A stretch of 64,000 nt of DNA from Larkinella terrae (GTDB lineage Bacteria > Bacteroidota > Bacteroidia > Cytophagales > Spirosomataceae): contig NZ_WJXZ01000004.1 of NCBI RefSeq assembly GCF_009668025.1, forward strand, positions 496,001 through 560,000. The letters run 5' to 3'. The translations under genes and the position numbers were made by a program. Numbering within the stretch: position 1 is the first letter of the stretch; every line of letters starts with the position of its first letter. Under the pieces are notes generated by a model. That model worked only from the letters and a program-made list of their open reading frames with translations. It was not told where the DNA came from and did no database searches. Shown piece by piece: positions 1-64,000 of the stretch.

Positions 1-1875
1 GAGTGGTTCAAAACGCTCGATGTGCGGGATGTTGACCAGATGACAGAGTTGGTCAAGGAGCGATTGCACGAACTGAATGTCCAACTGGTGCAAATTGAGA
101 AGGATTACCCATCGCTGACATCGGGCTCGATTCAATCCGAATTAAACCGCTTGCTGAAGCAGGATGAGAATTTAGCTGAACTAAAGACGTTGCTTGTTCA
201 ACAGCAGGACCGTTTGCTCGACGGAACGACACTGAACGGAAAAATCAATGACCATACGGCTTTTCTGAATGAACATCAAAAACCGCTGGAGCAGTTAAAG
301 GCTGAGGTTGAGACGCTTCAACTTAACATTGACCAGATTCACCTGGCCAAACGGCGGTTTGCCGAAGAAGCCGATCTGGACGAATTGCGCAAGGCCTTGC
401 AGGAGGGCGATCCTTGCCCCTTGTGCGGTTCGCTGGACCATCCGTACGCGCAGCATTACATCAATCAAACGGGTAAGCTGGAGCTGGAGTTGCGGCTGGC
501 TACGCAGGATCTGGAGCAAAAGAAAAAAGCCCATGACACGTTGCAGGGTAAGCTGCTGAAAATACAGTCGGAGCTGGAAACGTACTCGGAACAGCGCAAT
601 ACGCTCCGGAAAGCGTATTCGGAAAAACGGACCTTTATTTCAAACCGGCTTTCCACCCTCGCGCTCGACCCGACGCTGTCGCCGGAACAGATCAAAGATG
701 CGCAGCAGGAAATTCAGATTCAGCGGAAAGAACTGAATGAGATTCAGACACTTTGGGAGCAGGAAACGCTGTTGCGACGGCTTTCGGATGATCTGGAAAC
801 CGTGCAGCAAAGCAAGAAACAGGCGGAACTGTTAAAAGCGCAAAAAGAACAATTGTATGCAGGGGATGACGTGCGGTTTCAGAGTGAACAGCTTGTCAAT
901 CAGTTTAATGCGGTTCAGTTGAAAATCGGTACGGAAAAGGGGTTGCTCGAAAAAGCGACTTCCAGCTTTGTTGATTCGGACCAGAATTACCAGACGCTGA
1001 CCGCTGACTTACAGCCGGTTTTGATCGAACGTAGTTTTCATGATCTGACCGAGGCCCGCGCCTGCCTGCTCGAAAGCTCGAAAGTCCGGTCCCTGCAGGA
1101 ATTAAAAACCGCTCTGGAAAAAGAGGCCGAAGAGATTGTTCGCAAAGAAAAAGAGGAGACGGCGAAACGGCAGGAAGCCGCGGTCGCGTGCCAGACGGAC
1201 ATGACGCTGGAAGCAACAACGGCCCAACTGCGGGAAACGAAAAAGGAAGAAGCCAAAGAGCGGGAAAATATTGGGTATTACAAACGGCAGCTGGAAGAGG
1301 ATAAGGAGAAACGCCGGAAGCACAAACAACTGATCAAAGACCTCGAAAAACTCGAAACCGAGGCCCGGCCCTGGCGCGAACTCGACCGGCTGATCGGCAG
1401 CGCGAAAGGCGACGATTACAGCAAATTTGCGCAGGGACTGACGCTAGCGCAGTTGATCGGTCTGGCCAACCGACGGTTGAAAGACTTAACGGACCGGTAT
1501 CTGCTGCTGAAACCGCGCGACGGGCAGGACGAACTCTACGTGGTGGACTTGTATCAGGGCAGCACGGAGCGGTCGGTTTCCAGTTTGTCGGGGGGTGAAA
1601 CGTTTACGCTCAGTCTGGCATTGGCGCTGGCGCTGTCCGATCTGGCTTCCCAGAACGTCCAGATCGAAAGTTTATTTATCGACGAAGGGTTCGGAACGCT
1701 CGATCCCGACACGCTCGATACGGCCGTTGCCATGCTGGAAAAACTGCAGCACGACAGCCAGAAAACCATCGGAATTATTTCCCACCGCCACGAGATCAAG
1801 GAGCGGATCAGCGTGCAGATTCAGGTGGAAAAAGGAATGGACGGGAATAGCAGGATTAAAGTAGGTTTTACCTGA
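1..1875 (+). CDS. sbcC: Nuclease SbcCD subunit C (SbcC), C-terminal part, cut by the window edge
   Basis: The reading frame is open from base 1, so the true start lies upstream; 624 residues are visible of a family usually about 1000 long. SbcC is the SMC-like ATPase that works with the SbcD nuclease on DNA ends and hairpins. Visible parts, in order: coiled coil, a zinc-hook CPLC motif (Cys at window codons 139 and 142), the returning coiled coil to about codon 440, then the C-terminal ATPase lobe with the ABC signature SLSGGE (about nt 1576-1595), a Walker B/D-loop stretch LFIDEGFGTLD (about nt 1672-1704), and a switch His in ISHRHE. The N-terminal Walker A lobe is outside the window. The family's hairpin-cleaving role is worth noting because this window is rich in palindromes, but that link is only an inference. 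Confidence 0.93.
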   Translation, partial: EWFKTLDVRDVDQMTELVKERLHELNVQLVQIEKDYPSLTSGSIQSELNRLLKQDENLAELKTLLVQQQDRLLDGTTLNGKINDHTAFLNEHQKPLEQLKAEVETLQLNIDQIHLAKRRFAEEADLDELRKALQEGDPCPLCGSLDHPYAQHYINQTGKLELELRLATQDLEQKKKAHDTLQGKLLKIQSELETYSEQRNTLRKAYSEKRTFISNRLSTLALDPTLSPEQIKDAQQEIQIQRKELNEIQTLWEQETLLRRLSDDLETVQQSKKQAELLKAQKEQLYAGDDVRFQSEQLVNQFNAVQLKIGTEKGLLEKATSSFVDSDQNYQTLTADLQPVLIERSFHDLTEARACLLESSKVRSLQELKTALEKEAEEIVRKEKEETAKRQEAAVACQTDMTLEATTAQLRETKKEEAKERENIGYYKRQLEEDKEKRRKHKQLIKDLEKLETEARPWRELDRLIGSAKGDDYSKFAQGLTLAQLIGLANRRLKDLTDRYLLLKPRDGQDELYVVDLYQGSTERSVSSLSGGETFTLSLALALALSDLASQNVQIESLFIDEGFGTLDPDTLDTAVAMLEKLQHDSQKTIGIISHRHEIKERISVQIQVEKGMDGNSRIKVGFT

Positions 1876-1901
1876 AAATGCTCCCGCCGTTTTGCAAAAG
1901 A

Positions 1902-1974
1902 AAGCCCTTACGCCTGATCAGAAAAACCGTGCACTGGACAGGGTTAAACTTTCTAGCGTAAGGGCTTGATTTTT
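1902..1974. terminator. Hairpin terminator between convergent sbcC and lon
   Basis: A perfect 12-bp inverted repeat, AAGCCCTTACGC at 1902-1913 and its complement at 1956-1967, encloses a 42-nt loop and is followed by GATTTTT. It lies just after the sbcC stop and before the 3' end of lon, so it could stop transcripts from both sides. The loop is long for a classical intrinsic terminator. Confidence 0.6.
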
Positions 1975-1994
1975 AGACGCCTTTAGATCAAAGC

Positions 1995-4514
1995 TTACAA
2001 AACCGTCACGGAGGCCGGAACGGGTTCGGGGTCTTTCTCTTTTTCTTTCGGCAGAATAAACTTCATCGGTTTGGAGACCTGCTGCGGTAACAGCGCCGTT
2101 TCCAGCACCTGATCGACAGTATCGACGTAATGAATGGTCAGATCCTGAATGTAATTCGGGTTGATTTCTTCCACGTCTTTGCGGTTTTTCGAGCAGAGCA
2201 TAATCTCCCGAACACCCGCCCGATTGGCCGCCAGAATTTTCTCTTTGATCCCGCCGACCGGCAACACTTTACCGCGCAGCGTAATCTCGCCGGTCATGGC
2301 CAGAAAAGGTCGTACTTTCCGCTGGGTGAAAATCGATGCCATCGACGTCAGCATCGTAATCCCCGCCGACGGGCCGTCTTTCGGAACCGCTCCGGCCGGT
2401 ACGTGAACGTGCAGATCGTAGTGGTTGAAGACGTTGTAATCAAGTCCGATCTGGTCGGAATGGGCTTTCAGGTACGATAGCGCCGTCACCGCCGATTCCT
2501 TCATGACATCGCCCAATTGCCCCGAAAGCGTCAGGTTGCCTTTACCACGGCTCAGGCTCGATTCGATGAACAGGATTTCGCCACCGACCTGCGTCCAGGC
2601 TAAACCGGTCACAATTCCGGCGATGTCGTCGTCCGAATACAGATCGCGGTCGAAGACTTCGGCGCCCAGCATTTTCTGAACATCCGCCGGTTTGATGGTT
2701 TTCGGATAGTCTTCTTCCAGCGCAATCGACTTGGCAATTTTGCGAACGAGCGCCCCAATTTTCTGCTCCAGATTCCGAACGCCGGATTCGCGGGTGTAGC
2801 TTTCGATGATTCGTTGAATGGCTTTGTCGTCCACCACCAGATCTTTCGGTTTCAAACCGTGCTCTTTCCGCTGTTTCGGAATCAGGTATTTCTTGGCAAT
2901 CTGGATTTTCTCTTCAACCGTATAGCCGGTCAATTCGATGATTTCCATCCGGTCGCGCAGGGCCGGGTGAATCGTGTCGAGCGAGTTGGCGGTGGCAATA
3001 AACAGCACCTTCGACAGGTCGTATTCAACTTCGAGGTAGTTGTCGATAAAGGTCGAGTTTTGCTCCGGATCGAGCACTTCGAGCAAAGCCGACGACGGAT
3101 CTCCGCGAAAATCGGAGCTTACCTTGTCGATTTCGTCCAGGATAAAAACCGGGTTCGACGAATCCGCTTTTTTGATATTCTGAATGATTTTGCCCGGCAT
3201 GGCGCCAATGTAGGTTTTCCGGTGGCCCCGGATTTCGGCTTCATCGTGAACACCACCTAACGCCATCCGAATGTATTTCCGGCCCAGGGCTTTCGCCACC
3301 GAGCGTCCCAACGAGGTTTTCCCGACCCCCGGAGGGCCGTACAAACACAGAATGGGTGCTTTCATACCTTCGGAAGCCCGATCGTTTTTCAGTTTCAGAA
3401 CGGCGAGGTATTCAATCATCCGTTCCTTCACTTTTTCGAGCCCGAAGTGGTCGCTATCCAGTATTTTCTGCGCCCGGCGCAGGTCAAAATTGTCTTTCGA
3501 ATACTCATTCCAGGGCAGATCGACCATCAACTCGATGTAATTCATCGTCACCGGATATTCGGGTGCCATCGGGTTGATCCGCTGCAGTTTGTTCAGCTCC
3601 TTGTCAAAATGCGCGTGGATGGAAGGTGACCATTTTTTGCGGGCCGCCCGCATCCGGATTTCCTCCAGATCGCGGTCGGGGCTGTCCATACCCAATTCGT
3701 CCTGCAACACTTTAATCTGCTGACGCAGGAAATAATCGCGTTGCTGCTGATCGATATCCGAGCTGGCCTTGGTCTGAATTTCGCGTTTCAGCTCCAGCAA
3801 CTGGATTTCGCGCAGCATGTATTCCAGCAGCAGGGTTGCCTGTTGAGCGCCTTCGGTGGTTTCCAGCAATTTCTGTTTATCCGCCACTTCGGCGTTGATG
3901 TTCGACGACAGAAAGTGCATCAAAAACATGGGACTTTCGATGTTGTCGAGCGCGATCCGGGCTTCCTGCGGGATTTCCGGATTCAAACGCAGAATCTTAT
4001 ACGCCGATTCTTTCAGCGACTGAATGAGCGCTTTTGATTCCTTGCGGTTGGGATTCGGAAAATGATCGTCGATCTGGCGGACGTTGGCCGTCAGATACGG
4101 TTCTTCCTGGAGGAAATTGACAATTTCAAACCGTTTTTTTCCCTGTATAATGATCGTAATGTTTCCGTCGGGGAGCGTAATCATCTTGATGATGTACGCG
4201 ACCGTTCCCAGGCGGTAGAGATCGTCGGCGGTGGGTTCGTCTTTCTGTTGGTTCGACTGGGCCACTACACCGATGATACGGTTTCCTTTGTAAGCCTTCT
4301 TTACTAATTTAATCGACTTCTGGCGACCGACCGTTACCGGAATCACCATACCCGGAAAAAGCACGGTATTTCGAACGGGCAGAATCGACAGGTCGTTGGG
4401 TACAATATAATCGTCATCGGCATCATCTGCTGATCCCAGCGGAACAATTTCAAGATTGTCCAGATCCGAATCCGCCAACCATAATTGGGTATCGTATTTA
4501 CTAGTTACACTCAT
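1995..4514 (-). CDS. lon: ATP-dependent protease Lon
   Basis: Full-length Lon (839 aa), a cytoplasmic AAA+ serine protease that degrades misfolded and regulatory proteins. The order is the substrate-binding N domain (about 40-250), a helical region, the AAA+ module with Walker A GPPGVGKT at 393-400 and Walker B FILDEIDK at about 457-464, then the protease domain. The catalytic Ser is in [10 protein letters not shown] (about S716). The catalytic Lys is the second Lys of GGIKEK (about K759), 43 residues later as in E. coli Lon. The 205-bp region upstream separates it from the DUF6702 gene on the same strand. I found no convincing TAnnTTTG promoter word there. It converges with sbcC. Confidence 0.98.
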
Positions 4515-4719
4515 AGTTAGATGTCTGCCAAACTGACAGACTTAGTGTATCACACAGGCTTAATATGTACTGAAAACAAAGATTGGTATATAGCACAAGA
4601 GATATGCCAAACGTTTGTGGTAAACAAAACAGGCGGAATTGTCTGTATCGATACAAGTAACGAAAAAGGAGATGAAACTCAAAGCGAACGGAAAATCTAT
4701 GCTTGAATGGCTCCGTGCC

Positions 4720-5349
4720 TTACCAGTTCAGTACCTGTTGCGGGCTGTTTTTCCGGAACAGTACGGTTTTTTTTTCGGACAAATAAGACACATTGACTAG
4801 ATTAATCTGATCGTCAAACACTTCCATCATCAGCGATTGCTGCAGCGTACTGCCCTTGACTGGCTCCGTATAGGGGACTTCGATATACATCCAGGTTGCA
4901 TCCACTTCCTGCTCCTTGCCAATATACCGAAACGGTTTGCGCTGTTTTCCGGGATTCGACAGGCTAAAGTGCTTGCGAAGATACCGTTCGATGAGGGGAC
5001 CGTTGGCGTCTTTATCGTTGAGCCGCACGAGCTGGTTGTTGTTTTCTTTGGTCAGCGCTTCTTCAAAATCATCCGTAAAGACCCGGAGACTCACTTCGAA
5101 TGTCTTTTCAGCCGCGTTGTACTGCATCTGCGTAATGCTCGTATGCACCGGATGCGCACCTGTGAAGAACAGGAGTGAGAATAAGCAAAAAATTATTTCG
5201 CGGAGGTGAGCGGAGTTTAACAGAGTTAAGCAAAGTTTATTTTTATTAACTATAACTCTGCTTAACTCTGTTAAACTCCGCTCACCTCCGCGAAATAATC
5301 CCTTATTAAACTCAAAAAACCGCTTTGAATACATCATTGAAGATTGCAA
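4720..5349 (-). CDS. DUF6702-like secreted protein whose N-terminus is interrupted by a palindrome
   Basis: The mature region (from about residue 64, AHPVHTS) looks like the DUF6702 family, small exported Bacteroidota proteins of unknown function commonly found near a peptidase gene. The frame opens with an ATG at 5349, inside the 3' end of rseP. It then reads through a 108-bp near-perfect palindrome (codons about 17-53) before reaching a hydrophobic segment, IIFCLFSLLFFTG, that looks like a signal-peptide core. Removing the palindrome would leave MQSSMMYSKRFFEFNKG joined to that core, a normal-looking signal peptide, so an in-frame insertion is plausible. Alternatively translation starts at a non-ATG codon after the hairpin. 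The gene is reliable; the start is not. Confidence 0.7.
   Translation of the reverse strand: MQSSMMYSKRFFEFNKGLFRGGERSLTELSRVIVNKNKLCLTLLNSAHLREIIFCLFSLLFFTGAHPVHTSITQMQYNAAEKTFEVSLRVFTDDFEEALTKENNNQLVRLNDKDANGPLIERYLRKHFSLSNPGKQRKPFRYIGKEQEVDATWMYIEVPYTEPVKGSTLQQSLMMEVFDDQINLVNVSYLSEKKTVLFRKNSPQQVLNW
5192..5299. repeat. 108-bp long-arm palindrome at the 5' end of the DUF6702 gene
   Basis: Arms of 46 nt at 5192-5237 and 5254-5299 are complementary except for one position, around a 16-nt AT-rich loop. The length is 36 codons exactly and contains no in-frame stop. It starts 12 nt beyond the rseP stop codon, so it could also act as a transcript-end hairpin for rseP, although no T-run follows it on that strand. 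Confidence 0.9.
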
Positions 5350-6667
5350 ACGCCATCAATCCCAGCAGAATCACCATGCCAACCCGCTGAGCTCCTTCCA
5401 GAAACCGGTCCGACGGTTTGCGTCCTGACACGATTTCGTAGAGCAACAGCGTCGAGTGACCACCGTCGAGCGCCGGAATCGGCAGGGCGTTCATGAAGGC
5501 CAGCGCCATTGACAGCAAGCCGGTGACGAACCAGAACCGCTCCCACATCCAGACACCACCAAACAGGTTCTGAGCAATACCGATGGGGCCGCTCAGGGCT
5601 TTGGACGCCGAAACATCACCCCGGAAAATTTTGCCAAAACCCTTGATGTTGTCGTAAACTACGCTAAAAGCCTGCTCCGTGCCCTTCGCCAGCGCCTGAC
5701 CAAATGTATAATCAATGTGCGTTTTTTTCAGCAGCGACTCCGCGCCAAAACCGATCTGCCCTTTGTCGGTAACCGTGGTGTTGAGCGTAATCGGTTGGGG
5801 CGAATTCGGACGTTGTACCGTCAACGTAATCGGCTTATTCGCATTGGCTTTTACAACCTCCTGAAATTCGTGGTAGAAGTGAGTCGGTTTGCCGTTGACG
5901 GCCGTAATGACATCGCCTTTTTGCAATCCCGATTTTTCGGCGGGCATGCCCGGCACAATTTCGCCAACCCGAAACGGCTGAATGGCTTCAACAAACATTC
6001 CGGCGTTTTTCTTATCGGATAATTTATCGATAAAGTCGTTGGGAATGTCGATGGTAACTTCCTCTACTTTGCCGTCGGCACCTTTCCGTTCGACGGTATA
6101 AAAGCTATCGGAACCCAGAAAAACCTCTGAACTGCGGATGTCGCTGAAATCCTCGAATTCCTTTCCGTTGATTTTGACGATCTTATCACCGGTTTTCAGG
6201 CCAATTCCTTTCGCTAAATCGTAGGCTACGATACCGTATTTCGCGTCGCGGACCGAAGTATAGGTTTCGCCGTTCTGATAGGTAAGTGCCACAAAAATGA
6301 CAATACCGGTGATGACGTTGATGATAATACCGCCCAACATGACGATTAAACGCTGCCAGGCCGGTTTTGAGCGGAATTCCCAGGGCTGCGGTTCGTGTTG
6401 CATCGACTTCGTATCGAGCGATTCGTCGATCATTCCGGAAATTTTGACAAAACCGCCCAGCGGGATCGCCCCCAGACCGTACTCCGTGCCACCCCGTTTG
6501 ATACTCCATACTTTCGGTGGGAAACCGATAAAATATTGTTCGACCCGCATGCCAAAGGCTTTTGCGGCTAATAAGTGCCCCAGCTCGTGCAACCCCACCA
6601 AAATAGACAGACCCAAAATGAGCTGCCCGGCCATGATTGCTATTTCCGCTACTCTTGCTAGTTCCAT
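5312..6667 (-). CDS. rseP: Site-2 intramembrane metalloprotease RseP (M50)
   Basis: A 451-aa multi-pass zinc protease of the S2P family that cleaves membrane-anchored anti-sigma factors or signal-peptide remnants within the inner membrane. The HELGH zinc motif is at residues 27-31 in the first membrane helix. Two PDZ regions follow in the periplasmic part, the clearer one around VPGMPAEKSGLQKGD. The second active-site motif, NALPIPALDGG, lies in a C-terminal helix. The length fits the family. It is downstream of dxr on the same strand with a 247-bp gap, an order often seen in bacteria. The 3' end overlaps the longest DUF6702 frame by 38 nt. Confidence 0.96.
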   Translation of the reverse strand: MELARVAEIAIMAGQLILGLSILVGLHELGHLLAAKAFGMRVEQYFIGFPPKVWSIKRGGTEYGLGAIPLGGFVKISGMIDESLDTKSMQHEPQPWEFRSKPAWQRLIVMLGGIIINVITGIVIFVALTYQNGETYTSVRDAKYGIVAYDLAKGIGLKTGDKIVKINGKEFEDFSDIRSSEVFLGSDSFYTVERKGADGKVEEVTIDIPNDFIDKLSDKKNAGMFVEAIQPFRVGEIVPGMPAEKSGLQKGDVITAVNGKPTHFYHEFQEVVKANANKPITLTVQRPNSPQPITLNTTVTDKGQIGFGAESLLKKTHIDYTFGQALAKGTEQAFSVVYDNIKGFGKIFRGDVSASKALSGPIGIAQNLFGGVWMWERFWFVTGLLSMALAFMNALPIPALDGGHSTLLLYEIVSGRKPSDRFLEGAQRVGMVILLGLMAFAIFNDVFKAVF

Positions 6668-6914
6668 TCGTCTAAACTGATTGCATCGGCGACCCGACGA
6701 CTTTTTTTAATTGGTTATGATTTGTTGTGTTGCTGTTTCAACCGCTTGAATATGAATTCGAAAGCCGTCAGACTGACCCAACTGGCCTTCCAAAAACCGT
6801 TCCAAAAAACCTGGTTAAACAAAAGGTTCTTGGACGAATTTTTACCTTTTAACGACAGAAGATGGAAAAACTTCCCAATCGTCCTGAAATTATTTATGAT
6901 TTACCGGGAAACAA

Positions 6915-8087
6915 TTAAACGAAACTTTTAATTCGGGCCGTGGCAATGCGCCGGGTTTCTTCGTCGGTTCGAACATAATCGTCGTAGGTTGGCCGGGCCA
7001 CGTAGGCCACTTTCTGCATCCCTTCTTCGATGATATCCGAAATCTCCAAAAAGCCAATTTCGTCGTGCAAAAAAGCCTCTACCGCCACTTCATTGGCCGC
7101 ATTGACGATGCAGGGAACGTTGCCACCCCGGCCGAGCGCGTCGAAAGCGAGTTGCAAGTTACGAAATGTTTCAAGATCAGCCTGTTCGAAAGTGAGGGAA
7201 GGAAATTTTGTGAAGTCAAAACGCGGAAAATCGGACGGCAGGCGGTTTGGATACGCCAGCGCACACTGGATCGGCAACCGCATGTCGGGCAAACCCATCT
7301 GCGCTTTGATGCTGCCATCCTGAAACTGCACCATCGAATGAATGATACTCTGCGGATGCACGACCACGTCGATCTGCTGGGGTTCCAGCCCGAACAGCCA
7401 CTTGGCTTCGATCACCTCGAGTCCTTTGTTCATCAGCGTGGCCGAGTCGATGGTGATTTTGGCGCCCATCGTCCAGTTGGGGTGTTTCAGCGCCTGCGCT
7501 TTGGTAACGGTTTTCAGAAAATCCCGCGATTTTCCGCGGAACGGCCCGCCCGATGCCGTCAGAATGATTTTTTCGATTGGATTATGAAATTCGCCCGCCA
7601 GACACTGAAAAATGGCCGAATGCTCTGAATCGACCGGTAAAATATCCACGCCTTTTTCGCGGGCCAGCTGGGTGATCAGTTCACCCGCCACCACCAGTGT
7701 TTCCTTGTTTGCCAGGGCAATGTGTTTTCCGGCTTCGATGGCTTTGATGGTGGGCAGCAAACCGGCATAACCGACCATAGCCGTCAGCACCATGTCAATG
7801 CGCTCCATCTGCACCACCGACGACACGGCTTTGGCTCCGGCGTACACCTTGATGCCCAGCGGATCGAGGGCTGAAAACACCTGATCGTAGCGGTTTTCGT
7901 TGCAGATCACCACCACATTCGGGCGAACCAGCGCGGCCTGTTCGATCAGTAGTTCGGCGTTGGAGTTCGCCACCAGCACCTCTACTTCAAAGGCATCGGG
8001 ATGTGCCCGAACCACGTCGATGGCCTGTGTGCCGATGGAGCCCGTCGAGCCCAGAATGGCGATATGGCGTTTTTTGGGGTTAGTCAT
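6915..8087 (-). CDS. dxr: 1-deoxy-D-xylulose 5-phosphate reductoisomerase
   Basis: A 390-aa enzyme of normal length for DXR, which converts DXP to 2-C-methyl-D-erythritol 4-phosphate with NADPH, the committed step of the non-mevalonate isoprenoid route in the cytoplasm. The N-terminal Rossmann motif GSTGSIG begins near residue 13. The metal and substrate-binding stretch VDSEHSAIFQCL and the flexible-loop region MNKGLEVIEAKWLF are both present. The start overlaps the end of hepT by 8 nt, so dxr is probably read with the toxin-antitoxin pair, from the GH3 gene side. Confidence 0.97.
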   Translation of the reverse strand: MTNPKKRHIAILGSTGSIGTQAIDVVRAHPDAFEVEVLVANSNAELLIEQAALVRPNVVVICNENRYDQVFSALDPLGIKVYAGAKAVSSVVQMERIDMVLTAMVGYAGLLPTIKAIEAGKHIALANKETLVVAGELITQLAREKGVDILPVDSEHSAIFQCLAGEFHNPIEKIILTASGGPFRGKSRDFLKTVTKAQALKHPNWTMGAKITIDSATLMNKGLEVIEAKWLFGLEPQQIDVVVHPQSIIHSMVQFQDGSIKAQMGLPDMRLPIQCALAYPNRLPSDFPRFDFTKFPSLTFEQADLETFRNLQLAFDALGRGGNVPCIVNAANEVAVEAFLHDEIGFLEISDIIEEGMQKVAYVARPTYDDYVRTDEETRRIATARIKSFV

Positions 8088-8523
8088 TTAATTTACTGCG
8101 TAAATATTGGATGTGGCGATAATAGACAGAATCGAGTGCGGTTTTTAAAAGCTCTTTATCGAATTCTATTTGGTCAATCATATTAATAAGCACATCTTTT
8201 AAATTGGGCAAATAGGTGCTGATTACTTCATAAACCAGATCATAATCAATGCCACGGTAATTATGAGCCAGGAAATTTCTCATTCCGGCAATATTACGCC
8301 AGGGAATGTTCGAATAAGCGTTTTTTAAGGCAGGATCAAGATGCTTTGATTCTTCACCAATCACTAAAAGAAGCCCCCAGGAAGCATTATAATTCTGTTG
8401 ATCATTAGCCCACACAAAATCTTCAACACTTAAAAAAGGATTGCTGTAAAGAAAAATCTTTTCAATGCACTCAAGCATTGTACACACATAGGCAAGATTT
8501 CTACTGTTATACATAGATAACAT
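8080..8523 (-). CDS. hepT: HepT-like toxin (HEPN, DUF86 family)
   Basis: A 147-aa all-helical HEPN-domain protein of the HepT family, an RNase toxin paired with a minimal nucleotidyltransferase. The catalytic R-x4-H-x-Y motif is visible as RNFLAHNY at about residues 86-93. In studied pairs the motif Tyr is AMPylated by MntA, which silences the RNase. The start overlaps the end of mntA by 17 nt and the stop overlaps dxr by 8 nt, so the three genes are translationally tight. The AT-richer base composition of this pair relative to dxr and the GH3 gene suggests acquisition, by eye only. Confidence 0.88.
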   Translation of the reverse strand: MLSMYNSRNLAYVCTMLECIEKIFLYSNPFLSVEDFVWANDQQNYNASWGLLLVIGEESKHLDPALKNAYSNIPWRNIAGMRNFLAHNYRGIDYDLVYEVISTYLPNLKDVLINMIDQIEFDKELLKTALDSVYYRHIQYLRSKLND

Positions 8524-8818
8524 CCTTTTGCATGGTGTACATTGTAAACGGATTTATGTATCGTTGATCGATTAAATCCAATTTGCGACGGAGCTTTCTT
8601 CTTAATATGCGTTGCAGACGTTCTTTATCGTTCAAAACAAGCGAGTGCCCATCCATTAATTTATATACAAGATCGATGTCACTTTTCTCGGTTTGTTCGC
8701 TTCGGGCAAAACTGCCATAGAGCCCAATTTGCTCAATGCCAAATTCTGAGCGTAATCGATCGCGATTTCCTTCCAGCGTTTGTAAAATAAACTGTTTATC
8801 AATAACCGGTCTTTCCAT
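8507..8818 (-). CDS. mntA: MntA-like minimal nucleotidyltransferase antitoxin
   Basis: A 103-aa MNT protein, the antitoxin partner of HepT. The nucleotidyltransferase signature GS-x10-D-x-D is complete: GSFAR starts it and SDID closes it (about residues 34-48). In the family this enzyme transfers AMP from ATP to the toxin's motif tyrosine. It precedes hepT with a 17-nt overlap and follows the GH3 gene by 3 nt. The motif is intact, so it is probably active. Confidence 0.88.
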   Translation of the reverse strand: MERPVIDKQFILQTLEGNRDRLRSEFGIEQIGLYGSFARSEQTEKSDIDLVYKLMDGHSLVLNDKERLQRILRRKLRRKLDLIDQRYINPFTMYTMQKDVIYV

Positions 8819-8821
8819 TTT

Positions 8822-10324
8822 TCAAACCGTTTGCACAATTTGTACCAAGCCTTCCCCAATCACCCGATCATTCGATAAGCGGGGCACTTTGTTCTGGCCG
8901 CCCAGTTTGCCCTGCGCTTTCATGTAGTTGCGGAAGGTGTCGCGGGGCAAAACCGTCAGCTTCAGGGGGCGCAGGATGCTGCCCGAAATCAGGTCGTCGT
9001 AATAGACATTCAGTTTGGTCAGGCGCTGGTCGATGTCGCGGGCGAAGGCATCCGGGTCGTTCGGGGGTGTCGCAAATTCGATGAACCACTCGTGATACGG
9101 CAATCCTTCGGCGGGCGAGACCATTGGTGCAACGGTAAACTCGACAACCTCCGTTTCCGGGTGTTGCTCCATTGCATATTGCAAGGCTTTTTCCACTTCC
9201 TCGCCAATGACGTGCTCGCCGAACGCCGAGATAAAATGCTTGATGCGGCCCGTTACCAGCAACCGATACGGATCGTTCGAGACAAATTTGACGGTATCGC
9301 CCAGCGAATAGCCCCACAAACCGGCATTGTTGTGGATCACTACCGCGTAATTCTTGCCCAACTCAACCTGCTCGATGGTCAGTCGGCGCGGATTCTTGGA
9401 AAAATAATCTTCCGCCGGAATGAATTCGAAGAAAATACCGCTGTTCAGCATCATCAACAGCCCTTCCTCGGTTTGCGTATCCTGGTACGCGATGAAGCCC
9501 TCCGAAGCCGGGTAGGTTTCGATGCTGTCGATTTTCCTGCCGATGGATTCGTACAATTTCGCCCGGTACGGTTCAAAGTTGACACCGCCGTAGACAAACA
9601 GCGAAAAGTCGGGAAATACATCCTTGATTTTCTTTCCCGTCCGCGCCTGAATCCGGTCGAAATACATCTGCACCCAGGGCGGAATACCCGAGATCAGCGA
9701 CATGGGCTGCGTCAGCGTTTCGTCGATGATTTTTTCCAGTTTGGTTTCCCAGTCCTCGATCGTGTTGGTTTCGTACGACGGCAACTGGTTGGTGCGCAGG
9801 TAGGCCGGAACGTGGTGATTCGAAATGCCCGAAAGCCGCCCGATGTTAATGCCATTCTTGACGACCAGCTCCGGACTGCCCGACAGAAAAATCAGTTTCT
9901 TGTCCAGAAAATCCGCCTTACCGGTTTCGTAAATGTAGTTCAGCAGCGCGTCGCGGGCCGAGTTGATGTGGTTGGGAATTGACTCTTTCGTAATCGGAAT
10001 GTATTTCGTGCCGGACGTCGTGCCGGAGGTTTTGGCAAAATAAACCGGTTTTCCTTTCCACAACACATCCGACTCTCCGCTCAGAATCCGCTCGATATAA
10101 GGCTTGAGATCTTCGTAATCGCGAACGGGGACGGCCTGCCGAAATTCGGGGTATGAATTGATGTCCTTAAACCGGTGATCGCGGCCAAAGGCGGTATTTT
10201 TTGCCCCATCGAGGAGGTTCCGGAACCACCGTTGCTGCGTCTCGCCCGGCCGGTGCATCCACTCCTGTTGCCGCTGTACGACAAATTTCGCCAGTGGCTT
10301 GCTCAAAACTGATCGGATTCCCAT
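8822..10324 (-). CDS. GH3-family acyl-adenylating enzyme
   Basis: A 500-aa protein of the GH3 family (named after plant auxin-responsive GH3 acyl-amido synthetases), which adenylates a carboxylic acid and may conjugate it to an amine. Visible family features are AKTSGTTSGTKYIPIT (ATP/phosphate loop, about residue 93 on), VYGGVNFEPY, YPASEGFIAYQ and LVTGRIKHFISAFGE near the C-terminal domain. The bacterial substrate is not known. I chose ATG at 10324 over an in-frame TTG nine bases upstream because GIRSVLSKPLAKF is the usual N-terminus type. It heads a compact leftward group with mntA, hepT and dxr. Confidence 0.9.
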   Translation of the reverse strand: MGIRSVLSKPLAKFVVQRQQEWMHRPGETQQRWFRNLLDGAKNTAFGRDHRFKDINSYPEFRQAVPVRDYEDLKPYIERILSGESDVLWKGKPVYFAKTSGTTSGTKYIPITKESIPNHINSARDALLNYIYETGKADFLDKKLIFLSGSPELVVKNGINIGRLSGISNHHVPAYLRTNQLPSYETNTIEDWETKLEKIIDETLTQPMSLISGIPPWVQMYFDRIQARTGKKIKDVFPDFSLFVYGGVNFEPYRAKLYESIGRKIDSIETYPASEGFIAYQDTQTEEGLLMMLNSGIFFEFIPAEDYFSKNPRRLTIEQVELGKNYAVVIHNNAGLWGYSLGDTVKFVSNDPYRLLVTGRIKHFISAFGEHVIGEEVEKALQYAMEQHPETEVVEFTVAPMVSPAEGLPYHEWFIEFATPPNDPDAFARDIDQRLTKLNVYYDDLISGSILRPLKLTVLPRDTFRNYMKAQGKLGGQNKVPRLSNDRVIGEGLVQIVQTV

Positions 10325-10330
10325 ACAATG

Positions 10331-10338
10331 CAAAGGTA
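10331..10338 (-). promoter_or_regulatory. -7 promoter word (TACCTTTG) before the GH3 gene
   Basis: The minus strand reads TACCTTTG, a match to the Bacteroidota -7 consensus TAnnTTTG. It is only a few bases from the chosen ATG, which would give a near-leaderless mRNA. I see no TTG at the expected -33 position, so this may be chance. Confidence 0.3.
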
Positions 10339-10485
10339 ACAGTTTTACGTGAATGAATCTCGGTGGAATCAGAATCCGACCGGTTCGGCATCCGCTCGAC
10401 GGTTTTCGGTTTTTATTAACGATCCATCATGTATAAAAAATAATAAAAATGCAATTATATAGCGATAGTTGTCTCGAATTATCTA

Positions 10486-10493
10486 TATTTTTG
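10486..10493 (+). promoter_or_regulatory. -7 promoter word (TATTTTTG) before mreB
   Basis: TATTTTTG fits TAnnTTTG and lies 46 nt before the mreB start. A TTG at 10469-10471 is closer (14 nt) than the usual 17-21 nt spacing, so the -33 part is weak. Confidence 0.5.
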
Positions 10494-10539
10494 CACCTCC
10501 AAAAACAGGGGCTACACCGTGCTTGCACGATTATAACGA

Positions 10540-11565
10540 ATGGCACTATTTAACTTTCTCTCCAGCGATATTGCGATTGACCTTGGCACCGCCAATACGC
10601 TGATTATTCACAAAGACCGGATTGTGGTGGACGAACCTTCGATCATCGCGATGGACAAAATCAATGGAAAAGTCCTGGCGATTGGTCACAAGGCGATGCA
10701 GATGCATGAAAAAACGAACGAAAATATCAAGACAATCCGCCCGCTGAAAGACGGTGTGATCGCCGATTTTACGGCCGCCGAGCTGATGATTCGCGGGTTG
10801 ATCAAGATGATTGATACGGGTAACCGGCTATTTTCCCCTTCACACCGCATGGTGATCTGTATTCCGTCGGGGATCACGGAAGTGGAAAAACGGGCCGTTA
10901 AGGACTCCGCCGAACACGCCGGAGCCAAAGAAGTCTACATGGTGCACGAACCGATTGCGGCCGCCATCGGGATAGGCATCGATATTACCCAGCCGAACGG
11001 CACGATGATTGTAGATATCGGAGGAGGGACCACCGAAATTGCGGTTATTGCCCTTTCGGGAATTGTCTGCGAACAGTCGATCCGGATTGCCGGGGACGTT
11101 TTCACGCGCGACATCGTCGATTACATGCGCCGGGAACACAACCTGCTGATCGGCGAACGTTCGGCGGAGCAGATTAAAATGGAAGTGGGTTCGGCCCTGC
11201 CCGAACTCGACAGCCCGCCCGCCGATTACGAAATCCGGGGCCGGGATTTGATGACCGGTATTCCGAAAGAAATCAAGGTAACCTATAGCGAAATCGCTTA
11301 CGCGCTCGATAAATCGATTTCGAAGATTGAAGAAGCCGTGATGAAGGCGCTGGAAATTTCACCCCCGGAACTCTCGGCCGATATTTATACGAACGGGATT
11401 CACCTGACGGGCGGTGGCGCATTGCTGCACGGTCTCGACAAACGGATTGGCGCGAAAACCAAACTGCCGATCCATGTCGCCGACGATCCGCTGAAAGCCG
11501 TTGTGAAAGGCACCGGCGAGGTGATCAAAAACCTCGACATGTATAAATCCGTCTTAATCAGTTAA
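10540..11565 (+). CDS. mreB: Rod-shape determining actin homologue MreB
   Basis: A 341-aa bacterial actin that forms membrane-bound filaments guiding lateral cell-wall synthesis. The N-terminal phosphate-1 loop DLGTANT is at about residues 13-19, the phosphate-2 segment VDIGGGTTEIAV is near 159, and the adenosine-binding LTGGGALLHGLD is near 287. The length is typical. It is the first gene of mreBCD, separated from mreC by an 83-bp heptamer hairpin. Confidence 0.98.
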   Translation: MALFNFLSSDIAIDLGTANTLIIHKDRIVVDEPSIIAMDKINGKVLAIGHKAMQMHEKTNENIKTIRPLKDGVIADFTAAELMIRGLIKMIDTGNRLFSPSHRMVICIPSGITEVEKRAVKDSAEHAGAKEVYMVHEPIAAAIGIGIDITQPNGTMIVDIGGGTTEIAVIALSGIVCEQSIRIAGDVFTRDIVDYMRREHNLLIGERSAEQIKMEVGSALPELDSPPADYEIRGRDLMTGIPKEIKVTYSEIAYALDKSISKIEEAVMKALEISPPELSADIYTNGIHLTGGGALLHGLDKRIGAKTKLPIHVADDPLKAVVKGTGEVIKNLDMYKSVLIS

Positions 11566-11575
11566 AAATTAAGAA

Positions 11576-11634
11576 TTAAGAGTTAAGAGTTAAGAGTCAG
11601 ATGCGTCAGCTTACTCTTAACTCTTAACTCTTAA
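11576..11634. repeat. Heptamer-built hairpin between mreB and mreC
   Basis: Perfect 22-bp complementary arms at 11576-11597 and 11613-11634 around a 15-nt loop. Each arm is three tandem copies of the 7-nt word TTAAGAG or its complement. It could act as an mRNA 3' stabiliser or partial terminator inside the operon. Confidence 0.85.
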
Positions 11635-11648
11635 CTTTTAACTCCTGT

Positions 11649-12488
11649 ATGTTTGAGTTATTCCAGTTCATCATCAAAAGCCGGAACTTCATCTTGTTTG
11701 TTCTGCTCGAGGTGCTGAGCTTTTATTTTATTATCAATACCAATAACTACTGGAGCATTCGGTATTTCAATACTTCGAATTTTTATGCGGCCAAGATTCT
11801 GGACTGGTCGAACAAAGCCCGCGAATACGCCCGGCTGCGGCAGGTCAACACCGATCTGGCCGAAGAAAACCGGCGGCTCAATGCGCTCGTTACCCAGCTT
11901 CAACAGCAAAAACCGCAGGTGCCAACCAGCTACCAGACCGACTCGATTTTTGCGACCCGGTTTCAGTATAAAGTGGCGCGGGTGATCAACAACACGACGA
12001 CACACCCTAACAATTATATTACGCTCGACAAAGGCACCGTCGATGGCATTCGGCCCGGCATGGGCGTCATTTCGCCAACCGGCGTGGTGGGCAAGGTCAA
12101 GATTTGTTCCGAACACATTTCGATCGTTACGTCCATTCTGCATTCCGATTACATGGTTTCGTCGCGACTGGTGAAAGCCGGGGTAATCGGCACGGCGAAA
12201 TGGGACGGCATCGACCCCACCCGCATGAAGATGCTCGACGTTTCGCGCAATACGAAAATGTACCGGGGCGATTCGGTCGTGACCTCGGAATACAATTCGA
12301 TCTTTCCGTCCGGTATCCTGGTCGGCCGGGTCATTCGCGTCGGCGAGATGGCGAACCAGACGTTTCATGACGTAACGCTGGCCGTCGGAACCGATTTCAA
12401 CAACCTTTCTTTCGTTTACGTGGTTGAGAATAAATTGCAGGGCGAGCAGGAAAAACTGGAACAAACTACCGCACCGGAACGAAAATAA
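11649..12488 (+). CDS. mreC: Rod-shape determining protein MreC
   Basis: A 279-aa inner-membrane-anchored periplasmic protein that scaffolds the elongation machinery between MreB and the penicillin-binding proteins. There is one N-terminal membrane helix (about 14-32), a coiled coil with LRQVNTDLAEENRRL near 72-86, then the beta-rich MreC domain (about 105-255) including GMGVISPTGVVGKV. The C-terminal tail is charged and short. It lies between mreB and mreD in the usual order, 12 nt from mreD. Confidence 0.95.
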   Translation: MFELFQFIIKSRNFILFVLLEVLSFYFIINTNNYWSIRYFNTSNFYAAKILDWSNKAREYARLRQVNTDLAEENRRLNALVTQLQQQKPQVPTSYQTDSIFATRFQYKVARVINNTTTHPNNYITLDKGTVDGIRPGMGVISPTGVVGKVKICSEHISIVTSILHSDYMVSSRLVKAGVIGTAKWDGIDPTRMKMLDVSRNTKMYRGDSVVTSEYNSIFPSGILVGRVIRVGEMANQTFHDVTLAVGTDFNNLSFVYVVENKLQGEQEKLEQTTAPERK

Positions 12489-12500
12489 AGCCACCCGCCC

Positions 12501-13007
12501 ATGACGTTACGCGAAATACTGAACATCGTTTTCCTGTTTGTGCTGTATCTGTCGTTGCAGATCCTGATTGTCCGGAATCTGGTGCTGTTCGACGTCGCGT
12601 TTTGTTTCATGTACGTGGCCTGTATTTTGTTACTGCCTGCCGAAATGAGCCTGTCGGCTACCTTGCTGACGGCTTTTGTGGTCGGGATCATCGTCGATAC
12701 GTTTTACAACACGCTCGGCATGCACGCAGCTGCTACGGTTTTGATGGCGTATGTGCGGCCGATGGTGGTGCGGTTTCAGGCGGCCCGTGGCGGTTTCGAT
12801 GGCCGGATTATCTTCTCAATTCACGAAATGGGTTCGCTCAATTTCTTCAATTACGTCGTGATTCTGACGTTCGTTCACCACTTCACACTCTTTCTGATCG
12901 AAGCCAATAACATTTTCCTTTTTTTACCGGCTTTGGTCAAAATAGTCGCCAGCACGCTCTTCACCTCCGTCACGATCATGCTGGTCCAGTATTTTTCGCG
13001 GAATTGA
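12501..13007 (+). CDS. mreD: Rod-shape determining protein MreD
   Basis: A 168-aa polytopic inner-membrane protein with about five hydrophobic helices and almost no soluble part, as expected for MreD. Sequence identity in this family is low; the call rests on length, hydrophobicity, and position 12 nt after mreC. The mrdA (PBP2) and rodA genes that often follow are absent; a toxin-antitoxin remnant and glpK come next. Confidence 0.88.
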   Translation: MTLREILNIVFLFVLYLSLQILIVRNLVLFDVAFCFMYVACILLLPAEMSLSATLLTAFVVGIIVDTFYNTLGMHAAATVLMAYVRPMVVRFQAARGGFDGRIIFSIHEMGSLNFFNYVVILTFVHHFTLFLIEANNIFLFLPALVKIVASTLFTSVTIMLVQYFSRN

Positions 13008-13039
13008 TCAGAACCGGTTTTAGCTCCTAATCTTTTTGT

Positions 13040-13047
13040 TATTTTTG
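13040..13047 (+). promoter_or_regulatory. -7 promoter word (TATTTTTG) before the DUF433 gene
   Basis: TATTTTTG matches TAnnTTTG and lies 57 nt before the DUF433 start, with transcription expected to begin just inside the following inverted repeat. No clear -33 TTG is seen. Confidence 0.45.
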
Positions 13048-13050
13048 AAA

Positions 13051-13092
13051 ATGCCAGAATTACAAGCATAAATATGTTGGTAATTCTGGCAT
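13051..13092. promoter_or_regulatory. Inverted repeat, candidate operator of the DUF433 module
   Basis: Perfect 13-bp arms ATGCCAGAATTAC (13051-13063) and complement (13080-13092) with a 16-nt spacer. They lie directly downstream of a -7 word and 12 nt before the antitoxin start. Toxin-antitoxin operons often repress themselves through such a site. An mreD 3' hairpin is an alternative, but there is no T-run. Confidence 0.5.
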
Positions 13093-13104
13093 ACTAGATA
13101 TCAC

Positions 13105-13338
13105 ATGAATTATCGCGAAAGAATAGTTGCTGATCATCAGATTATGCTGGGAAAACCGGTAATCAAGGGAACGCGAATTACCGTGGAAATCATCTTGCGG
13201 AAAATGTCAGAAGGGGCAACCATTTCTGATTTGGTCAGAATGTACCCACATTTGCAGGAAGCTGATGTATTAGCCGCATTAATGTATGCCTCTGATTTAA
13301 TGGCAAATGAAGAAATGATTGATTTGTCGGCTGCATGA
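13105..13338 (+). CDS. DUF433 antitoxin-like protein
   Basis: A 77-aa DUF433 protein, a small winged-helix-like family usually encoded just before a PIN-like DUF5615 toxin. The family signature is clear: MLGKPVIKGTRITVE near residues 13-27, then a helix-turn-helix-like segment ILRKMSEGATISDLVRMYP. The stop overlaps the ATG of the following toxin remnant as ATGA, the usual coupling. The gene is intact, while its partner is broken. Confidence 0.85.
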   Translation: MNYRERIVADHQIMLGKPVIKGTRITVEIILRKMSEGATISDLVRMYPHLQEADVLAALMYASDLMANEEMIDLSAA

Positions 13339-13720
13339 TTATTGCTGATGAAAATATCGACCATTCTATTATTGCGTCCTTACGTTCAGCAGGAATTGAA
13401 ATTATGAATCCAATCGCGGCATTCGGGACGCAGACGTAATTGAATCATCCCGTAATCCGCCCCGAATTATTTTAACGGAAGACAAAGACTTTGGCGAGTG
13501 GGTTTTTTCACATCAGGTAAATGATATAAGCGTCATTTTTTTGCGGTATCATTTTAAAGATACGCAGGAGATAACCAATACTTTAGTCGCATCCACTTTT
13601 ACCATTTGGCGTTTAACATTAATAACCGCTTTGTCCACCTTCATCAAATCGGATTCACTACAGTCCTATTCAATAGCGATAAATTCCTATATTACGGCCT
13701 TTTTATACGATATTCCATAA
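13335..13720 (+). pseudogene. Frameshifted DUF5615 PIN-like toxin remnant
   Basis: Starting at the ATGA overlap, the frame gives MIIADENIDHSIIASLRSAG, the expected DUF5615 N-terminus with its Asp. After GIEI it runs into a stop at 13437-13439. The family continues in another frame from about 13403: ESNRGIRDADVIESS, then ILTEDKDFGEWVF with the conserved second acidic pair, and on to a stop at 13718-13720. A small deletion of a few bases near 13400-13405 explains this. The last 40 residues no longer resemble the family, so the tail may have decayed as well. An active toxin is unlikely. Confidence 0.8.
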
Positions 13721-13744
13721 AAATCAGCCGAAGTATAACCCCTT

Positions 13745-15244
13745 ATGCCCACCTACATAGCCGCCATCGACCAGGGCACCACCAGCACGCGCTGCATCGT
13801 TTTCGACCGTCAGGGAACGATTGTTTCCATCGGACAAAAAGAACATTCGCAGATTTACCCCCAACCCGGCTGGGTTGAACACGATCCGGAGGAAATCTGG
13901 CGCAATACGCAGGAAGTGATCGCCCGGGCGCGCATCAACGCCAAACTGCAGGCCAGCGACATTGCCGCCGTCGGCATCACCAACCAGCGCGAAACTACCG
14001 TGGTCTGGAACCGGAAAACCGGCAAACCGTATTACAACGCCCTCGTCTGGCAGGACACCCGCACCGGCGATCTTGTCGCGAAATACGCCGAAGAAGGCGG
14101 ACAGGACCGGTTTCGGGCGGCCACCGGTTTACCGCTGGCAACGTATTTCAGCAGCCTGAAAATCAAATGGGTACTCGACAATGTGCCGGGCGTACGCGAA
14201 GATGCTGAACGCGGTTTGGCACTGTTTGGCAACATGGATACCTTCCTGATCTGGCACCTGACGGGCGGAACCTACAACGGCCTGCACATTACCGACGTGA
14301 CCAACGCCAGCCGGACTCAGTTGATGAACCTGGAATCGCTGGAGTGGGACGACGCGCTGCTGGAAGCCTTTGATATTCCACGGGCGATGTTACCACAAAT
14401 CCGGTCCAGCAGTGAGGTGTACGGTACCGTGAGCTCGGAGGTACTGCCGGGTGTTCCCATCGCCGGGATTCTTGGCGACCAGCAGGCGGCTTTGGTCGGG
14501 CAAACGTGCTTTGAACCGGGGCAAGCGAAAAATACCTACGGAACCGGTTGTTTTCTGCTCATGAATACCGGCACCGAACTCCGTCATTCGACCTGCGGTT
14601 TGTTGACAACGGTGGCCTACCGGTTTGATAATCAGCCCGTTCATTATGCGCTGGAAGGCAGCGTGGCCATTGCCGGAGCCCTGGTGCAGTGGCTGCGGGA
14701 TAACCTCGGCCTGATTTCGACCAGCGCGGAAGTCGATACGCTGGCGCGAACCGTGGCCGACAATGGCGGGGCGTATTTTGTTCCGGCGTTTTCCGGTTTG
14801 TATGCGCCCTACTGGAAAGCCGATGCGCGCGGAGTCATTGCCGGTTTGACGCGATTTGTTACCAAAGGTCATCTGGCGCGGGCGGTTTTGGAAGCCACGG
14901 CCTACCAGACGCTGGACGTTGTTCAGGCAATGGAAAAAGATGCGGACATTGAACTCAGTTCGCTGCGCGTCGATGGCGGCATGACGATCAATGAGTTGCT
15001 GATGCAGTTTCAGGCTGACATGCTGGGTGTGCCGGTTATTCGTCCGAAAATGACCGAAACCACGGCCCTGGGGGCGGCCTATGCCGCCGGTCTGGCGGTA
15101 GGCTACTGGAGCAGTTTTGACGACCTGCGGCAGAACTGGGGCGTTGACCGGACGTTTGAGCCCAACCTGCCGGAAGCCGACCAGCAGCGGCTTTATCACG
15201 GCTGGCAAAAAGCCGTTGAACGGTCGTTTGGCTGGGAAAATTAG
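13745..15244 (+). CDS. glpK: Glycerol kinase
   Basis: A 499-aa FGGY-family kinase, standard length for GlpK, which phosphorylates glycerol to sn-glycerol 3-phosphate in the cytoplasm. The N-terminal phosphate loop region DQGTTSTR is at about 8-15, substrate-contact motifs GITNQRET and WQDTRT follow, and the C-terminal domain carries [19 protein letters not shown] and [14 protein letters not shown]. Neither glpF nor glpD lies next to it. The upstream 24 bp follows the toxin remnant, so its promoter may lie within that remnant. Confidence 0.97.
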
Positions 15245-15252
15245 GGTGTCTT

Positions 15253-15286
15253 CCTGTAGTCACTGAATTAATTCGGTGACTACAGG
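15253..15286. terminator. Palindrome after glpK
   Basis: A 34-nt palindrome with 17-nt arms (one G-U pair) starts 9 nt after the glpK stop. There is no T-run after it, so it is either a factor-assisted terminator or an mRNA-end stabiliser. Confidence 0.5.
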
Positions 15287-15309
15287 AGGGCGAAAACCAT
15301 ACTCCTGCG

Positions 15310-15317
15310 TATTTTTG
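15310..15317 (+). promoter_or_regulatory. -7 promoter word (TATTTTTG) before the exonuclease gene
   Basis: TATTTTTG followed by CA is the same ten bases as at the mreB promoter and lies 28 nt before the chosen ATG. No -33 TTG is evident. Confidence 0.45.
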
Positions 15318-15344
15318 CAGTCGTACACACGTACGTACCCGCTT

Positions 15345-16154
15345 ATGACGCATACGCTTATTCTTAAAAAACCACTGGCGTTCTTCGATCTGGAAACCAC
15401 GGGCATCGAACCGATGAAGGACCGAATCGTTGAAATCAGCATTGCCAAGGCGCTTCCCAACGGCGAAGTGGTGATTAAAACCCAACGGATAAATCCCACA
15501 GTTCCGATTCCGATTGAAACCAGTCTGATTCACGGAATCTATGACGAAGACGTAAAAGACGAACCTACGTTTAAGTCGGTTGCGCGGACGCTGGCCCAGT
15601 TTCTGGACGGCTGCGATTTGTCAGGTTACAACTGCAACCGCTTCGATATTCCCCTGCTGGTCGAAGAATTTTTGCGGGCCAACGTCGATTTTGACCTCAA
15701 AAACCGCCGACTCATCGACGTGCAGCGCATTTTTCACCTGATGGAGCCGCGGACGTTGAAAGCCGCCTATAAATTCTACTGCGGCAAAGACCTGATCAAC
15801 GCCCACAGCGCCGAAGCCGATACACTCGCCACTTTTGAAGTGCTGGAATCAATGCTCGTACGCTACGACGGCGCCATTGCCAGCGACGACAAAGGCAACG
15901 AAATCATCATTGGCAACGACGTGGATATTCTCAACAAGCTGATGATGAACAACAACGTCGATTTGCGGGGCCATATGGTGTACAATAAAGATGGAAAAGA
16001 AGTGGTGAATTTCGGCAAACACAAAGGCGCGCTGGTGGTCGATGTGCTTCAGAAAGAGCCGTCTTTTTACGACTGGATTCTGAAAAGCGAATTTCCGCTC
16101 GATACGAAACGGAAACTGACGGAGATCAAACTGCGGATGTTCAACAAACGGTGA
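15345..16154 (+). CDS. DnaQ-like 3'-5' exonuclease with C-terminal DUF3820-like domain
   Basis: A 269-aa protein. The N-terminal 170 residues are a DEDD exonuclease of the DnaQ/epsilon type: ExoI FFDLETTG with the Asp-Glu pair (about 15-22), ExoII around SGYNCNRFDIPLL, and ExoIII AHSAEAD (DEDDh type, His-x4-Asp). The last 60 residues, around VVNFGKHKG and SFYDWIL, resemble DUF3820. I moved the start from an upstream in-frame ATG at 15276 to ATG 15345, because the upstream extension contains the promoter word and the glpK palindrome. It could be a proofreading subunit or a general nuclease; there is no polymerase gene beside it. Confidence 0.85.
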   Translation: MTHTLILKKPLAFFDLETTGIEPMKDRIVEISIAKALPNGEVVIKTQRINPTVPIPIETSLIHGIYDEDVKDEPTFKSVARTLAQFLDGCDLSGYNCNRFDIPLLVEEFLRANVDFDLKNRRLIDVQRIFHLMEPRTLKAAYKFYCGKDLINAHSAEADTLATFEVLESMLVRYDGAIASDDKGNEIIIGNDVDILNKLMMNNNVDLRGHMVYNKDGKEVVNFGKHKGALVVDVLQKEPSFYDWILKSEFPLDTKRKLTEIKLRMFNKR

Positions 16155-16209
16155 TATGCCGGAAAACCGCATCTTCCGGATAAGCCGTGATTCCAAATGC
16201 CCAAACCGT

Positions 16210-16239
16210 TTGAGTAAGCGGGAATATTACTTAACTTTG
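16210..16239 (+). promoter_or_regulatory. Promoter of the nuoKLMN group (TTG-N19-TAACTTTG)
   Basis: TTG at 16210-16212 and TAACTTTG at 16232-16239 are separated by 19 nt, the Bacteroidota -33/-7 arrangement. The nuoK start is 72 nt further on, so nuoKLMN appears to have its own promoter. Confidence 0.65.
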
Positions 16240-16311
16240 CCCGGTCTTTTCCGACGTTCCGAAAAGTGCCGGACCAGATCTTAACCACCAGTATATAGAC
16301 CTCAGAGCCGT

Positions 16312-16659
16312 ATGCAGCCAAGCCAAGTGCCGATTCAAGTTCCCGAAGTCATCCAACTGATCGACTTGAAATATTACCTCATCATCAGCACGGCGCTGTT
16401 TGTTATCGGAATCATCGGTGTACTGACCCGGCGGAACGCCATCATCATTTTCATGTCGATTGAGCTGATGCTCAATTCCGTCAATCTGATGCTGATTGCT
16501 TTCTCATCCTACCGGGCCGATCCTACCGGCCAGGTTTTTGTCTTTTTCATCATGGCCGTTGCCGCAGCCGAAGTCGCCGTTGGCCTGGCGATTATTGTGA
16601 TGATTTACCGAAATACCCGTTCCATTGACGTCGGGTTGCTTAATAAACTCAAATGGTAA
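16312..16659 (+). CDS. nuoK: NADH-quinone oxidoreductase subunit K
   Basis: A 115-aa membrane subunit of complex I, homologous to antiporter subunit MrpC. There are three membrane helices; conserved features are GVLTRRNAI after helix 1, the buried Glu in MSIELMLNSVNL in helix 2, and AAAEVAVGLAI with the second Glu in helix 3. It has about 20 extra N-terminal residues compared with short NuoK proteins; there is no other ATG before helix 1. It leads nuoLMN. Confidence 0.95.
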   Translation: MQPSQVPIQVPEVIQLIDLKYYLIISTALFVIGIIGVLTRRNAIIIFMSIELMLNSVNLMLIAFSSYRADPTGQVFVFFIMAVAAAEVAVGLAIIVMIYRNTRSIDVGLLNKLKW

Positions 16660-16667
16660 GTTTAAAG

Positions 16668-16760
16668 ATGAACAATTAACAATGAACAATGAAGGTTAGC
16701 GAAGACTGGATTATTCATTACCGCGCGGGCGGCCCCGTAATTGTTCATTATTCATTTTTT
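16668..16760. repeat. Heptamer-built repeat between nuoK and nuoL
   Basis: The left side runs as tandem 7-nt words ATGAACA, ATTAACA, ATGAACA from 16668. The right side (16740-16756) carries complementary words ATTGTTC and ATTATTC, ending in a T-run. The middle is GC-rich and unrelated. Pairing is imperfect. Confidence 0.65.
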
Positions 16761-16780
16761 ACAACGCTATAGCTCTAAAA

Positions 16781-18718
16781 ATGCAGACGGATTTACTGAT
16801 ATTATTGATTCCGCTGTTGCCTTTAATCGGATTCATTATTAACGGGATTGGTTTTCGGAAAGTACCCACCGGACTGGTCGGAATCATTGCTACGCTGGGG
16901 CCGCTGGCCGCTTTTGGCTGTGTGCTGCTCCTGTTCAGCGGTTTTAGTACCATTTCGGAATTAGGCAATTCTTCCCCGGTTCGAATGGTTTTGTTCGACT
17001 GGATTACGGTCGGCCACTTCAACATTCCCTTTTCGTTCCAGATCGACCAGCTGTCGCTGATTATGCTGCTGATTGTAACCGGTGTCGGATCGCTGATTCA
17101 CATCTATTCCATCGGCTACATGAAGCACGACGACGGCTACGGCAAATTCATGGCGTTCCTGAACCTGTTTTTGTTTTTCATGCTCCTGCTGGTCATGGGC
17201 TCGAACTACGTCATCATGTTCATTGGCTGGGAAGGCGTGGGGCTTTGTTCGTACCTGCTGATCGGTTTCTGGAATAAGAATACGAACTACAACAACGCAG
17301 CCCGGAAGGCTTTCGTCATGAACCGCATCGGGGACCTCGGTTTTCTGCTCGGTATTTTCATGATCATGGGCGCGTTTGGCTCCGTCGAATACCACGAAGT
17401 GTTCGAACAGGCCTCCGGTTTTCCGATCGGCGACCCCACGGTTGTCGCCATTACGATGCTGCTGTTCGTGGGTGCGATGGGAAAATCGGCGCAGATTCCG
17501 CTATATACCTGGCTTCCCGACGCAATGGCCGGCCCGACCCCGGTTTCGGCCCTGATCCACGCAGCGACGATGGTGACCGCCGGAATTTACATGGTCGTTC
17601 GCTCGAACGTTCTCTACACCCTGTCGCCGATTACGCTCGAAATCATCGGCGGAATTGCCATCGCCACGGCCTTGCTGGCCGCTTCGATTGGCCTGGTTCA
17701 AAACGATATCAAGAAAGTGCTGGCGTATTCGACGGTCAGTCAGCTCGGTTATATGTTCCTGGGATTGAGCGTAATGGGCTACACCTCCGGCATGTTCCAC
17801 GTCATGACCCACGCGTTCTTCAAAGCGCTGCTGTTCCTCGGCGCCGGTAGCGTGATCCACGCGATGGCCGATGAGCAGGACATCCGGAAAATGGGCGGTT
17901 TACGCAAATACCTGCCCATTACGTACTGGACGTTCCTGATTGCCACCATTGCCATTTCTGGTATTCCGCCCTTTGCCGGTTTCTTCTCGAAAGACGAAAT
18001 TCTGATGCACGTCTACGAGCACAACAAACTCCTCTGGGTGCTGGGCGTAATTGGCTCGGCGATGACCTCTTTCTACATGTTCCGGCTGCTGTTCCTGACC
18101 TTCTTCGGGCGGTTCCGGGGTACGGAGCACACGCGGGAACACCTGCACGAATCACCGGCCACCATGACGGTTCCGTTGCTGGTCCTGGCGGTTTTGTCGG
18201 TCATTGGCGGTTTCTTCAACGTGCCCGAAGCTCTGGGCGGCAGCGCGAATCTGGCCGAATTTCTGGACCCCATTTTTGAACTTTCCCGCAAAGTAAGCCC
18301 GCATTCGTTTGACGAAACCCTGCTGACGCACAGCGAGGAATTTATGCTGATGGGCATTTCATCGGGCGTTGCCATTGTGGCGATGATCGTTGCGTATGTC
18401 ATGTACATCCAGCGCGTTAACTTGCCGGAAGCGGATACGGTGGAACGACCGGTGGTGGAGAAAGTCCTGTACAACAAATATTACATCGACGAACTGTACG
18501 AAAACATCATTGTCAAACCAACCCGCGGGTTGTCCGATGCATTCTACAGTTTCGGCGAATTCATCATCGATGGCGTCGTGAACGGAACGGGCTGGGCGGT
18601 CAAACAAACGTCGGGGCAGTTGCGCCGGCTGCAGACCGGTTCGATCGGCTTTTACGTTTTCGCGATGGTCGCCAGCATTGCCGTCATCCTGTGGTTACGG
18701 TTTTTTATCCGGTTTTAG
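16781..18718 (+). CDS. nuoL: NADH-quinone oxidoreductase subunit L
   Basis: A 645-aa antiporter-like proton-pumping subunit of complex I in the inner membrane. It has many hydrophobic helices, the conserved WEGVGLCSYLLIGFW segment (about 149-163), the helix-5 to helix-8 region with KSAQIPLYTWLPDAMAGPTP carrying the key Lys, HAATMVTAGIYM, and a long C-terminal amphipathic helix leading to a final membrane helix. Length and order before nuoM are normal. Confidence 0.97.
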   Translation: MQTDLLILLIPLLPLIGFIINGIGFRKVPTGLVGIIATLGPLAAFGCVLLLFSGFSTISELGNSSPVRMVLFDWITVGHFNIPFSFQIDQLSLIMLLIVTGVGSLIHIYSIGYMKHDDGYGKFMAFLNLFLFFMLLLVMGSNYVIMFIGWEGVGLCSYLLIGFWNKNTNYNNAARKAFVMNRIGDLGFLLGIFMIMGAFGSVEYHEVFEQASGFPIGDPTVVAITMLLFVGAMGKSAQIPLYTWLPDAMAGPTPVSALIHAATMVTAGIYMVVRSNVLYTLSPITLEIIGGIAIATALLAASIGLVQNDIKKVLAYSTVSQLGYMFLGLSVMGYTSGMFHVMTHAFFKALLFLGAGSVIHAMADEQDIRKMGGLRKYLPITYWTFLIATIAISGIPPFAGFFSKDEILMHVYEHNKLLWVLGVIGSAMTSFYMFRLLFLTFFGRFRGTEHTREHLHESPATMTVPLLVLAVLSVIGGFFNVPEALGGSANLAEFLDPIFELSRKVSPHSFDETLLTHSEEFMLMGISSGVAIVAMIVAYVMYIQRVNLPEADTVERPVVEKVLYNKYYIDELYENIIVKPTRGLSDAFYSFGEFIIDGVVNGTGWAVKQTSGQLRRLQTGSIGFYVFAMVASIAVILWLRFFIRF

Positions 18719-18776
18719 TTTCTGGTCAATTGGCGACAGTTCAACAGTCACCCATCACTTTATCATAAAGTTGTAG

Positions 18777-20231
18777 ATGCTTACACTTTCTATTCTGCTC
18801 TTCCCGATTCTGGCGGCTCTGCTGGTGCTGGCTGTTGGGGGGAAACAGGCCAAACAACTCGCTTTCGTCGGCGCACTGGTCGAACTGGCGTTATCAGGCT
18901 ATGCTTTTCTGAACTTCGTTCCCGACGCAACCTCCCAATTCAGCTTCGATTATCCGTGGATTTTTGCGGGCAGTATTCGCTTCAGTGCCGGGATCGACGG
19001 CGTCAGTCTGCTGCTGGTTGTGCTGACCGGCCTGTTGACTCCGCTCATTATTCTCTCGGCTTTCCGCCATAATTACGAACGCCCGGCGGTTTTTTATTCG
19101 CTGATTCTGTTCATGCAAGCTGCCCTGATGGGCGTTTTCACCGCGCGGGATGCCTTTCTTTTCTACCTGTATTTCGAAGCCGCGCTGATTCCGATCTATT
19201 TTCTGGCCGCTTCCTGGGGGGGCGAAAACCGCATTGCCGTTACATTCAAGTTCTTCGCTTACACGATTTTCGGGAGTTTGTTCATGCTGGTGGCATTGGT
19301 CTATCTCTATTTCCAGACCTCGCCCGCAACCGGTATTCATTCGTCGGCCATCACCGATCTGTATAACCTGAAACTCAGCGCAACGGAACAGACCTGGATT
19401 TTCTGGGCCTTTTTCATTGCCTTTGCCATCAAAATGCCGGTTTTCCCCTTCCATACCTGGCAACCCGACACCTACGTGGAATCGCCGACTCCGGCGACCA
19501 TGTTGCTGGCCGGAATTATGCTGAAAATGGGGGTTTACGGCGTTATTCGCCTACTGCTGCCCATCGTTCCCGAAGGCGTTGGGATGTGGGGCACCACTGC
19601 CATTGTGCTTTCGGTCATCGGTATTGTGTACGGCGCGCTCATCGCCATTCGCCAGCGCGACATCAAGCGACTGATTGCGTATTCGTCATTCTCGCACGTT
19701 GGCCTGATGGCGGCCGGGGTTTTTTCGCAAACGTCGTACGGTATTCAGGGCGCGCTGGTGCAGATGCTGGCCCACGGCATCAACGTCGTCGGAATGTTTT
19801 TCGTGGCCGACATTATTGCGTCCCGCACCAACACCCGGCTGCTCGACCAGATGGGCGGTATTACCCGCTACACGCCGAAGCTGACGGTTTTTTTCATGAT
19901 TCTGCTGCTCGGAAGCGTGGCACTGCCGCTGACCAACGGTTTTGTCGGCGAGTTTTTACTGCTGGCGGGCGTGTTCGAATACAACAACGTACTGGGTGGC
20001 GTGGCCGGTCTGACGATTATTTTCGGAGCGGTTTACATGCTGCGGTTATTCCAGAAAGCGATGTTTGGCAAAACCACCGATTTGACGACCGGTTTTAACG
20101 ACGTTTCCGGAACCGAAAGCTGGGTGTTTATTCCGCTTTGTTTCATGGTTTTCTGGATTGGACTTGTACCCAACTCATTTTTGAAACTGACCGAACCGGC
20201 AGTTACGAACCTATTACAGTTTATAAAATAG
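18777..20231 (+). CDS. nuoM: NADH-quinone oxidoreductase subunit M
   Basis: A 484-aa antiporter-like subunit of complex I. Visible signatures are YFEAALIPIYFL with the transmembrane Glu (about 135), FFIAFAIKMPVFPFHTWQPD with the buried Lys, SPTPATMLLAGIMLKMG and RLIAYSSFSHVGL. It is full length and 58 bp from nuoL, so almost certainly co-transcribed. Confidence 0.97.
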   Translation: MLTLSILLFPILAALLVLAVGGKQAKQLAFVGALVELALSGYAFLNFVPDATSQFSFDYPWIFAGSIRFSAGIDGVSLLLVVLTGLLTPLIILSAFRHNYERPAVFYSLILFMQAALMGVFTARDAFLFYLYFEAALIPIYFLAASWGGENRIAVTFKFFAYTIFGSLFMLVALVYLYFQTSPATGIHSSAITDLYNLKLSATEQTWIFWAFFIAFAIKMPVFPFHTWQPDTYVESPTPATMLLAGIMLKMGVYGVIRLLLPIVPEGVGMWGTTAIVLSVIGIVYGALIAIRQRDIKRLIAYSSFSHVGLMAAGVFSQTSYGIQGALVQMLAHGINVVGMFFVADIIASRTNTRLLDQMGGITRYTPKLTVFFMILLLGSVALPLTNGFVGEFLLLAGVFEYNNVLGGVAGLTIIFGAVYMLRLFQKAMFGKTTDLTTGFNDVSGTESWVFIPLCFMVFWIGLVPNSFLKLTEPAVTNLLQFIK

Positions 20232-20313
20232 TTTGAAGTTTAGGGTTTAGCGTTTATCAATTCCATATAAGTAGACGTCAGCCTTAAATCGGATACCTCA
20301 AACGACACAAAAT

Positions 20314-21705
20314 ATGCTTTCGATTGTACTCCTGTCTGTCTTTGGAATCGTGCTCCTGTATTTGGGCTTTCTGAAGTCCCGGGCGGTTCTGTTACCGGCT
20401 ACGTTATTGTTCATCCTGCTTGCGCTGGGAGCCGGTTTTCTGGAGTGGAATAAATCATATCTTTATTTCGGTGACATGCTGCTGATCAGCAACGTCGCCA
20501 TTTTATTCACGAGCATCGTACTGGTTTCGGCCTTTATGGTGGTGTCGCTTTCCGGCGATTTTCTGGACGACGAAGCCGCGCAACCGGCTGAATATTATGC
20601 CATTCTGTTGTTTTCGATCGTGGGAGCCATCATGATGATTTCCTACGAAAACCTGATTATGCTTTTTGTCGGCGTCGAAATTCTGTCGGTTTCTATGTAC
20701 ATCCTGACCGGTAGCGACAAGCGGAATCTGCGTTCCAACGAAGCCGCTCTGAAATACTTCCTGATGGGCGCTTTTGCCACGGGCATCATGTTGTTTGGCA
20801 TGGCGTTGCTGTACGGTGCCGCCGGTTCGTTCACACTGACCGACATTAAAGGATACATTGCCCTGTCGCACGGTCGTCCGTCGCTGTTGCTTTATCTGGG
20901 CGTTTTGATGGTGTTGATCGGAATGCTGTTCAAAGTATCGGCGGCTCCGTTCCACTTCTGGACGCCCGACGTTTACGAAGGCGCACCGACCTTGTTTACG
21001 GCTTTTATGTCGACGGTGGTCAAAACCGCCGGTTTTGCGGCCCTGCTGCAATTGCTGTCGGTTGCGTTCAGCGCCATTTACGGTTTCTGGTGGATTACGC
21101 TGGCGGTGATTACGGGCCTGACGTTGCTGGTTGGCAACCTGACGGCGGCCTATCAGGACAGTTTTAAACGAATGATGGCCTATTCGAGCATTTCCCACGC
21201 CGGATATTTGCTGGTCGGTCTGGCCGCACTGGGGCAACAGTCGAAACAGGCACTGGTTTTTTATTCGCTGGCTTACTCCGTGGCTACGATTGCTGCGTTC
21301 GGGATTCTGCTGGTGGTGTCCAAACAACGCACCGCCGACGGCCGGCCCGACGACACCTACACGGCTTTTAACGGATTATCCCGGCAGAATCCGTTACTTG
21401 CGTTCATTCTTGCCGTCTCAATGTTGTCACTGGCCGGTATTCCGCTGACGGCCGGATTCTGGGGCAAATTCATGATCTTCTCGGCGGCTGTCGACAAGGG
21501 CATGGTCTGGATTCTGGTGCTGGCGGTTTTGATGTCGGCCGTTGGTATCTATTATTACTTCCGGGTGGTCATTGCCATGTATTTCCGGGAAGGTTCATCC
21601 ACCCAAATTCAGGTAGCGCCGTTTTACCGGTTTGTATTGATCGCGGCAACTGTGCTCACCATTGTTCTTGGACTGATTCCGGGTTTATTTCAGAATTTGA
21701 TTTAG
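20314..21705 (+). CDS. nuoN: NADH-quinone oxidoreductase subunit N
   Basis: A 463-aa antiporter-like complex I subunit. It shows FVGVEILSVSMYILTG with the conserved Glu (about 117), LMGAFATGIMLFG, FKVSAAPFHFWTPDVYEGAPT with the central Lys, and FKRMMAYSSISHAGYLLVG. It closes the nuoKLMN group, 82 bp after nuoM. The nuoA-J genes are not in this window. Confidence 0.96.
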   Translation: MLSIVLLSVFGIVLLYLGFLKSRAVLLPATLLFILLALGAGFLEWNKSYLYFGDMLLISNVAILFTSIVLVSAFMVVSLSGDFLDDEAAQPAEYYAILLFSIVGAIMMISYENLIMLFVGVEILSVSMYILTGSDKRNLRSNEAALKYFLMGAFATGIMLFGMALLYGAAGSFTLTDIKGYIALSHGRPSLLLYLGVLMVLIGMLFKVSAAPFHFWTPDVYEGAPTLFTAFMSTVVKTAGFAALLQLLSVAFSAIYGFWWITLAVITGLTLLVGNLTAAYQDSFKRMMAYSSISHAGYLLVGLAALGQQSKQALVFYSLAYSVATIAAFGILLVVSKQRTADGRPDDTYTAFNGLSRQNPLLAFILAVSMLSLAGIPLTAGFWGKFMIFSAAVDKGMVWILVLAVLMSAVGIYYYFRVVIAMYFREGSSTQIQVAPFYRFVLIAATVLTIVLGLIPGLFQNLI

Positions 21706-21772
21706 TAATTAGGGAACCGTTGCCTCATAAACATCTCACTGATAAGGGTGTAACAGGAGCAGTTCTTTACCT

Positions 21773-22297
21773 TTGAATTCTCAGGCAACCCAAATCCCGC
21801 ACCAGGTGATCAGTGTGAATAGCAGCGAACCTAAAACTATAGAAGTAAAAAAGAAAAGCTTTTTTACCTTCTTTTTAACTGCGCTTTTAGGAGCAACGGT
21901 CAATTTCATTTCGCAGATTTTTTATCGAAAGGCGTTCAATTTTGACACCAGTGTGCTGCTGGGTTACCTGACGGCTACCGTTGTCAGCTTCATTCCGACC
22001 AAGAACTACGCCTTCTCGGCCAAAGAAACGGGAAATACCGGCCGCGAAGCGGTTAAGTTTCTGGTGATTGCCCTGATTGCGTGGGGTGTGCAGGTCGGGA
22101 CGGCGGTCGCGACGCTGGAATGGGTGGCCAACCCCTATTTCCCGTCCGTATCCTTATTCTGGCGCGAAAAAACGTCGCACGTCGTCGGGATGGGCTTTAG
22201 TTTTCTGGCGAATTATTTTGGCCATAAACTGCTGACCTTTCGCAGCACCGGCATGTACGACAAATTCACGGGCCGATCCGGCCGTGGTACTGAATAA
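21773..22297 (+). CDS. GtrA-like membrane protein
   Basis: Up to 174 aa, with four hydrophobic helices and the closing motif NYFGHKLLTFRST, which resembles the GtrA family (small membrane proteins linked to lipid-linked sugar translocation). The frame has no ATG at its start: it can begin at TTG 21773 or at GTG 21806 or 21815. A TACCTTTG word at 21768-21775 overlaps the TTG; if that is a promoter, the GTG starts are the real ones. The first 30 residues are polar and not needed by the family. No glycosyltransferase lies next to it, so its role is open. Confidence 0.78.
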   Translation: MNSQATQIPHQVISVNSSEPKTIEVKKKSFFTFFLTALLGATVNFISQIFYRKAFNFDTSVLLGYLTATVVSFIPTKNYAFSAKETGNTGREAVKFLVIALIAWGVQVGTAVATLEWVANPYFPSVSLFWREKTSHVVGMGFSFLANYFGHKLLTFRSTGMYDKFTGRSGRGTE

Positions 22298-22363
22298 ATA
22301 CCATACGCAATGTGATATTTAAAAGCCTTTACTATATTTTATTCGTTGAAAGGCAGGATGTTA

Positions 22364-22392
22364 TTGTATTTTTTGATTTTATGTTAAATTTG
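22364..22392 (+). promoter_or_regulatory. Promoter of the small lipoprotein gene (TTG-N18-TAAATTTG)
   Basis: TTG at 22364-22366 and TAAATTTG at 22385-22392 with an 18-nt spacer match the Bacteroidota vegetative promoter well. The start codon is 30 nt downstream of the -7 word. Confidence 0.65.
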
Positions 22393-22422
22393 CGGCTCAA
22401 ACCTTAAACGCCCCGAGACGAA

Positions 22423-22614
22423 ATGAAAAAAGTATTAGCACTTCTGTTCGTTGGTAGCATGTTAACTTTTGCTGCCTGCCAAAGCAAACCTAAAACAGAA
22501 GAAACGACTTCAACAGACAGCACGGCTACGATGACGTCTGACAGCAGCACTATGTCAACCGACAGCGCAACGGCTGCTCCGGCTGATAGCGCAGCTGCCG
22601 ACACGACGAAGTAA
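22423..22614 (+). CDS. Small Ser/Thr/Asp-rich lipoprotein
   Basis: A 63-aa protein beginning MKKVLALLFVGSMLTFAAC, a lipoprotein signal with a lipobox Cys at residue 19. The mature 44 residues are almost entirely Ser, Thr, Ala and Asp, hence disordered and acidic. Such short lipoproteins are frequent in Cytophagales and have no known function. It has its own promoter and terminator, so it is a single-gene unit and probably well expressed. Confidence 0.85.
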   Translation: MKKVLALLFVGSMLTFAACQSKPKTEETTSTDSTATMTSDSSTMSTDSATAAPADSAAADTTK

Positions 22615-22640
22615 TCAGAACATCTGAAACGAACTGACGG

Positions 22641-22672
22641 AAAAAGCCTTATCTTTATGATAGGGCTTTTTT
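22641..22672 (+). terminator. Intrinsic terminator of the small lipoprotein gene
   Basis: Stem AAAAAGCCTTATC at 22641-22653 pairs with 22659-22671 (one G-U), with a 5-nt loop, ending in a run of six T. This is a strong classical terminator. The SprT-like gene starts 9 nt after it. Confidence 0.85.
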
Positions 22673-22680
22673 GTTTGTGT

Positions 22681-23292
22681 ATGGTGAGAATCGACATTCT
22701 GCGAATTTTTGAAAAACACCTCCCTGGCGATGCCGTTTCGTATTGTTACGATTTGTGGAAAACCTATCAGTTTGTGTTTATTGCGGCAACCCCCCGGCGC
22801 ACCAAGCTAGGCGATTTTCGGGTCGAACGGGGAACCGATTTTACCATCACGGTTAATAATGACCTGAATCCGCACGCTTTCCTGATTACCTATCTGCACG
22901 AAGTAGCGCATTTGCTGGTCTTTCAGCGGTATCGAAGGATCGGGCGGCCGCACGGCCCGGCCTGGAAAAAGATGTTTCGGGACGTAATGCAGCCCGTGTT
23001 GCACGAAGCGGTTTTTCCGATTTCCGTATTAACTCCCCTGAAAAATTACCTCAGTAACCCTGCCGCATCGACCGGGGCGCATCCCGCGCTCACCCGCGCC
23101 CTGCGCCAACTGGATATAAAACCCGACGGACAGCAATTGCTGGTTGAAATGCCGGAGGGCGAAACATTCCGTTTTTTGCAGAAAGAATACATTCGGGGTA
23201 TGAAACGACGGACCCGCGTCGTTTGTACGGAGAAGACTACAGGTTTGAAAGTGTCGATTTGGGCGCATGTTTGGGTGGAAAAAACGGAATAG
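22681..23292 (+). CDS. SprT-like zinc metallopeptidase-domain protein
   Basis: A 203-aa SprT-like protein. The zinc motif HEVAHL is at about residues 76-81 with a further His in RPHGPAWKKMF, as in the SprT/Spartan zincin-like fold. The C-terminal half has KEYIRGMKRRTRVVC and a single Cys rather than a full zinc ribbon. I preferred ATG 22681 to an upstream in-frame ATG at 22657, because the latter lies inside the terminator stem. Its own promoter is not evident. The 3' end overlaps porU by 26 nt, so the two may be translated together. Confidence 0.82.
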   Translation: MVRIDILRIFEKHLPGDAVSYCYDLWKTYQFVFIAATPRRTKLGDFRVERGTDFTITVNNDLNPHAFLITYLHEVAHLLVFQRYRRIGRPHGPAWKKMFRDVMQPVLHEAVFPISVLTPLKNYLSNPAASTGAHPALTRALRQLDIKPDGQQLLVEMPEGETFRFLQKEYIRGMKRRTRVVCTEKTTGLKVSIWAHVWVEKTE

Positions 23293-26200
23293 CTACGGTT
23301 TTGTGATTTGGCTGACCATGATTGCATGGGGGCTGGTCGCCCGGGCGCAACCCTTACCATCGGTATTGGCGGAAGGGCCGTGGCTTAAAATCGGAATTAC
23401 CAAAACGGGCGTTTATAAACTCGATGCGGCTTTTTTAACCAAAGCGGGTGTTGGCGTTTCGGCCCTCGATCCGCGCACCATCCGGCTTTTTGGTAACGGC
23501 GGGGCCGCACTGCCGCAAGCCAATAGCAAAGCCCGCGCCCGTGATCTGACCGAGAATGCGATCTGGGTGAACGGCGAAACCGATGGCCGTTTCAACGCGG
23601 GTGATGCCGTATATTTTTTTGCCGAAAGCCCGCACCCCATTGCCTACGATTCGACCGCGAAACGGTTCTCGCACCAGATCAATCCCTATACCGATACGAC
23701 GTATTATTTTCTGACCTACGGCCAGAAAACCGGGAAACGCATTGCCGCTCAGCCCACCCTTCCGCAGTCGGGAACCGTCATTACCGAGTACACCGATTAT
23801 GCATTTTATAAACCGACGGGCGAAATAATCAACCAGGTTCGGTCGGGACGCGAGTGGCTGGAATACCTCGGAATCGGAACGACGAAAACCGTTTCTTTCA
23901 ATCTGCCGGGAATGATTTCGGATTCAACGGCTCTCGTTACGTCGGAAGTCGTCGGATACGCGCTGGTTAATACCCAGTTTCAGCTAAAATGGGGGGCACA
24001 GGCTGTTGGTACACAGGATATTGAGGCAGTGACTAATTATATATACGCCCAGAAAGGTCGCCAAAACCGCCAAACGTTCAGACTAAAACCCGCTTCGCTG
24101 GAAAGCCCCGTTCGGCTGGCGCTGTCGTACGACAAAACCGGACAAGGTTATTTGCAATCACTGGCAATCCAGGCCCGGCGCGCCCTCCGTCGGTACGACG
24201 AACCGTTCCTGTTCCGATCTCCGGAATCGGTTCGGTATCCTACGGTCCGCTACGTCATTCAGCAAGCCACCGCTACCATGCAGGTTTGGGACGTTACGAA
24301 CCGCCAGACACCGGTTTTGATGCCCGTAACGGTGAATGAAAAGCAGGAGGGAAGTCTGACCGCTGCAGGAAACCGGTTGCGCGAATACCTGGTTTTTTCG
24401 CCGGAACAGGCCCTTACGCCCGAAACCGCTACAACCGTTAGCAACCAGAACCTACAAAGCAAGGCGACGCCGGACTTGCTGATCGTTACGTCGGCAAGCT
24501 GGCGAACGCAGGCCGAACGACTGGCCGATTTTCGTCGGAAAAATGACAAACTGGAGGTGCTGGTCGTGAATTCGGCGGAGGTTTTCAACGAGTTTGCCTC
24601 GGGTCAGCCCGACCCGACGGCGATCCGGGATCTGGCTCGATCATTGAATAATCAGACGCCCGGTAAACTAAAATACCTCCTGCTTTTCGGGGATGCCACG
24701 TACGACTACAAGAATTATACGAAATTACTGACCCCGGCTCAACTGGCGGCAACCCTGCCGACGTACGAAAGCCGGGAGTCGCTGCACCCGGTTTTGAGCT
24801 ACGGTTCAGACGATTACTTTGGTTTTCTGGAAACCGCCGAGGGCGAATGGATCGAAGACTATTCGGGCGATCATACGCTCGACATTGGCGTGGGCCGCTT
24901 GCCCGTCAAATCAGCCGAAGAGGCCCGGCTGGTGGTCGATAAGCTGATCCGGTATGCAGCAATCGGGAAATTGCCGGGCGACTGGCAGACGAAAATCTCA
25001 TTCGTTGCCGACGACGGCGATGAGGATTTTCCCAATATTCACCAAACCGATGCCGACCGGCTGGCTCAGAAAATATCGACTTTACAACCCCAGTTTCGGA
25101 TCGAAAAGTTGTATCTGGATAGTTTCGCGCAGGAATCAAGCCCCGGCGGGCAGAAAGCTCCGGCGGTGAATCGGGCCATTACGAAGGCGCTGAACGACGG
25201 CCGGTTGATCGTCAACTACACCGGCCACGGCGGGGAGTCGGGCTGGGCGGAAGAGCAGGTCGTTACCTTGCAGGATATTCTGGGCTGGACCAATCAGCGG
25301 TTGCCGATCTTTGTGACGGCTACCTGCCAGTTTGGCCGGTACGACGATCCGGCGCAGACTTCGGGGGCTGAACTGGCGTTGTTGAATCCGCAGGGGGGGA
25401 GCGTTGCCCTGCTGACGACGGCCCGGCCGGTTTATTCCAGCACGAATTACCTCCTGAACAACGCTTTTTACGATGCGCTGGCTCAAAACACTGCTCAGAG
25501 TGTTCCCCGATTGGGCGAGTTGATCCGGCTTACTAAAAATGGTAGCCTCAGCGGGAACCTGAACCGCAACTTTACGCTGCTGGGCGATCCGTCCATGCAA
25601 TTAGCCTATCCGTCCGCCAAAGCCGCCCTGACCCGCATCAATGGAAAAAACATCGGCCCGAAAGCGGATACGTTACAGGCGCTCGAAACCGTCCGGTTGG
25701 AAGGCGAAATTCAGCAGGGAGAACGACTGATGAGTCAATTTAACGGAACGGTAAAAGTAACGCTGTTTGATAAAGCTGATACGTTAGTCACCAATGGAAC
25801 GGAATTTAGTCCGCCGATGCGCTACGCCGAATACCGTAGTCCGTTGTATACGGGCCAGGTCCGGGTGCAGAACGGCAAGTTCGTTTGCCAGTTTGTGATG
25901 CCCAAAGATCTGGATTACCGCATGGGGTTGGGGAAAGTATTTTTGTACGCCATTCAGTCGGATAGTTTGACAGAAGCCGCCGGAAGTTACGATAATTTAT
26001 TAATCGGTAACAGTGTGCCCAATTCGGGCACTGACACGAAACCGCCCACAATCCGGCTGTACATCAATGACACCACTTTCGTGGATGGCGGCACCATTGT
26101 CGGGCCAGGTGCAAGCCTGATTGCGAAGCTAAGTGACGAAAATGGCATTAATATTGCCCGTAACGGTATTGGTCACGAACTGACGCTCCAGTTAAACAAC

Positions 26201-26695
26201 GAGCCGCCGGTGGTGGTGAATGATTATTTTATGGCTGAACTCGACGACTTCCGGAGGGGGACGGTTCGGTACGACTGGAAAAATTTAGCACCGGGTGCGT
26301 ATATAGTGAAGGTAAAAGCCTGGGATGTTTACAATAATCCATCCGAAACAACGTTGAAATTTGTAGTTTCCGAACAACCGGCTCTGGCAATTGGGTCGGT
26401 TAGTGTGATACCCAACCCATTTCAGGAACAGACAACCTTCGGGATTCAGCATAACCGCCCGGGCGACGAGTTAGAAACAACGCTTCTGATCGCGGATGTG
26501 AGTGGCCGGACTGTCAACGAACGAGTCTATCAGTGTTCTAACTGCAATACCTCAATTACCGGGCTAAGCTGGAACGGAACCATGTCTGGCGGAGCAGCGG
26601 TGATTCGCGGTTTGTATGTCTACCGAATCCTTTTGCGTTCAAAGTCGGATGGCTCGGTGGCAATGCATTCAGGCAAGTTGCTCTACGTTAGGTAG
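23267..26695 (+). CDS. porU: Type IX secretion system sortase PorU (C25 peptidase family)
   Basis: A 1142-aa outer-surface cysteine peptidase of the gingipain-like C25 family, which removes C-terminal sorting domains from T9SS cargo and links the cargo to lipopolysaccharide. The signal peptide ends near ARAQ. The C25 domain holds the catalytic His in NYTGHGGESGW (H654) and Cys in TATCQFGRYDDP (C687). The typical TLLGDPSMQLAYP follows. The C-terminal 100 residues, from VIPNPFQEQTTFGIQHN, are the conserved PorU tail with a beta-sandwich that resembles a sorting domain. It is followed by porV, its usual partner. Confidence 0.92.
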   Translation: MFGWKKRNSYGFVIWLTMIAWGLVARAQPLPSVLAEGPWLKIGITKTGVYKLDAAFLTKAGVGVSALDPRTIRLFGNGGAALPQANSKARARDLTENAIWVNGETDGRFNAGDAVYFFAESPHPIAYDSTAKRFSHQINPYTDTTYYFLTYGQKTGKRIAAQPTLPQSGTVITEYTDYAFYKPTGEIINQVRSGREWLEYLGIGTTKTVSFNLPGMISDSTALVTSEVVGYALVNTQFQLKWGAQAVGTQDIEAVTNYIYAQKGRQNRQTFRLKPASLESPVRLALSYDKTGQGYLQSLAIQARRALRRYDEPFLFRSPESVRYPTVRYVIQQATATMQVWDVTNRQTPVLMPVTVNEKQEGSLTAAGNRLREYLVFSPEQALTPETATTVSNQNLQSKATPDLLIVTSASWRTQAERLADFRRKNDKLEVLVVNSAEVFNEFASGQPDPTAIRDLARSLNNQTPGKLKYLLLFGDATYDYKNYTKLLTPAQLAATLPTYESRESLHPVLSYGSDDYFGFLETAEGEWIEDYSGDHTLDIGVGRLPVKSAEEARLVVDKLIRYAAIGKLPGDWQTKISFVADDGDEDFPNIHQTDADRLAQKISTLQPQFRIEKLYLDSFAQESSPGGQKAPAVNRAITKALNDGRLIVNYTGHGGESGWAEEQVVTLQDILGWTNQRLPIFVTATCQFGRYDDPAQTSGAELALLNPQGGSVALLTTARPVYSSTNYLLNNAFYDALAQNTAQSVPRLGELIRLTKNGSLSGNLNRNFTLLGDPSMQLAYPSAKAALTRINGKNIGPKADTLQALETVRLEGEIQQGERLMSQFNGTVKVTLFDKADTLVTNGTEFSPPMRYAEYRSPLYTGQVRVQNGKFVCQFVMPKDLDYRMGLGKVFLYAIQSDSLTEAAGSYDNLLIGNSVPNSGTDTKPPTIRLYINDTTFVDGGTIVGPGASLIAKLSDENGINIARNGIGHELTLQLNNEPPVVVNDYFMAELDDFRRGTVRYDWKNLAPGAYIVKVKAWDVYNNPSETTLKFVVSEQPALAIGSVSVIPNPFQEQTTFGIQHNRPGDELETTLLIADVSGRTVNERVYQCSNCNTSITGLSWNGTMSGGAAVIRGLYVYRILLRSKSDGSVAMHSGKLLYVR

Positions 26696-26744
26696 TTATA
26701 AAAATATATTCCTGGTCATCTTTTATATTCAATCGTAATAATCG

Positions 26745-26752
26745 TACATTTG
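26745..26752 (+). promoter_or_regulatory. -7 promoter word (TACATTTG) before porV
   Basis: TACATTTG matches TAnnTTTG, 60 nt before the porV start. There is no clear -33 TTG. It would allow porV expression independent of porU. Confidence 0.4.
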
Positions 26753-26812
26753 GCGTTCTTACCAGTGGTTACCCAACGAACGCGCTAATTCGTGAGTTAA
26801 TTAACCTCTTCT

Positions 26813-28072
26813 ATGACACGTACCTTATCGTCAATTTGTTTACTTGGTTGCCTGACACTTCCTTTCTTTTCAAACGCCCAGGGTGCTGGTGCGGCTTTGA
26901 CGGGACAAGATACGGTTGCGTACCGGATTCCCCAGATGGCTTTGCCGTTCCTCAATTTTACGCCCGACGCCCGCAGCGCTGGGTTGGGTGATGCGGGTGC
27001 TGCACTGAGTGCTGACGCAAATGCCGTTTTCTGGAATCCGGCCAAACTGGTTTTTGCCCCAAAAGATCAGGGAGTCGCTTTGTCCTATACCCCCTGGCTG
27101 CGGAGTATTGGCGTAGATGATATGTATTTTACCTTCCTGTCGGGATACAAAAAAGTAAGCCGGAACGATGTAATCGGTCTGTCGCTGATGTATTTCGATC
27201 TGGGGACCATCGACTTCACGACGATTCTGGGTCAGCCCGCCGGTTCGTTCAATTCCAAAGAATATGCCGTTACGGCTTCCTATTCCCGCCGGTTATTTCA
27301 GAATTTCTCGATGGGGGTTAACCTGCGGTATATCAACTCAAACCTGTCAGGAAACTACTCCGTCAACGGTGTCTCGCTGAAACCCGCTTCAACGGCGGCT
27401 TTCGACATCAGTGCGTTTTACCAGAATGAGGTTCGCGACGACATTACCGGCAAAGGGTTCAAATGGTCGTTTGGCGGGATTATCTCAAATATTGGTGGTA
27501 AAGTTACGTACGGAACAACGTCGCCCGCGCCCATTCCGACCAACCTGAAATTAGGTACGGCCCTGACGCTGTATCCCGATAAGTTTAACAAGTTCAATTT
27601 TGTTCTCGACCTGAATAAATTGATGGTTCCGACTCCGCCGGTTTATAAAACCGTCAACGGTGTGGTTCAATATCAAAACGGTGCTCCGGTTATTTCTCAG
27701 GGAAAAGACCCGAACCGGCCGACACTGAGCTCGATTTTTGGTTCGTTCTCCGACGCGCCCGGCGGTTTTTCGGAAGAGGTGAAGGAAATCAACATTGCAA
27801 CGGGTATCGAATACTGGTATAACGAGCAATTTGCGGCCCGCGTCGGTTATTACCACGAACCCCGCGTGAAGGGTGGCCGGCAATACTTTACCACCGGTAT
27901 CGGTATTCGTCTCCAGCAGAAATACGGAATTGACTTTGCGTACCTGATTCCGGTTACGCAGGGAAGTCCGCTGGCGCAAACCTTCCGGATTTCGCTGATT
28001 ATCGACATCGACAAAAAAGCCAAGTCGGCCGAATCGGATGACTCCGACGACCGGGGAAATCTGGAAGAATAA
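26813..28072 (+). CDS. porV: Type IX secretion system outer-membrane protein PorV
   Basis: A 419-aa beta-barrel of the PorV (LptO) type, the shuttle that carries T9SS cargo from the translocon to the PorU attachment complex. It has a signal peptide ending near SNAQG. The conserved start of the barrel, FLNFTPDARSAGLGDAGAALS followed by NAVFWNPAKL, is diagnostic for the PorV/FadL-like group. The C-terminal part has alternating beta strands and ends in a short Asp/Ser-rich tail. It lies 117 bp after porU and has a strong terminator. Confidence 0.92.
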   Translation: MTRTLSSICLLGCLTLPFFSNAQGAGAALTGQDTVAYRIPQMALPFLNFTPDARSAGLGDAGAALSADANAVFWNPAKLVFAPKDQGVALSYTPWLRSIGVDDMYFTFLSGYKKVSRNDVIGLSLMYFDLGTIDFTTILGQPAGSFNSKEYAVTASYSRRLFQNFSMGVNLRYINSNLSGNYSVNGVSLKPASTAAFDISAFYQNEVRDDITGKGFKWSFGGIISNIGGKVTYGTTSPAPIPTNLKLGTALTLYPDKFNKFNFVLDLNKLMVPTPPVYKTVNGVVQYQNGAPVISQGKDPNRPTLSSIFGSFSDAPGGFSEEVKEINIATGIEYWYNEQFAARVGYYHEPRVKGGRQYFTTGIGIRLQQKYGIDFAYLIPVTQGSPLAQTFRISLIIDIDKKAKSAESDDSDDRGNLEE

Positions 28073-28095
28073 AAAGACATCGATTTTAACGTGAC

Positions 28096-28128
28096 AATGG
28101 CACCCTTCGGGCGTGCCATTATTTTTTT
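28096..28128 (+). terminator. Intrinsic terminator after porV
   Basis: Stem AATGGCAC at 28096-28103 pairs with 28113-28120, with a 9-nt loop, followed by ATTTTTTT. It begins 24 nt after the porV stop. Confidence 0.85.
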
Positions 28129-28148
28129 AGCGCTTCAGTATCTGCACA

Positions 28149-29432
28149 ATGGAATTAGTAAACCGAACGGAGGCACCCGAATATAAACGAATTGAAGAAG
28201 TAAAAGTACCAGCCATAGCGACGCTGACGATGGACAACCGCCAGCCGCTCTACTGGATCAATGCGGGGCAGCAGCCCGTCATTCGGCTGGAAATTATTTT
28301 TGAAGCCGGGGCCTGGTATGAACCCCTGCCGGGCTTATCGACGCTGGCGATGAAAATGCTGACGGAAGGAACCCGGCAGAAGACCTCAGCCCAGATCAGC
28401 GAATATTTTGATCGCTACGGGGCCTTTCTGGAACAGCAAAGCGGTACCAACCGGGCCAGCCTGACGGTTTACGGTTTAACCAAACACCTGCCGTCGATCC
28501 TGCCGATGATTCAGGAAATGCTGCTGGATTCGGTCATTCCGGAACGGGAACTCAATCACCAGAAAAATATTACCCTGCAAACTCTGCGGGTCAATCTCGA
28601 GAAAAATAACTTCGTGGCCAGCCGGTTGATCCGGGAGAAAATTTTCGGTAAAAACCACCCCTACGGCCATAATCAGAGCCCCGAAACCCTGGAAGCCATT
28701 CAGCGCGATGGCGTTGAAACATACTATCGGCAACGTATCCGGCAGAAACCGTTCCGCGTGGTGGTGGCGGGGCAAATTACGGAAACCGAAATTGCGTTGA
28801 TCAATCAGTATCTGGGCCACCAGGTGGTTGAAGTGCCCGTTTCGGACAACGGCGCCGACAAAACCGTCAACAGCGATTCGTCAGCGGTCTTGCTGGAAAA
28901 AGAAGACAGTCTGCAGTCGTCGATCCGGCTGGGGCGGTTATTATTTACCCGAAATCATCCGGATTATTTTCCGACGCTGGTCCTGAATGAAGTGCTGGGC
29001 GGTTATTTCGGGTCCCGGCTGATGAAGAATATTCGGGAGGAAAAAGGATTTACGTACGGCATCTGGTCGAACCTGGCGATGCACCCGAATGAAGGAACAT
29101 TGTTGATGGGCACCGACGTGAAAAGGGAAAATACGCAGGAAACCCTCGACGAAATCTGGAAGGAAATCCGGCGGCTGCGCGACGAACCGGTGCCGGAATC
29201 AGAACTGGAAACCGTCCGAAACTACATGGCGGGTTCGTACGTCGGCAATCTGAACACGCCGTTTGAAATAGCCGACCGTTACAAGACGGTTTTGTTCGAA
29301 GGTTTGCCCGCCGATTACATCAACACTTACATTGAGCGGATGCGCGCCGTGACGGCGGAACAGGTGCAGGCAATGGCCAACCGGTATTTGTCCGACGGAT
29401 CGCTGATTGAAGTGGTTGTGGGTGGTAAGTAA
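28149..29432 (+). CDS. M16-family peptidase homologue lacking the zinc site
   Basis: A 427-aa protein with both halves of the M16 (pitrilysin/processing peptidase) fold. Where active members have HxxEH, this one has TLAMK in GLSTLAMKMLTEGT (about residues 56-69), so it cannot bind zinc. The second-half R/Y region, GSRLMKNIREEKGFTYGIWS, is kept; this is the pattern of the non-catalytic subunit of two-subunit M16 enzymes. No signal peptide is seen. The catalytic partner, normally next door, is absent here. It converges with the AraC gene, 5 bp apart. Confidence 0.88.
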   Translation: MELVNRTEAPEYKRIEEVKVPAIATLTMDNRQPLYWINAGQQPVIRLEIIFEAGAWYEPLPGLSTLAMKMLTEGTRQKTSAQISEYFDRYGAFLEQQSGTNRASLTVYGLTKHLPSILPMIQEMLLDSVIPERELNHQKNITLQTLRVNLEKNNFVASRLIREKIFGKNHPYGHNQSPETLEAIQRDGVETYYRQRIRQKPFRVVVAGQITETEIALINQYLGHQVVEVPVSDNGADKTVNSDSSAVLLEKEDSLQSSIRLGRLLFTRNHPDYFPTLVLNEVLGGYFGSRLMKNIREEKGFTYGIWSNLAMHPNEGTLLMGTDVKRENTQETLDEIWKEIRRLRDEPVPESELETVRNYMAGSYVGNLNTPFEIADRYKTVLFEGLPADYINTYIERMRAVTAEQVQAMANRYLSDGSLIEVVVGGK

Positions 29433-29437
29433 CACCT

Positions 29438-30280
29438 TTACGGTTCCTGCTGGCTGGCAGATCCCGGCGCATAGCCAAAACGCTTTTTAAAGGCGTGTCC
29501 AAAATGGGAGAGGTTTTCAAAGCCAACTTCCAGATAAACATCCGAAGGCCGTCGCTTTTTTTCCTTTATTTGGTAATGGGCCAGTTCCAGTCGTTTGTTG
29601 GTCAGCCATTTCTGCGGGGTTGTCTGGAAGGTCTTTTTAAAATCACGCTTAAACGTCGTCAGGCTGCGGCCCGTCAGGTACCCGAATTTATCCATTGGCA
29701 TGTTGAACTGATAATGCTGTTCCATAAAATCGGCCAGATTGATTTTGCCCGGCTCGTTAAAATTGGCCAGCACGGGATCAATACTGGCATCGATGGACCG
29801 CAGAATCGTAATCGCTTCTTCAATTTTCAGCGAAACAATGCCTTCTGATAACGCTTCTTTCAGTTCAAAATAGGGAATCAGGGAGGCAAGGCAACTTTTT
29901 AGCAGGGGATGCCTGCCAAACGTGCGAAAAACCGGTGCCGGGTCGGGCTGGATGTCGACCCGGTTTTTGGCATAAAAGTCGGTTAGCCGCTGGGGTGTCA
30001 GGTGCATAACCGCCGACTGGTGCGGCAGGCCATCTTTGGGATAATTGATCACCGTGACCAGTTGATTCCGGGGAAACAGCAGGGTGTCTCCGGCGCCAAA
30101 CCAATGCGTTTGGTCGCCCTGCACAATCTTGGTTTCGCCCGAAATGATCCAGACCAGTAAATGCTGTTCAAAAAGAACGTCGGCCTTATAAAATTTATCA
30201 TCGAAGCGCGACAGCTTCAGGTCAGGATGGATGTATTGCGTATGATGCCCCACGTTTTTACCGGCTAACTGATAAAACAA
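29438..30280 (-). CDS. AraC-family transcriptional regulator
   Basis: A 280-aa regulator with an N-terminal cupin-like sensor part (about 15-110) and a C-terminal AraC double helix-turn-helix (about 175-275). The second HTH has SDVYLEVGFENLSHFGHAFKKRFG, closely following the AraC pattern of a Gly-Phe-x-x-x-Ser-x-Phe helix. The first HTH shows LTGRSLTTFKRDFKKTF. The effector is unknown. It lies downstream of the SDR gene on the same strand, with a 13-bp stem palindrome between them, so it may control that dehydrogenase, but nothing in the sequence proves it. Confidence 0.9.
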   Translation of the reverse strand: MFYQLAGKNVGHHTQYIHPDLKLSRFDDKFYKADVLFEQHLLVWIISGETKIVQGDQTHWFGAGDTLLFPRNQLVTVINYPKDGLPHQSAVMHLTPQRLTDFYAKNRVDIQPDPAPVFRTFGRHPLLKSCLASLIPYFELKEALSEGIVSLKIEEAITILRSIDASIDPVLANFNEPGKINLADFMEQHYQFNMPMDKFGYLTGRSLTTFKRDFKKTFQTTPQKWLTNKRLELAHYQIKEKKRRPSDVYLEVGFENLSHFGHAFKKRFGYAPGSASQQEP

Positions 30281-30318
30281 AATCGGACTAAAATTCCCGG
30301 CCAGCCTTCCACCGGAAA

Positions 30319-30345
30319 AGCGTTAGAAGCCCGGCTTCTAACGCT
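30319..30345. terminator. Palindrome between the SDR and AraC genes
   Basis: A 27-nt palindrome with 13-nt arms (AGCGTTAGAAGCC and complement) around a single base lies downstream of the SDR stop. There is no T-run on the minus strand, so termination is uncertain. Confidence 0.45.
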
Positions 30346-30382
30346 CGATCAGGCGGTTTTCATGTCCCGGCCGGAATCCGGT

Positions 30383-31414
30383 TTAACTGGCGGCAAATGA
30401 AACAGCGGTCAGCTCCTCGCTGAACGTCCACAAGCGTTTTGCATTGTCCGCAGCGACCGAATACGGTTGGACACCGCGAAGGCTGGACGGATCATCGTAC
30501 TGGTGGTTGATCATCCCCCGATCCAGTTCAGCCACGTCCGCATTTTCGCAGTAAACGCCCCCCAGATTCGCGAGTTGCGGGCTCGTGGCGCACCAAACCG
30601 TCGTGGCAGCCCCCTGGGGAATGGTCTTTAATTTTTGGGCCACTTCCGGGAAAAGATTCCCGTCGGCATCGTGGGTGCCCATTTGTTTAAATAACTCGAT
30701 GGGAGCCACGCGCCCCAGGTCCGTGCCGATGACCGAACCGGGGTGGAGCGAAAAGGCGCGCACACCCACCTCTTTGCCGCGATGATCGAGCTCTACCGCG
30801 AACAGGTTGTTGGCAGTTTTGGATTGGCCGTAGCCGAGCAGGGTTTCGTACGGGCGGTTTTCAAAATTAGGGTCCTCAAAATCAAACGGGGCCATCTGGT
30901 GACCGTACGAAGACACATTGACCACGCGGGCGCCCTCCGCTTTTTTCAGGGCGGGCCAAAGCCGTGCCGTGAGCTGGAAGTGCCCCAGATGATTGGTCGC
31001 TAACTGCGATTCATACCCCCGTGCGTCCCGCTGGAGCGGCACCCACATAATGCCCGCATTGTTGATTAACAAATGAAGCGGTTTTTCCGTCAGCAGGAAT
31101 TTCCGGGCAAAGGCATCGATCGAAGCCGGATTCATCAAATCCATTTCTTCGATGGTTACATTCGGAATACCTGCCAGATTTCGGGCCGCCTTGCTCCGGT
31201 CGCGGGCGGGCACAAGGACGCTGGCTCCGGCCCGGCTGAATGTTTTGACGGTTTCTAATCCGATACCGGCATAACCACCGGTCACGATGGCGGTTTTTCC
31301 GCTCAGGTCGATTCCCCGGATAACGTCATCGGTGGTTGAAGTGGCGGTAAAGCCGGAATTCAGGGGCCGTTGGAGAACCCCGTTGTAATTGTCTACTGTG
31401 GTTACCTGTTCCAT
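30383..31414 (-). CDS. Short-chain dehydrogenase/reductase (SDR)
   Basis: A 343-aa oxidoreductase of the classical SDR fold. It has the NAD(P)-binding TGGYAGIG motif (about 45-52), NNAGIMW, the active-site Ser in VNVSSYGHQ and YGQSK with the catalytic Tyr and Lys. Arg/Lys after the second strand (VPARDRSKAARN) suggests NADP. It is longer than the 250-aa classical forms and resembles the retinol-dehydrogenase-like group. The N-terminal 35 residues are an extension before the Rossmann fold. A -7 word lies upstream. The substrate cannot be told. Confidence 0.9.
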   Translation of the reverse strand: MEQVTTVDNYNGVLQRPLNSGFTATSTTDDVIRGIDLSGKTAIVTGGYAGIGLETVKTFSRAGASVLVPARDRSKAARNLAGIPNVTIEEMDLMNPASIDAFARKFLLTEKPLHLLINNAGIMWVPLQRDARGYESQLATNHLGHFQLTARLWPALKKAEGARVVNVSSYGHQMAPFDFEDPNFENRPYETLLGYGQSKTANNLFAVELDHRGKEVGVRAFSLHPGSVIGTDLGRVAPIELFKQMGTHDADGNLFPEVAQKLKTIPQGAATTVWCATSPQLANLGGVYCENADVAELDRGMINHQYDDPSSLRGVQPYSVAADNAKRLWTFSEELTAVSFAAS

Positions 31415-31439
31415 GATCTGATTGCTGAATGGGTTGGAA

Positions 31440-31447
31440 CAAAGGTA
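31440..31447 (-). promoter_or_regulatory. -7 promoter word (TACCTTTG) before the SDR gene
   Basis: The minus strand reads TACCTTTG, 25 nt before the SDR start codon. No clear -33 element. Confidence 0.45.
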
Positions 31448-31512
31448 GGGCGGGGACTAACGGAGGGTTTTGTTTTAAAGGCCGATTTTAGTGGTTTTAA
31501 AGACCATTTCCA

Positions 31513-32304
31513 TTACCGGCAGGTATACTCGAAATCCACAACTTCATACTTTCCGGGACTACCGCTCACGGTATTGTACCGGCGGCTTGGGCGTCCTGAA
31601 CTGTCAAACGTATAGGTATACTGGTAAACTATTGTTGTTGGCGTCGGGCCTCCGTTGGCGACGGCGTAATTCAGGTACGTTTCCTTGACGGGCAGATTCC
31701 GGCTTTTTTTGCCTTTGTGCGGTGCCACGTTGGGCAGATTCGCTCGGTTGAGGTCATATTCATAGACGACAACGCCGTAGAGCGCGTTATTCAATAAATC
31801 CCGGGTTTCCTTGCGGACGACATTGCCGTTTTCAATCGTGTAGGTAATCCGGTACGAATCCGACACTTCTTCGGTTGCCAGGCCGTCTGCGTTGTATTTG
31901 GCGCTCACTAATAATCCCCTGTCATTGAGCGGGAAGGTGACTTCGCTGACCACACCGGTAGCGTTTTTGGTTTTCACCGTCAACAGGTTGGGGCTATATT
32001 CATACGTTTCGGAGCCATTGTAATCACTGAATCCGTACGCGCTGTAAACATCTTCGACAGGCCGGTTTTGCTGGTCGAAGGTGTAAGCGATTCGGCTTGA
32101 CTCCCCGATCTTTAGCGACTGGCCGTCAATCACAACGGTTTCTTCCCGGACTTTGGCCAAAAGAGGATCGGTTGTTTTATTGATGATCCGGAAGTTTGCC
32201 AGCGAGCATGCGGTATTTTCCTGCGCGGGGAAGTGGGGCGTGCACGCGTCCAGGCAGAGCGAAAGGAGGACCAGCCGAAAGGCCACAGGTGTAGAGAAGT
32301 TCAT
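31513..32304 (-). CDS. Lipoprotein of unknown function
   Basis: A 263-aa exported lipoprotein. I chose the ATG at 32304: it opens MNFSTPVAFRLVLLSLCLDAC, a lipoprotein signal with lipobox LDAC, whereas the longer frame adds 87 residues without a signal. The mature part is a run of short beta strands with repeated YxYD/YTF-type segments, such as YEYDLNRANLPN and QYTYTFDSSGRPSRR, reminiscent of YD-repeat-like or DUF4595-type lipoproteins. I do not recognise a defined family. It stands alone between the SDR gene and the lactate permease. Confidence 0.75.
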   Translation of the reverse strand: MNFSTPVAFRLVLLSLCLDACTPHFPAQENTACSLANFRIINKTTDPLLAKVREETVVIDGQSLKIGESSRIAYTFDQQNRPVEDVYSAYGFSDYNGSETYEYSPNLLTVKTKNATGVVSEVTFPLNDRGLLVSAKYNADGLATEEVSDSYRITYTIENGNVVRKETRDLLNNALYGVVVYEYDLNRANLPNVAPHKGKKSRNLPVKETYLNYAVANGGPTPTTIVYQYTYTFDSSGRPSRRYNTVSGSPGKYEVVDFEYTCR

Positions 32305-32649
32305 GGTGAACCGGATTAAGGTATGTATTTGATAGGTAAGGTTTAAGGCAAGACTCGAATCGGGCCGGAACGGTTGGAAAGCTTCGTCCCGGTGCTCGTC
32401 ATTCCCCGACCGGTTTTCGGCAGGAAACTTAAAACCGCCCTGAACGGATAAATCGCATTCAGGCAGCGAAAACCGCCGTGGGGAAGAGTGGACGCAACTG
32501 CCGAAAAGGTAGATAAACCGGTTATCCCGACTAAACCGGTAGCGCAGAATAGTAAATAGTTTCAAATTTCGCTTTATGGATAGGTCAGGCTGTTAGCTGT
32601 TAACGAATTGCGCTAAATTTATACTGAACCCCTTAACGCCTTCCTATTT

Positions 32650-34419
32650 ATGAAATGGACACAGGTTATTGACCCGTTTAATAATATTGCGTTGTCCGTG
32701 TTGGTCGCGGCAGTGCCCATCATTTTCATTTTCTGGGCGCTGATCATTCGAAAAATGAAAGGCTATCAGGCCAGTTTAATTGCCACCGTTATTGCAGCGC
32801 TGATTGCCATTTTGATTTACGGAATGCCGGTGAAACTGGCGGTTTTGTCGTTCGCCCACGGCGCTCTATACGGCTTGTTTCCGATTTGCTGGCTGGTCAT
32901 CATGGCCGTATTTCTCTTCAACTTAACCGTCAAAAGCGGGCAGTTCGAGATCATCAAGCACTTTATGGCTTCCATCACGTCCGACCGGCGGTTGCAGGCT
33001 CTGCTGATCGCGTTCTCGTTCGGTTCTTTTCTGGAAGGCACGGCCGGTTTTGGCGCTCCGGTTGCCATCACGGCCGCGATGCTGGTTGGGCTGGGGTTTA
33101 ATCCGCTGTATGCCTCGGGCATCTGCCTGATTGCCAACACGGCTCCGGTGGCGTTTGGCTCTATCGGTATTCCCATCACGGTGGCTTCGCAGGTGTCCGG
33201 CATTCCCGAATTACCGATCTCGCAAATGGTGGGCCGGACGCTTCCGCTGCTGTCGATTATCCTGCCTTTTTACCTAGTCACGATCATTGCCGGTTTCAGG
33301 AAAGCTCGGGAAATTATGCCGGCGGTGCTGGTTTCGGGCGTTTCGTTTGCCTTTTTGCAGTGGTTTTCGTCCAATTACTTAGGCCCTTCCCTGCCCGACG
33401 TAATCGCCGGGCTGGGCTCTATCATCTGCCTGATGGTTTTTCTGCGGTTCTGGAAACCGAAAACCGTCTGGCGGTTTGTGAACGAACCCGCCCCGACGTT
33501 CAATACCGACGTGAGCTATACCGGCGGGCAAATGCTGCGGGCCTGGTCGCCATTTCTGGTACTAACCATCATGGTCATCGCCTGGGGGATACAACCAATC
33601 AAGGACGTGCTCAACACCGTGGGAATGATTCAGTTCGAAGTGCCCGGCCTGCACAACGCCATTCAGGGCGAAGGCGGAAATCCGCTGCCCAAGGTGTTCA
33701 AATTCAATTATTTATCAGCCGCCGGAACGGCCATTCTCATTGCCAATATGGTCGTAATTCCCCTGATCGGCCTGACCTACGCCGAGGGCGTAAAGGTTTT
33801 TACAAGTACGCTGAACCAGTTAAAATTTCCGGTGCTGACCATTGCCGCCGTATTGGGATTTGCGTACATCGTTAACGATTCCGGCATTACGCTCACCCTG
33901 GCGGATGCGCTGGCCAACACGGGCGCTTTGTTTCCTTTTTTTGCCCCCGTGCTGGGCTGGCTGGGCGTTTTCATCACGGGTTCCGATACATCAGCGAATG
34001 CCTTGTTTAGTAAACTGCAATACGCTACAGCTCAGTCGATTGGCGTCGATCCGGTGGTGACGGTAGCCGCCAACGTGTCGGGGGGCGTGGTCGGTAAAAT
34101 GATCTCTCCGCAATCCATTGCGGTAGCGGCCGCGGCTGGCGATCTGGTCGGAAAAGAATCCCAGTTATTTCGCTTCACGGTCAAGCACAGTTTCATCATG
34201 CTGGCGGTAATCTGTTGCATTACGCTGGCGCAGGCCTACATTTTTAAAGGCGTGATTCCGGTTTATGAAATGCTCAGCAACCAGAAAACCGTTGTTCTGC
34301 CCGACTTGTCAACGGGCTATACGTATCTTCTGATTCTGGCCATTGTCTTGATCGCGCTGGCGTCGCTGATTCGGATTATTTCGAATAAAAAAGCGCAGAA
34401 ACCGACGCTGGTAAACTGA
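32650..34419 (+). CDS. L-lactate permease family transporter
   Basis: A 589-aa inner-membrane transporter of the LctP/LldP family (proton-coupled lactate or glycolate uptake), with about 13-14 helices. Family features are SFGSFLEGTAGFGAPVAITAAMLVG split over residues about 114-138, ANTAPVAFGSIGIPI, the late FITGSDTSANALFSKLQ and the MISPQSIAVA stretch. The length is slightly above E. coli LldP (551). No lactate dehydrogenase genes are adjacent, so the physiological substrate is assumed from the family. Confidence 0.93.
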   Translation: MKWTQVIDPFNNIALSVLVAAVPIIFIFWALIIRKMKGYQASLIATVIAALIAILIYGMPVKLAVLSFAHGALYGLFPICWLVIMAVFLFNLTVKSGQFEIIKHFMASITSDRRLQALLIAFSFGSFLEGTAGFGAPVAITAAMLVGLGFNPLYASGICLIANTAPVAFGSIGIPITVASQVSGIPELPISQMVGRTLPLLSIILPFYLVTIIAGFRKAREIMPAVLVSGVSFAFLQWFSSNYLGPSLPDVIAGLGSIICLMVFLRFWKPKTVWRFVNEPAPTFNTDVSYTGGQMLRAWSPFLVLTIMVIAWGIQPIKDVLNTVGMIQFEVPGLHNAIQGEGGNPLPKVFKFNYLSAAGTAILIANMVVIPLIGLTYAEGVKVFTSTLNQLKFPVLTIAAVLGFAYIVNDSGITLTLADALANTGALFPFFAPVLGWLGVFITGSDTSANALFSKLQYATAQSIGVDPVVTVAANVSGGVVGKMISPQSIAVAAAAGDLVGKESQLFRFTVKHSFIMLAVICCITLAQAYIFKGVIPVYEMLSNQKTVVLPDLSTGYTYLLILAIVLIALASLIRIISNKKAQKPTLVN

Positions 34420-34424
34420 AAATC

Positions 34425-35447
34425 TTAAAACGCAACTTCCTGCGTCAGGTACGTGGCCCAATTGTCGCCGTTGATCCGGACCGTGGCCGTCAGCGGTTTT
34501 TTGTCCCAGTTGATGGTGATCAGGCTGTAATTCAGGTCGAAAACCATCTTGCCAACCCGGTAGGAATTCGGTTGTTCATACGGTTTGGAGGTGTGTGTCA
34601 GGCCGCTGCTGGTGATGTCGTACAAATCGTAACCCAAGCCCGCAAGGCTGATTTTGGAGACTTCGGCAATGTGCCGGTCGCCACTGATCAGCATCGCGCC
34701 CTTCGGTTTGGTTTTGCTCAGCAAATCGAAAAACCGCTGGCGCGCAGTCGGGAAATTGCCCCATTTCTCAGAAGTGTGTTCGTTGGCGAGAAACTGAATG
34801 CCGCAACCGATGATGTGCACATCGGCATCAGAGTTGGTTAGTTGATTTTCAAGCCATTGCCATTGCGTTTCACCCAGAATGTCGCCGGAAGGGTCGGGCG
34901 TATTGGTTTTGTTGACTTTCTTCAGCGGGTCCCGAAAATACCGCCCATCGAGCAGAATGACCTTCACACGCTGCCCTTTCGGTCCGTAGACGTGCGACGA
35001 GTAAGCGCCTTCCTGTTGCCGCAGCGGGCTGTTGTTGGGCACGTCCAGAAAATCGAGCATCAACTGCTGACTTTCCTTCCGGCGCGGGTATTCTTTTCCG
35101 CCGTCGTTGACGCCATAATCGTGGTCATCCCAAACGCCGATGATCTGGGTCGATTGCCGCAATTGGGCGTAAACCGGGTTGGCTTTCTGCCGGTCGTACT
35201 TGGCTTTGAGCGTGTCCATCACTTCCGAATCGCCGTAAATATTGTCGCCGAGCCAGATCCAGACCTGCGGTTTTTGGGCCACGATATCGTCCCAGAGCGG
35301 TTGGGGCCGTTTCTGGTCGCTGCACGAACCGAAGGCAATAGTGGTGACCGGTTTTTGGCTGGACGAAGCGGTTTTTTCGGTTTTCGGCGTACGGCATCCT
35401 GCCAGAATCGCGCAGCTGATCAGACTGAAGATAAAAAGGTTTTTCAT
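34425..35447 (-). CDS. PhoD-like alkaline phosphatase/phosphodiesterase lipoprotein
   Basis: A 340-aa PhoD-like metallophosphatase. The lipoprotein signal has its Cys at about residue 18 (ILAGCRTP). Metal-binding motifs are FGSCSDQKRPQP, WLGDNIYGDS (Asp-Asn), WDDHDYGVND and GDRHIAEV; these match the Fe/Ca phosphodiesterase fold of PhoD. There is no Tat signal, unlike B. subtilis PhoD; the protein appears to be lipid-anchored instead. Likely an envelope phosphatase or phosphodiesterase. It converges with the lactate permease gene, 5 bp apart. Confidence 0.9.
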   Translation of the reverse strand: MKNLFIFSLISCAILAGCRTPKTEKTASSSQKPVTTIAFGSCSDQKRPQPLWDDIVAQKPQVWIWLGDNIYGDSEVMDTLKAKYDRQKANPVYAQLRQSTQIIGVWDDHDYGVNDGGKEYPRRKESQQLMLDFLDVPNNSPLRQQEGAYSSHVYGPKGQRVKVILLDGRYFRDPLKKVNKTNTPDPSGDILGETQWQWLENQLTNSDADVHIIGCGIQFLANEHTSEKWGNFPTARQRFFDLLSKTKPKGAMLISGDRHIAEVSKISLAGLGYDLYDITSSGLTHTSKPYEQPNSYRVGKMVFDLNYSLITINWDKKPLTATVRINGDNWATYLTQEVAF

Positions 35448-35792
35448 GAAGCGTCAGGGTTATTGATGCAGCAAATGTAAAAAAGCAAACCCATTTCTGA
35501 GCCAGCTTTATGATTTGTTAATGTCCAAAGATCGTCGCTTTATTCAATTTAGGAATAATCTAATTCGTGGAAAAAAACGCGAAACTTCCATTCATCCCTG
35601 AAAAATAAACCGAAATTCGGCTTTTCTTGATTTCTGTCAATGACTTCGTTGCCGGCACTTAAACCAAACGCCCTCGTTTTTTATACGACGGGTTGTCGCC
35701 TGGTTTGCCGGTTTTTACGCAAGCGGCTGAGTCGCTAAAATGATGTCTATTAATTCGCTATTTTGAGCAGATTTTCACTACCAGCCCTTCAC
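35448..35792. other. 345-bp gene-free region between divergent phoD-like and MFS genes
   Basis: It holds the 5' regions of two divergent genes. On the minus strand CAAATGTA (35472-35479) is a TACCTTTG-like -7 word (TACATTTG) for the phosphatase gene. A short CCGAA-TTCGG palindrome sits near 35610. I saw no further open frame, repeat family or RNA-like structure. Confidence 0.5.
35472..35479 (-). promoter_or_regulatory. -7 promoter word (TACATTTG) before the phoD-like gene
   Basis: The minus strand reads TACATTTG, 24 nt before the phosphatase start codon; -33 is not evident. Confidence 0.4.
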
Positions 35793-37034
35793 ATGAATTA
35801 CCGTTCCCGGGTTCTCTCGTTTTTATTTGCGCTTTCCGCCATTACCTACATCGACCGCACCTGCATTTCGCTGGTTGCATCGGACATCAAAAAAGACCTT
35901 CAGATTGGCAACGATCAATGGGGCTGGATTCTGAGCGCTTTCGCCCTTTCCTACGCCCTGTTCGAATTGCCGACGGGCGCGCTGGGCGACCGGCTGGGCC
36001 CCCGGCGCGTGCTGACGCGGGTCGTTGGCTGGTGGTCGGTGTTTACGGCACTGACCGGCACGGCGGCAAGCTGGCTTTATCTGGTGGTGGTGCGGTTTTT
36101 GTTCGGCGCGGGCGAGGCCGGGGCGTATCCCAACGCGTCCATTGTCGTTTCGCGCTGGTTTCCCAAGCAGGAAACGGGCCGCGCGCAGGCTTACATCTGG
36201 GCGGCCGGGCGCGTGGGCGGAATGCTGGCGCCCTGGCTGGTGGTGCCGGTGGCCACGCAGTTTGGCTGGCGAGTGTCGTTCTACGCCATGGGCCTGCTTG
36301 GCGTAGTCTGGGCCGTGTGCTGGTACGTCTGGTTCCGTGATTTTCCGAATGAAAAACCGGGAATTTCTGAGCAGGAACGCGAATACATTGAAGAAAACCG
36401 CCGGTTTCGGATTGCGAGCCACCACATTCCGTGGGGGGCGGTTTTGCGGAGTCCGAATATGTGGGCGATTATGCTGATGTTCCATTTTTACATGTATGGC
36501 GCGTATTTCTTTACGGGCTGGCTACCAACCTACCTCCGTGAAGGTCGTCATTTCGGGAAAGAGGAAATGCAGCTGTTTGCCACGCTTCCGTTTTTTCTGG
36601 GCGCTATCGGCTGCTTTACGGGCGGTTACCTGAGCGACGGGTTGTCAAAAAAATACGGCCTGAAAACCGGTCGGCGCGTCGTCGGGATCGTGGGTCTGGG
36701 CCTGTCGTCGGCTATGATTCTGCTCTCGGCCCTGACGAAAGACAACCAGACGGCGGCTATCTTTTTGTCGATGGGCATGGGGTTTAAAGACCTGACGCTG
36801 CCGGTTTCGTTTGCGGTTTGCAACGATGTAGGACGCAGTCAGTCGGGCGTGGTGTCGGGTGCAATGAACACCGTGGGACAGTTGGGAGCGGTTTTTCTGG
36901 GCGTTTTGTTCGGCTATATCGTTAATGTTACCGGCGATTTCAACCTGCCGCTGTTCCTGATCGCGTTTCTGCTCTTGTGCAGTTGCCTGCTCTGGCTCCG
37001 CATCGACCCCACGGAAGAAGTGATACTGGTCTAA
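35793..37034 (+). CDS. MFS transporter, anion:cation symporter-like (hexuronate/glucarate type)
   Basis: A 413-aa major facilitator with 12 predicted helices. The N-terminal TYIDRTCISLVASDIKKDL and GWILSAFALSYALFELPTGALGDRLGPRRVL segments follow the ACS family pattern of hexuronate, galactonate and glucarate transporters, including the D-R-x-G-x-R loop between helices 2 and 3. I chose ATG 35793, since the longer frame needs a TTG. A sugar-acid substrate is inferred from the family only; no catabolic genes flank it. Confidence 0.88.
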   Translation: MNYRSRVLSFLFALSAITYIDRTCISLVASDIKKDLQIGNDQWGWILSAFALSYALFELPTGALGDRLGPRRVLTRVVGWWSVFTALTGTAASWLYLVVVRFLFGAGEAGAYPNASIVVSRWFPKQETGRAQAYIWAAGRVGGMLAPWLVVPVATQFGWRVSFYAMGLLGVVWAVCWYVWFRDFPNEKPGISEQEREYIEENRRFRIASHHIPWGAVLRSPNMWAIMLMFHFYMYGAYFFTGWLPTYLREGRHFGKEEMQLFATLPFFLGAIGCFTGGYLSDGLSKKYGLKTGRRVVGIVGLGLSSAMILLSALTKDNQTAAIFLSMGMGFKDLTLPVSFAVCNDVGRSQSGVVSGAMNTVGQLGAVFLGVLFGYIVNVTGDFNLPLFLIAFLLLCSCLLWLRIDPTEEVILV

Positions 37035-37067
37035 ACCCTGTCAGCGGCCCTAAGGCTCTGACAGCGG
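37035..37067. repeat. CCCTGTCAGCGG-type repeat pair after the MFS gene
   Basis: CCCTGTCAGCGG (37036-37047) and CTCTGACAGCGG (37056-37067) can pair through CTGTCAG/CTGACAG and start right behind the stop codon. The same words recur at 49543-49626. Confidence 0.6.
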
Positions 37068-37139
37068 TTGAGATCAGTAAAAAAACCGGGAAACGTTAAA
37101 GTCCGGAAAGCCAGGAACATACTATTACAATCCCTTTTC

Positions 37140-38276
37140 TCAATAATACCGCCCGATCATCCGGTTTTCGACGATTTTCTTTTTCATTTCCTGCGGATCA
37201 ATCGGCCCCTGCTTGCTGTAGACGATCTTGCCACCCGGTTCCACCAGAATCGTGTAGGGGAGCGCGCCCTGCCAGTTGGGGTCGATGGCTTCGATCAGCG
37301 CATAGTTGTCTTCCGAACTGAACAGGTAATTTTTGTTGGAAGCTTCCTTCTTTTTCAGAAATTCGAGGGCTTTGGCTTTCTTGTCGGGTTTGTCGGCCGA
37401 AACCGTTATGAACTCAAAATCGCGCTCGCGGTACATCCGGTCGATGGTGATGAATTCGGGAAATTCCTGCACGCAGGGTCCGCACCAGGTGGCCCAGACG
37501 TTGATCAGCCGCAGTTTATCGGAATCGTTCCTGATCAGACTTTTCAACCCGGCGACGTCCACATCCTCAATGGAAACCGGTCTTTTGGCCCATTCGGCCT
37601 GCTGTTTTTTAATATAATCGCTCTTTTCAATCCATTTAACCGAACAGCCGAACGTCTTGGTGGTCGGCATCGGCACTTTTTCGCCCGCCAAAACCGCATC
37701 CAGGGCTGTCCGCGCATCTTCGGCGTTGCCCGTGCCCGGTTTTTCTTTGGCGTCGAACCGCCCGGCGTATTGCAGCTTGCGGTCTTTGTCGAAGATAAAC
37801 ACGTGGGGCGTCGCCACCGGGCCGTATTTCAGGGCCGTCGTCTGGGTGTCGCCGTCGTAGAGGTACGGAAAATTATAGCTCTTCGATTTGGCGCGTAGTT
37901 TCATTTCGGCAAAGGTGTCGCTCATGTCGGTGTAACCCAATTCGGCCAGACTTACCGTGGCCGGGCTGTTGGGCGAAATGACGACAAAATTCACCTTCTT
38001 CGGTTTGTAATCCTTCACCAGTTGAATCAGGCGGTCTTCGTAGGCTTGGGCGGTTGGGCAATGGTTGCAGCTGAACACAATGACCAGCGCGGGCGAACCG
38101 GCGAAATTCTTCAGGCTGTACTGTTTGCCATCGACGCCGGGCAGCGAAAAATCCGGCGCGGCAGCCCCGATTTCCAGCGTTTTGTGATCGGCTTTGGGCA
38201 TGAAAGCCAGCGTGCCGACCAACAGGAGCAGTCCGGTAATTCGCTGCATCTTGCTGGTTAAGGTCTTGGTTATCAT
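37140..38276 (-). CDS. Exported double-thioredoxin-domain protein
   Basis: A 378-aa protein with a signal-like N-terminal helix (about 11-26) and two thioredoxin-fold domains in tandem. The first (about 34-190) is a redoxin of the AhpC/TSA type with PDFSLPGVDG and a CNHC pair (C70, C73). The second (about 225-375) is TlpA/ResA-like with NVWATWCGPCVQEF. Two redox pairs in one chain suggest an envelope thiol relay or a fused peroxiredoxin and reductase. No cytochrome maturation genes lie nearby. Confidence 0.88.
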   Translation of the reverse strand: MITKTLTSKMQRITGLLLLVGTLAFMPKADHKTLEIGAAAPDFSLPGVDGKQYSLKNFAGSPALVIVFSCNHCPTAQAYEDRLIQLVKDYKPKKVNFVVISPNSPATVSLAELGYTDMSDTFAEMKLRAKSKSYNFPYLYDGDTQTTALKYGPVATPHVFIFDKDRKLQYAGRFDAKEKPGTGNAEDARTALDAVLAGEKVPMPTTKTFGCSVKWIEKSDYIKKQQAEWAKRPVSIEDVDVAGLKSLIRNDSDKLRLINVWATWCGPCVQEFPEFITIDRMYRERDFEFITVSADKPDKKAKALEFLKKKEASNKNYLFSSEDNYALIEAIDPNWQGALPYTILVEPGGKIVYSKQGPIDPQEMKKKIVENRMIGRYY

Positions 38277-38492
38277 AGGAGTAGATTGGTAAGTGTAGGA
38301 ATACTTTAATTCTACATGAAAATAATTAAATATCGCGGGATTGGGAAAATCCAGCCCGTTTTCTTACGGTTTGGCCGCCAAAAATGCGGATTCAACCGAC
38401 TCTTTTTTGAAACCGGCAGCGGGTACGCTACTTTTAATGAGCGGTTTACACGTCATCAACTGACCCCTTCGGAATCGAACCGATACGAATCC

Positions 38493-39560
38493 ATGATCAA
38501 ATTGAGTACAAACCAGGCGGTAAACGGAAACGAGTCCATCAACGACAAGTGGCTGCAGATCATCGGGCTGCCACTGGCGGTTTTGCCGTTCGTTTTCTTT
38601 TACCTGCACGAGTACGGGTACCACTGGAGCCTGTTTGCCCAAACCTTTATCTGGGGGCTGGCCTCGACGGGCATTACCTGGCAACTGCTCCGCTGGTGGG
38701 TCATCCGGGTGCGACGGCAATTTGGCGAACGGGCGGAGTTCCGGCAGCGGGTTGTGAAGACGTTTTTGGGCTATTTTGTATTCACGATCCTGATGCAGCC
38801 CGGCGAAACCTGGTTTGTGAGCCACATGGATTTTACCGGTTTGATCGCTCCGGCGGAATTTCCACGGGTGTACCTCATTCATATCGGCATGGCGTTGCTG
38901 TTTGCGTTTCTGGTTGGCGGTATTTACGAAAGTATGTATTACCTCCAGAAAAATCGGGAAGCGATCCGGGAAGCCGAAGCGCTCAAAAAAGCGACGTTGC
39001 AAAGTCAGTACGACAGCCTGAAAAATCAGGTAAATCCGCATTTTCTGTTCAATTCGCTGAATTCGCTGTCGTCGCTGATTACCGAGGACAAGAAGCAGGC
39101 CGGGGCGTTTCTGGACGAACTGGCGAGTGTCTACCGGTATTTGCTGCAGGAAGGTGAGCGGGAACTGACGTCGCTGCGGAGCGAAGTGACCTTTATCCGG
39201 TCGTATATTTTTCTGATTGAGACGCGGTTCAGTTCGGCGATTTCATTTGACATTCAGGTCGATGACCGGTTTCTGGATGATCTGATGCCCCCGCTAACGC
39301 TGCAGACGCTGGTTGAAAACGCCATCCGGTACAACGTCATTTTGCCCGAAAAACCGCTACGGCTGACCATTCAGACGCTCGAAAATGGCCGGTTGCTGGT
39401 TTCCAATCCGATTCAACTGAAACCGTTGCGCGTCACGGCCATCCCGATCGGTTTGGGAACCCTGACCGACCGCTTCCGCCGACTCGGATTGCCCGCGCTG
39501 GAAATCAACGACAATGGCGAAGAATTTCGGGTGACGGTCCCGCTGTTGCGGAAAGGTTAG
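38493..39560 (+). CDS. LytS/YehU-type sensor histidine kinase
   Basis: A 355-aa membrane histidine kinase. Four hydrophobic helices (about 25-160) are followed by a short coiled linker, then the His_kinase domain with NPHFLFNSLNSLSSL (phospho-His) and an ATPase-type TLQTLVENAIRYN box. The extracellular part is minimal, so the ligand is likely membrane-derived. I chose ATG 38493 over 38316, because the extra 59 residues look non-coding and the next ATG gives a normal N-terminus. The usual LytTR response regulator gene does not follow; a secreted protein gene does. Confidence 0.85.
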   Translation: MIKLSTNQAVNGNESINDKWLQIIGLPLAVLPFVFFYLHEYGYHWSLFAQTFIWGLASTGITWQLLRWWVIRVRRQFGERAEFRQRVVKTFLGYFVFTILMQPGETWFVSHMDFTGLIAPAEFPRVYLIHIGMALLFAFLVGGIYESMYYLQKNREAIREAEALKKATLQSQYDSLKNQVNPHFLFNSLNSLSSLITEDKKQAGAFLDELASVYRYLLQEGERELTSLRSEVTFIRSYIFLIETRFSSAISFDIQVDDRFLDDLMPPLTLQTLVENAIRYNVILPEKPLRLTIQTLENGRLLVSNPIQLKPLRVTAIPIGLGTLTDRFRRLGLPALEINDNGEEFRVTVPLLRKG

Positions 39561-39563
39561 TCA

Positions 39564-39630
39564 GTTTACGGTTTTTTGTTTACGCCGGACCACCATAGCG
39601 ACGGCCCGGCGTAAACAGAAAACCGTAAAC
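39564..39630. repeat. Heptamer-built hairpin after the sensor kinase gene
   Basis: Arms of 28 nt at 39564-39591 and 39603-39630 pair with two mismatch or wobble positions around an 11-nt loop. The outer part is 7-nt words GTTTACG, GTTTTTT, GTTTACG; the inner part is GC-rich. It begins 4 nt behind the stop codon. Confidence 0.8.
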
Positions 39631-39657
39631 CAAATACTTTATTTAAAACAAACACAA

Positions 39658-40329
39658 ATGAACACCTTGAAAATCAGTTTATTCGCGGCTCTCTTGAGCC
39701 CTGCTATTTCATTTGCCCAATATGCGCCACTGGGCGCAATTACAACCTGGACGGACGGGTATGTCGTGACGACCGAAAACGATACCATCCGCGGGAAAGT
39801 CCGGGTGAGTTCGATGGTCAATGATGCGCCAGCCAGCGTGGTGGTGCGGACCGAGGGCGACAAAAAAATAACCTTGAAAGGAGAGAAGCTCCGAACGGTT
39901 TCCCAGAACATTCCTAACTTTGCGTATGCCACCGGCGCTATTCCCCGCGAACGCGAAACCGTGGTTTTTGAACGCGTTCCCAATCCCCGCAAAGACGGAA
40001 AAACCGCCCTGCTCGAACGGCTGAGCCAGCCCGGAAAAATTACGCTGTATTTCGACGCCAACGGCTGGAAAAAGCATTCGGAATACACGTTCGGGCAATT
40101 CACGATTGGCACCAATCCCCGCGACCTCAGCTTTGTGGTGGTGAAAGACCTGACCAGCGCCCGCATCGTGAAAAAGAGCACCATCGACGACGAACACGAA
40201 GCTCTTTTTGGCGATTGCCCGGCTTTTGTCCGGCAGTTTCCGGCCGCCACCCGCCGGGACTGGAACCGCTTTGGCGAGATCGTGGAAGCCTACAACCAGA
40301 CCTGCGTCGTGGGCGGTACGGTGAACTGA
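39658..40329 (+). CDS. Secreted protein of unknown function
   Basis: A 223-aa protein with a clean signal peptide, MNTLKISLFAALLSPAISFA, cleaved before QYAPLG. The mature part begins TTWTDGYVVTTENDTIRGKVR, a pattern seen in many short Bacteroidota secreted proteins in which a phrase like G-Y-V-V-T-x-x-x-D-T-x-x-G introduces a beta-rich domain. Two conserved-looking Cys (in DCPAFV and QTCVVGG) near the C-terminus may form a disulfide. No family name is known to me. It follows the sensor kinase by 97 bp across the hairpin, on the same strand. Confidence 0.72.
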   Translation: MNTLKISLFAALLSPAISFAQYAPLGAITTWTDGYVVTTENDTIRGKVRVSSMVNDAPASVVVRTEGDKKITLKGEKLRTVSQNIPNFAYATGAIPRERETVVFERVPNPRKDGKTALLERLSQPGKITLYFDANGWKKHSEYTFGQFTIGTNPRDLSFVVVKDLTSARIVKKSTIDDEHEALFGDCPAFVRQFPAATRRDWNRFGEIVEAYNQTCVVGGTVN

Positions 40330-40409
40330 AAAAGTTTTTCGAAAAAACCGGGACGAGTTGTAGCGTTCGGTGAACGGGTTACGTCATGGGTATAAAAACA
40401 AATACATCC

Positions 40410-40934
40410 ATGAAAATGCAATTCATCGTATCCAGCCTCCTGAATTATCGAAAAATTACCGCCGTCCTGAGTTTCGTTGCCTTGCTGGCGCTCGGTGCCT
40501 GTAACCAGAACTCGGGCAATGAGCCGGCGCCGTCGGACAAAGGATTGACCCGCATTGTGCAAAGCCAGGAAGAATTCGACCGGGCTATGAACGCGCGGAC
40601 CAAAGCGACCGGGCCACAATTCACGATCGAGAACGTTACCCGTGATGGCAACATCCTGACGGTCAAAGTCAAAGGCGGTTGCTCGGCCGAATCGTTCAAA
40701 GCGGTTTGGAACGGCGTCGAGATCATGATTTATCCGCCGACCATCCACATTGCGCTGACGCACGAAGCGGGCGAGGTGACCGGTTGCCCGACCGATCTGG
40801 AGCACACCATCAAAATTGATATTACGAAAGTGGTGGGCGAAGGCGATCATTCCAATACAACCTTTGTGGTCTACAACGGGTCGAAGGTGCAGGACACCAC
40901 GCTGAACCCGGACGGCAGCGTTTCCAACCGATAA
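40410..40934 (+). CDS. Lipoprotein of unknown function
   Basis: A 174-aa lipoprotein; after a hydrophobic helix the lipobox reads LALGAC. I used ATG 40410 (MKMQFIV), since the AT-rich run before it looks like a Bacteroidota initiation region; ATG 40386 is possible and adds eight residues. The mature part is a single small beta domain with two Cys, one in VKGGCSAE and one in VTGCPTDL, likely disulfide-linked. The ECF sigma gene follows on the same strand after 70 bp. Confidence 0.72.
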   Translation: MKMQFIVSSLLNYRKITAVLSFVALLALGACNQNSGNEPAPSDKGLTRIVQSQEEFDRAMNARTKATGPQFTIENVTRDGNILTVKVKGGCSAESFKAVWNGVEIMIYPPTIHIALTHEAGEVTGCPTDLEHTIKIDITKVVGEGDHSNTTFVVYNGSKVQDTTLNPDGSVSNR

Positions 40935-41004
40935 GCTAACATTCATGCGTGGAACGGTGAGCCGCATGCGGTTCGCCGTTCTTTTTTATTGCCCCCGCTG
41001 GTGA

Positions 41005-41580
41005 ATGGCCCCAGATTGTACTCCGTTTGAACGACAGCTCATTGAAGGATGCCGCCAGGGCAGCCCGCAATACCAGGAGATGTTTTACAAGCATTTCTAC
41101 GGGTTTACCATGGCCATTGCGTTGCGGTATCATCCGGCCCGGCAGGAAGCGGGCAGCGTGGTCAACGACAGTTTCATGAAGGTTTTTGCGCGCATCGATC
41201 GGTATGCATTCGAGGAAACCTTCAAAGGCTGGCTGCGCCGGATTGTGGTCAATACCGCCCTCGATCACTACCGGAAACACGTCAAACACACCCAGACCGT
41301 CGAGTACGATCAGGCTGATAGCCAGTCTGTTGAGGTCGAAAATGCCGTCATCAGCCAGTTGACGGCGGAGGATATTCTGACGTTGCTGCAACACCTCCCT
41401 GATCAGTACCGCATGGTTTTTAACCTCTACGAAATCGAAGGCTATTCGCACGAAGAAATTGCCGGACAGCTCAACTTGTCCGTCAGTTCGTCGCGGGTTT
41501 ACCTGGTTCGGGCGAAAGAAAAGCTGGCCCGTTTGGTAAAAAGTTATTTCCCGAATCACAATGAAAGATTCTATTCATAA
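41005..41580 (+). CDS. ECF-type RNA polymerase sigma factor
   Basis: A 191-aa ECF sigma factor. Region 2 (about 25-95) shows AGSVVNDSFMKVFARIDRY and FKGWLRRIVVNTALDHYRK, which bind core and the -10 region. Region 4 (about 125-178) has LPDQYRMVFNLYEIEGYSHEEIAGQL, then SVSSSRVYLVRAKEKL for -35 recognition. It overlaps the next gene by 20 nt. That gene encodes its probable membrane partner, so the pair is likely translationally coupled and functions in envelope signalling. Confidence 0.95.
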   Translation: MAPDCTPFERQLIEGCRQGSPQYQEMFYKHFYGFTMAIALRYHPARQEAGSVVNDSFMKVFARIDRYAFEETFKGWLRRIVVNTALDHYRKHVKHTQTVEYDQADSQSVEVENAVISQLTAEDILTLLQHLPDQYRMVFNLYEIEGYSHEEIAGQLNLSVSSSRVYLVRAKEKLARLVKSYFPNHNERFYS

Positions 41581-42871
41581 ACGGCTGACCGACCACATTC
41601 GAAAAACCGTGGGGCGCTATGAAGTGCCCTACGAACCCGGCTCGTGGGAAGAATTTCAGCGATTGCAGCGCCGACGCCGACAGCCGCCGGTGGTCTGGTT
41701 CCGGTATGCGCTGGCGGCCTGTTTACTGCTGGGCGTATTGGGCGTACCGCTCTGGCTCTACACGAAAAAGTCGGAGGAAACCCGGCTGGCGGTTCATGGA
41801 TCGAAAACCGGGGTTTCGGACCCAAAAACGATGCTTCCGTCCGTTGAAAACCGGCAACGGACCGGAGCGGTTTTGCCTGAACCTTCCACCCCTAAATCCC
41901 CTGAAGGGGACTTTCTGGATCTGGATGACTCAGCGTCCAAGTCCCCTTCAGGGGATTTAGGGGTTATTGGGCAAAACCGCCCCAAAACCGCTAACTCATC
42001 AATCAAAAACCGCTTTGATCCGCCAAAACCGTCATTTGACGATTTTCGCCGGAACGACATTTCTACCCACCCGCACGCTGAATCCATCATTCAAACCGCT
42101 TCTTTTGCGCTGATCAGTCCACGCGCGATTCGGTTTTCATTACGGCCTGCGCGCGCCCTGAGCCTTCCGTTGTCCATCTGGCAAACCGGACCGGCAGTTG
42201 CGAAAACGGAACCGGCCAAAACCGGTTCGAAGCCCGTTTGGGGGGTTAGTCTGGCTCCGCAGTCGGTGTATGCCGCCGGGAGCTCGCCAACGATGACGGT
42301 GGGAGGGGGAGTATTTTCCGAAATCCCGATCATCAAACGGTTTAGTCTGTCGACCGGTCTGGCAATGGCGCAGCAAAAGTTCGGAACAAAGGAATCCGGG
42401 CAGATTGTAATGACGACCAACATCCCCCATCTGGTTTCGACCGGTATTCGACTTACCTCCATCGATCTGCCGCTCAATATCCGGTTTCGGCCTAAAAAGA
42501 TGTCTGGTATGGGTTTTTATGCCGAAGCGGGCCTGTCATCCATCGCATTTCTGAACGAGCAATATGCCTACACGTATGAACAGACGAAAGCGGAGACGAT
42601 TTTCGTGATGGGAAGCAATGGGCAGGAACAACCCGTCACGCAATATCGTACGTTGCAGCAAACGACAAACCAATCAGAACCGGCTTTTCAGAAAATTTAC
42701 TGGGGCCGGATCATTAACCTGTCGATTGGCGTCGAGCGTCGGCTGGGAACGCAGTTTCGGCTTTCGGCCGAACCGTACGTCAAATACCCCATCGGGCCCT
42801 TCACCCGCGAGAGCCTGATGCTGGGTTCCGGTGGCGTCAGCCTGCGGCTCGGATTTCAGGCCGGTCGCTGA
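41561..42871 (+). CDS. Sigma-factor partner: membrane helix plus beta-barrel-like domain
   Basis: A 436-aa protein in three parts. A cytoplasmic N-terminus of about 45 residues with PYEPGSWEEFQRLQ is the motif common in Cytophagales sigma-factor partners. A single membrane helix follows (about 47-67). A long Pro/Ser-rich linker leads to a C-terminal beta-rich domain (about 220-436) that resembles the outer-membrane beta-barrel (OMP_b-brl) type and ends in SLRLGFQAGR. It may serve as an anti-sigma factor reaching across the envelope; this is inferred from position and topology. Residues about 110-135 are encoded by a palindromic element inserted in the linker. The gene overlaps the sigma gene by 20 nt. 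Confidence 0.75.
   Translation: MKDSIHKRLTDHIRKTVGRYEVPYEPGSWEEFQRLQRRRRQPPVVWFRYALAACLLLGVLGVPLWLYTKKSEETRLAVHGSKTGVSDPKTMLPSVENRQRTGAVLPEPSTPKSPEGDFLDLDDSASKSPSGDLGVIGQNRPKTANSSIKNRFDPPKPSFDDFRRNDISTHPHAESIIQTASFALISPRAIRFSLRPARALSLPLSIWQTGPAVAKTEPAKTGSKPVWGVSLAPQSVYAAGSSPTMTVGGGVFSEIPIIKRFSLSTGLAMAQQKFGTKESGQIVMTTNIPHLVSTGIRLTSIDLPLNIRFRPKKMSGMGFYAEAGLSSIAFLNEQYAYTYEQTKAETIFVMGSNGQEQPVTQYRTLQQTTNQSEPAFQKIYWGRIINLSIGVERRLGTQFRLSAEPYVKYPIGPFTRESLMLGSGGVSLRLGFQAGR
41888..41964. repeat. In-frame palindromic element A inside the sigma-partner gene
   Basis: Perfect 26-nt arms (41888-41913 and 41939-41964) around a 25-nt loop; the part shared with element C is 75 bp. Each arm begins with ACCCCTAAATCCCC and contains a nested CCCCTGAAGGGG. 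It is translated as two similar words, KSPEGDFL and KSPSGDLG. Confidence 0.92.
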
Positions 42872-42893
42872 TGCAGGACGCAATTGATGCATT

Positions 42894-42926
42894 TTGGGCA
42901 GTGTAATTGGATTAATCCTAAATTTG
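42894..42926 (+). promoter_or_regulatory. Candidate promoter and palindrome upstream of the DUF4856 operon
   Basis: TTG (42894-42896) and TAAATTTG (42919-42926) have a 22-nt spacer, slightly long for the family. A perfect 10-bp palindrome GGATTAATCC (42909-42918) lies in the spacer touching the -7 word, a place where a repressor could act. The start codon is 128 nt downstream. Confidence 0.4.
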
Positions 42927-43054
42927 GATTCAATTCTAACAATTTGACAGATAGGATGTTATGACTTTATTTAAAAACATTCTTACTAATAATTTTATAA
43001 TCAGTCTAAATAGTATTTACATTTACGGCTGGAAAACCTTTTTGTCAACCTGTT

Positions 43055-44239
43055 ATGTTCAAATCTCATTTAGTTTCCAGAATTCTTCCTGTTGTTGTAT
43101 TGGCCGCCAGCCTGATCGCCTGTAACAAGGACGATGATGACAACACCATTACCCCGCCCGACAATCTGCGCACGGCGATCGACTATTCCAAACTGACGGA
43201 TACAACGACTTACGCCAGCTATTTTGCGGACATCAATAAAGTGAAAACCGTTGATATGACGCCTGCCAGCACCCAGTTGCTGATGTTCAGAGCGATCAAT
43301 ACCTACAACGGAACCGCCGTTGGAACGGGCGCGACACTGGATTCGACGGTTTTGAAAAATATGTTTGCCAATACCGGCAACGCCTTTACCGATGCGGCTT
43401 TAAACTCATCAGGCGTCAACCTGCGGTCAATCTTTGCATCGTCGCTGCCGACTGCGGAGGCCGAAAAAGAGCGCAAAACCCTGGAATCGGCTTTTGCAGC
43501 CATGGCCCTCACCAGCAAAGCGGTTTCTCAGACGGCGGCAGAAGGCAAAGCGGGCAAACTCACGACCGGAACCAGCAACTACCTGGTCGATGCGAAAGGA
43601 ATTGAATGGGCGCAGATCATCCAGAAATCGATGATTGGCGGTTTGCAGGTCGATTACATCAGCAACGTGCTGCTGAGCGACAAAAACCTGGCGCTGGACA
43701 ATTCGAAAGTGGTTTCGGGTAAAAGTTATACGGCGCTCGAGCACAACTGGGATCAGATTTACGGCCTGTTGACAGCCAACCCGGTGTACGGCGCGAAAGC
43801 AACCGCGACTTCCTCCGGCGAAAGCTTTCTGGGTTCATACCTCTGGGAGTACAATAAAGAAGATTTTCCGAAAATCCACATGGCGTTGCTGAAAGGACGT
43901 GCAGCCATCGTGAACAACGACCCGACGACGCTGAAGGCGCAGGTGGCCATTATCCGTCCCGCGCTGGAAAAGGCGATTGCCGGTGCGGCATTGGGTTACC
44001 TGGGCAAATGGAAAACGAACGCAACGAACGACGCGGCCCGCGCCCACGCCATGGGGGAAGGCTTGGGTTTCATTTATTCGCTGCGCTACGGCAAAGTAAA
44101 CGGCGGGGATGCGACCTTCTCCGACACCATTCTGGCCGGTCTGGTCGGTACAGCTCCGAACGGTTTCTGGGGCCTGACCAACGCCAAAATTGACGCGGCC
44201 GATGCGGCAATTCGTGCCAAATTCAAGATTGCTAACTAG
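43055..44239 (+). CDS. DUF4856 lipoprotein
   Basis: A 394-aa protein with a lipoprotein signal (lipobox around SLIAC, Cys about 23) followed by an Asp-rich stretch and then the DUF4856 region, with YSKLTDTTTYASYFADINKV (about 49-68) and later KGIEWAQIIQKSMIGGLQVD. In Bacteroidota this family is regularly found just before an imelysin gene, as here. A role in iron uptake is suggested by the TonB receptor three genes on. The family's biochemical activity is unknown. A terminator-like hairpin follows the stop by about 110 bp. Confidence 0.85.
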   Translation: MFKSHLVSRILPVVVLAASLIACNKDDDDNTITPPDNLRTAIDYSKLTDTTTYASYFADINKVKTVDMTPASTQLLMFRAINTYNGTAVGTGATLDSTVLKNMFANTGNAFTDAALNSSGVNLRSIFASSLPTAEAEKERKTLESAFAAMALTSKAVSQTAAEGKAGKLTTGTSNYLVDAKGIEWAQIIQKSMIGGLQVDYISNVLLSDKNLALDNSKVVSGKSYTALEHNWDQIYGLLTANPVYGAKATATSSGESFLGSYLWEYNKEDFPKIHMALLKGRAAIVNNDPTTLKAQVAIIRPALEKAIAGAALGYLGKWKTNATNDAARAHAMGEGLGFIYSLRYGKVNGGDATFSDTILAGLVGTAPNGFWGLTNAKIDAADAAIRAKFKIAN

Positions 44240-44240
44240 T

Positions 44241-44316
44241 ATTCAACTTCGCTATTCGTTATTCAATATTCGCTATTCAGTATTTAATTAATAGCGAATA
44301 TTGAATAACGAAGTTA
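44241..44316. repeat. Heptamer-built hairpin after the DUF4856 gene
   Basis: Perfect 20-bp arms at 44258-44277 and 44290-44309 with a 12-nt loop, flanked by a further complementary AACTTCG/CGAAGTT pair interrupted by one extra 7-nt unit. The words are ATTCGCT, ATTCGTT, ATTCAAT, repeated every seven bases. Confidence 0.85.
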
Positions 44317-44350
44317 AAAACCGTACTACTATACTCATTTTTAGAGTCTT

Positions 44351-44388
44351 ACCGAGCGACTTGCCCACATCGCTCGGTTGCTTTTTTT
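44351..44388 (+). terminator. Intrinsic terminator directly before the imelysin start codon
   Basis: Perfect 9-bp stem ACCGAGCGA/TCGCTCGGT with a 10-nt loop, then TGC and seven T. The imelysin ATG lies 5 bases after the T-run. It may end the DUF4856 transcript or act as an attenuator for the following genes. Confidence 0.8.
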
Positions 44389-44393
44389 AACTT

Positions 44394-45554
44394 ATGGTAC
44401 ATTTTAGCTGGAAAACCGTCGCGTTTCTTGCCGCATTCATGGCGCTTATCTGGGCCTGTTCAACCAGTAAGGATACGCCCGACCCAACGCCCGGTCCGGA
44501 TCCCAATCCGTCCAATACCGGTACTGACCGCAAGGTGTTGCTGACGAATATCGCCGATAATATTATACTGCCGAGCTACGCCAACTTCAAAACCAAGTTT
44601 GACCTGATGCTGGCTAAATCGGACGCGTTTGCGGCCAAACCCGATCAGGCTTCCCTGACAGCTTTCCGGCAGGCCTGGGTCGATGCGTACACCGAATGGC
44701 AGAAAGTGGAACTGTTCGACGTGGGTCCGGCGGAATCGAAAACGCTGCGGTATTTTTTCAACATTTATCCAGCTAATGTCACCGGAATTGAGGAAAACAT
44801 CGTTGCTGGCAACGCGTCGCTGGAACTGCCCGCTTCGTATCCGAAACAGGGTTTTCCGGCGCTGGATTACCTGATCAACGGCCTGGCAGCTACCGACGAC
44901 GCCATTCTGCTAAAATACACCACGGCGGCCGATGCGGCCAAACGACTGGCGTATGTAAAGCAGATCATGACCCAGATGAACACGATGTTCACCGCCGTTC
45001 AGACCGAGTGGACTGCTACCTACCGCGACAAGTTTATCAACGCCACCGGCATCGACGTCAGCGGTTCATTGTCGAAATTAGTCAATGGGTATGTGCTTAA
45101 TTATGAGCGGTATATTCGTTCGGGTAAGTTCGGAATTCCGTCGGGCGCGATGGTGAACGGCGTGCCCTCGCCCGAAAAAGTGGAGGCCTTCTACAAAAAA
45201 GATATTTCCCTGATTCTTGCCAAAACCGCCCACCAGGCTTCCATCGATTTCTTCAACGGCAAAGACGTGAAGACGGGCAAAGAAGGACCCGGTTTCAAAA
45301 CGTACCTCACCGCCCTGGGCGCCAAAGACAGCCAGAGCGGCAAGTTGCTGGTGGAGGTGATCAACGCGCAGTTTGATGCATCAAATGCAAAACTGGGCAC
45401 GCTGAAACCCAACCTCTACGACGAAGTCAAGACCAATAACGCTGCGATGGTAGCGGTTTACACCGAAATGCAAAAAGCCGTTCGGATGCTGAAAGTGGAC
45501 ATGACATCGGCGATGAGCATCACGATTACCTACGCGGATAATGACGGTGACTGA
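44394..45554 (+). CDS. Imelysin-family lipoprotein
   Basis: A 386-aa imelysin (ICMP/IrpA-like) protein, a helical family implicated in iron binding or uptake at the cell surface. The lipoprotein signal has its Cys at about residue 22 (ALIWAC). Two homologous helical bundles follow. The first contains RQAWVDAYTEWQKVELFDVG, typical of imelysins, and QGFPALDYLING in place of the GxHxxE motif of classical members. It has no visible ribosome-binding site and starts right behind a terminator hairpin. Its stop codon shares one base with the start of the HTTM gene (TGATG), so the two are coupled. Confidence 0.88.
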   Translation: MVHFSWKTVAFLAAFMALIWACSTSKDTPDPTPGPDPNPSNTGTDRKVLLTNIADNIILPSYANFKTKFDLMLAKSDAFAAKPDQASLTAFRQAWVDAYTEWQKVELFDVGPAESKTLRYFFNIYPANVTGIEENIVAGNASLELPASYPKQGFPALDYLINGLAATDDAILLKYTTAADAAKRLAYVKQIMTQMNTMFTAVQTEWTATYRDKFINATGIDVSGSLSKLVNGYVLNYERYIRSGKFGIPSGAMVNGVPSPEKVEAFYKKDISLILAKTAHQASIDFFNGKDVKTGKEGPGFKTYLTALGAKDSQSGKLLVEVINAQFDASNAKLGTLKPNLYDEVKTNNAAMVAVYTEMQKAVRMLKVDMTSAMSITITYADNDGD

Positions 45555-47011
45555 TGGGTCGGTATTGGCGGACATACACTTCGGCGGCTCCGCTGGCGGT
45601 GTTCAGGATTGCCTTTGGCGTGATGATCTTGGGCAGTATCGTCCGTTTCTGGGCGAAAGGCTGGATTGACGAATTATACATCAAACCCACGTTTTTTTTT
45701 CCGTATTACGGGTTTGAGTTCGTAAAACCAGTTGGCGACTACACGTACCTGCTGTTTGCCGTTTGCGGTTTGAGCGCCTTGCTGGTCGCGCTGGGCTGGT
45801 TCTACCGCCTTGCGTCCGTTCTGCTCTTTCTGAGTTTTACGTACATCGAACTGATGGACAAAAGCACCTACCTGAACCACTATTATTTTGTGAGTCTGGT
45901 GGCGTTTCTTCTCATTTTTCTGCCCGCAAACGGCTATTTTTCAGTGGATGCGTACCGAAACCGGAGCGGTTTTTACGAACAGATTCCCCGCTGGACGATC
46001 GACAGCCTGCGCCTGCTGATGGGTATTGTTTACCTCTACGCCGGGCTGGCCAAACTGAATTCCGACTGGCTGCTCGAAGCGCTCCCGCTCCGGATCTGGC
46101 TGCCGGGCCGCAACGATTTGCCCGGAATCGGGTTTCTGTTCAATTACCGGGAAACCGCCTTTGCTTTCAGTTGGCTGGGCGCACTCTACGACCTGAGCAT
46201 TCCGTTTCTGCTCCTCAACCGGTTTACGCGACCGTTTGCCTACGCTGCGGTGGTGGTTTTCCACGTACTGACGGCGGTTTTGTTTCCGATCGGCATGTTT
46301 CCGTACATCATGATCGTCGCGGCTCTGGTCTTTTTCCCCGCCGGGTTTCACCAGCGACTGCTGGCCCTGCTCGGTGGTTTGCTCAGGCTTCCGGCCACTG
46401 CACTTAGGTTAGCCCCCCACCCCCTGAAGGGGGCTGAACGGATCGGAGTCAGTAAGCCCCCTTCAGGGGGTGGGGGGCTTTATTCGACAGAACAAGCCAC
46501 AAACTCTGGGATTCCCCTGGTGAAAACGCTGATTTACAGCCCTGCGCAATCTCGCTTTTTGTTATCACTTTTCATCATCTTTTTCATCATACAAATCATA
46601 GTCCCCTTTCGGTACACGCTGTACCCCAACGAGTTATTCTGGTCGGAAGAGGGCTACCGGTTTTCGTGGCGGGTGATGCTGATGGAAAAAATGGGGAACG
46701 TGCAGTTCAAGGTGGTGGACGAAACCGGGCAGCAGATGATGGTGAACAATGAAGATCACCTCACCAAATTGCAGGAAAAAATGATGGCGACGCAACCGGA
46801 TATGCTGGTGCAGTTTGCGCATCATTTGCGGGATTATTACACGCAACACGGTTTCCGAAACCCGAAAGTTTTTGCCGATACCTACGTCAGCCTGAACGGC
46901 CGTCTGGGAAAACCGTACATCGACCCGACGGTGAATCTGGCGCAGGAAACCGACTCGTTTAGGCCTAAAAAGTGGATTTTACCCTTTGGAGATGAAATTA
47001 AAGGTTTATAA
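45554..47011 (+). CDS. HTTM-domain membrane protein (gamma-carboxylase-like)
   Basis: A 485-aa inner-membrane protein with an HTTM domain, the helical membrane region shared with vitamin-K-dependent gamma-carboxylase. It has about eight helices from residue 10 to 350. The loop YLYAGLAKLNSDWLLEALPLR (about 160-180) is a typical HTTM stretch. A C-terminal soluble part of about 130 residues (YRFSWRVMLMEKMGN onward) follows. Residues about 286-309 come from a palindromic element in a loop before a late helix. HTTM genes next to imelysin are common in Bacteroidota; what is modified is unknown. The end overlaps the TonB receptor gene by 20 nt. Confidence 0.85.
   Translation: MGRYWRTYTSAAPLAVFRIAFGVMILGSIVRFWAKGWIDELYIKPTFFFPYYGFEFVKPVGDYTYLLFAVCGLSALLVALGWFYRLASVLLFLSFTYIELMDKSTYLNHYYFVSLVAFLLIFLPANGYFSVDAYRNRSGFYEQIPRWTIDSLRLLMGIVYLYAGLAKLNSDWLLEALPLRIWLPGRNDLPGIGFLFNYRETAFAFSWLGALYDLSIPFLLLNRFTRPFAYAAVVVFHVLTAVLFPIGMFPYIMIVAALVFFPAGFHQRLLALLGGLLRLPATALRLAPHPLKGAERIGVSKPPSGGGGLYSTEQATNSGIPLVKTLIYSPAQSRFLLSLFIIFFIIQIIVPFRYTLYPNELFWSEEGYRFSWRVMLMEKMGNVQFKVVDETGQQMMVNNEDHLTKLQEKMMATQPDMLVQFAHHLRDYYTQHGFRNPKVFADTYVSLNGRLGKPYIDPTVNLAQETDSFRPKKWILPFGDEIKGL
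46411..46479. repeat. In-frame palindromic element B inside the HTTM gene
   Basis: Perfect 25-nt arms (46411-46435 and 46455-46479) around a 19-nt loop, 69 bp in all. Arms start AGCCCCCCACCCCC and contain CCCCCTGAAGGGGG. Translated as Pro/Gly-rich loop words PHPLKGAE and KPPSGGGG. Confidence 0.92.
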
Positions 47012-49541
47012 TTCAATTACCCTTAAAATCGTTTGCGACCGCGCTTTTTCCCCTAAATTCCCTACAGGGGACTTTCTAAAGCCGGATGTGGTCGCGCTCA
47101 AGTCCCCTGTAGGGAATTTAGAGGCTTTTTACATTTGCTGTTTTCTGTTCTTTTTCAACTTAATTCCCAGCCTGGCCCAGAACGTGCTGATCGGAACAGT
47201 TCGTGAAAAAACGAGCAACGCGCCGGTGGAAGGGTGCAGTGTGTATCTGAAAGGTTCGCGGAACATTTTCACCACCGATAGCGCGGGGCGGTTTTCCATC
47301 CCGAATCTGAAAACCGGTACGCACCAGCTCCAGTTTTTCTCACTAAATCACCGCTCGTTCAAAACCGAAGTAACCGTCGAGGCCGGAACAACGAACCTGG
47401 AGTTTACGCTGGAAAGCATTGAGAAAACACTCAACGAAGTAACCGTTACGGCCCAGCAGGGGAGTTTCGGCCTGACCCGCCTGCGCGAAGTGGAAGGCAC
47501 GGCCATTTTTGCGGCCAAAAAATCGGAGGTGATTTTGCCCGAAAATCTGGTGGCGAATCTGGCGACCAACAACGCCCGGCAGGTGTATTCCCGCGTCGCC
47601 GGGCTAAACATCTGGGAAAACGACGGGGGCGGTTTGCAGCTCAGCATCGGCGGGCGCGGCCTCGACCCAAACCGGACGTCGAATTTCAACGTCCGGCAAA
47701 ACGGCTACGATATCAGCGCCGACGCCCTGGGCTATCCCGAAAGCTATTACACCCCGCCGACCGAAGCGCTGAAACGCATCAAGATTGTACGCGGAGCGGC
47801 TTCGCTGCAATACGGAACGCAGTTTGGCGGATTGCTCAATTTCGAGATGCGTCAGCCCGTCACCGACCGCACGTTTGAAGTAACTTCGCGGCAAACCGTG
47901 GGTTCGTTCGGTTTTTTCAACTCATTCAACAGCGTCAGCGGAACGGCTAAAAAGCTGAGTTACTACGCTTTTTTCCAGTATAAAAAAGCCGACGGCTGGC
48001 GGCCCAATTCGCATTTCGACAGCAAAACTGCCTATGCCGATATTCATTACCAACTGACCGACGACGCCAAAATTGGGCTGGAAGTGACGCACATGGATTA
48101 CCTGGCCCAGCAGCCGGGCGGTTTGAGCGACGAAATGTTTGTCGCCAACCCGCGGCAGTCGAACCGCGAGCGGAACTGGTTCAAGGTGGACTGGAATCTG
48201 TTCAATGCCCATTACGACTGGAAAGTGAACCACCGGTCGGACTTTAATTTCATTGCGTTCGGCGTGGTGGCTTCGCGGTATTCGCTGGGTTTTCGGCCCA
48301 ACCGGGTGGCCACAGTCGACAACGAAACTTTCGAGCGGGATCTGATTGCCGGTGATTTCCGGAACTACGGTTTTGAAGCGCGGTTTCTGAACCGCTACAA
48401 ACTGGGAAAAAAAGACGGCGTTTTTCTGGTCGGAACGCGGTATTACCACGGGTTTAATCACAGCCAGCAGGGCGTGGGGGCAACCGGCAAAGACCCGGAT
48501 TTTACGTTCGTGGAACCCGATAAGCTGACGTCCTCCGACTACCGGTTTCCGAACCGGAATGTGTCTTTATTTACCGAAAACGTCTTTTTTCTGAGTTCGA
48601 AACTATCGGTAACGCCCGGTATTCGCTACGAACACATCCGCACCACCGCCGACGGTTTTTACGGAAACATCGTCCGCGACCTGGCCGGAAACATCATCAC
48701 CATTACCCAGACGCCGGAGAAACGGGTGAACCCGCGCGGTTTTCTGATTGCCGGTATTGGCGTGAGTTACAAACCCTCATCGCAGTTTGAAGCCTACGGA
48801 AACATTTCCCAGAATTACCGTTCGATTACGTTCAGCGACATGCGGATTTCAAATCCGTCGGCGGTGATTGATCCGAATTTGCAGGACGAACGCGGTTTTT
48901 CGGCAGATGCGGGCGTGCGAGGTGAGAAGAATGGGGTGCTGAGCTACGACCTGAACCTGTTTGCGCTCAACTACGGAAACCGCATTGGCGAGGTGCAGTT
49001 TTACGACGCCAGCGACCGCGTTCTGCGCAAACGCACCAACATCGGCCGGGCGCTGATTGTCGGACTGGAATCCTACGGCGAAGTGGAATTGCTGCGGTTG
49101 CTGCCCGGCCAATCGGATCGCTGGGGCTGGTCGGTTTTCGGGAACCTTGCGTTGACTCGTTCCAGCTACGTGAAAAGCCAGATTCCGGGCGTGCAGGGAA
49201 ATGAGGTCGAGTTTGTTCCGGCGGTCAACCTGAAGTCGGGGATGCGGTGGGGATACCGCAACCTGAAAGCGTCGTTCCAGTTTACGTATCTATCCGATCA
49301 GTATTCCGATGCGACGAATGCCGTCGACGGCGGTTTTTCGGCGGTTATCGGACGGATCCCGTCGTATCACATCATGGATTTTTCGCTTTCCTGGACCTAC
49401 CGCTGGCTGAAGCTGGAAGGCAGCGTCAACAATCTGACGAACGAATTTTACTACACGCGCCGGGCCACCGGCTACCCCGGTCCCGGCATCCTGCCCTCCG
49501 ACGGGCGAGCGTTCTTCCTGACGGTAGGCGTGAAATGGTAA
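46992..49541 (+). CDS. TonB-dependent outer-membrane receptor, FecA-like
   Basis: An 849-aa TonB-dependent receptor, probably for an iron chelate. After the signal core (FYICCFLFFFNLIPSLAQ, residues about 46-63) comes a carboxypeptidase-regulatory-like domain (VLIGTVREKTSNAPVEG), then the plug with KIVRGAASLQYGTQFGGLLNF and a 22-strand barrel ending FFLTVGVKW with a terminal aromatic residue. The start is ATG 46992; the longer frame needs a TTG. Residues about 20-45 are encoded by palindromic element C, placed between the basic start and the signal core. It is the last gene of the DUF4856-imelysin-HTTM group, overlapping the HTTM gene by 20 nt. Confidence 0.92.
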   Translation: MKLKVYNSITLKIVCDRAFSPKFPTGDFLKPDVVALKSPVGNLEAFYICCFLFFFNLIPSLAQNVLIGTVREKTSNAPVEGCSVYLKGSRNIFTTDSAGRFSIPNLKTGTHQLQFFSLNHRSFKTEVTVEAGTTNLEFTLESIEKTLNEVTVTAQQGSFGLTRLREVEGTAIFAAKKSEVILPENLVANLATNNARQVYSRVAGLNIWENDGGGLQLSIGGRGLDPNRTSNFNVRQNGYDISADALGYPESYYTPPTEALKRIKIVRGAASLQYGTQFGGLLNFEMRQPVTDRTFEVTSRQTVGSFGFFNSFNSVSGTAKKLSYYAFFQYKKADGWRPNSHFDSKTAYADIHYQLTDDAKIGLEVTHMDYLAQQPGGLSDEMFVANPRQSNRERNWFKVDWNLFNAHYDWKVNHRSDFNFIAFGVVASRYSLGFRPNRVATVDNETFERDLIAGDFRNYGFEARFLNRYKLGKKDGVFLVGTRYYHGFNHSQQGVGATGKDPDFTFVEPDKLTSSDYRFPNRNVSLFTENVFFLSSKLSVTPGIRYEHIRTTADGFYGNIVRDLAGNIITITQTPEKRVNPRGFLIAGIGVSYKPSSQFEAYGNISQNYRSITFSDMRISNPSAVIDPNLQDERGFSADAGVRGEKNGVLSYDLNLFALNYGNRIGEVQFYDASDRVLRKRTNIGRALIVGLESYGEVELLRLLPGQSDRWGWSVFGNLALTRSSYVKSQIPGVQGNEVEFVPAVNLKSGMRWGYRNLKASFQFTYLSDQYSDATNAVDGGFSAVIGRIPSYHIMDFSLSWTYRWLKLEGSVNNLTNEFYYTRRATGYPGPGILPSDGRAFFLTVGVKW
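47044..47130. repeat. In-frame palindromic element C at the start of the TonB receptor gene, with flanking CTTTTT
   Basis: Arms of 25 nt (47050-47074 and 47100-47124) with one mismatch around a 25-nt loop, 75 bp in all. The loop shares about 15 of 25 positions with that of element A. The 6-bp direct repeat CTTTTT at 47044-47049 and 47125-47130 flanks it exactly and could be a target-site duplication. Confidence 0.88.
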
Positions 49542-49542
49542 A

Positions 49543-49626
49543 ACCCTGACAGCGGTTAAATGGGGAGAATACGTTCGCGAGAAAAACGAGATGGCCGCTG
49601 ACAGGGTCTTCGACCGCTGACAGGGC
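49543..49626. repeat. CCCTGACAGCGG-type repeats between the TonB receptor and GH125 genes
   Basis: ACCCTGACAGCGG (49543-49555) pairs with CCGCTGACAGGGT (49595-49607) apart from one A-A; a second copy, CCGCTGACAGGGC, follows at 49614-49626 and runs to the GH125 stop codon. The sites separate two convergent genes. Confidence 0.7.
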
Positions 49627-51056
49627 TACAACGGTTTGCTCAGCAACTGTGGCCGTTCGTTTACCACTTTCAGAATCAATTCCCCAAACAGCGTATTGGC
49701 CCAGGCGAACCATTTGCGGGTAAATTGCTTCGGATCGTCTTTATCGAACGATTCGTGCATGAAACCGGTCCCGGCGTGCGTCTTTTTCAACTGGCGGAGC
49801 TGCGTCAGAATCTCCTGTTCATTGGTCGATGTGAGCGCGCGCATGGTCAGGCTCATCGTCCAGATATTGTCCACCAGCGTATGCGGACTGCCGATGCCTT
49901 CGGCGGCTTTCCCTTTGAAATAGTACGGATTGTCGGCGCTGAGCGAAAACCGCCGGGTGTTCTGGTAAATCGGATCAGCGGCCGAAACCGCTCCCAGATA
50001 CGGCAATGAAAGCAGGTTGGGCACGTTGGCGTCATCCTGCAACAGGTGGTTGCCAAAACCGTCGACTTCCAGCGCGTACAGCTTCCCGTATTTCGGATGC
50101 GTATAAATGGCGTACTGCTTCAGGGCGGTTTCCACTTCGTCGGCGAGCGCCCGGCATTCTTTCGCGAAAACCGCATCGGACCGGATTTTGTCCGTCATCG
50201 CGGCCAGTTGCCGGAGCGAGGCAACCGCAAACCAGTTGGAAGGCACCAGAAACGGGAAAACCGTGGCGTCGTCCGAGGGGCGGAAAATGCTGTGAATCAA
50301 TCCGATGGGTTTCGTTGGGTTGCCGTAGCCGTTACCCGGAACCGTGTCGGTCGACCAGGACGTTTCGCGGCCAAATTTGTATGGCCCACGACCGGTTTTG
50401 CGCTGTTGCTCGCGGCAGGTTTTCACGATCAGCCGCATCGCGTCGGCCCAATCGGCATCGAACGGGCTGGTGTCTTTGGTGGTTTGCCAGTAGTGATACG
50501 CCAGCCGAATCGGGTAACACAGCGAGTCGAGTTCCCATTTGCGTTCGTGCAAACCCGGTTTCATGGCCGTGATGTCTTTCTTCCATTCGCCCTCTTTTTT
50601 AGGGTCGGAATAAAACGCGTTGGCGTACGGATCGAGCCGGATGCACTGCGTTTGGCGTCGAATTACGCCCGCGATCAGCTTCCGTAGCGGTTCATCTTCT
50701 TTTGTTAAGGGCAGATAGGGCCAGACCTGAGCGGTGCTGTCGCGGAGCCACATGGCGTCGATGTCACCCGTGATGACAAAGGTGTCGGGTTTGCCGTCGG
50801 CTTCGCTGAACTGAACGGTTGTGTCGAGCGTATTGGGAAAGCAGTTTTCAAAAAGCCAGGCCAGTTCGGGATCGCGCACGGTTTTCTTCACCCGTTCAAT
50901 GGCTTTTTCGACGGCAATGCTGGTGAAATTTCGTTTCCCGGCAGCCTCGCGCACCACCGGAAAATCAGCCGGTTGAGTGGCAAAAACCGCTTGCGTGCCG
51001 AACGCTACTCCGGCGCTGGCGGCAGCGGTTTGCTGTATAAAATGACGACGATTCAT
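49626..51056 (-). CDS. Glycoside hydrolase family 125 (exo-alpha-1,6-mannosidase type)
   Basis: A 476-aa exported enzyme of GH125, metal-independent exo-alpha-1,6-mannosidases with an (alpha/alpha)6 barrel. I chose ATG 51056, which gives MNRRHFIQQTAAASAG, a Tat-like signal with N-R-R. The conserved family core is FVITGDIDAMWLRDSTAQVWPY (split over about residues 93-114), with further conserved IRRQTQCI and LVDNIWTMSLTMRALTS. The last 30 residues are RKWFAWANTLFGELI plus a short tail. Its substrate is likely a mannan or N-glycan fragment; no other glycan genes are adjacent. Confidence 0.9.
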   Translation of the reverse strand: MNRRHFIQQTAAASAGVAFGTQAVFATQPADFPVVREAAGKRNFTSIAVEKAIERVKKTVRDPELAWLFENCFPNTLDTTVQFSEADGKPDTFVITGDIDAMWLRDSTAQVWPYLPLTKEDEPLRKLIAGVIRRQTQCIRLDPYANAFYSDPKKEGEWKKDITAMKPGLHERKWELDSLCYPIRLAYHYWQTTKDTSPFDADWADAMRLIVKTCREQQRKTGRGPYKFGRETSWSTDTVPGNGYGNPTKPIGLIHSIFRPSDDATVFPFLVPSNWFAVASLRQLAAMTDKIRSDAVFAKECRALADEVETALKQYAIYTHPKYGKLYALEVDGFGNHLLQDDANVPNLLSLPYLGAVSAADPIYQNTRRFSLSADNPYYFKGKAAEGIGSPHTLVDNIWTMSLTMRALTSTNEQEILTQLRQLKKTHAGTGFMHESFDKDDPKQFTRKWFAWANTLFGELILKVVNERPQLLSKPL

Positions 51057-51079
51057 ATGAGATTGGGATTTGGCTGGCC

Positions 51080-51087
51080 CAAAAGTA
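51080..51087 (-). promoter_or_regulatory. -7 promoter word (TACTTTTG) before the GH125 gene
   Basis: The minus strand reads TACTTTTG, 23 nt before the GH125 start codon. No clear -33 element. Confidence 0.4.
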
Positions 51088-51289
51088 GAAATAAATACGC
51101 CGTTTCGGAAGCTGGCGGGACTGTCCAGATGCGTACAAAAAATGTCCGTTTTTGGACAGATGCTCACCCCGGTTTTTCAAAAACCACCTTTAACGGCACA
51201 GGATGGCAGGTTTTTTCATTTGGCAACAGATTTGATATACGGAAATAGAAGAAATGATTCAGACCCCTTAACCAAACGGATCTTCATTC

Positions 51290-51625
51290 ATGCGACGCAG
51301 TGATTTAGGTGAATTTGAAGAAGTTGTTCTCCTGACGGTGGCCGTGATGGTGCCGAAGGCCTATTCGGTCATCATCGCGGAAGAGCTCGAGCGGGAAACC
51401 GGCCAGCCAGTGAGTACGGGAGCGGTTCACGCGGCTCTGCAACGGCTGGAGCAGAAAGGCTACGTCTCGTCCGTGCTGGGCGAAGCCACCGCCGAGCGGG
51501 GTGGTCGCCGGAAACGGCTGTTCACCGTCACCGCCCTGGGTGGCCGGGTCCTGACCGAAGTCCGTTCCGTCCGCGAACGGCTCTGGGAGCGGATTGTCCC
51601 GCCAACGATGCTGGAGTGGAGCTAG
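51290..51625 (+). CDS. PadR-family transcriptional regulator
   Basis: A 111-aa winged-helix repressor of the PadR family. The N-terminal LGEFEEVVLLTVAVM helix, the recognition region VSTGAVHAALQRLEQKGYV (about 42-60) and the wing RRKRLFTVTALG are visible. The C-terminal dimer helix is short, as in PadR subfamily 2. It lies 107 bp upstream of three permeases with a prefix domain; PadR genes next to such permeases are a recurring Bacteroidota pattern, so it probably controls that array. Confidence 0.9.
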   Translation: MRRSDLGEFEEVVLLTVAVMVPKAYSVIIAEELERETGQPVSTGAVHAALQRLEQKGYVSSVLGEATAERGGRRKRLFTVTALGGRVLTEVRSVRERLWERIVPPTMLEWS

Positions 51626-51630
51626 GTTTC

Positions 51631-51732
51631 TAATGAATAATTAACAATTAATAATGAAATGACTTCGTGGCTTACGGCTCTTACTTTTCGTATTGGGACT
51701 AATTATTCATTGTACATTATTCATTGTTCATT
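51631..51732. repeat. Heptamer-built repeat between PadR and the first permease
   Basis: The left side, AATGAAT, AATTAAC, AATTAAT from 51632, and the right side, ATTATTC, ATTGTAC, ATTATTC, ATTGTTC (51702-51729), are complementary in word type, with a perfect 12-bp match 51632-51643 to 51700-51711. The right end touches the ATG of the permease. Confidence 0.75.
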
Positions 51733-54411
51733 ATGAAAAAACCGCCCCGCTTTCCCGACCGCATCCTTACCTGGCTGGTGGCTCCGCACCTGCGCGAGGA
51801 GGTGCTGGGCGATTTGCACGAACGCTATCAGCTGCAAGTGCAGCGACTGGGCGAGGCAAAGGCCCGGCAGCGCTATTGGCGCGACGCGGGAACGTACGTG
51901 CGGCTGTCGGTGATGAAACGAAAACCAACGGACTATTCGACTACTTTTTTCCTGAACCCTGAAATGCTACGCAATTATGTAAAAATCGCCTTCCGGAACC
52001 TGGTCAAGAATACCGGTTTTTCCGCCATCAATATCGTTGGGCTGGCTCTGGGCATGATCTGCTGCCTGTTCATTTTTCTGTGGGTGCAGGACGAAAAAAG
52101 CGTCGATAATTTTCACGCCAGGGGCGACAACCTCTATACCGTTTACCAAACCATTTCGGCCAACGGAAAGGTGAACGGGACCTACAGTACCCCGGTGCGG
52201 GTGACGTCCGGCCAGCGCACCGGCTTTATGCTGGAAGATCTAAAAAACGCCGTTCCGGAAGTGAAACACCAGGCGTTTTATGCCACCGGCTACGAACTGC
52301 CCTGGGGGCATCCCGAGACATTTCAACTGGGCGATAAGAAATTCAAGCTGGAAGGCTCGCGGGCGGGCCGCGATTTCTTCAAAATATTCAGCTATCCGCT
52401 GCTGGCGGGTAATGCCGAAACCGCGCTGAGCGACATCAACGGGGTGGCCATTTCCCGGAAAATGGCGGAGCGGTTTTTCGGGACGCCCCGGAAGGCGATG
52501 GGAAAAAGCCTGCGGTACGAAAACCGGCTGGATTTTCGGGTGTCGGCGGTTTTTGAAAACCTGCCGGTGGAAAGCTCGCTGAAATTTGATTTTCTGCTCA
52601 ATTGGGAAGCACAGAATACCAAACTGGAATGGTCGTCCAACGAATTTCGCCTGTTTATTGAACTGGCCGAAAACGCGAACGTGCCGACGGTAGCGAACAA
52701 GATCAACCGGTTTCTCGAGCCGCGACTCACGAAGAATAAGGGAGTTACGACCCAAATCGGGCTGCAACGGTTTCGGGATCAATACCTGCACAGCACGTTT
52801 GTGAACGGAAAACCGGAAGGTGGCCGCATCGAATACGTGCAGATTTTCAGCGGGGTGGCTCTTTTTATCCTGATCATTGCCTGCATCAATTTCATGAATC
52901 TGGCCACGGCCCGCTCCGTCAAACGCGCGAAGGAAGTGGGCGTTCGGAAGGTGTTGGGTTCGACGCGGAGCCATCTCATCGGCCAGTTTTTTGGGGAAGC
53001 GGTTTTGCTCGCTTTTCTGGCCATGCTGCTCACCTTGATTCTGGTCGTGCTGCTAGTGCCGGTTTTCAATGAATTTACGGGAAAACAGATTCCGTTGCCC
53101 CTGGCGCAGGGTTCGTTCTGGCTGTCGTTGCTGGGACTGACGATTTTAACGGGCTTGCTGGCGGGCAGTTATCCGGCGCTATTTCTGTCGTCGCTGCAAC
53201 CGGTCCGGATTCTGAAAGGGATTCTCCGTTTCACGCGGGGTTCCGTCTGGTTTCGGCAGGGCTTAACGGTTTTTCAGTTTGGACTGGCCATTGTGCTGCT
53301 GGTGGCAACGCTCGTTGTTTCCCGGCAGACCAGCTACGTCCAGCACGCGCACCTGGGTTATGACCGCGAAAACCTGCTGTACGTTCGCATCGAAGGCAAT
53401 CTGGCGAATCAGCGCGGCTACACCCTTTTCAAAGAACAGGCTTCCCGAATGCCCGGTATTGTGATGATTGACCGCAGCAGCGAAGCTCCGCACACGATGG
53501 GGTTTGTGGTGGACGAACACGACGGATCGGCAGAAACCAAAACCGGGGAAGATGCCATCAACTGGGAGGGGAAAGAAAAGAATGCTTCCGTCGGTTTTAA
53601 ACCCACGTCCGTTGGCTTTGATTTTGTTAAACTCATGAATCTGAAACTGGCCGACGGGCGTAATTTCTCCAAAACCATCTCCACCGATTCGTCGGACGCT
53701 TTTCTGGTGAACGAAGAAGCCGTTCGGCAAATGGGGCTGAAAGAACCAATCGGCAAATGGGTGTCGGCCTGGCAAAAGAAAGGGCATATCATTGGCATTC
53801 TGAAAGATTACCACACGCATTCGCTGCATGAGCCCATTAAACCGCTGATTGTGGATGTGAAGGAATACGAATATTTCGGCGTGGTGCTGGTCCGGACCGA
53901 AGCCGGAAAAACCAAAGAAGCGCTGGCGAGTCTGCAAAAGGTTTACGGTGAAATCAATCCCAATTATCCGTTTGATTATCAATTTATTGACCAGGAATAC
54001 GAACGGCTTTACCGCAGTGAGCAGGTCATGGCGAAGCTCTCCAATGTGTTTGCGGTGCTGGCCATTCTGATTTCCTGTCTCGGGTTGCTGGGCCTGGTCA
54101 TGTTTTCGACCGAACAGCGCACCAAGGAAATTGGCATCCGGAAGGTGCTGGGAGCGTCGGTCGGTCAGATTGTGACGCTGTTTTCCCGCGATTTTCTCCG
54201 CCTGGTTCTAATTGCGATTCTGATTGCGTCGCCCATTGCCTGGTACGCGATGAACCAGTGGTTGCAGGGATTTGCCTATAAGGTGACCGTTGCCTGGTGG
54301 ATTTTCGCGCTTTCGGGCGCGGGCGCTCTGGCGATTACTTTGCTGACCATCAGCTTTCAAAGCATCAAAGCCGCGCTGGTAAATCCGGTGAAGTCACTTC
54401 GTTCCGAATGA
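51733..54411 (+). CDS. ABC transporter permease with N-terminal prefix domain, copy 1
   Basis: An 892-aa FtsX/MacB-type permease. The prefix domain (about 1-60) has PPRFPDRILTWLVAPHLREE and VLGDLHERY. A first membrane helix (about 97-118) leads to the MacB-type periplasmic domain, a block of three helices (about 375-500), a second periplasmic domain, and three C-terminal helices. EIGIRKVLGAS and KSIKAALVNPVKSLRSE-type ends are typical. The start is ATG 51733, since a TTG would lie within the repeat. No ATP-binding subunit is nearby; the partner ATPase must be elsewhere. It differs from copies 2 and 3 through most of its length but shares prefix and tail. Confidence 0.9.
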   Translation: MKKPPRFPDRILTWLVAPHLREEVLGDLHERYQLQVQRLGEAKARQRYWRDAGTYVRLSVMKRKPTDYSTTFFLNPEMLRNYVKIAFRNLVKNTGFSAINIVGLALGMICCLFIFLWVQDEKSVDNFHARGDNLYTVYQTISANGKVNGTYSTPVRVTSGQRTGFMLEDLKNAVPEVKHQAFYATGYELPWGHPETFQLGDKKFKLEGSRAGRDFFKIFSYPLLAGNAETALSDINGVAISRKMAERFFGTPRKAMGKSLRYENRLDFRVSAVFENLPVESSLKFDFLLNWEAQNTKLEWSSNEFRLFIELAENANVPTVANKINRFLEPRLTKNKGVTTQIGLQRFRDQYLHSTFVNGKPEGGRIEYVQIFSGVALFILIIACINFMNLATARSVKRAKEVGVRKVLGSTRSHLIGQFFGEAVLLAFLAMLLTLILVVLLVPVFNEFTGKQIPLPLAQGSFWLSLLGLTILTGLLAGSYPALFLSSLQPVRILKGILRFTRGSVWFRQGLTVFQFGLAIVLLVATLVVSRQTSYVQHAHLGYDRENLLYVRIEGNLANQRGYTLFKEQASRMPGIVMIDRSSEAPHTMGFVVDEHDGSAETKTGEDAINWEGKEKNASVGFKPTSVGFDFVKLMNLKLADGRNFSKTISTDSSDAFLVNEEAVRQMGLKEPIGKWVSAWQKKGHIIGILKDYHTHSLHEPIKPLIVDVKEYEYFGVVLVRTEAGKTKEALASLQKVYGEINPNYPFDYQFIDQEYERLYRSEQVMAKLSNVFAVLAILISCLGLLGLVMFSTEQRTKEIGIRKVLGASVGQIVTLFSRDFLRLVLIAILIASPIAWYAMNQWLQGFAYKVTVAWWIFALSGAGALAITLLTISFQSIKAALVNPVKSLRSE

Positions 54412-54538
54412 ACAATGAATAATGAACAATTAACCGCTGGGCGGCCTCGAATGAATAATGAAAAGGCTTGCGGTATCTGTTGTTCATATTCGCCAATTGG
54501 GTTACCTATTGTTCATTGTTAATTATTCATTGTTCATT
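54412..54538. repeat. Heptamer-built repeat between permease copies 1 and 2
   Basis: Left words AATGAAC, AATGAAT, AATGAAC start over the stop codon (from 54408). Right words (54510-54538) end at the ATG of copy 2. A perfect 17-bp inverted match joins the two ends (left AATGAACAATGAATAAT). Between them is about 80 bp of unrelated sequence. Confidence 0.8.
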
Positions 54539-57220
54539 ATGAGCCCCAAACCGCCCCGCATCCCCGACCGCATCCTTAGCTGGCTCATTGCTCCGCACCT
54601 GCGCGAGGAGGTGCTGGGCGATATGCACGAGCGGTTTTTCCGGCGGGCCGAATCCCTGGGGGAAGCGACGGCCCGACGGCGGTACTGGCGGGATACTTTG
54701 ACGTATGTACGACCCGGTTTTATCAAACGTATACGACCGGTCGGCGTGCCGCACCACCGGCGATTCGAAGAACTTTCCTCACCTTCTTTCTTCAAAAGGG
54801 CTATGATTCAGAATTATTTAAAAATCGCCTGGCGGAACGTCCGCAACCAGCCCGCACTTTCGTTCCTGAATGTCTTCGGACTGGCGCTGGGACTGGCGAG
54901 TTGTCTGCTGATCACCCTGTATGTGGTCGATGAACTGAGTTATGATCGTTTCCACAAAAAAGCTGACCGGATTTACCGCGTCGATATCGATGCAGTTTTT
55001 GGCGGAACCGAACAACGCCTGACGCAGGTCGGTGATCCGATCGGGCCGACCTTACAGAAAGACTATCCGCAAGTCGAGGCATACGTCCGGTTTTACAATG
55101 TAAACGCGTCAAAACTGGTACGAAATGGCCAAGAAATTATTGATGAACGCCGGTCGGTGCATGCCGATCCGACCTTGTTCGACGTATTTACATTCCCGGC
55201 CTTGTACGGAAATACCAAAACCGCCCTGGATGCGCCGAATTCCGTCGTCATCACCGAATCAACTGCCCGGCGCTATTTCGGAACGCCCGATGCGGTCGGG
55301 AAACCGCTGGAAGTCAACCGGTCGCTTTACACCATAACGGCGGTGATCCGCGATATGCCGCAGAATTCGCATTTTCATTTTGATTTTATCTTCCCGATGA
55401 AAGCCGTCACCTACGACTGGGGAAATTTCCTGACCAGCAATTTTCAGACGTACGTGGTTCTGAAAGAGGGTGTTCATTACCAGGAATTTAATCGGAATTT
55501 CGCGCAGGTTATCGAGAGATACTTTTTTCCGCAGGCACAACAACACATGAAGATGAGCAGCGCGGAAGACTTTAACCGGGGGGGCAACAAGCTGGTCTTT
55601 GCCTTATTTCCACTAACTGATATCCACCTGCGCTCGGATCGGCAGGATGAGTTGGAAGCCAACGGCAACATTCAGTTTGTCTATATTTTTTCCGCCATAG
55701 CTCTATTCGTTTTGCTGATTGCCTGCGTCAACTTCATGAATCTATCGACGGCCCGGTCGGCCAAACGCGCCAGGGAGGTTGGTATTCGGAAAACGATGGG
55801 GACCAACCGCCCGGCCCTGATCGGCCAGTTCCTGACAGAATCGACGCTGACGGTGTTTTTTTCGCTGCTGCTGGCGCTGGGAATCACAGCTGCGGGAATG
55901 CCGTTTTTTAACGAGCTGGCCGCTAAATCGCTGTCGGTCAATCAACTGTTTATGTTTCCGGTTTTACCCGTTCTGCTGTTGATTCCGCTGGTCGTCGGGC
56001 TGCTGGCGGGCAGTTATCCGGCGTTTTTTCTGTCCGGTTTCAAACCCGTAGCGGTTTTGAAAGGGTCCATTGGCAGCGGTTTTCGGAAGAGCAATTTCCG
56101 GAATGCGCTGGTGGTTTTTCAGTTTGCCACGTCGGTGATGCTGATCATCGGCACGCTCATCATTTACCGCCAGCTCAACTACATCCAGACGAGAGATATT
56201 GGCTTCAATAAACAACAGGTTCTGATTGTCAACGGCACTCACGCCCTGGGATCGAATATAGAACCGTTTAAGAATGAATTACTTACCCTTCCAAATGTGG
56301 TAGCCGGTACCTTAAGCGGTTTTCTGCCGGTTTCTTCATCGGCGCGCAACGGCCTGACGTTATCAAAGGTGCCTGTCAGCTCGCCCGATAACATGTTTGA
56401 CACCCAAAACTGGTTTGTTGACTACGATTACCTCAAAACGATGGGTATGACCCTGACGCAGGGCCGCAATTTTTCCAAAGACTTTGGGTCGGACGCCAGT
56501 GCCGTCGTCATCAATGAGTCGTTGGCGAAACTCCTCGGTTATCAGAATCCCGTGGGGCAGAAAATCTATCCGGTCAGCAACGGAACGGCCACGCCCTTTA
56601 CCATCATTGGCGTGGTGAAGGATTTCAACTACGAATCGCTGCGCCAGACCGTTAGTCCGCTGCTTTTTTCGCTGCGTTCCAACACCGAACTGGCGTCGTT
56701 CCGGGTCAACACGCAGGATCTTCCGAAGCTGTTGCAACAGGTCGAAGCCGTCTGGAAAAAATTCCCGACCGGCGCGCAGTTCAGCTACCGGTTTATGGAC
56801 GAAGCCTTCGATACGATGTACCGGGCCGAGCAGCGGGTCGGGCAAATTGCGCTGACGTTTGCCGGGCTCGCCATCCTGATTGCCTGCCTGGGCTTGTTCG
56901 GGCTGGCCACCTACATGGCCGAGCAGCGGACCAAAGAGATTGGCATTCGGAAAGTGCTGGGGGCCAGCGCGGGCGGGATCGTGACGCTGCTTTCCCGCGA
57001 TTTCCTGAAGCTGGTATTGATTGCCATCCTGGTGGCGTCGCCGGTGGCCTGGTACGTCATGAACCGGTGGTTGCAGGAGTTTGCGTACAAAATCAACATG
57101 GAGTGGTGGGTGTTTGCCGTTGCCGGTTTACTCGCCATCGGTATTGCGCTGCTGACGGTGAGTTTTCAGAGTATCAAAGCCGCGCTGATGAATCCGGTGA
57201 AGTCACTTCGTTCCGAATGA
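54539..57220 (+). CDS. ABC transporter permease with N-terminal prefix domain, copy 2
   Basis: An 893-aa paralogue of the preceding gene. The prefix has RILSWLIAPHLREEVLGDMH (about residues 11-30) and ERFFRRAESLG. The first helix is LNVFGLALGLASCLLITLYV. The MacB-type domains and four further membrane helices lie as in copy 1. The C-terminal helix block has GIRKVLGASAGGIVTLLSRDF. A 68-nt stretch at 54581-54648 is identical to 57375-57442 of copy 3, and a 42-nt stretch over the stop codon (57191-57232) is identical to copy 1 (54382-54423). Start at ATG 54539, directly behind a repeat. Its substrate is unknown; MacB relatives export peptides or lipoproteins. Confidence 0.9.
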   Translation: MSPKPPRIPDRILSWLIAPHLREEVLGDMHERFFRRAESLGEATARRRYWRDTLTYVRPGFIKRIRPVGVPHHRRFEELSSPSFFKRAMIQNYLKIAWRNVRNQPALSFLNVFGLALGLASCLLITLYVVDELSYDRFHKKADRIYRVDIDAVFGGTEQRLTQVGDPIGPTLQKDYPQVEAYVRFYNVNASKLVRNGQEIIDERRSVHADPTLFDVFTFPALYGNTKTALDAPNSVVITESTARRYFGTPDAVGKPLEVNRSLYTITAVIRDMPQNSHFHFDFIFPMKAVTYDWGNFLTSNFQTYVVLKEGVHYQEFNRNFAQVIERYFFPQAQQHMKMSSAEDFNRGGNKLVFALFPLTDIHLRSDRQDELEANGNIQFVYIFSAIALFVLLIACVNFMNLSTARSAKRAREVGIRKTMGTNRPALIGQFLTESTLTVFFSLLLALGITAAGMPFFNELAAKSLSVNQLFMFPVLPVLLLIPLVVGLLAGSYPAFFLSGFKPVAVLKGSIGSGFRKSNFRNALVVFQFATSVMLIIGTLIIYRQLNYIQTRDIGFNKQQVLIVNGTHALGSNIEPFKNELLTLPNVVAGTLSGFLPVSSSARNGLTLSKVPVSSPDNMFDTQNWFVDYDYLKTMGMTLTQGRNFSKDFGSDASAVVINESLAKLLGYQNPVGQKIYPVSNGTATPFTIIGVVKDFNYESLRQTVSPLLFSLRSNTELASFRVNTQDLPKLLQQVEAVWKKFPTGAQFSYRFMDEAFDTMYRAEQRVGQIALTFAGLAILIACLGLFGLATYMAEQRTKEIGIRKVLGASAGGIVTLLSRDFLKLVLIAILVASPVAWYVMNRWLQEFAYKINMEWWVFAVAGLLAIGIALLTVSFQSIKAALMNPVKSLRSE

Positions 57221-57318
57221 ACAATGAATAATTAAAAATGAACAGGCTTTGCGATTTCTGGTGTTCGAGTTCATTCGGGGCCGCTCGGCGGTTCATTGTT
57301 AATTATTCATTGTTCATT
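57216..57318. repeat. Heptamer-built hairpin between permease copies 2 and 3
   Basis: Perfect 20-bp arms at 57216-57235, which include the TGA stop of copy 2, and 57299-57318. The spacer is 63 nt. Copy 3 starts 15 nt further on, after another TTCATT. Confidence 0.85.
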
Positions 57319-57332
57319 ATAAAGCGTTCATT

Positions 57333-59936
57333 ATGCCCCCGCTACCGCCCCGTTTTCCTGATCGAATCCTCTCTTGGCTCATTGCTCCGCACCTGCGCGA
57401 GGAGGTGCTGGGCGATATGCACGAGCGGTTTTTCCGGCGGGCTGAACAATTGGGGGAGGTCAAAGCCCGGCGACGGTACTGGCGCGACATGCTGGCGTAT
57501 TGCCGCCCGGCTTTTATCAAACGACAACCTGAAGAATTTCCGAATCCAACTTCGATTGCTATGTTACGTAATCATTTCAAAATGGCGTTCCGCAACCTGA
57601 TCGGCGGGAAGAGCTTCTCCTTTATTAACATTGCCGGGCTGGCGGTGGGCATGGCCGGGGCCGTGCTGATTCTCCTGTGGCTGCACAATGAAATCAGCTT
57701 TGATCAGTTTCATGCCAACAAGGACCGTCTTTATCAGGTATACGGCCTGACGGGGAATACGGATGGTGCGCCGTTTGCAATTCCGATTACGTCGCAACCA
57801 TTGGCACCCGCTTTAAAAAAGGATTATCCGGAAGTGGAAGCAACCGCGCGGGTGGCCGCCAATGACAAATTTCTGCTGACCGTCGACAACAAAAGTTTTA
57901 CCGGAATTGAAGGAAATATGGTCGATCCGGCTTTTCTGCAGCTATTCAGTTTTCCGCTGGTAGCCGGTTCGCCCAGTGATCAACTGATTGATATTCATTC
58001 CATTGTGATTACCGAAAAACTGGCCCGGAAATTATTTGGTACGGACGACGCCCTGCACAAAACCATTCGGCTTGATTCGGAGGATAATTTCACCGTGACC
58101 GGCGTTTTAAAAGACCTGCCGCCGAATACCCGGTTTACGTTTGAATACCTCCTGCCGTGGGATTATGTGAAGAAAATCGGCTGGAGCAATGAAAGCTGGC
58201 TCAGCAACAATACGCCAACCTATGTTCTGCTCAAACCCAATACGAACGGTGCGGCTTTCAGTGAAAAGATCAAAGACCTGACCCGCCGGTATGCGGGCCG
58301 CACGGATGTCTGGACGCACTTTCTTTTTCCGCTCGACCAATGGCATTTGTATGCGCGCTTTGAAAATGGAAAACCGGTCGGTGGGCGCATCGAAACCGTG
58401 CGGATTTTCGGTCTGATTGCCGCTTTTATTGTCCTGATTGCCTGCATCAATTTCATGAATCTGAGTACGGCCCGCTCGGAGAAACGGGCGAAGGAAATCG
58501 GAGTGCGGAAGGTCGCCGGAGCGGGTCGCGGTTTGTTAATCGGGCAATTTATTGTCGAAGCGTTTTTGACGACTGTGGTGGGCGGTTTTTTCGCCCTGCT
58601 GCTCGTTCAACTGGCATTACCGGTTTTCAATACGCTCGTGAACGCCCAGCTTGCCATTCCGTATTCGAGTTATGGTTTCTGGCTTTCGGCGCTCGGTTTC
58701 ATGCTGTTGACGGGTTTGCTGGCCGGGAGTTATCCCGCCTTTTACCTGTCTTCGTTCCAGCCGATCAGCATGTTTAACCAGCAGTTCAAAAAAGCCCGGC
58801 TGGGGCTGTCGCCAAGGAAGTTTCTGGTCGTGCTCCAGTTTACGTTTGCGATCATTCTGGTGATTGCCACGATTGTGGTTCGCGATCAGATTATTTTTGC
58901 GCAGGAACGTGATAAAGGCTATGCCAACAACGACCTGATTCGGGTGGATTTTGTGGGCGATATTGAAAAGAATTACCTGGCAATCAAGCAGGAACTGATC
59001 CATTCAGGGGTGGCCGAATCCGTTACGAAAACCATGTCGAGCGTCACGAAGGTGGGTTCGCGGACCTGGGGATTGCGGTGGACGGGCGAAGACCCTGCCG
59101 ATACCAATACATCTATTTCGCTGTTCAGTGCCGATGCCGATCTCGTCAAAACCGCTGGCCTGAAGTTAATTGAGGGGCGGGATATTGACATTGAAAAGTA
59201 TCCTGCGGACAGCTTTTCCGTCCTGTTGAACGAATCCGCCGTCAAACTGATGGGGTTCAAAAATCCGGTCGGGCAAGTCATTACACAACCCTATTCCGGG
59301 CAAACCTGGCGCGTAGTGGGCGTCGTGAAAGATTACATCGTCGATTCGCCCTACGCCAAAATTCCACCGATCGTGATTGAAGGGGCCGGTGCCTGGTTTA
59401 GCACGATGCACATCAAATTCAAACCGGGGGCTGACACGTCCGACAAGCTGGAGAAAACCGAAGAGATATTCAGGAAATACAATGCGGCTTATCCGTTCGA
59501 TTATCAATTCATCGATCAGGAATATGCCCGCAATTTCGACAACGAACAGCGCACCAAAACCCTGGCGGGGCTTTTTGCGGCTCTGGCCATCCTGATTTCG
59601 TGTCTGGGACTCTTTGGCCTGACCTCATTTACCGTCGAACAGCGCCGAAAGGAAATCGGCATCCGCAAAGTGCTGGGGTCGACGGTCGGGCAAATCGTCG
59701 CGTTTTTATCCAAAGACTTTCTCAAGCTGGTGCTGGTCGCGTTCGGCATTGCCATTCCGATCACCTGGTACGCCATGAACCAGTGGTTGCAGGATTTTAC
59801 GTACCGCATTGGTATTTCCTGGTGGATTTTTGCCGTCGCCGGAATAATCGCAGTTCTAATTGCCTTATTAACCGTCAGTTTTCACACCATCAAAGCCGCG
59901 TTGATGAATCCCGTTCGCTCGCTACGCTCGGAATGA
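57333..59936 (+). CDS. ABC transporter permease with N-terminal prefix domain, copy 3
   Basis: An 867-aa third paralogue, slightly shorter than copies 1 and 2 in the region after the first membrane helix. It has the prefix domain PPRFPDRILSWLIAPHLREE, GLAVGMAGAVLILLWL as the first helix, MacB-type periplasmic domains, and GIRKVLGSTVGQIVAFLSKDF near the end. The tail AALMNPVRSLRSE matches the other copies. Start at ATG 57333. The gene ends convergently with mscS across a perfect 30-bp hairpin. Whether the three copies form homo- or hetero-pairs cannot be told. Confidence 0.9.
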   Translation: MPPLPPRFPDRILSWLIAPHLREEVLGDMHERFFRRAEQLGEVKARRRYWRDMLAYCRPAFIKRQPEEFPNPTSIAMLRNHFKMAFRNLIGGKSFSFINIAGLAVGMAGAVLILLWLHNEISFDQFHANKDRLYQVYGLTGNTDGAPFAIPITSQPLAPALKKDYPEVEATARVAANDKFLLTVDNKSFTGIEGNMVDPAFLQLFSFPLVAGSPSDQLIDIHSIVITEKLARKLFGTDDALHKTIRLDSEDNFTVTGVLKDLPPNTRFTFEYLLPWDYVKKIGWSNESWLSNNTPTYVLLKPNTNGAAFSEKIKDLTRRYAGRTDVWTHFLFPLDQWHLYARFENGKPVGGRIETVRIFGLIAAFIVLIACINFMNLSTARSEKRAKEIGVRKVAGAGRGLLIGQFIVEAFLTTVVGGFFALLLVQLALPVFNTLVNAQLAIPYSSYGFWLSALGFMLLTGLLAGSYPAFYLSSFQPISMFNQQFKKARLGLSPRKFLVVLQFTFAIILVIATIVVRDQIIFAQERDKGYANNDLIRVDFVGDIEKNYLAIKQELIHSGVAESVTKTMSSVTKVGSRTWGLRWTGEDPADTNTSISLFSADADLVKTAGLKLIEGRDIDIEKYPADSFSVLLNESAVKLMGFKNPVGQVITQPYSGQTWRVVGVVKDYIVDSPYAKIPPIVIEGAGAWFSTMHIKFKPGADTSDKLEKTEEIFRKYNAAYPFDYQFIDQEYARNFDNEQRTKTLAGLFAALAILISCLGLFGLTSFTVEQRRKEIGIRKVLGSTVGQIVAFLSKDFLKLVLVAFGIAIPITWYAMNQWLQDFTYRIGISWWIFAVAGIIAVLIALLTVSFHTIKAALMNPVRSLRSE

Positions 59937-59953
59937 ATGGCACTGCCCGTGCC

Positions 59954-60027
59954 AAATGAACAATTAACAATGAATAATGAACATCAGTACGTTACCCTGT
60001 TCATTATTCATTGTTAATTGTTCATTT
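59954..60027. terminator. Perfect 30-bp heptamer hairpin between convergent permease 3 and mscS
   Basis: Arms 59954-59983 and 59998-60027 are exactly complementary, with a 14-nt loop. Words are AATGAAC, AATTAAC, AATGAAT, AATGAAC. It probably ends transcripts from both sides and belongs to the same repeat family as those in the permease array. Confidence 0.85.
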
Positions 60028-60036
60028 AAATTTTGT

Positions 60037-62433
60037 TCACATCAACTTGACCCCCGCTTCTTTAAAACGCCGGTAGATGTTGAGCAGCACTTCGCTGCGG
60101 AACTGATCTTCTTTGTTGACCGAATTGATCCAGGTTTGCACCTTGAGCTCGATGGCGTCGCTGGTGATCGTGGACAGGAAAATTTCGGGCTTCTGCCGCT
60201 TGATGGAATTCGGATGTTTCGTGATTTCGTCCCGAATCATGGTTTTGAGCGTGTTTAGATCGTGCTCGGTGTCGGCTTTGATGGTCAGTTCGATGCGTTT
60301 GGCCTTGTGGTTGATGGTCCAGTTGATGACCTGACCCGACAGCAGATCGCCGTTCGGAATAATAACCTCCGAACCTTCCGTGGTCAGTAACCGGCTGGAG
60401 CGGATACCGATGTTTTTGACCCGCCCTTTTTTGTTCGTAATCTCAATAAAATCACCAATCTGGAACGGTTTGTCGAAGATTAGAATAATGCCCGAAACCA
60501 GGTTGTTGACGATGTTCTGAAGCCCAAGCCCAATTCCGACGCCCAGCGCCCCGACAATAACCGTTACCTTGTCGAGCCCGATGCCGGATGCGACAATGGC
60601 GAACAGAAAACCGCCAATGAGCATGAAAAGGCGGATCATCACCAGCTGCGAATTGGTGGTATTGATGTTACCACCGATCTCATCATCGGTTTCACCAAAG
60701 AAATAGCCGATGTATTTCCGTAACGCGCTGGACAGGTACAACACAAAAAAGAACAGGACGATATTGCCCCAGGTGAAGGTGGTGCTACCTACTGTGCGTT
60801 CGGTCGCCAAAAAACCGCTAATTGCCTGATAGACGGAGTTGTAAACGTAAATGTTGTTGGTGAAAATGATCAGCCAGGCGATGATGGCCACCACGCTCAA
60901 CGTCCGGCGCAAACCGATTTCCAGCTTCTGGTAGTTAAACCGGGACGCAATGCCTTCCGAGAGTTTGCCGCTGACAACCTGCAGCGCGAACGCTTCGTGG
61001 ATGATCTGAACCATCGTGAAAAGGCCGATGGCCTGGGTTAACCCGTAAATTGAAGCCGTTGTGAAGATCTTCGCCAAACTCATGCGGCCCAGTATGTTGC
61101 AGAGAATCGCCAGCGAATTCAGCACGATATACAAAATCGAAACCTGTTTGATGAAACCCGTCAGTGACAGGGTCAGCCGAATCCGGTACAGAAACAGAAA
61201 TCCGAAAACGACCGATATGGCGTTGAGAACCAGCAGCCAGATTCGAAAACCGATGCCGGGATCGATAATGGACGAACGCGTGATGATCACCAGCAGGTAC
61301 AGGCCGACGATGGCCAGCCAGTTCAGAAACAATGGCCGGGGCCAGCTCCGGAAAAAGAGGCCCGTGAGCGCCAGCAAAAGCACAAACTGCATCAGTTCGA
61401 CGTAAACCGCCGGGGGCCGCAGGTCGAAAAACGGCGCAAAGTTGAACACTACCACCAACACCGAAAACACCGGAATCGACCGGAGGTAGCGGATCTTTAG
61501 CTCGTTCCGAACGGTTTCCCGCTTCCCGTGGCTGTCGATAACGGCAAAGCTACGGTAAACCCAGACGAAAAAGGCCACGCCAATGGCCAGCATGTAAATC
61601 CAGTTTTCGGCGCTGCGGTTAAAATAATACGCCAGCATTTCGCGCTGCCCTTCGTACGAACGGGCCACCAGATTGTCCAGGTGATCGTCGGAGCCCGCAC
61701 TTTTGGGTATCGACCAGATGAAATCCGTTTCCTTGCCGGTGATTTTGCCGTTGAATTCCCGGATGCGCTCGTTCACTACGTTAATCAACTCGGCGGTTTC
61801 GAAATACCCGTCGGAAACCGCAGCCTGCAGCTTGTTAATGCGGGTCAGGTTCTGATTGGTCGATTCGCTGGCCTGAATCCATTGCTGCCGTAAATCCTTC
61901 ATGGAATTGAAATATACGGCGCGGGAGTTGCTATCGGCGGGCAGCACCAGCAGCGAATCGCGGGCCAGCGAAATCAACTGACCGTTCATGCCGGATAACT
62001 GTTTTTCGTAACCGGAAAGCGTCTCCCGCCAGGCTTTGAGCTGCGTTTGCATGTCGTCCAGCAAAACCTGAAACATGAGCATGTTTTTCATGTCGTTCAC
62101 TTTGCTGTAAAGCCGCAGGTTGGTCCGGATCGTGTTGACGTACGACTGCACTTCCGGCAGGTTACTCTCGATTTGCCAGGTGTTGAATCCCCGGCGGGTT
62201 CGGTTGCTGATGTCGTTCAGAACCGTGTGTCCTTTTTCCAGCCGGGCAATGATGCTATCGACCGGAATGCCGGGTTGCGGAATAATGGGGAGGCTATCGA
62301 CGGGCGGATTTTCGGCGGTTTTCTGGGCAAAAAGCGTTGGAGCCACCAGGAAAAAGGCCCAAAAAAAGGCATTCAAAACCAGGCGGGTTTTTAAGCAGTA
62401 TTTGTATTCTGGATGGATGATTGTCCAACTCAT
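60037..62433 (-). CDS. MscS-family mechanosensitive channel, large type
   Basis: A 798-aa member of the MscK/MscM-like long MscS proteins, inner-membrane channels opened by membrane tension. I chose ATG 62433, which gives a signal-like helix FFWAFFLVAPTLFAQ; a further in-frame ATG upstream would add about 40 polar residues. A periplasmic coiled region (about 50-250) precedes about ten hydrophobic helices. The MscS core is clear: GVGIGLGLQNIVNNLVSGII (pore helix), FDKPFQIGDFIEI, and IPNGDLLSGQVINW, followed by the C-terminal alpha/beta domain. It stands alone and has its own hairpin terminator in common with permease 3. Confidence 0.92.
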   Translation of the reverse strand: MSWTIIHPEYKYCLKTRLVLNAFFWAFFLVAPTLFAQKTAENPPVDSLPIIPQPGIPVDSIIARLEKGHTVLNDISNRTRRGFNTWQIESNLPEVQSYVNTIRTNLRLYSKVNDMKNMLMFQVLLDDMQTQLKAWRETLSGYEKQLSGMNGQLISLARDSLLVLPADSNSRAVYFNSMKDLRQQWIQASESTNQNLTRINKLQAAVSDGYFETAELINVVNERIREFNGKITGKETDFIWSIPKSAGSDDHLDNLVARSYEGQREMLAYYFNRSAENWIYMLAIGVAFFVWVYRSFAVIDSHGKRETVRNELKIRYLRSIPVFSVLVVVFNFAPFFDLRPPAVYVELMQFVLLLALTGLFFRSWPRPLFLNWLAIVGLYLLVIITRSSIIDPGIGFRIWLLVLNAISVVFGFLFLYRIRLTLSLTGFIKQVSILYIVLNSLAILCNILGRMSLAKIFTTASIYGLTQAIGLFTMVQIIHEAFALQVVSGKLSEGIASRFNYQKLEIGLRRTLSVVAIIAWLIIFTNNIYVYNSVYQAISGFLATERTVGSTTFTWGNIVLFFFVLYLSSALRKYIGYFFGETDDEIGGNINTTNSQLVMIRLFMLIGGFLFAIVASGIGLDKVTVIVGALGVGIGLGLQNIVNNLVSGIILIFDKPFQIGDFIEITNKKGRVKNIGIRSSRLLTTEGSEVIIPNGDLLSGQVINWTINHKAKRIELTIKADTEHDLNTLKTMIRDEITKHPNSIKRQKPEIFLSTITSDAIELKVQTWINSVNKEDQFRSEVLLNIYRRFKEAGVKLM

Positions 62434-62594
62434 CAGGCTTCCGGTTTTAGTACAATCGAACGTCTCGTTCGGGGTGTCGCTCTTACTTACTACTACCGAA
62501 ATTCCGGAATTGTTATCATTCTGGCGGTTTTGACCCTCAGAAGTGAGCATTTGCACTTGCAAAATTGGCTGTCTGAACGCGGATAGGCGGGCAA

Positions 62595-62625
62595 AAAAAA
62601 GATCCCCGATTCGGGGATCTTTTTT
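62595..62625. terminator. Bidirectional terminator after the KAS III gene
   Basis: Six A, an 8-bp stem GATCCCCG/CGGGGATC with a 3-nt loop, then six T. It works on the minus strand for the ketosynthase gene that ends at 62655. Confidence 0.9.
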
Positions 62626-62654
62626 GATTTCATAGGTTGGAATTTGGAAAAAAC

Positions 62655-63758
62655 TCAGGCAAGGCGGGTGATGAAAGCGCCCCGTTCCGGGCCTGCGCCC
62701 ACCACCGAGATACAGATTTCGTCGCCGGTTTGGACGAGACCGCTGGCCATGTCGTCGTGCAGCAATTTGACCGTGCTGGTGGAAACCAGGTTGCCATACG
62801 TTTCCACGTTGACCCCGAACTTCGATCGTGGAATGGCGCAGGATTCGATCAGATGATTCAGAAAACCGTTGGTCAGCACGGGGCTGGCCTGGTGCGTGTA
62901 AATTTTCTGCACGGCGGTCAGGTAATCGGGGCGGTTTTGGAGCAGGGTCTGGTGGTTCAGCATCATGCCTTTCATGTAATATTCCTTCACGCGGTCGCCC
63001 GCCATCCCGAAACAGGAAAGCTCCTCGGATTTTGCCTGACCCGGCGGATTGAGCGCACCCCCGCCCATGTAATGAATCAGCGGATCGTCAAAACCGCCTT
63101 CGGTTCCAAACGCCAGCGAATCGCGGGAGTAAAAGGCCAACCCACCCCGATACCCGGTTTTACGCAGCAGAACCGCCGACGCACCATCCGAGAAAAGTGC
63201 CGACGACATCCACAGCGACCGGCCCAGCGGATGGACCGGATTCTGTTTGTAAAGGGACGTTTGGGTGTAGAGACTGCTCAGGCTGTAGGCCACAATCAGG
63301 ATGTTTTCGGCCGACAGTTGCGTTGCCAGTTGCATGGCGCGGGCCATTCCGGCGCATCCCGCCCCCAACTGGATTGGAACCACCGAATCCGGAATCTGTA
63401 AGCTTTTCAGAAAATAAAAGGCATCCTGATCGAGCAGTACCTGATAGGGCGAACAGGTCACCACCAGGACGGCGTCGACCTGGCGGGCCGAAATCTGCGC
63501 ATTGGCCAGGGCTTCCCGGGCAACCTGCGTAACCACTTCCTGATTCTGGAATACCTCCGGCGCCCAGCTTTTCGACCGTACGCCCAGCACTTTTTCGACC
63601 ATCGGGCCATCCAGAAATTTCGACGGGTCCTTGCGGTCGGGAACCTGAAACGACGCGGCCCACTCGGCAATGGGCGTAGGCTCGGCAACGTAGCTACTCA
63701 GTCCGGCAATCGCCAGTTGAACCGGTCGCACCGGCGGTTGGGAAGGGAAAGATGACAT
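62655..63758 (-). CDS. 3-oxoacyl-[ACP] synthase III (KAS III)-like protein
   Basis: A 367-aa thiolase-fold enzyme of the KAS III group, which joins an acyl-CoA starter to an acyl-ACP extender. The catalytic triad is present: Cys in GAGCAGMARAMQL, His in IYTHQASPV (usually PHQAN) and Asn in VETYGNLVSTST (usually GNTS). The start is ATG 63758; the longer frame adds 26 unlike residues. The loop around the His differs from housekeeping FabH, so this may be a paralogue for a secondary lipid, such as a polyene or aryl-polyene, or for an unusual starter. The gene upstream is only partly visible. Confidence 0.85.
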   Translation of the reverse strand: MSSFPSQPPVRPVQLAIAGLSSYVAEPTPIAEWAASFQVPDRKDPSKFLDGPMVEKVLGVRSKSWAPEVFQNQEVVTQVAREALANAQISARQVDAVLVVTCSPYQVLLDQDAFYFLKSLQIPDSVVPIQLGAGCAGMARAMQLATQLSAENILIVAYSLSSLYTQTSLYKQNPVHPLGRSLWMSSALFSDGASAVLLRKTGYRGGLAFYSRDSLAFGTEGGFDDPLIHYMGGGALNPPGQAKSEELSCFGMAGDRVKEYYMKGMMLNHQTLLQNRPDYLTAVQKIYTHQASPVLTNGFLNHLIESCAIPRSKFGVNVETYGNLVSTSTVKLLHDDMASGLVQTGDEICISVVGAGPERGAFITRLA

Positions 63759-63933
63759 TAGTTTGTTGTTTTTCGGTGGAGAAGAAAACCGGTGCGCCTG
63801 TTCTGGCGGCTTCTTCAACCATGAAGATAACAACATGTCTTACCTGTCAATCGAGTCTTTTCTGTGAATGGTCAGATTGATTATTTGAATCCAACAAAAC
63901 CCTATTTGATATTTTTTCCTCCTTTTAACCAAA

Positions 63934-64000
63934 TCACCACTTTTCCAGTCCCAGCAGTTTCTTCCCCAATTCATTCAATTCGGCGGTTTGGTATTTCGTT
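63934..64000 (-). CDS. C-terminal end of an unidentified leftward gene, cut by the window edge
   Basis: On the minus strand an open frame enters from base 64000 and ends at a TGA (63934-63936). It encodes the last 21 residues of a protein, ending ELGKKLLGLEKW, which looks like a helical C-terminus. It precedes the KAS III gene by 175 bp on the same strand. It is too short to assign a family. Confidence 0.55.
   Translation of the reverse strand, partial: TKYQTAELNELGKKLLGLEKW

Follow-up and report, generated by a model that had tools for sequence, protein, structure and literature searches.

Background

In-frame palindromic selfish DNA is familiar chiefly from Rickettsia, along with a handful of other genomes. 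The Rickettsia palindromic elements (RPE), as an extract of one report puts it, measure about 150 bp and are said to encode a conserved peptide (PMC10969869); in the available part of another, RPE-4 and RPE-6 are classed as REP-like, and some REPs are placed inside open reading frames (PMC3733652). The 64,000-nucleotide stretch of the Larkinella terrae genome analyzed here (the window) has three palindromes within the coding sequence of three nearby genes, and the question it raises is whether these are copies of a mobile repeat that the host proteins tolerate, or palindromes of some other origin or use.

Results

Three palindromes in frame in neighboring genes

Element A (41888..41964; elements and tracts are given without strand) is a type-A palindrome whose CCCCTAAATCCCCTGAAGGGGACTT arms are 26 nt long and 100% complementary, with a loop of 25 nt; it occupies an in-frame linker upstream of the outer-membrane beta-barrel domain identified with Pfam. 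Its host gene (41561..42871, + strand) encodes a protein with a C-terminal OMP_b-brl_2 domain and adjoins an ECF sigma gene (41005-41580). Element B (46411..46479) is a type-B palindrome (AGCCCCCCACCCCCTGAAGGGGGCT arms of 25 nt, 100% complementary, loop of 19 nt) that lies in frame with the HTTM domain on one side and the VKGC lumenal domain on the other (Pfam), in the gene of an HTTM/vitamin-K-dependent-carboxylase-like protein (45554..47011, + strand). Element C (47050..47124), a diverged type-A palindrome with 25-nt arms, 96% complementary, and a loop of 25 nt, lies in frame within the n-region of the signal peptide of a TonB-dependent receptor (46992..49541, + strand), whose ATG falls inside the last part of the HTTM gene; L. 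rosea, L. soli and L. humicola have this ATG too. The gene cluster that holds A and B in linkers and C in a signal peptide looks like an iron uptake locus.

A second scan recovered the three elements, the perfect arm of C being shorter there, at 22 nt, and both scans confirm the exact placement given in the preliminary description; the arm length of 25 nt that it assigned to each palindrome is right for B and C, and one nucleotide short for A. As it also reported, no stop codon is added, since A, B and C are contained in the open frames P0001, P0002 and P0003. The homology of A and C in the loop, for which about 15 shared positions had been claimed, is upheld by 14 of 25 positions counted by eye and by 75% identity across 80 nt.

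A dispersed family with empty sites in the closest relative

The proposal that the three palindromes belong to a dispersed homologous family was borne out genome-wide by 270 matches to the family arms with at most one mismatch (reversed control, 0) and by 22 places with the paired-core pattern (control, 0). In a 2.46-Mb sample there are 47 paired copies, located with a copy finder that tolerates little damage to either core; the count leaves out another 20 cores of this sample that are unpaired, by eye mostly mutated copies. The family occupies somewhat more than 100 places in this genome, mostly between genes. Its short form is a palindromic repeat of 63-77 bp in which two inverted GGGG-hairpin arms flank a short variable loop; loops are common to copies at separate places, and one single-linkage group has 16 members. 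Copies clustered within 6 kb number 16 of 47 against a random mean of 9.2, a borderline excess (p 0.05). The Rfam search gave 9 matches, every one under the gathering score, and the literature searched yielded neither a description of the family nor anything pairing Larkinella with palindromes. Literature occurrences of four core sequences were judged unrelated from the listing alone.

Family matches were found in 7 of 9 genomes of the genus and in 39 of 291 of the order Cytophagales, own genome included. Per genome, the RNA-model counts take in both strands and are to be read as "at least"; among the matches listed, again with both strands counted, copy number varies sharply inside Larkinella. 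L. rosea, the closest relative by nucleotide identity, is without the element at all 13 slots examined and also lacks A, B and C; the earlier suggestion that these are protein insertions tolerated in frame is supported. The non-aligning tract around A (41881..42003), a variable linker, measures 123 nt here and 180 nt in L. rosea. That around B (46355..46546) measures 192 nt here and 81 nt there, so that B arrived with about 42 nt beyond the palindrome; the B segment, situated between two Pfam domains, is missing from all 8 aligned HTTM relatives (80 fetched). The tract with C (47014..47162) is missing from L. rosea and L. soli and is represented in L. humicola by a decayed element relative, and the signal peptide of the C host exceeds that of L. 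rosea by 41 residues (counted by eye). Beyond the window, a clean in-frame case reads MRPRSRFLS plus element here versus MRPRSRFLSCTILLVV in L. rosea. Two further L. rosea stretches compared for synteny gave no alignment with this genome. L. humicola has the element at 6 of the same 13 slots and retains two elements in the same slots and in frame; relatives of the element also lie there at, or close to, the sites of A and C. Since the more closely related L. rosea has none at the 13 slots, a selfish repeat requires either that slots were reused or that copies were lost on a large scale, which counts against it.

A long MITE branch and the candidate mover

One branch of the family is contained in a MITE of about 141 bp with GAGACTGTC ends. 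We found 25 units bounded by such ends (at most 3 mismatches), and 17 of them show an identical 3-bp duplication, TNA in 16 (shuffled control: mean 6.3, maximum 14); the MITE is a derived form of the family with a TNA-type target duplication. A 3-bp duplication of this type is a hallmark of IS5, and all copies could descend from an IS5-like MITE (TIR GAGACTGTCTAAAATT, TNA duplication) moved by a DDE transposase, the short ones being internal remnants. In agreement with such an origin, the arms are common to long and short type-B copies, and 7 further sampled copies have one MITE end. However, both ends are present on only 9 of the 47 sampled copies, the short form shows 0 to 2 duplications among these 47 at seven tested end positions, and A, B and C have neither ends nor duplication. 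An autonomous partner was not found either: the 2.46-Mb sample has no two MITE ends separated by 0.6-4 kb, and a reading by eye of the 81 end matches across the genome gave no pair at a distance of 0.6-3.5 kb; three contig ends break inside MITEs. We regard descent of the whole family from the MITE as unlikely.

The short form would be moved in trans, most likely by a single-strand (HUH, RAYT-type) enzyme, a candidate favored because no target duplication was seen for this form. The check for a RAYT-type transposase put forward in the preliminary description succeeded in part: three Y1-transposase genes, RAYT and IS200 pooled, are present in this genome, but other palindromes lie beside each. 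That these genes adjoin other repeats is a point against a selfish repeat, as is the weak folding of single arms as DNA (z -0.7 to -1.4). Across 28 Y1_Tnp loci of the nine genus genomes, within about 1.5 kb on each side, the family was encountered as a single arm, 1.3 kb off; the hairpin list is empty at 8 of the 28. The two genus genomes without a family match also have single Y1-transposase genes, one of them with a stop, which counts against the selfish-repeat view as well.

Copies at gene 3' ends

Among the short non-coding copies of the sample, 19 of 29 are at most 20 nt from a gene 3' end, where gene ends and coding sequence come from home-made hexamer-scorer gene calls. This location, which also suits a REPIN-like repeat, suggests that the palindromes might mainly be functional RNA signals under selection, terminators or 3'-end stabilizers, whose overlap with coding sequence is accidental. 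Within a copy, core changes are matched; the RNA folding of A, B and C is strong (z = -7.5 to -9.3; 0/200 shuffles equally good); a T-run follows C; and one slot holds a terminator-like hairpin in L. rosea and the element in this genome. Nevertheless, A and B are within genes and eight other copies at gene starts, and long MITE copies are seldom near a gene 3' end (1 of 8), so a primary role as RNA signals seems rather improbable.

Copies read in frame

Given that 66 of 76 distinct copies were not scored as in frame, this is not mainly a coding-sequence family, contrary to the earlier description. Nine copies were in frame by score, and element A, on account of the low score of its linker, was entered manually. 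Seven of these ten are in signal-peptide n-regions, one is just past the signal peptide, and A and B are in linkers; another copy (L004), scored as not in frame, makes up the C-terminus of an ORF. Coding placement of at most 9 of 47 copies has a probability of 8e-24 if random (2.46-Mb sample). The divisibility by three noted for A, B and C (75, 69 and 75 bp) stands with the ends then chosen and fails as a family rule: with fixed ends, lengths modulo 3 (0/1/2) are distributed 27/35/14 among the 76 copies, and just 3 of the 10 in-frame copies (A, C and C6:1238038) are divisible. The frame is preserved by net length, flanks counted.

In the in-frame copies the residues of the element are probably translated. 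The right arm is read as APFRG or VPFRG in 6 of the 7 n-region copies; with KSPxG as well, the right arm is read in two frames or more, and the loops diverge. In the sample, 6 of 9 coding copies are in n-regions, tracts that account for roughly 2.3% of the coding sequence, a post hoc comparison in which signal peptides were assigned by hydropathy only, with a rule that 41% of genes satisfy. The inserted peptide might accordingly have been exapted, chiefly as an n-region, and the two elements kept in frame in the same slots in L. humicola fit such a use. Palindrome-wide signal-peptide scans, in contrast, showed no clear enrichment over random regional positions (family 6/50, controls 253/2844), and we give a useful peptide little credence; n-region placement would follow from tolerance and from closeness to the preceding stop codon, and the residues would be tolerated rather than useful. 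Tentatively, and with less confidence than we place in tolerance of a selfish repeat, palindromic mobile repeats may be a recurrent source of n-regions in Larkinella, successive unrelated families reusing N-terminal slots and the CCCCTRAAGGGG family being pre-fitted, because one arm frame encodes the basic, glycine-rich KAPFRGLGA.

Agreement between the arms of a copy

Arms match better within a copy than between copies, and in type B, MITE-borne copies included, the outer 14 nt are complementary at 0.526 (shuffled 0.380, maximum 0.457); those of type A show no such excess (0.311 vs 0.309). In-place correction would also yield a better within-copy match, a point against the selfish-repeat view. 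That template switching at quasi-palindromes created the palindromes, or renewed them, on the spot, without transposition, is very unlikely despite the type-B values and some inverted-looking loops between orthologous slots (by eye): local events cannot account for near-identical arms at more than 100 places or for loops shared by distant copies, and could at most underlie arm correction.

Discussion

The existence of the family, its dispersal, the in-frame position of the three elements, their absence from the nearest relative and the derived MITE branch with its TNA-type duplication are established. We consider it probable that A, B and C are copies of a selfish, non-autonomous, REPIN-like repeat tolerated in frame in the manner of RPE. 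One such repeat would have spread across this genome, and patchily across Cytophagales; a minority of copies would have landed in frame where extra residues are harmless, as in signal-peptide n-regions and inter-domain linkers, and survived there.

Like RPE, so far as the portions of the reports at hand describe them, the family has palindromes in frame in unrelated protein genes and also outside genes; it differs in belonging to another phylum, in being shorter than the long RPE (other RPE families are themselves REP-like), in its use of more than one reading frame, in being mostly non-coding with many coding copies in signal peptides, and in that no conserved encoded peptide was found. With REP, BIME and REPIN it shares paired inverted hairpin units, a short spacer, many copies and a frequent position just 3' of genes; however, the GTAG or CGTC foot tag is absent from the arm ends (the GTAG of C is inside the core), and at the 28 Y1 loci, with about 1.5 kb covered on each side, no transposase gene had copies of this family directly beside it. 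The inverted ends and the TNA-type duplication of the long branch recall IS5-type MITEs, from which the short-form window copies are set apart by the lack of both. QMITE of Coxiella, in the part of the description available, are likewise short inverted-repeat elements, some of which lengthen proteins in frame (PMC5896051).

The finding of such inserts in another phylum, where a sister species has the corresponding sites empty, opens insert tolerance and the frequency of slot reuse to direct tests, and the Larkinella case also lets one test the building of signal peptides from mobile DNA. For annotation, it is a warning that N-termini in the group of Larkinella may include repeat-derived residues.

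Structure and hosts of the three palindromes

The inverted repeats claimed by the preliminary description were all recovered by two independent palindrome scans: element A (41888-41964; 26-nt arms, 100% complementary), element B (46411-46479; 25-nt arms, 100% complementary) and element C (47050-47124; 25-nt arms, 96% complementary). A 12-nt core, CCCCTGAAGGGG, is nested within each arm of A and B, the cores of C, TCCCTACAGGGG and CCCCTGTAGGGA, form a compensated pair, and the RNA folding of the three elements is far stronger than that of shuffled sequences. Element A comprises approximately residues 110-135 of its host protein, N-terminal to an OMP_b-brl_2 domain (242-401); element B, residues 286-309 or so of the HTTM protein, between the HTTM (10-262) and VKGC lumenal (333-480) domains; and element C, approximately residues 20-45 of a TonB-dependent receptor, whose carboxypeptidase-regulatory-like domain begins after it, at 67-68. 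The receptor could alternatively start at a GTG in the C loop, in which case translation would still include the right arm. The adjoining genes encode an ECF sigma factor, a DUF4856 protein and an imelysin according to a domain search, and because of these neighbours the cluster looks like one for iron uptake.

A different palindrome (5192-5299, minus strand; 41-nt arms, loop of 26) lies in frame ahead of the hydrophobic N-terminal segment of a protein reading MYSKRFFEFNK[...]FCLFSLLFFTG, and by eye a similar one is present in L. rosea (L284). Three more palindromes of the window, at 44255-44312, 59954-60027 and 11576-11636, are apparently intergenic; a 15-mer from the one at 59954-60027 has 30 copies in the 2.46-Mb sample described below.

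Family size and distribution

A model built from 18 copies gave at least 150 matches in the L. terrae genome, and a looser arm pattern matched 139 + 131 times, its reversed control 0 + 0. In a contiguous sample of 2.46 Mb (contigs C6, 1-1.6 Mb; C17, 1-0.6 Mb; C12, 1-0.26 Mb) 47 paired palindromes were found. Type A has CCCCTAAATCCCCTRAAGGGGACTT arms and loops that often carry GGAC and TCCGGAT; type B has GCCCCCAACCCCCTRAAGGGGGCTT arms and shorter loops, and the layout is common to both. Matches occur in seven of nine Larkinella genomes, L. terrae included (at least 150 in three genomes, 5-15 in four, none in two) and, under filters stricter than those of the genus scan, in 39/291 genomes and 20/116 genera of the order.

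Comparison with related genomes

HTTM proteins found by genome scan (best 80 of 590 confirmed) are 84% identical in L. rosea, 80% in L. humicola and 72% in L. soli, and therefore place the window in Larkinella; nucleotide identity at the locus is 86-92% for L. rosea and mostly 77-82% for L. humicola. The B segment is missing from all eight HTTM relatives aligned, and the extra tract relative to L. rosea measures 111 nt, 69 of palindrome and 42 more. The C site reads MKLKVYSFFIFFVLIGFASLAQ in L. rosea and is comparably short in L. soli; the L. terrae receptor has 41 more residues ahead of SLAQ than that of L. rosea. The A-site linker of L. rosea differs from that of L. terrae and is longer, with no visible palindrome. 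L. rosea thus lacks A, B and C, but in L. humicola the A-site linker contains a palindrome of the same family and the C site a decayed relative.

When the sequences on either side of 14 copies were looked for in both species, the element was missing from L. rosea at all 13 of the 14 sites examined (one by a single flank); in L. humicola an element of the same type occupies 6/13 slots and is missing from 7/13, two of the latter judged from a single flank. The cleanest case is C6:1124617, where L. rosea reads MRPRSRFLSCTILLVVAAFIGRAQ, L. terrae reads MRPRSRFLSG-element-AFLFTFLWTASRAQ, and L. humicola also lacks the element. Several L. rosea slots are occupied by other palindromes or a terminator-like hairpin, and genome-wide this species has just six strand-wise matches, though it is a closer relative than L. 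humicola; its pattern may reflect either loss of copies or second hits on the same slots. At L. rosea loci L276, L277, L279 and L283 the element slots are taken by other palindromes or by tracts that look like repeats (GTACCTACGGCACG, CCACGGACTTTAGTCCGTG, GCTGACAGGGTC), and the one in L279 apparently occupies a signal-peptide slot too.

A long branch that behaves as a MITE

Loops differing at no more than 2 nt link a type-B group of 16 copies; a partly overlapping set of 16, defined by loop pattern, mostly has longer common flanks ending in GAGACTGTCTAAAATT. Twenty-five units, mostly of 131-143 nt, are bounded by such ends, and 17 of them carry an identical 3-bp duplication (TAA 8, TGA 4, TTA 4, TAT 1; shuffled mean 6.3, maximum 14), so this branch behaves as a MITE. 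Both MITE ends accompany 9/47 sampled copies and one end 7/47; the two together were seen in none of the nine in-frame copies of the sample. Seven end positions were tested on the 47 copies, and 0 to 2 of them showed a duplication.

A variant of the long MITE, in which one arm or both contain an additional block resembling GGCCGGGCGGCCGGTGCC, occurs at C6:1475841-1475996, C6:1456743-1456915, C17:206893, L353, L354 and L148:1-100. Contigs C1, C6 and C12 end within it; the assembly therefore breaks at these palindromes. A 65-bp unit at C6:971743-971807 has GTGACTGTCTAAAA at its ends, shows a TTA duplication and lacks the CCCC core; it is either the bare MITE or a deletion form.

Known systems and the transposase

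The Rickettsia palindromic element is the closest working analogue among the systems in the cited accounts (PMC10969869, PMC3733652), from which the Larkinella family differs in having no conserved peptide. REP elements within ORFs are also among those described in PMC3733652; the Larkinella family has no GTAG/CGTC tag and, at the 28 Y1 loci described below, does not directly flank a candidate RAYT gene. PMC6006769 notes that the tnpA-REP genes of Bacteroidetes include a subclass whose flanking structures are atypical.

The suggested search for a RAYT transposase did yield three Y1-transposase genes in L. terrae (L001, L002 and L003), but each has other palindromes of its own beside it, TCGTCGCGTAGCGACGA, CCCACGGTTTAAACCGTGGG and AACCCCAACGGGGTT respectively. 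Among 28 Y1 loci in the nine genus genomes, one of them below the family cut-off, an arm of the element family lies near a single one, 1.3 kb off. A two-mismatch match to the MITE end (C18:74396) was seen about 0.5 kb from L001. Movement of the short form in trans by a putative RAYT-type enzyme is a tentative possibility, favoured by the arrangement as two hairpins, the lack of a duplication and the location close to gene 3' ends. The two arms of a copy match each other better than in shuffles, which suggests that the palindrome is corrected or selected after insertion.

Coding and intergenic copies

Nine of the 47 sampled copies, A, B and C included, are read in frame; among 76 distinct copies, once other contigs were added, nine scored in frame, ten with A. 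The sample has 29 short non-coding copies; 25 of these adjoin a gene 3' end, 19 within 20 nt. A further copy, in L004, forms the end of a 447-codon ORF. Seven copies lie in the n-region of a signal peptide (C6:87661, C6:776571, C6:1124617, C6:1529904, C12:61637, C12:261227 and element C), and in six of them the right arm encodes APFRG or VPFRG; C6:1238038 is placed just after a signal peptide, and A and B are internal. The right arm reads KSPxG(D/N) in A, C and C6:1238038, and KPPSGGGGL in B. Four of the seven L. humicola copies read pass the in-frame scoring: two are within signal peptides, one is followed by a more probable start and one stands at a C-terminus.

Signal-peptide-like tracts make up approximately 2.3% of coding sequence under a generous rule, and 6/9 sampled in-frame copies are so placed (P 1e-8 by chance, post hoc). 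Enrichment over random nearby positions is not clear (6/50 vs 253/2844), and we therefore read the signal-peptide bias as survival of the elements where frame and length are forgiving.
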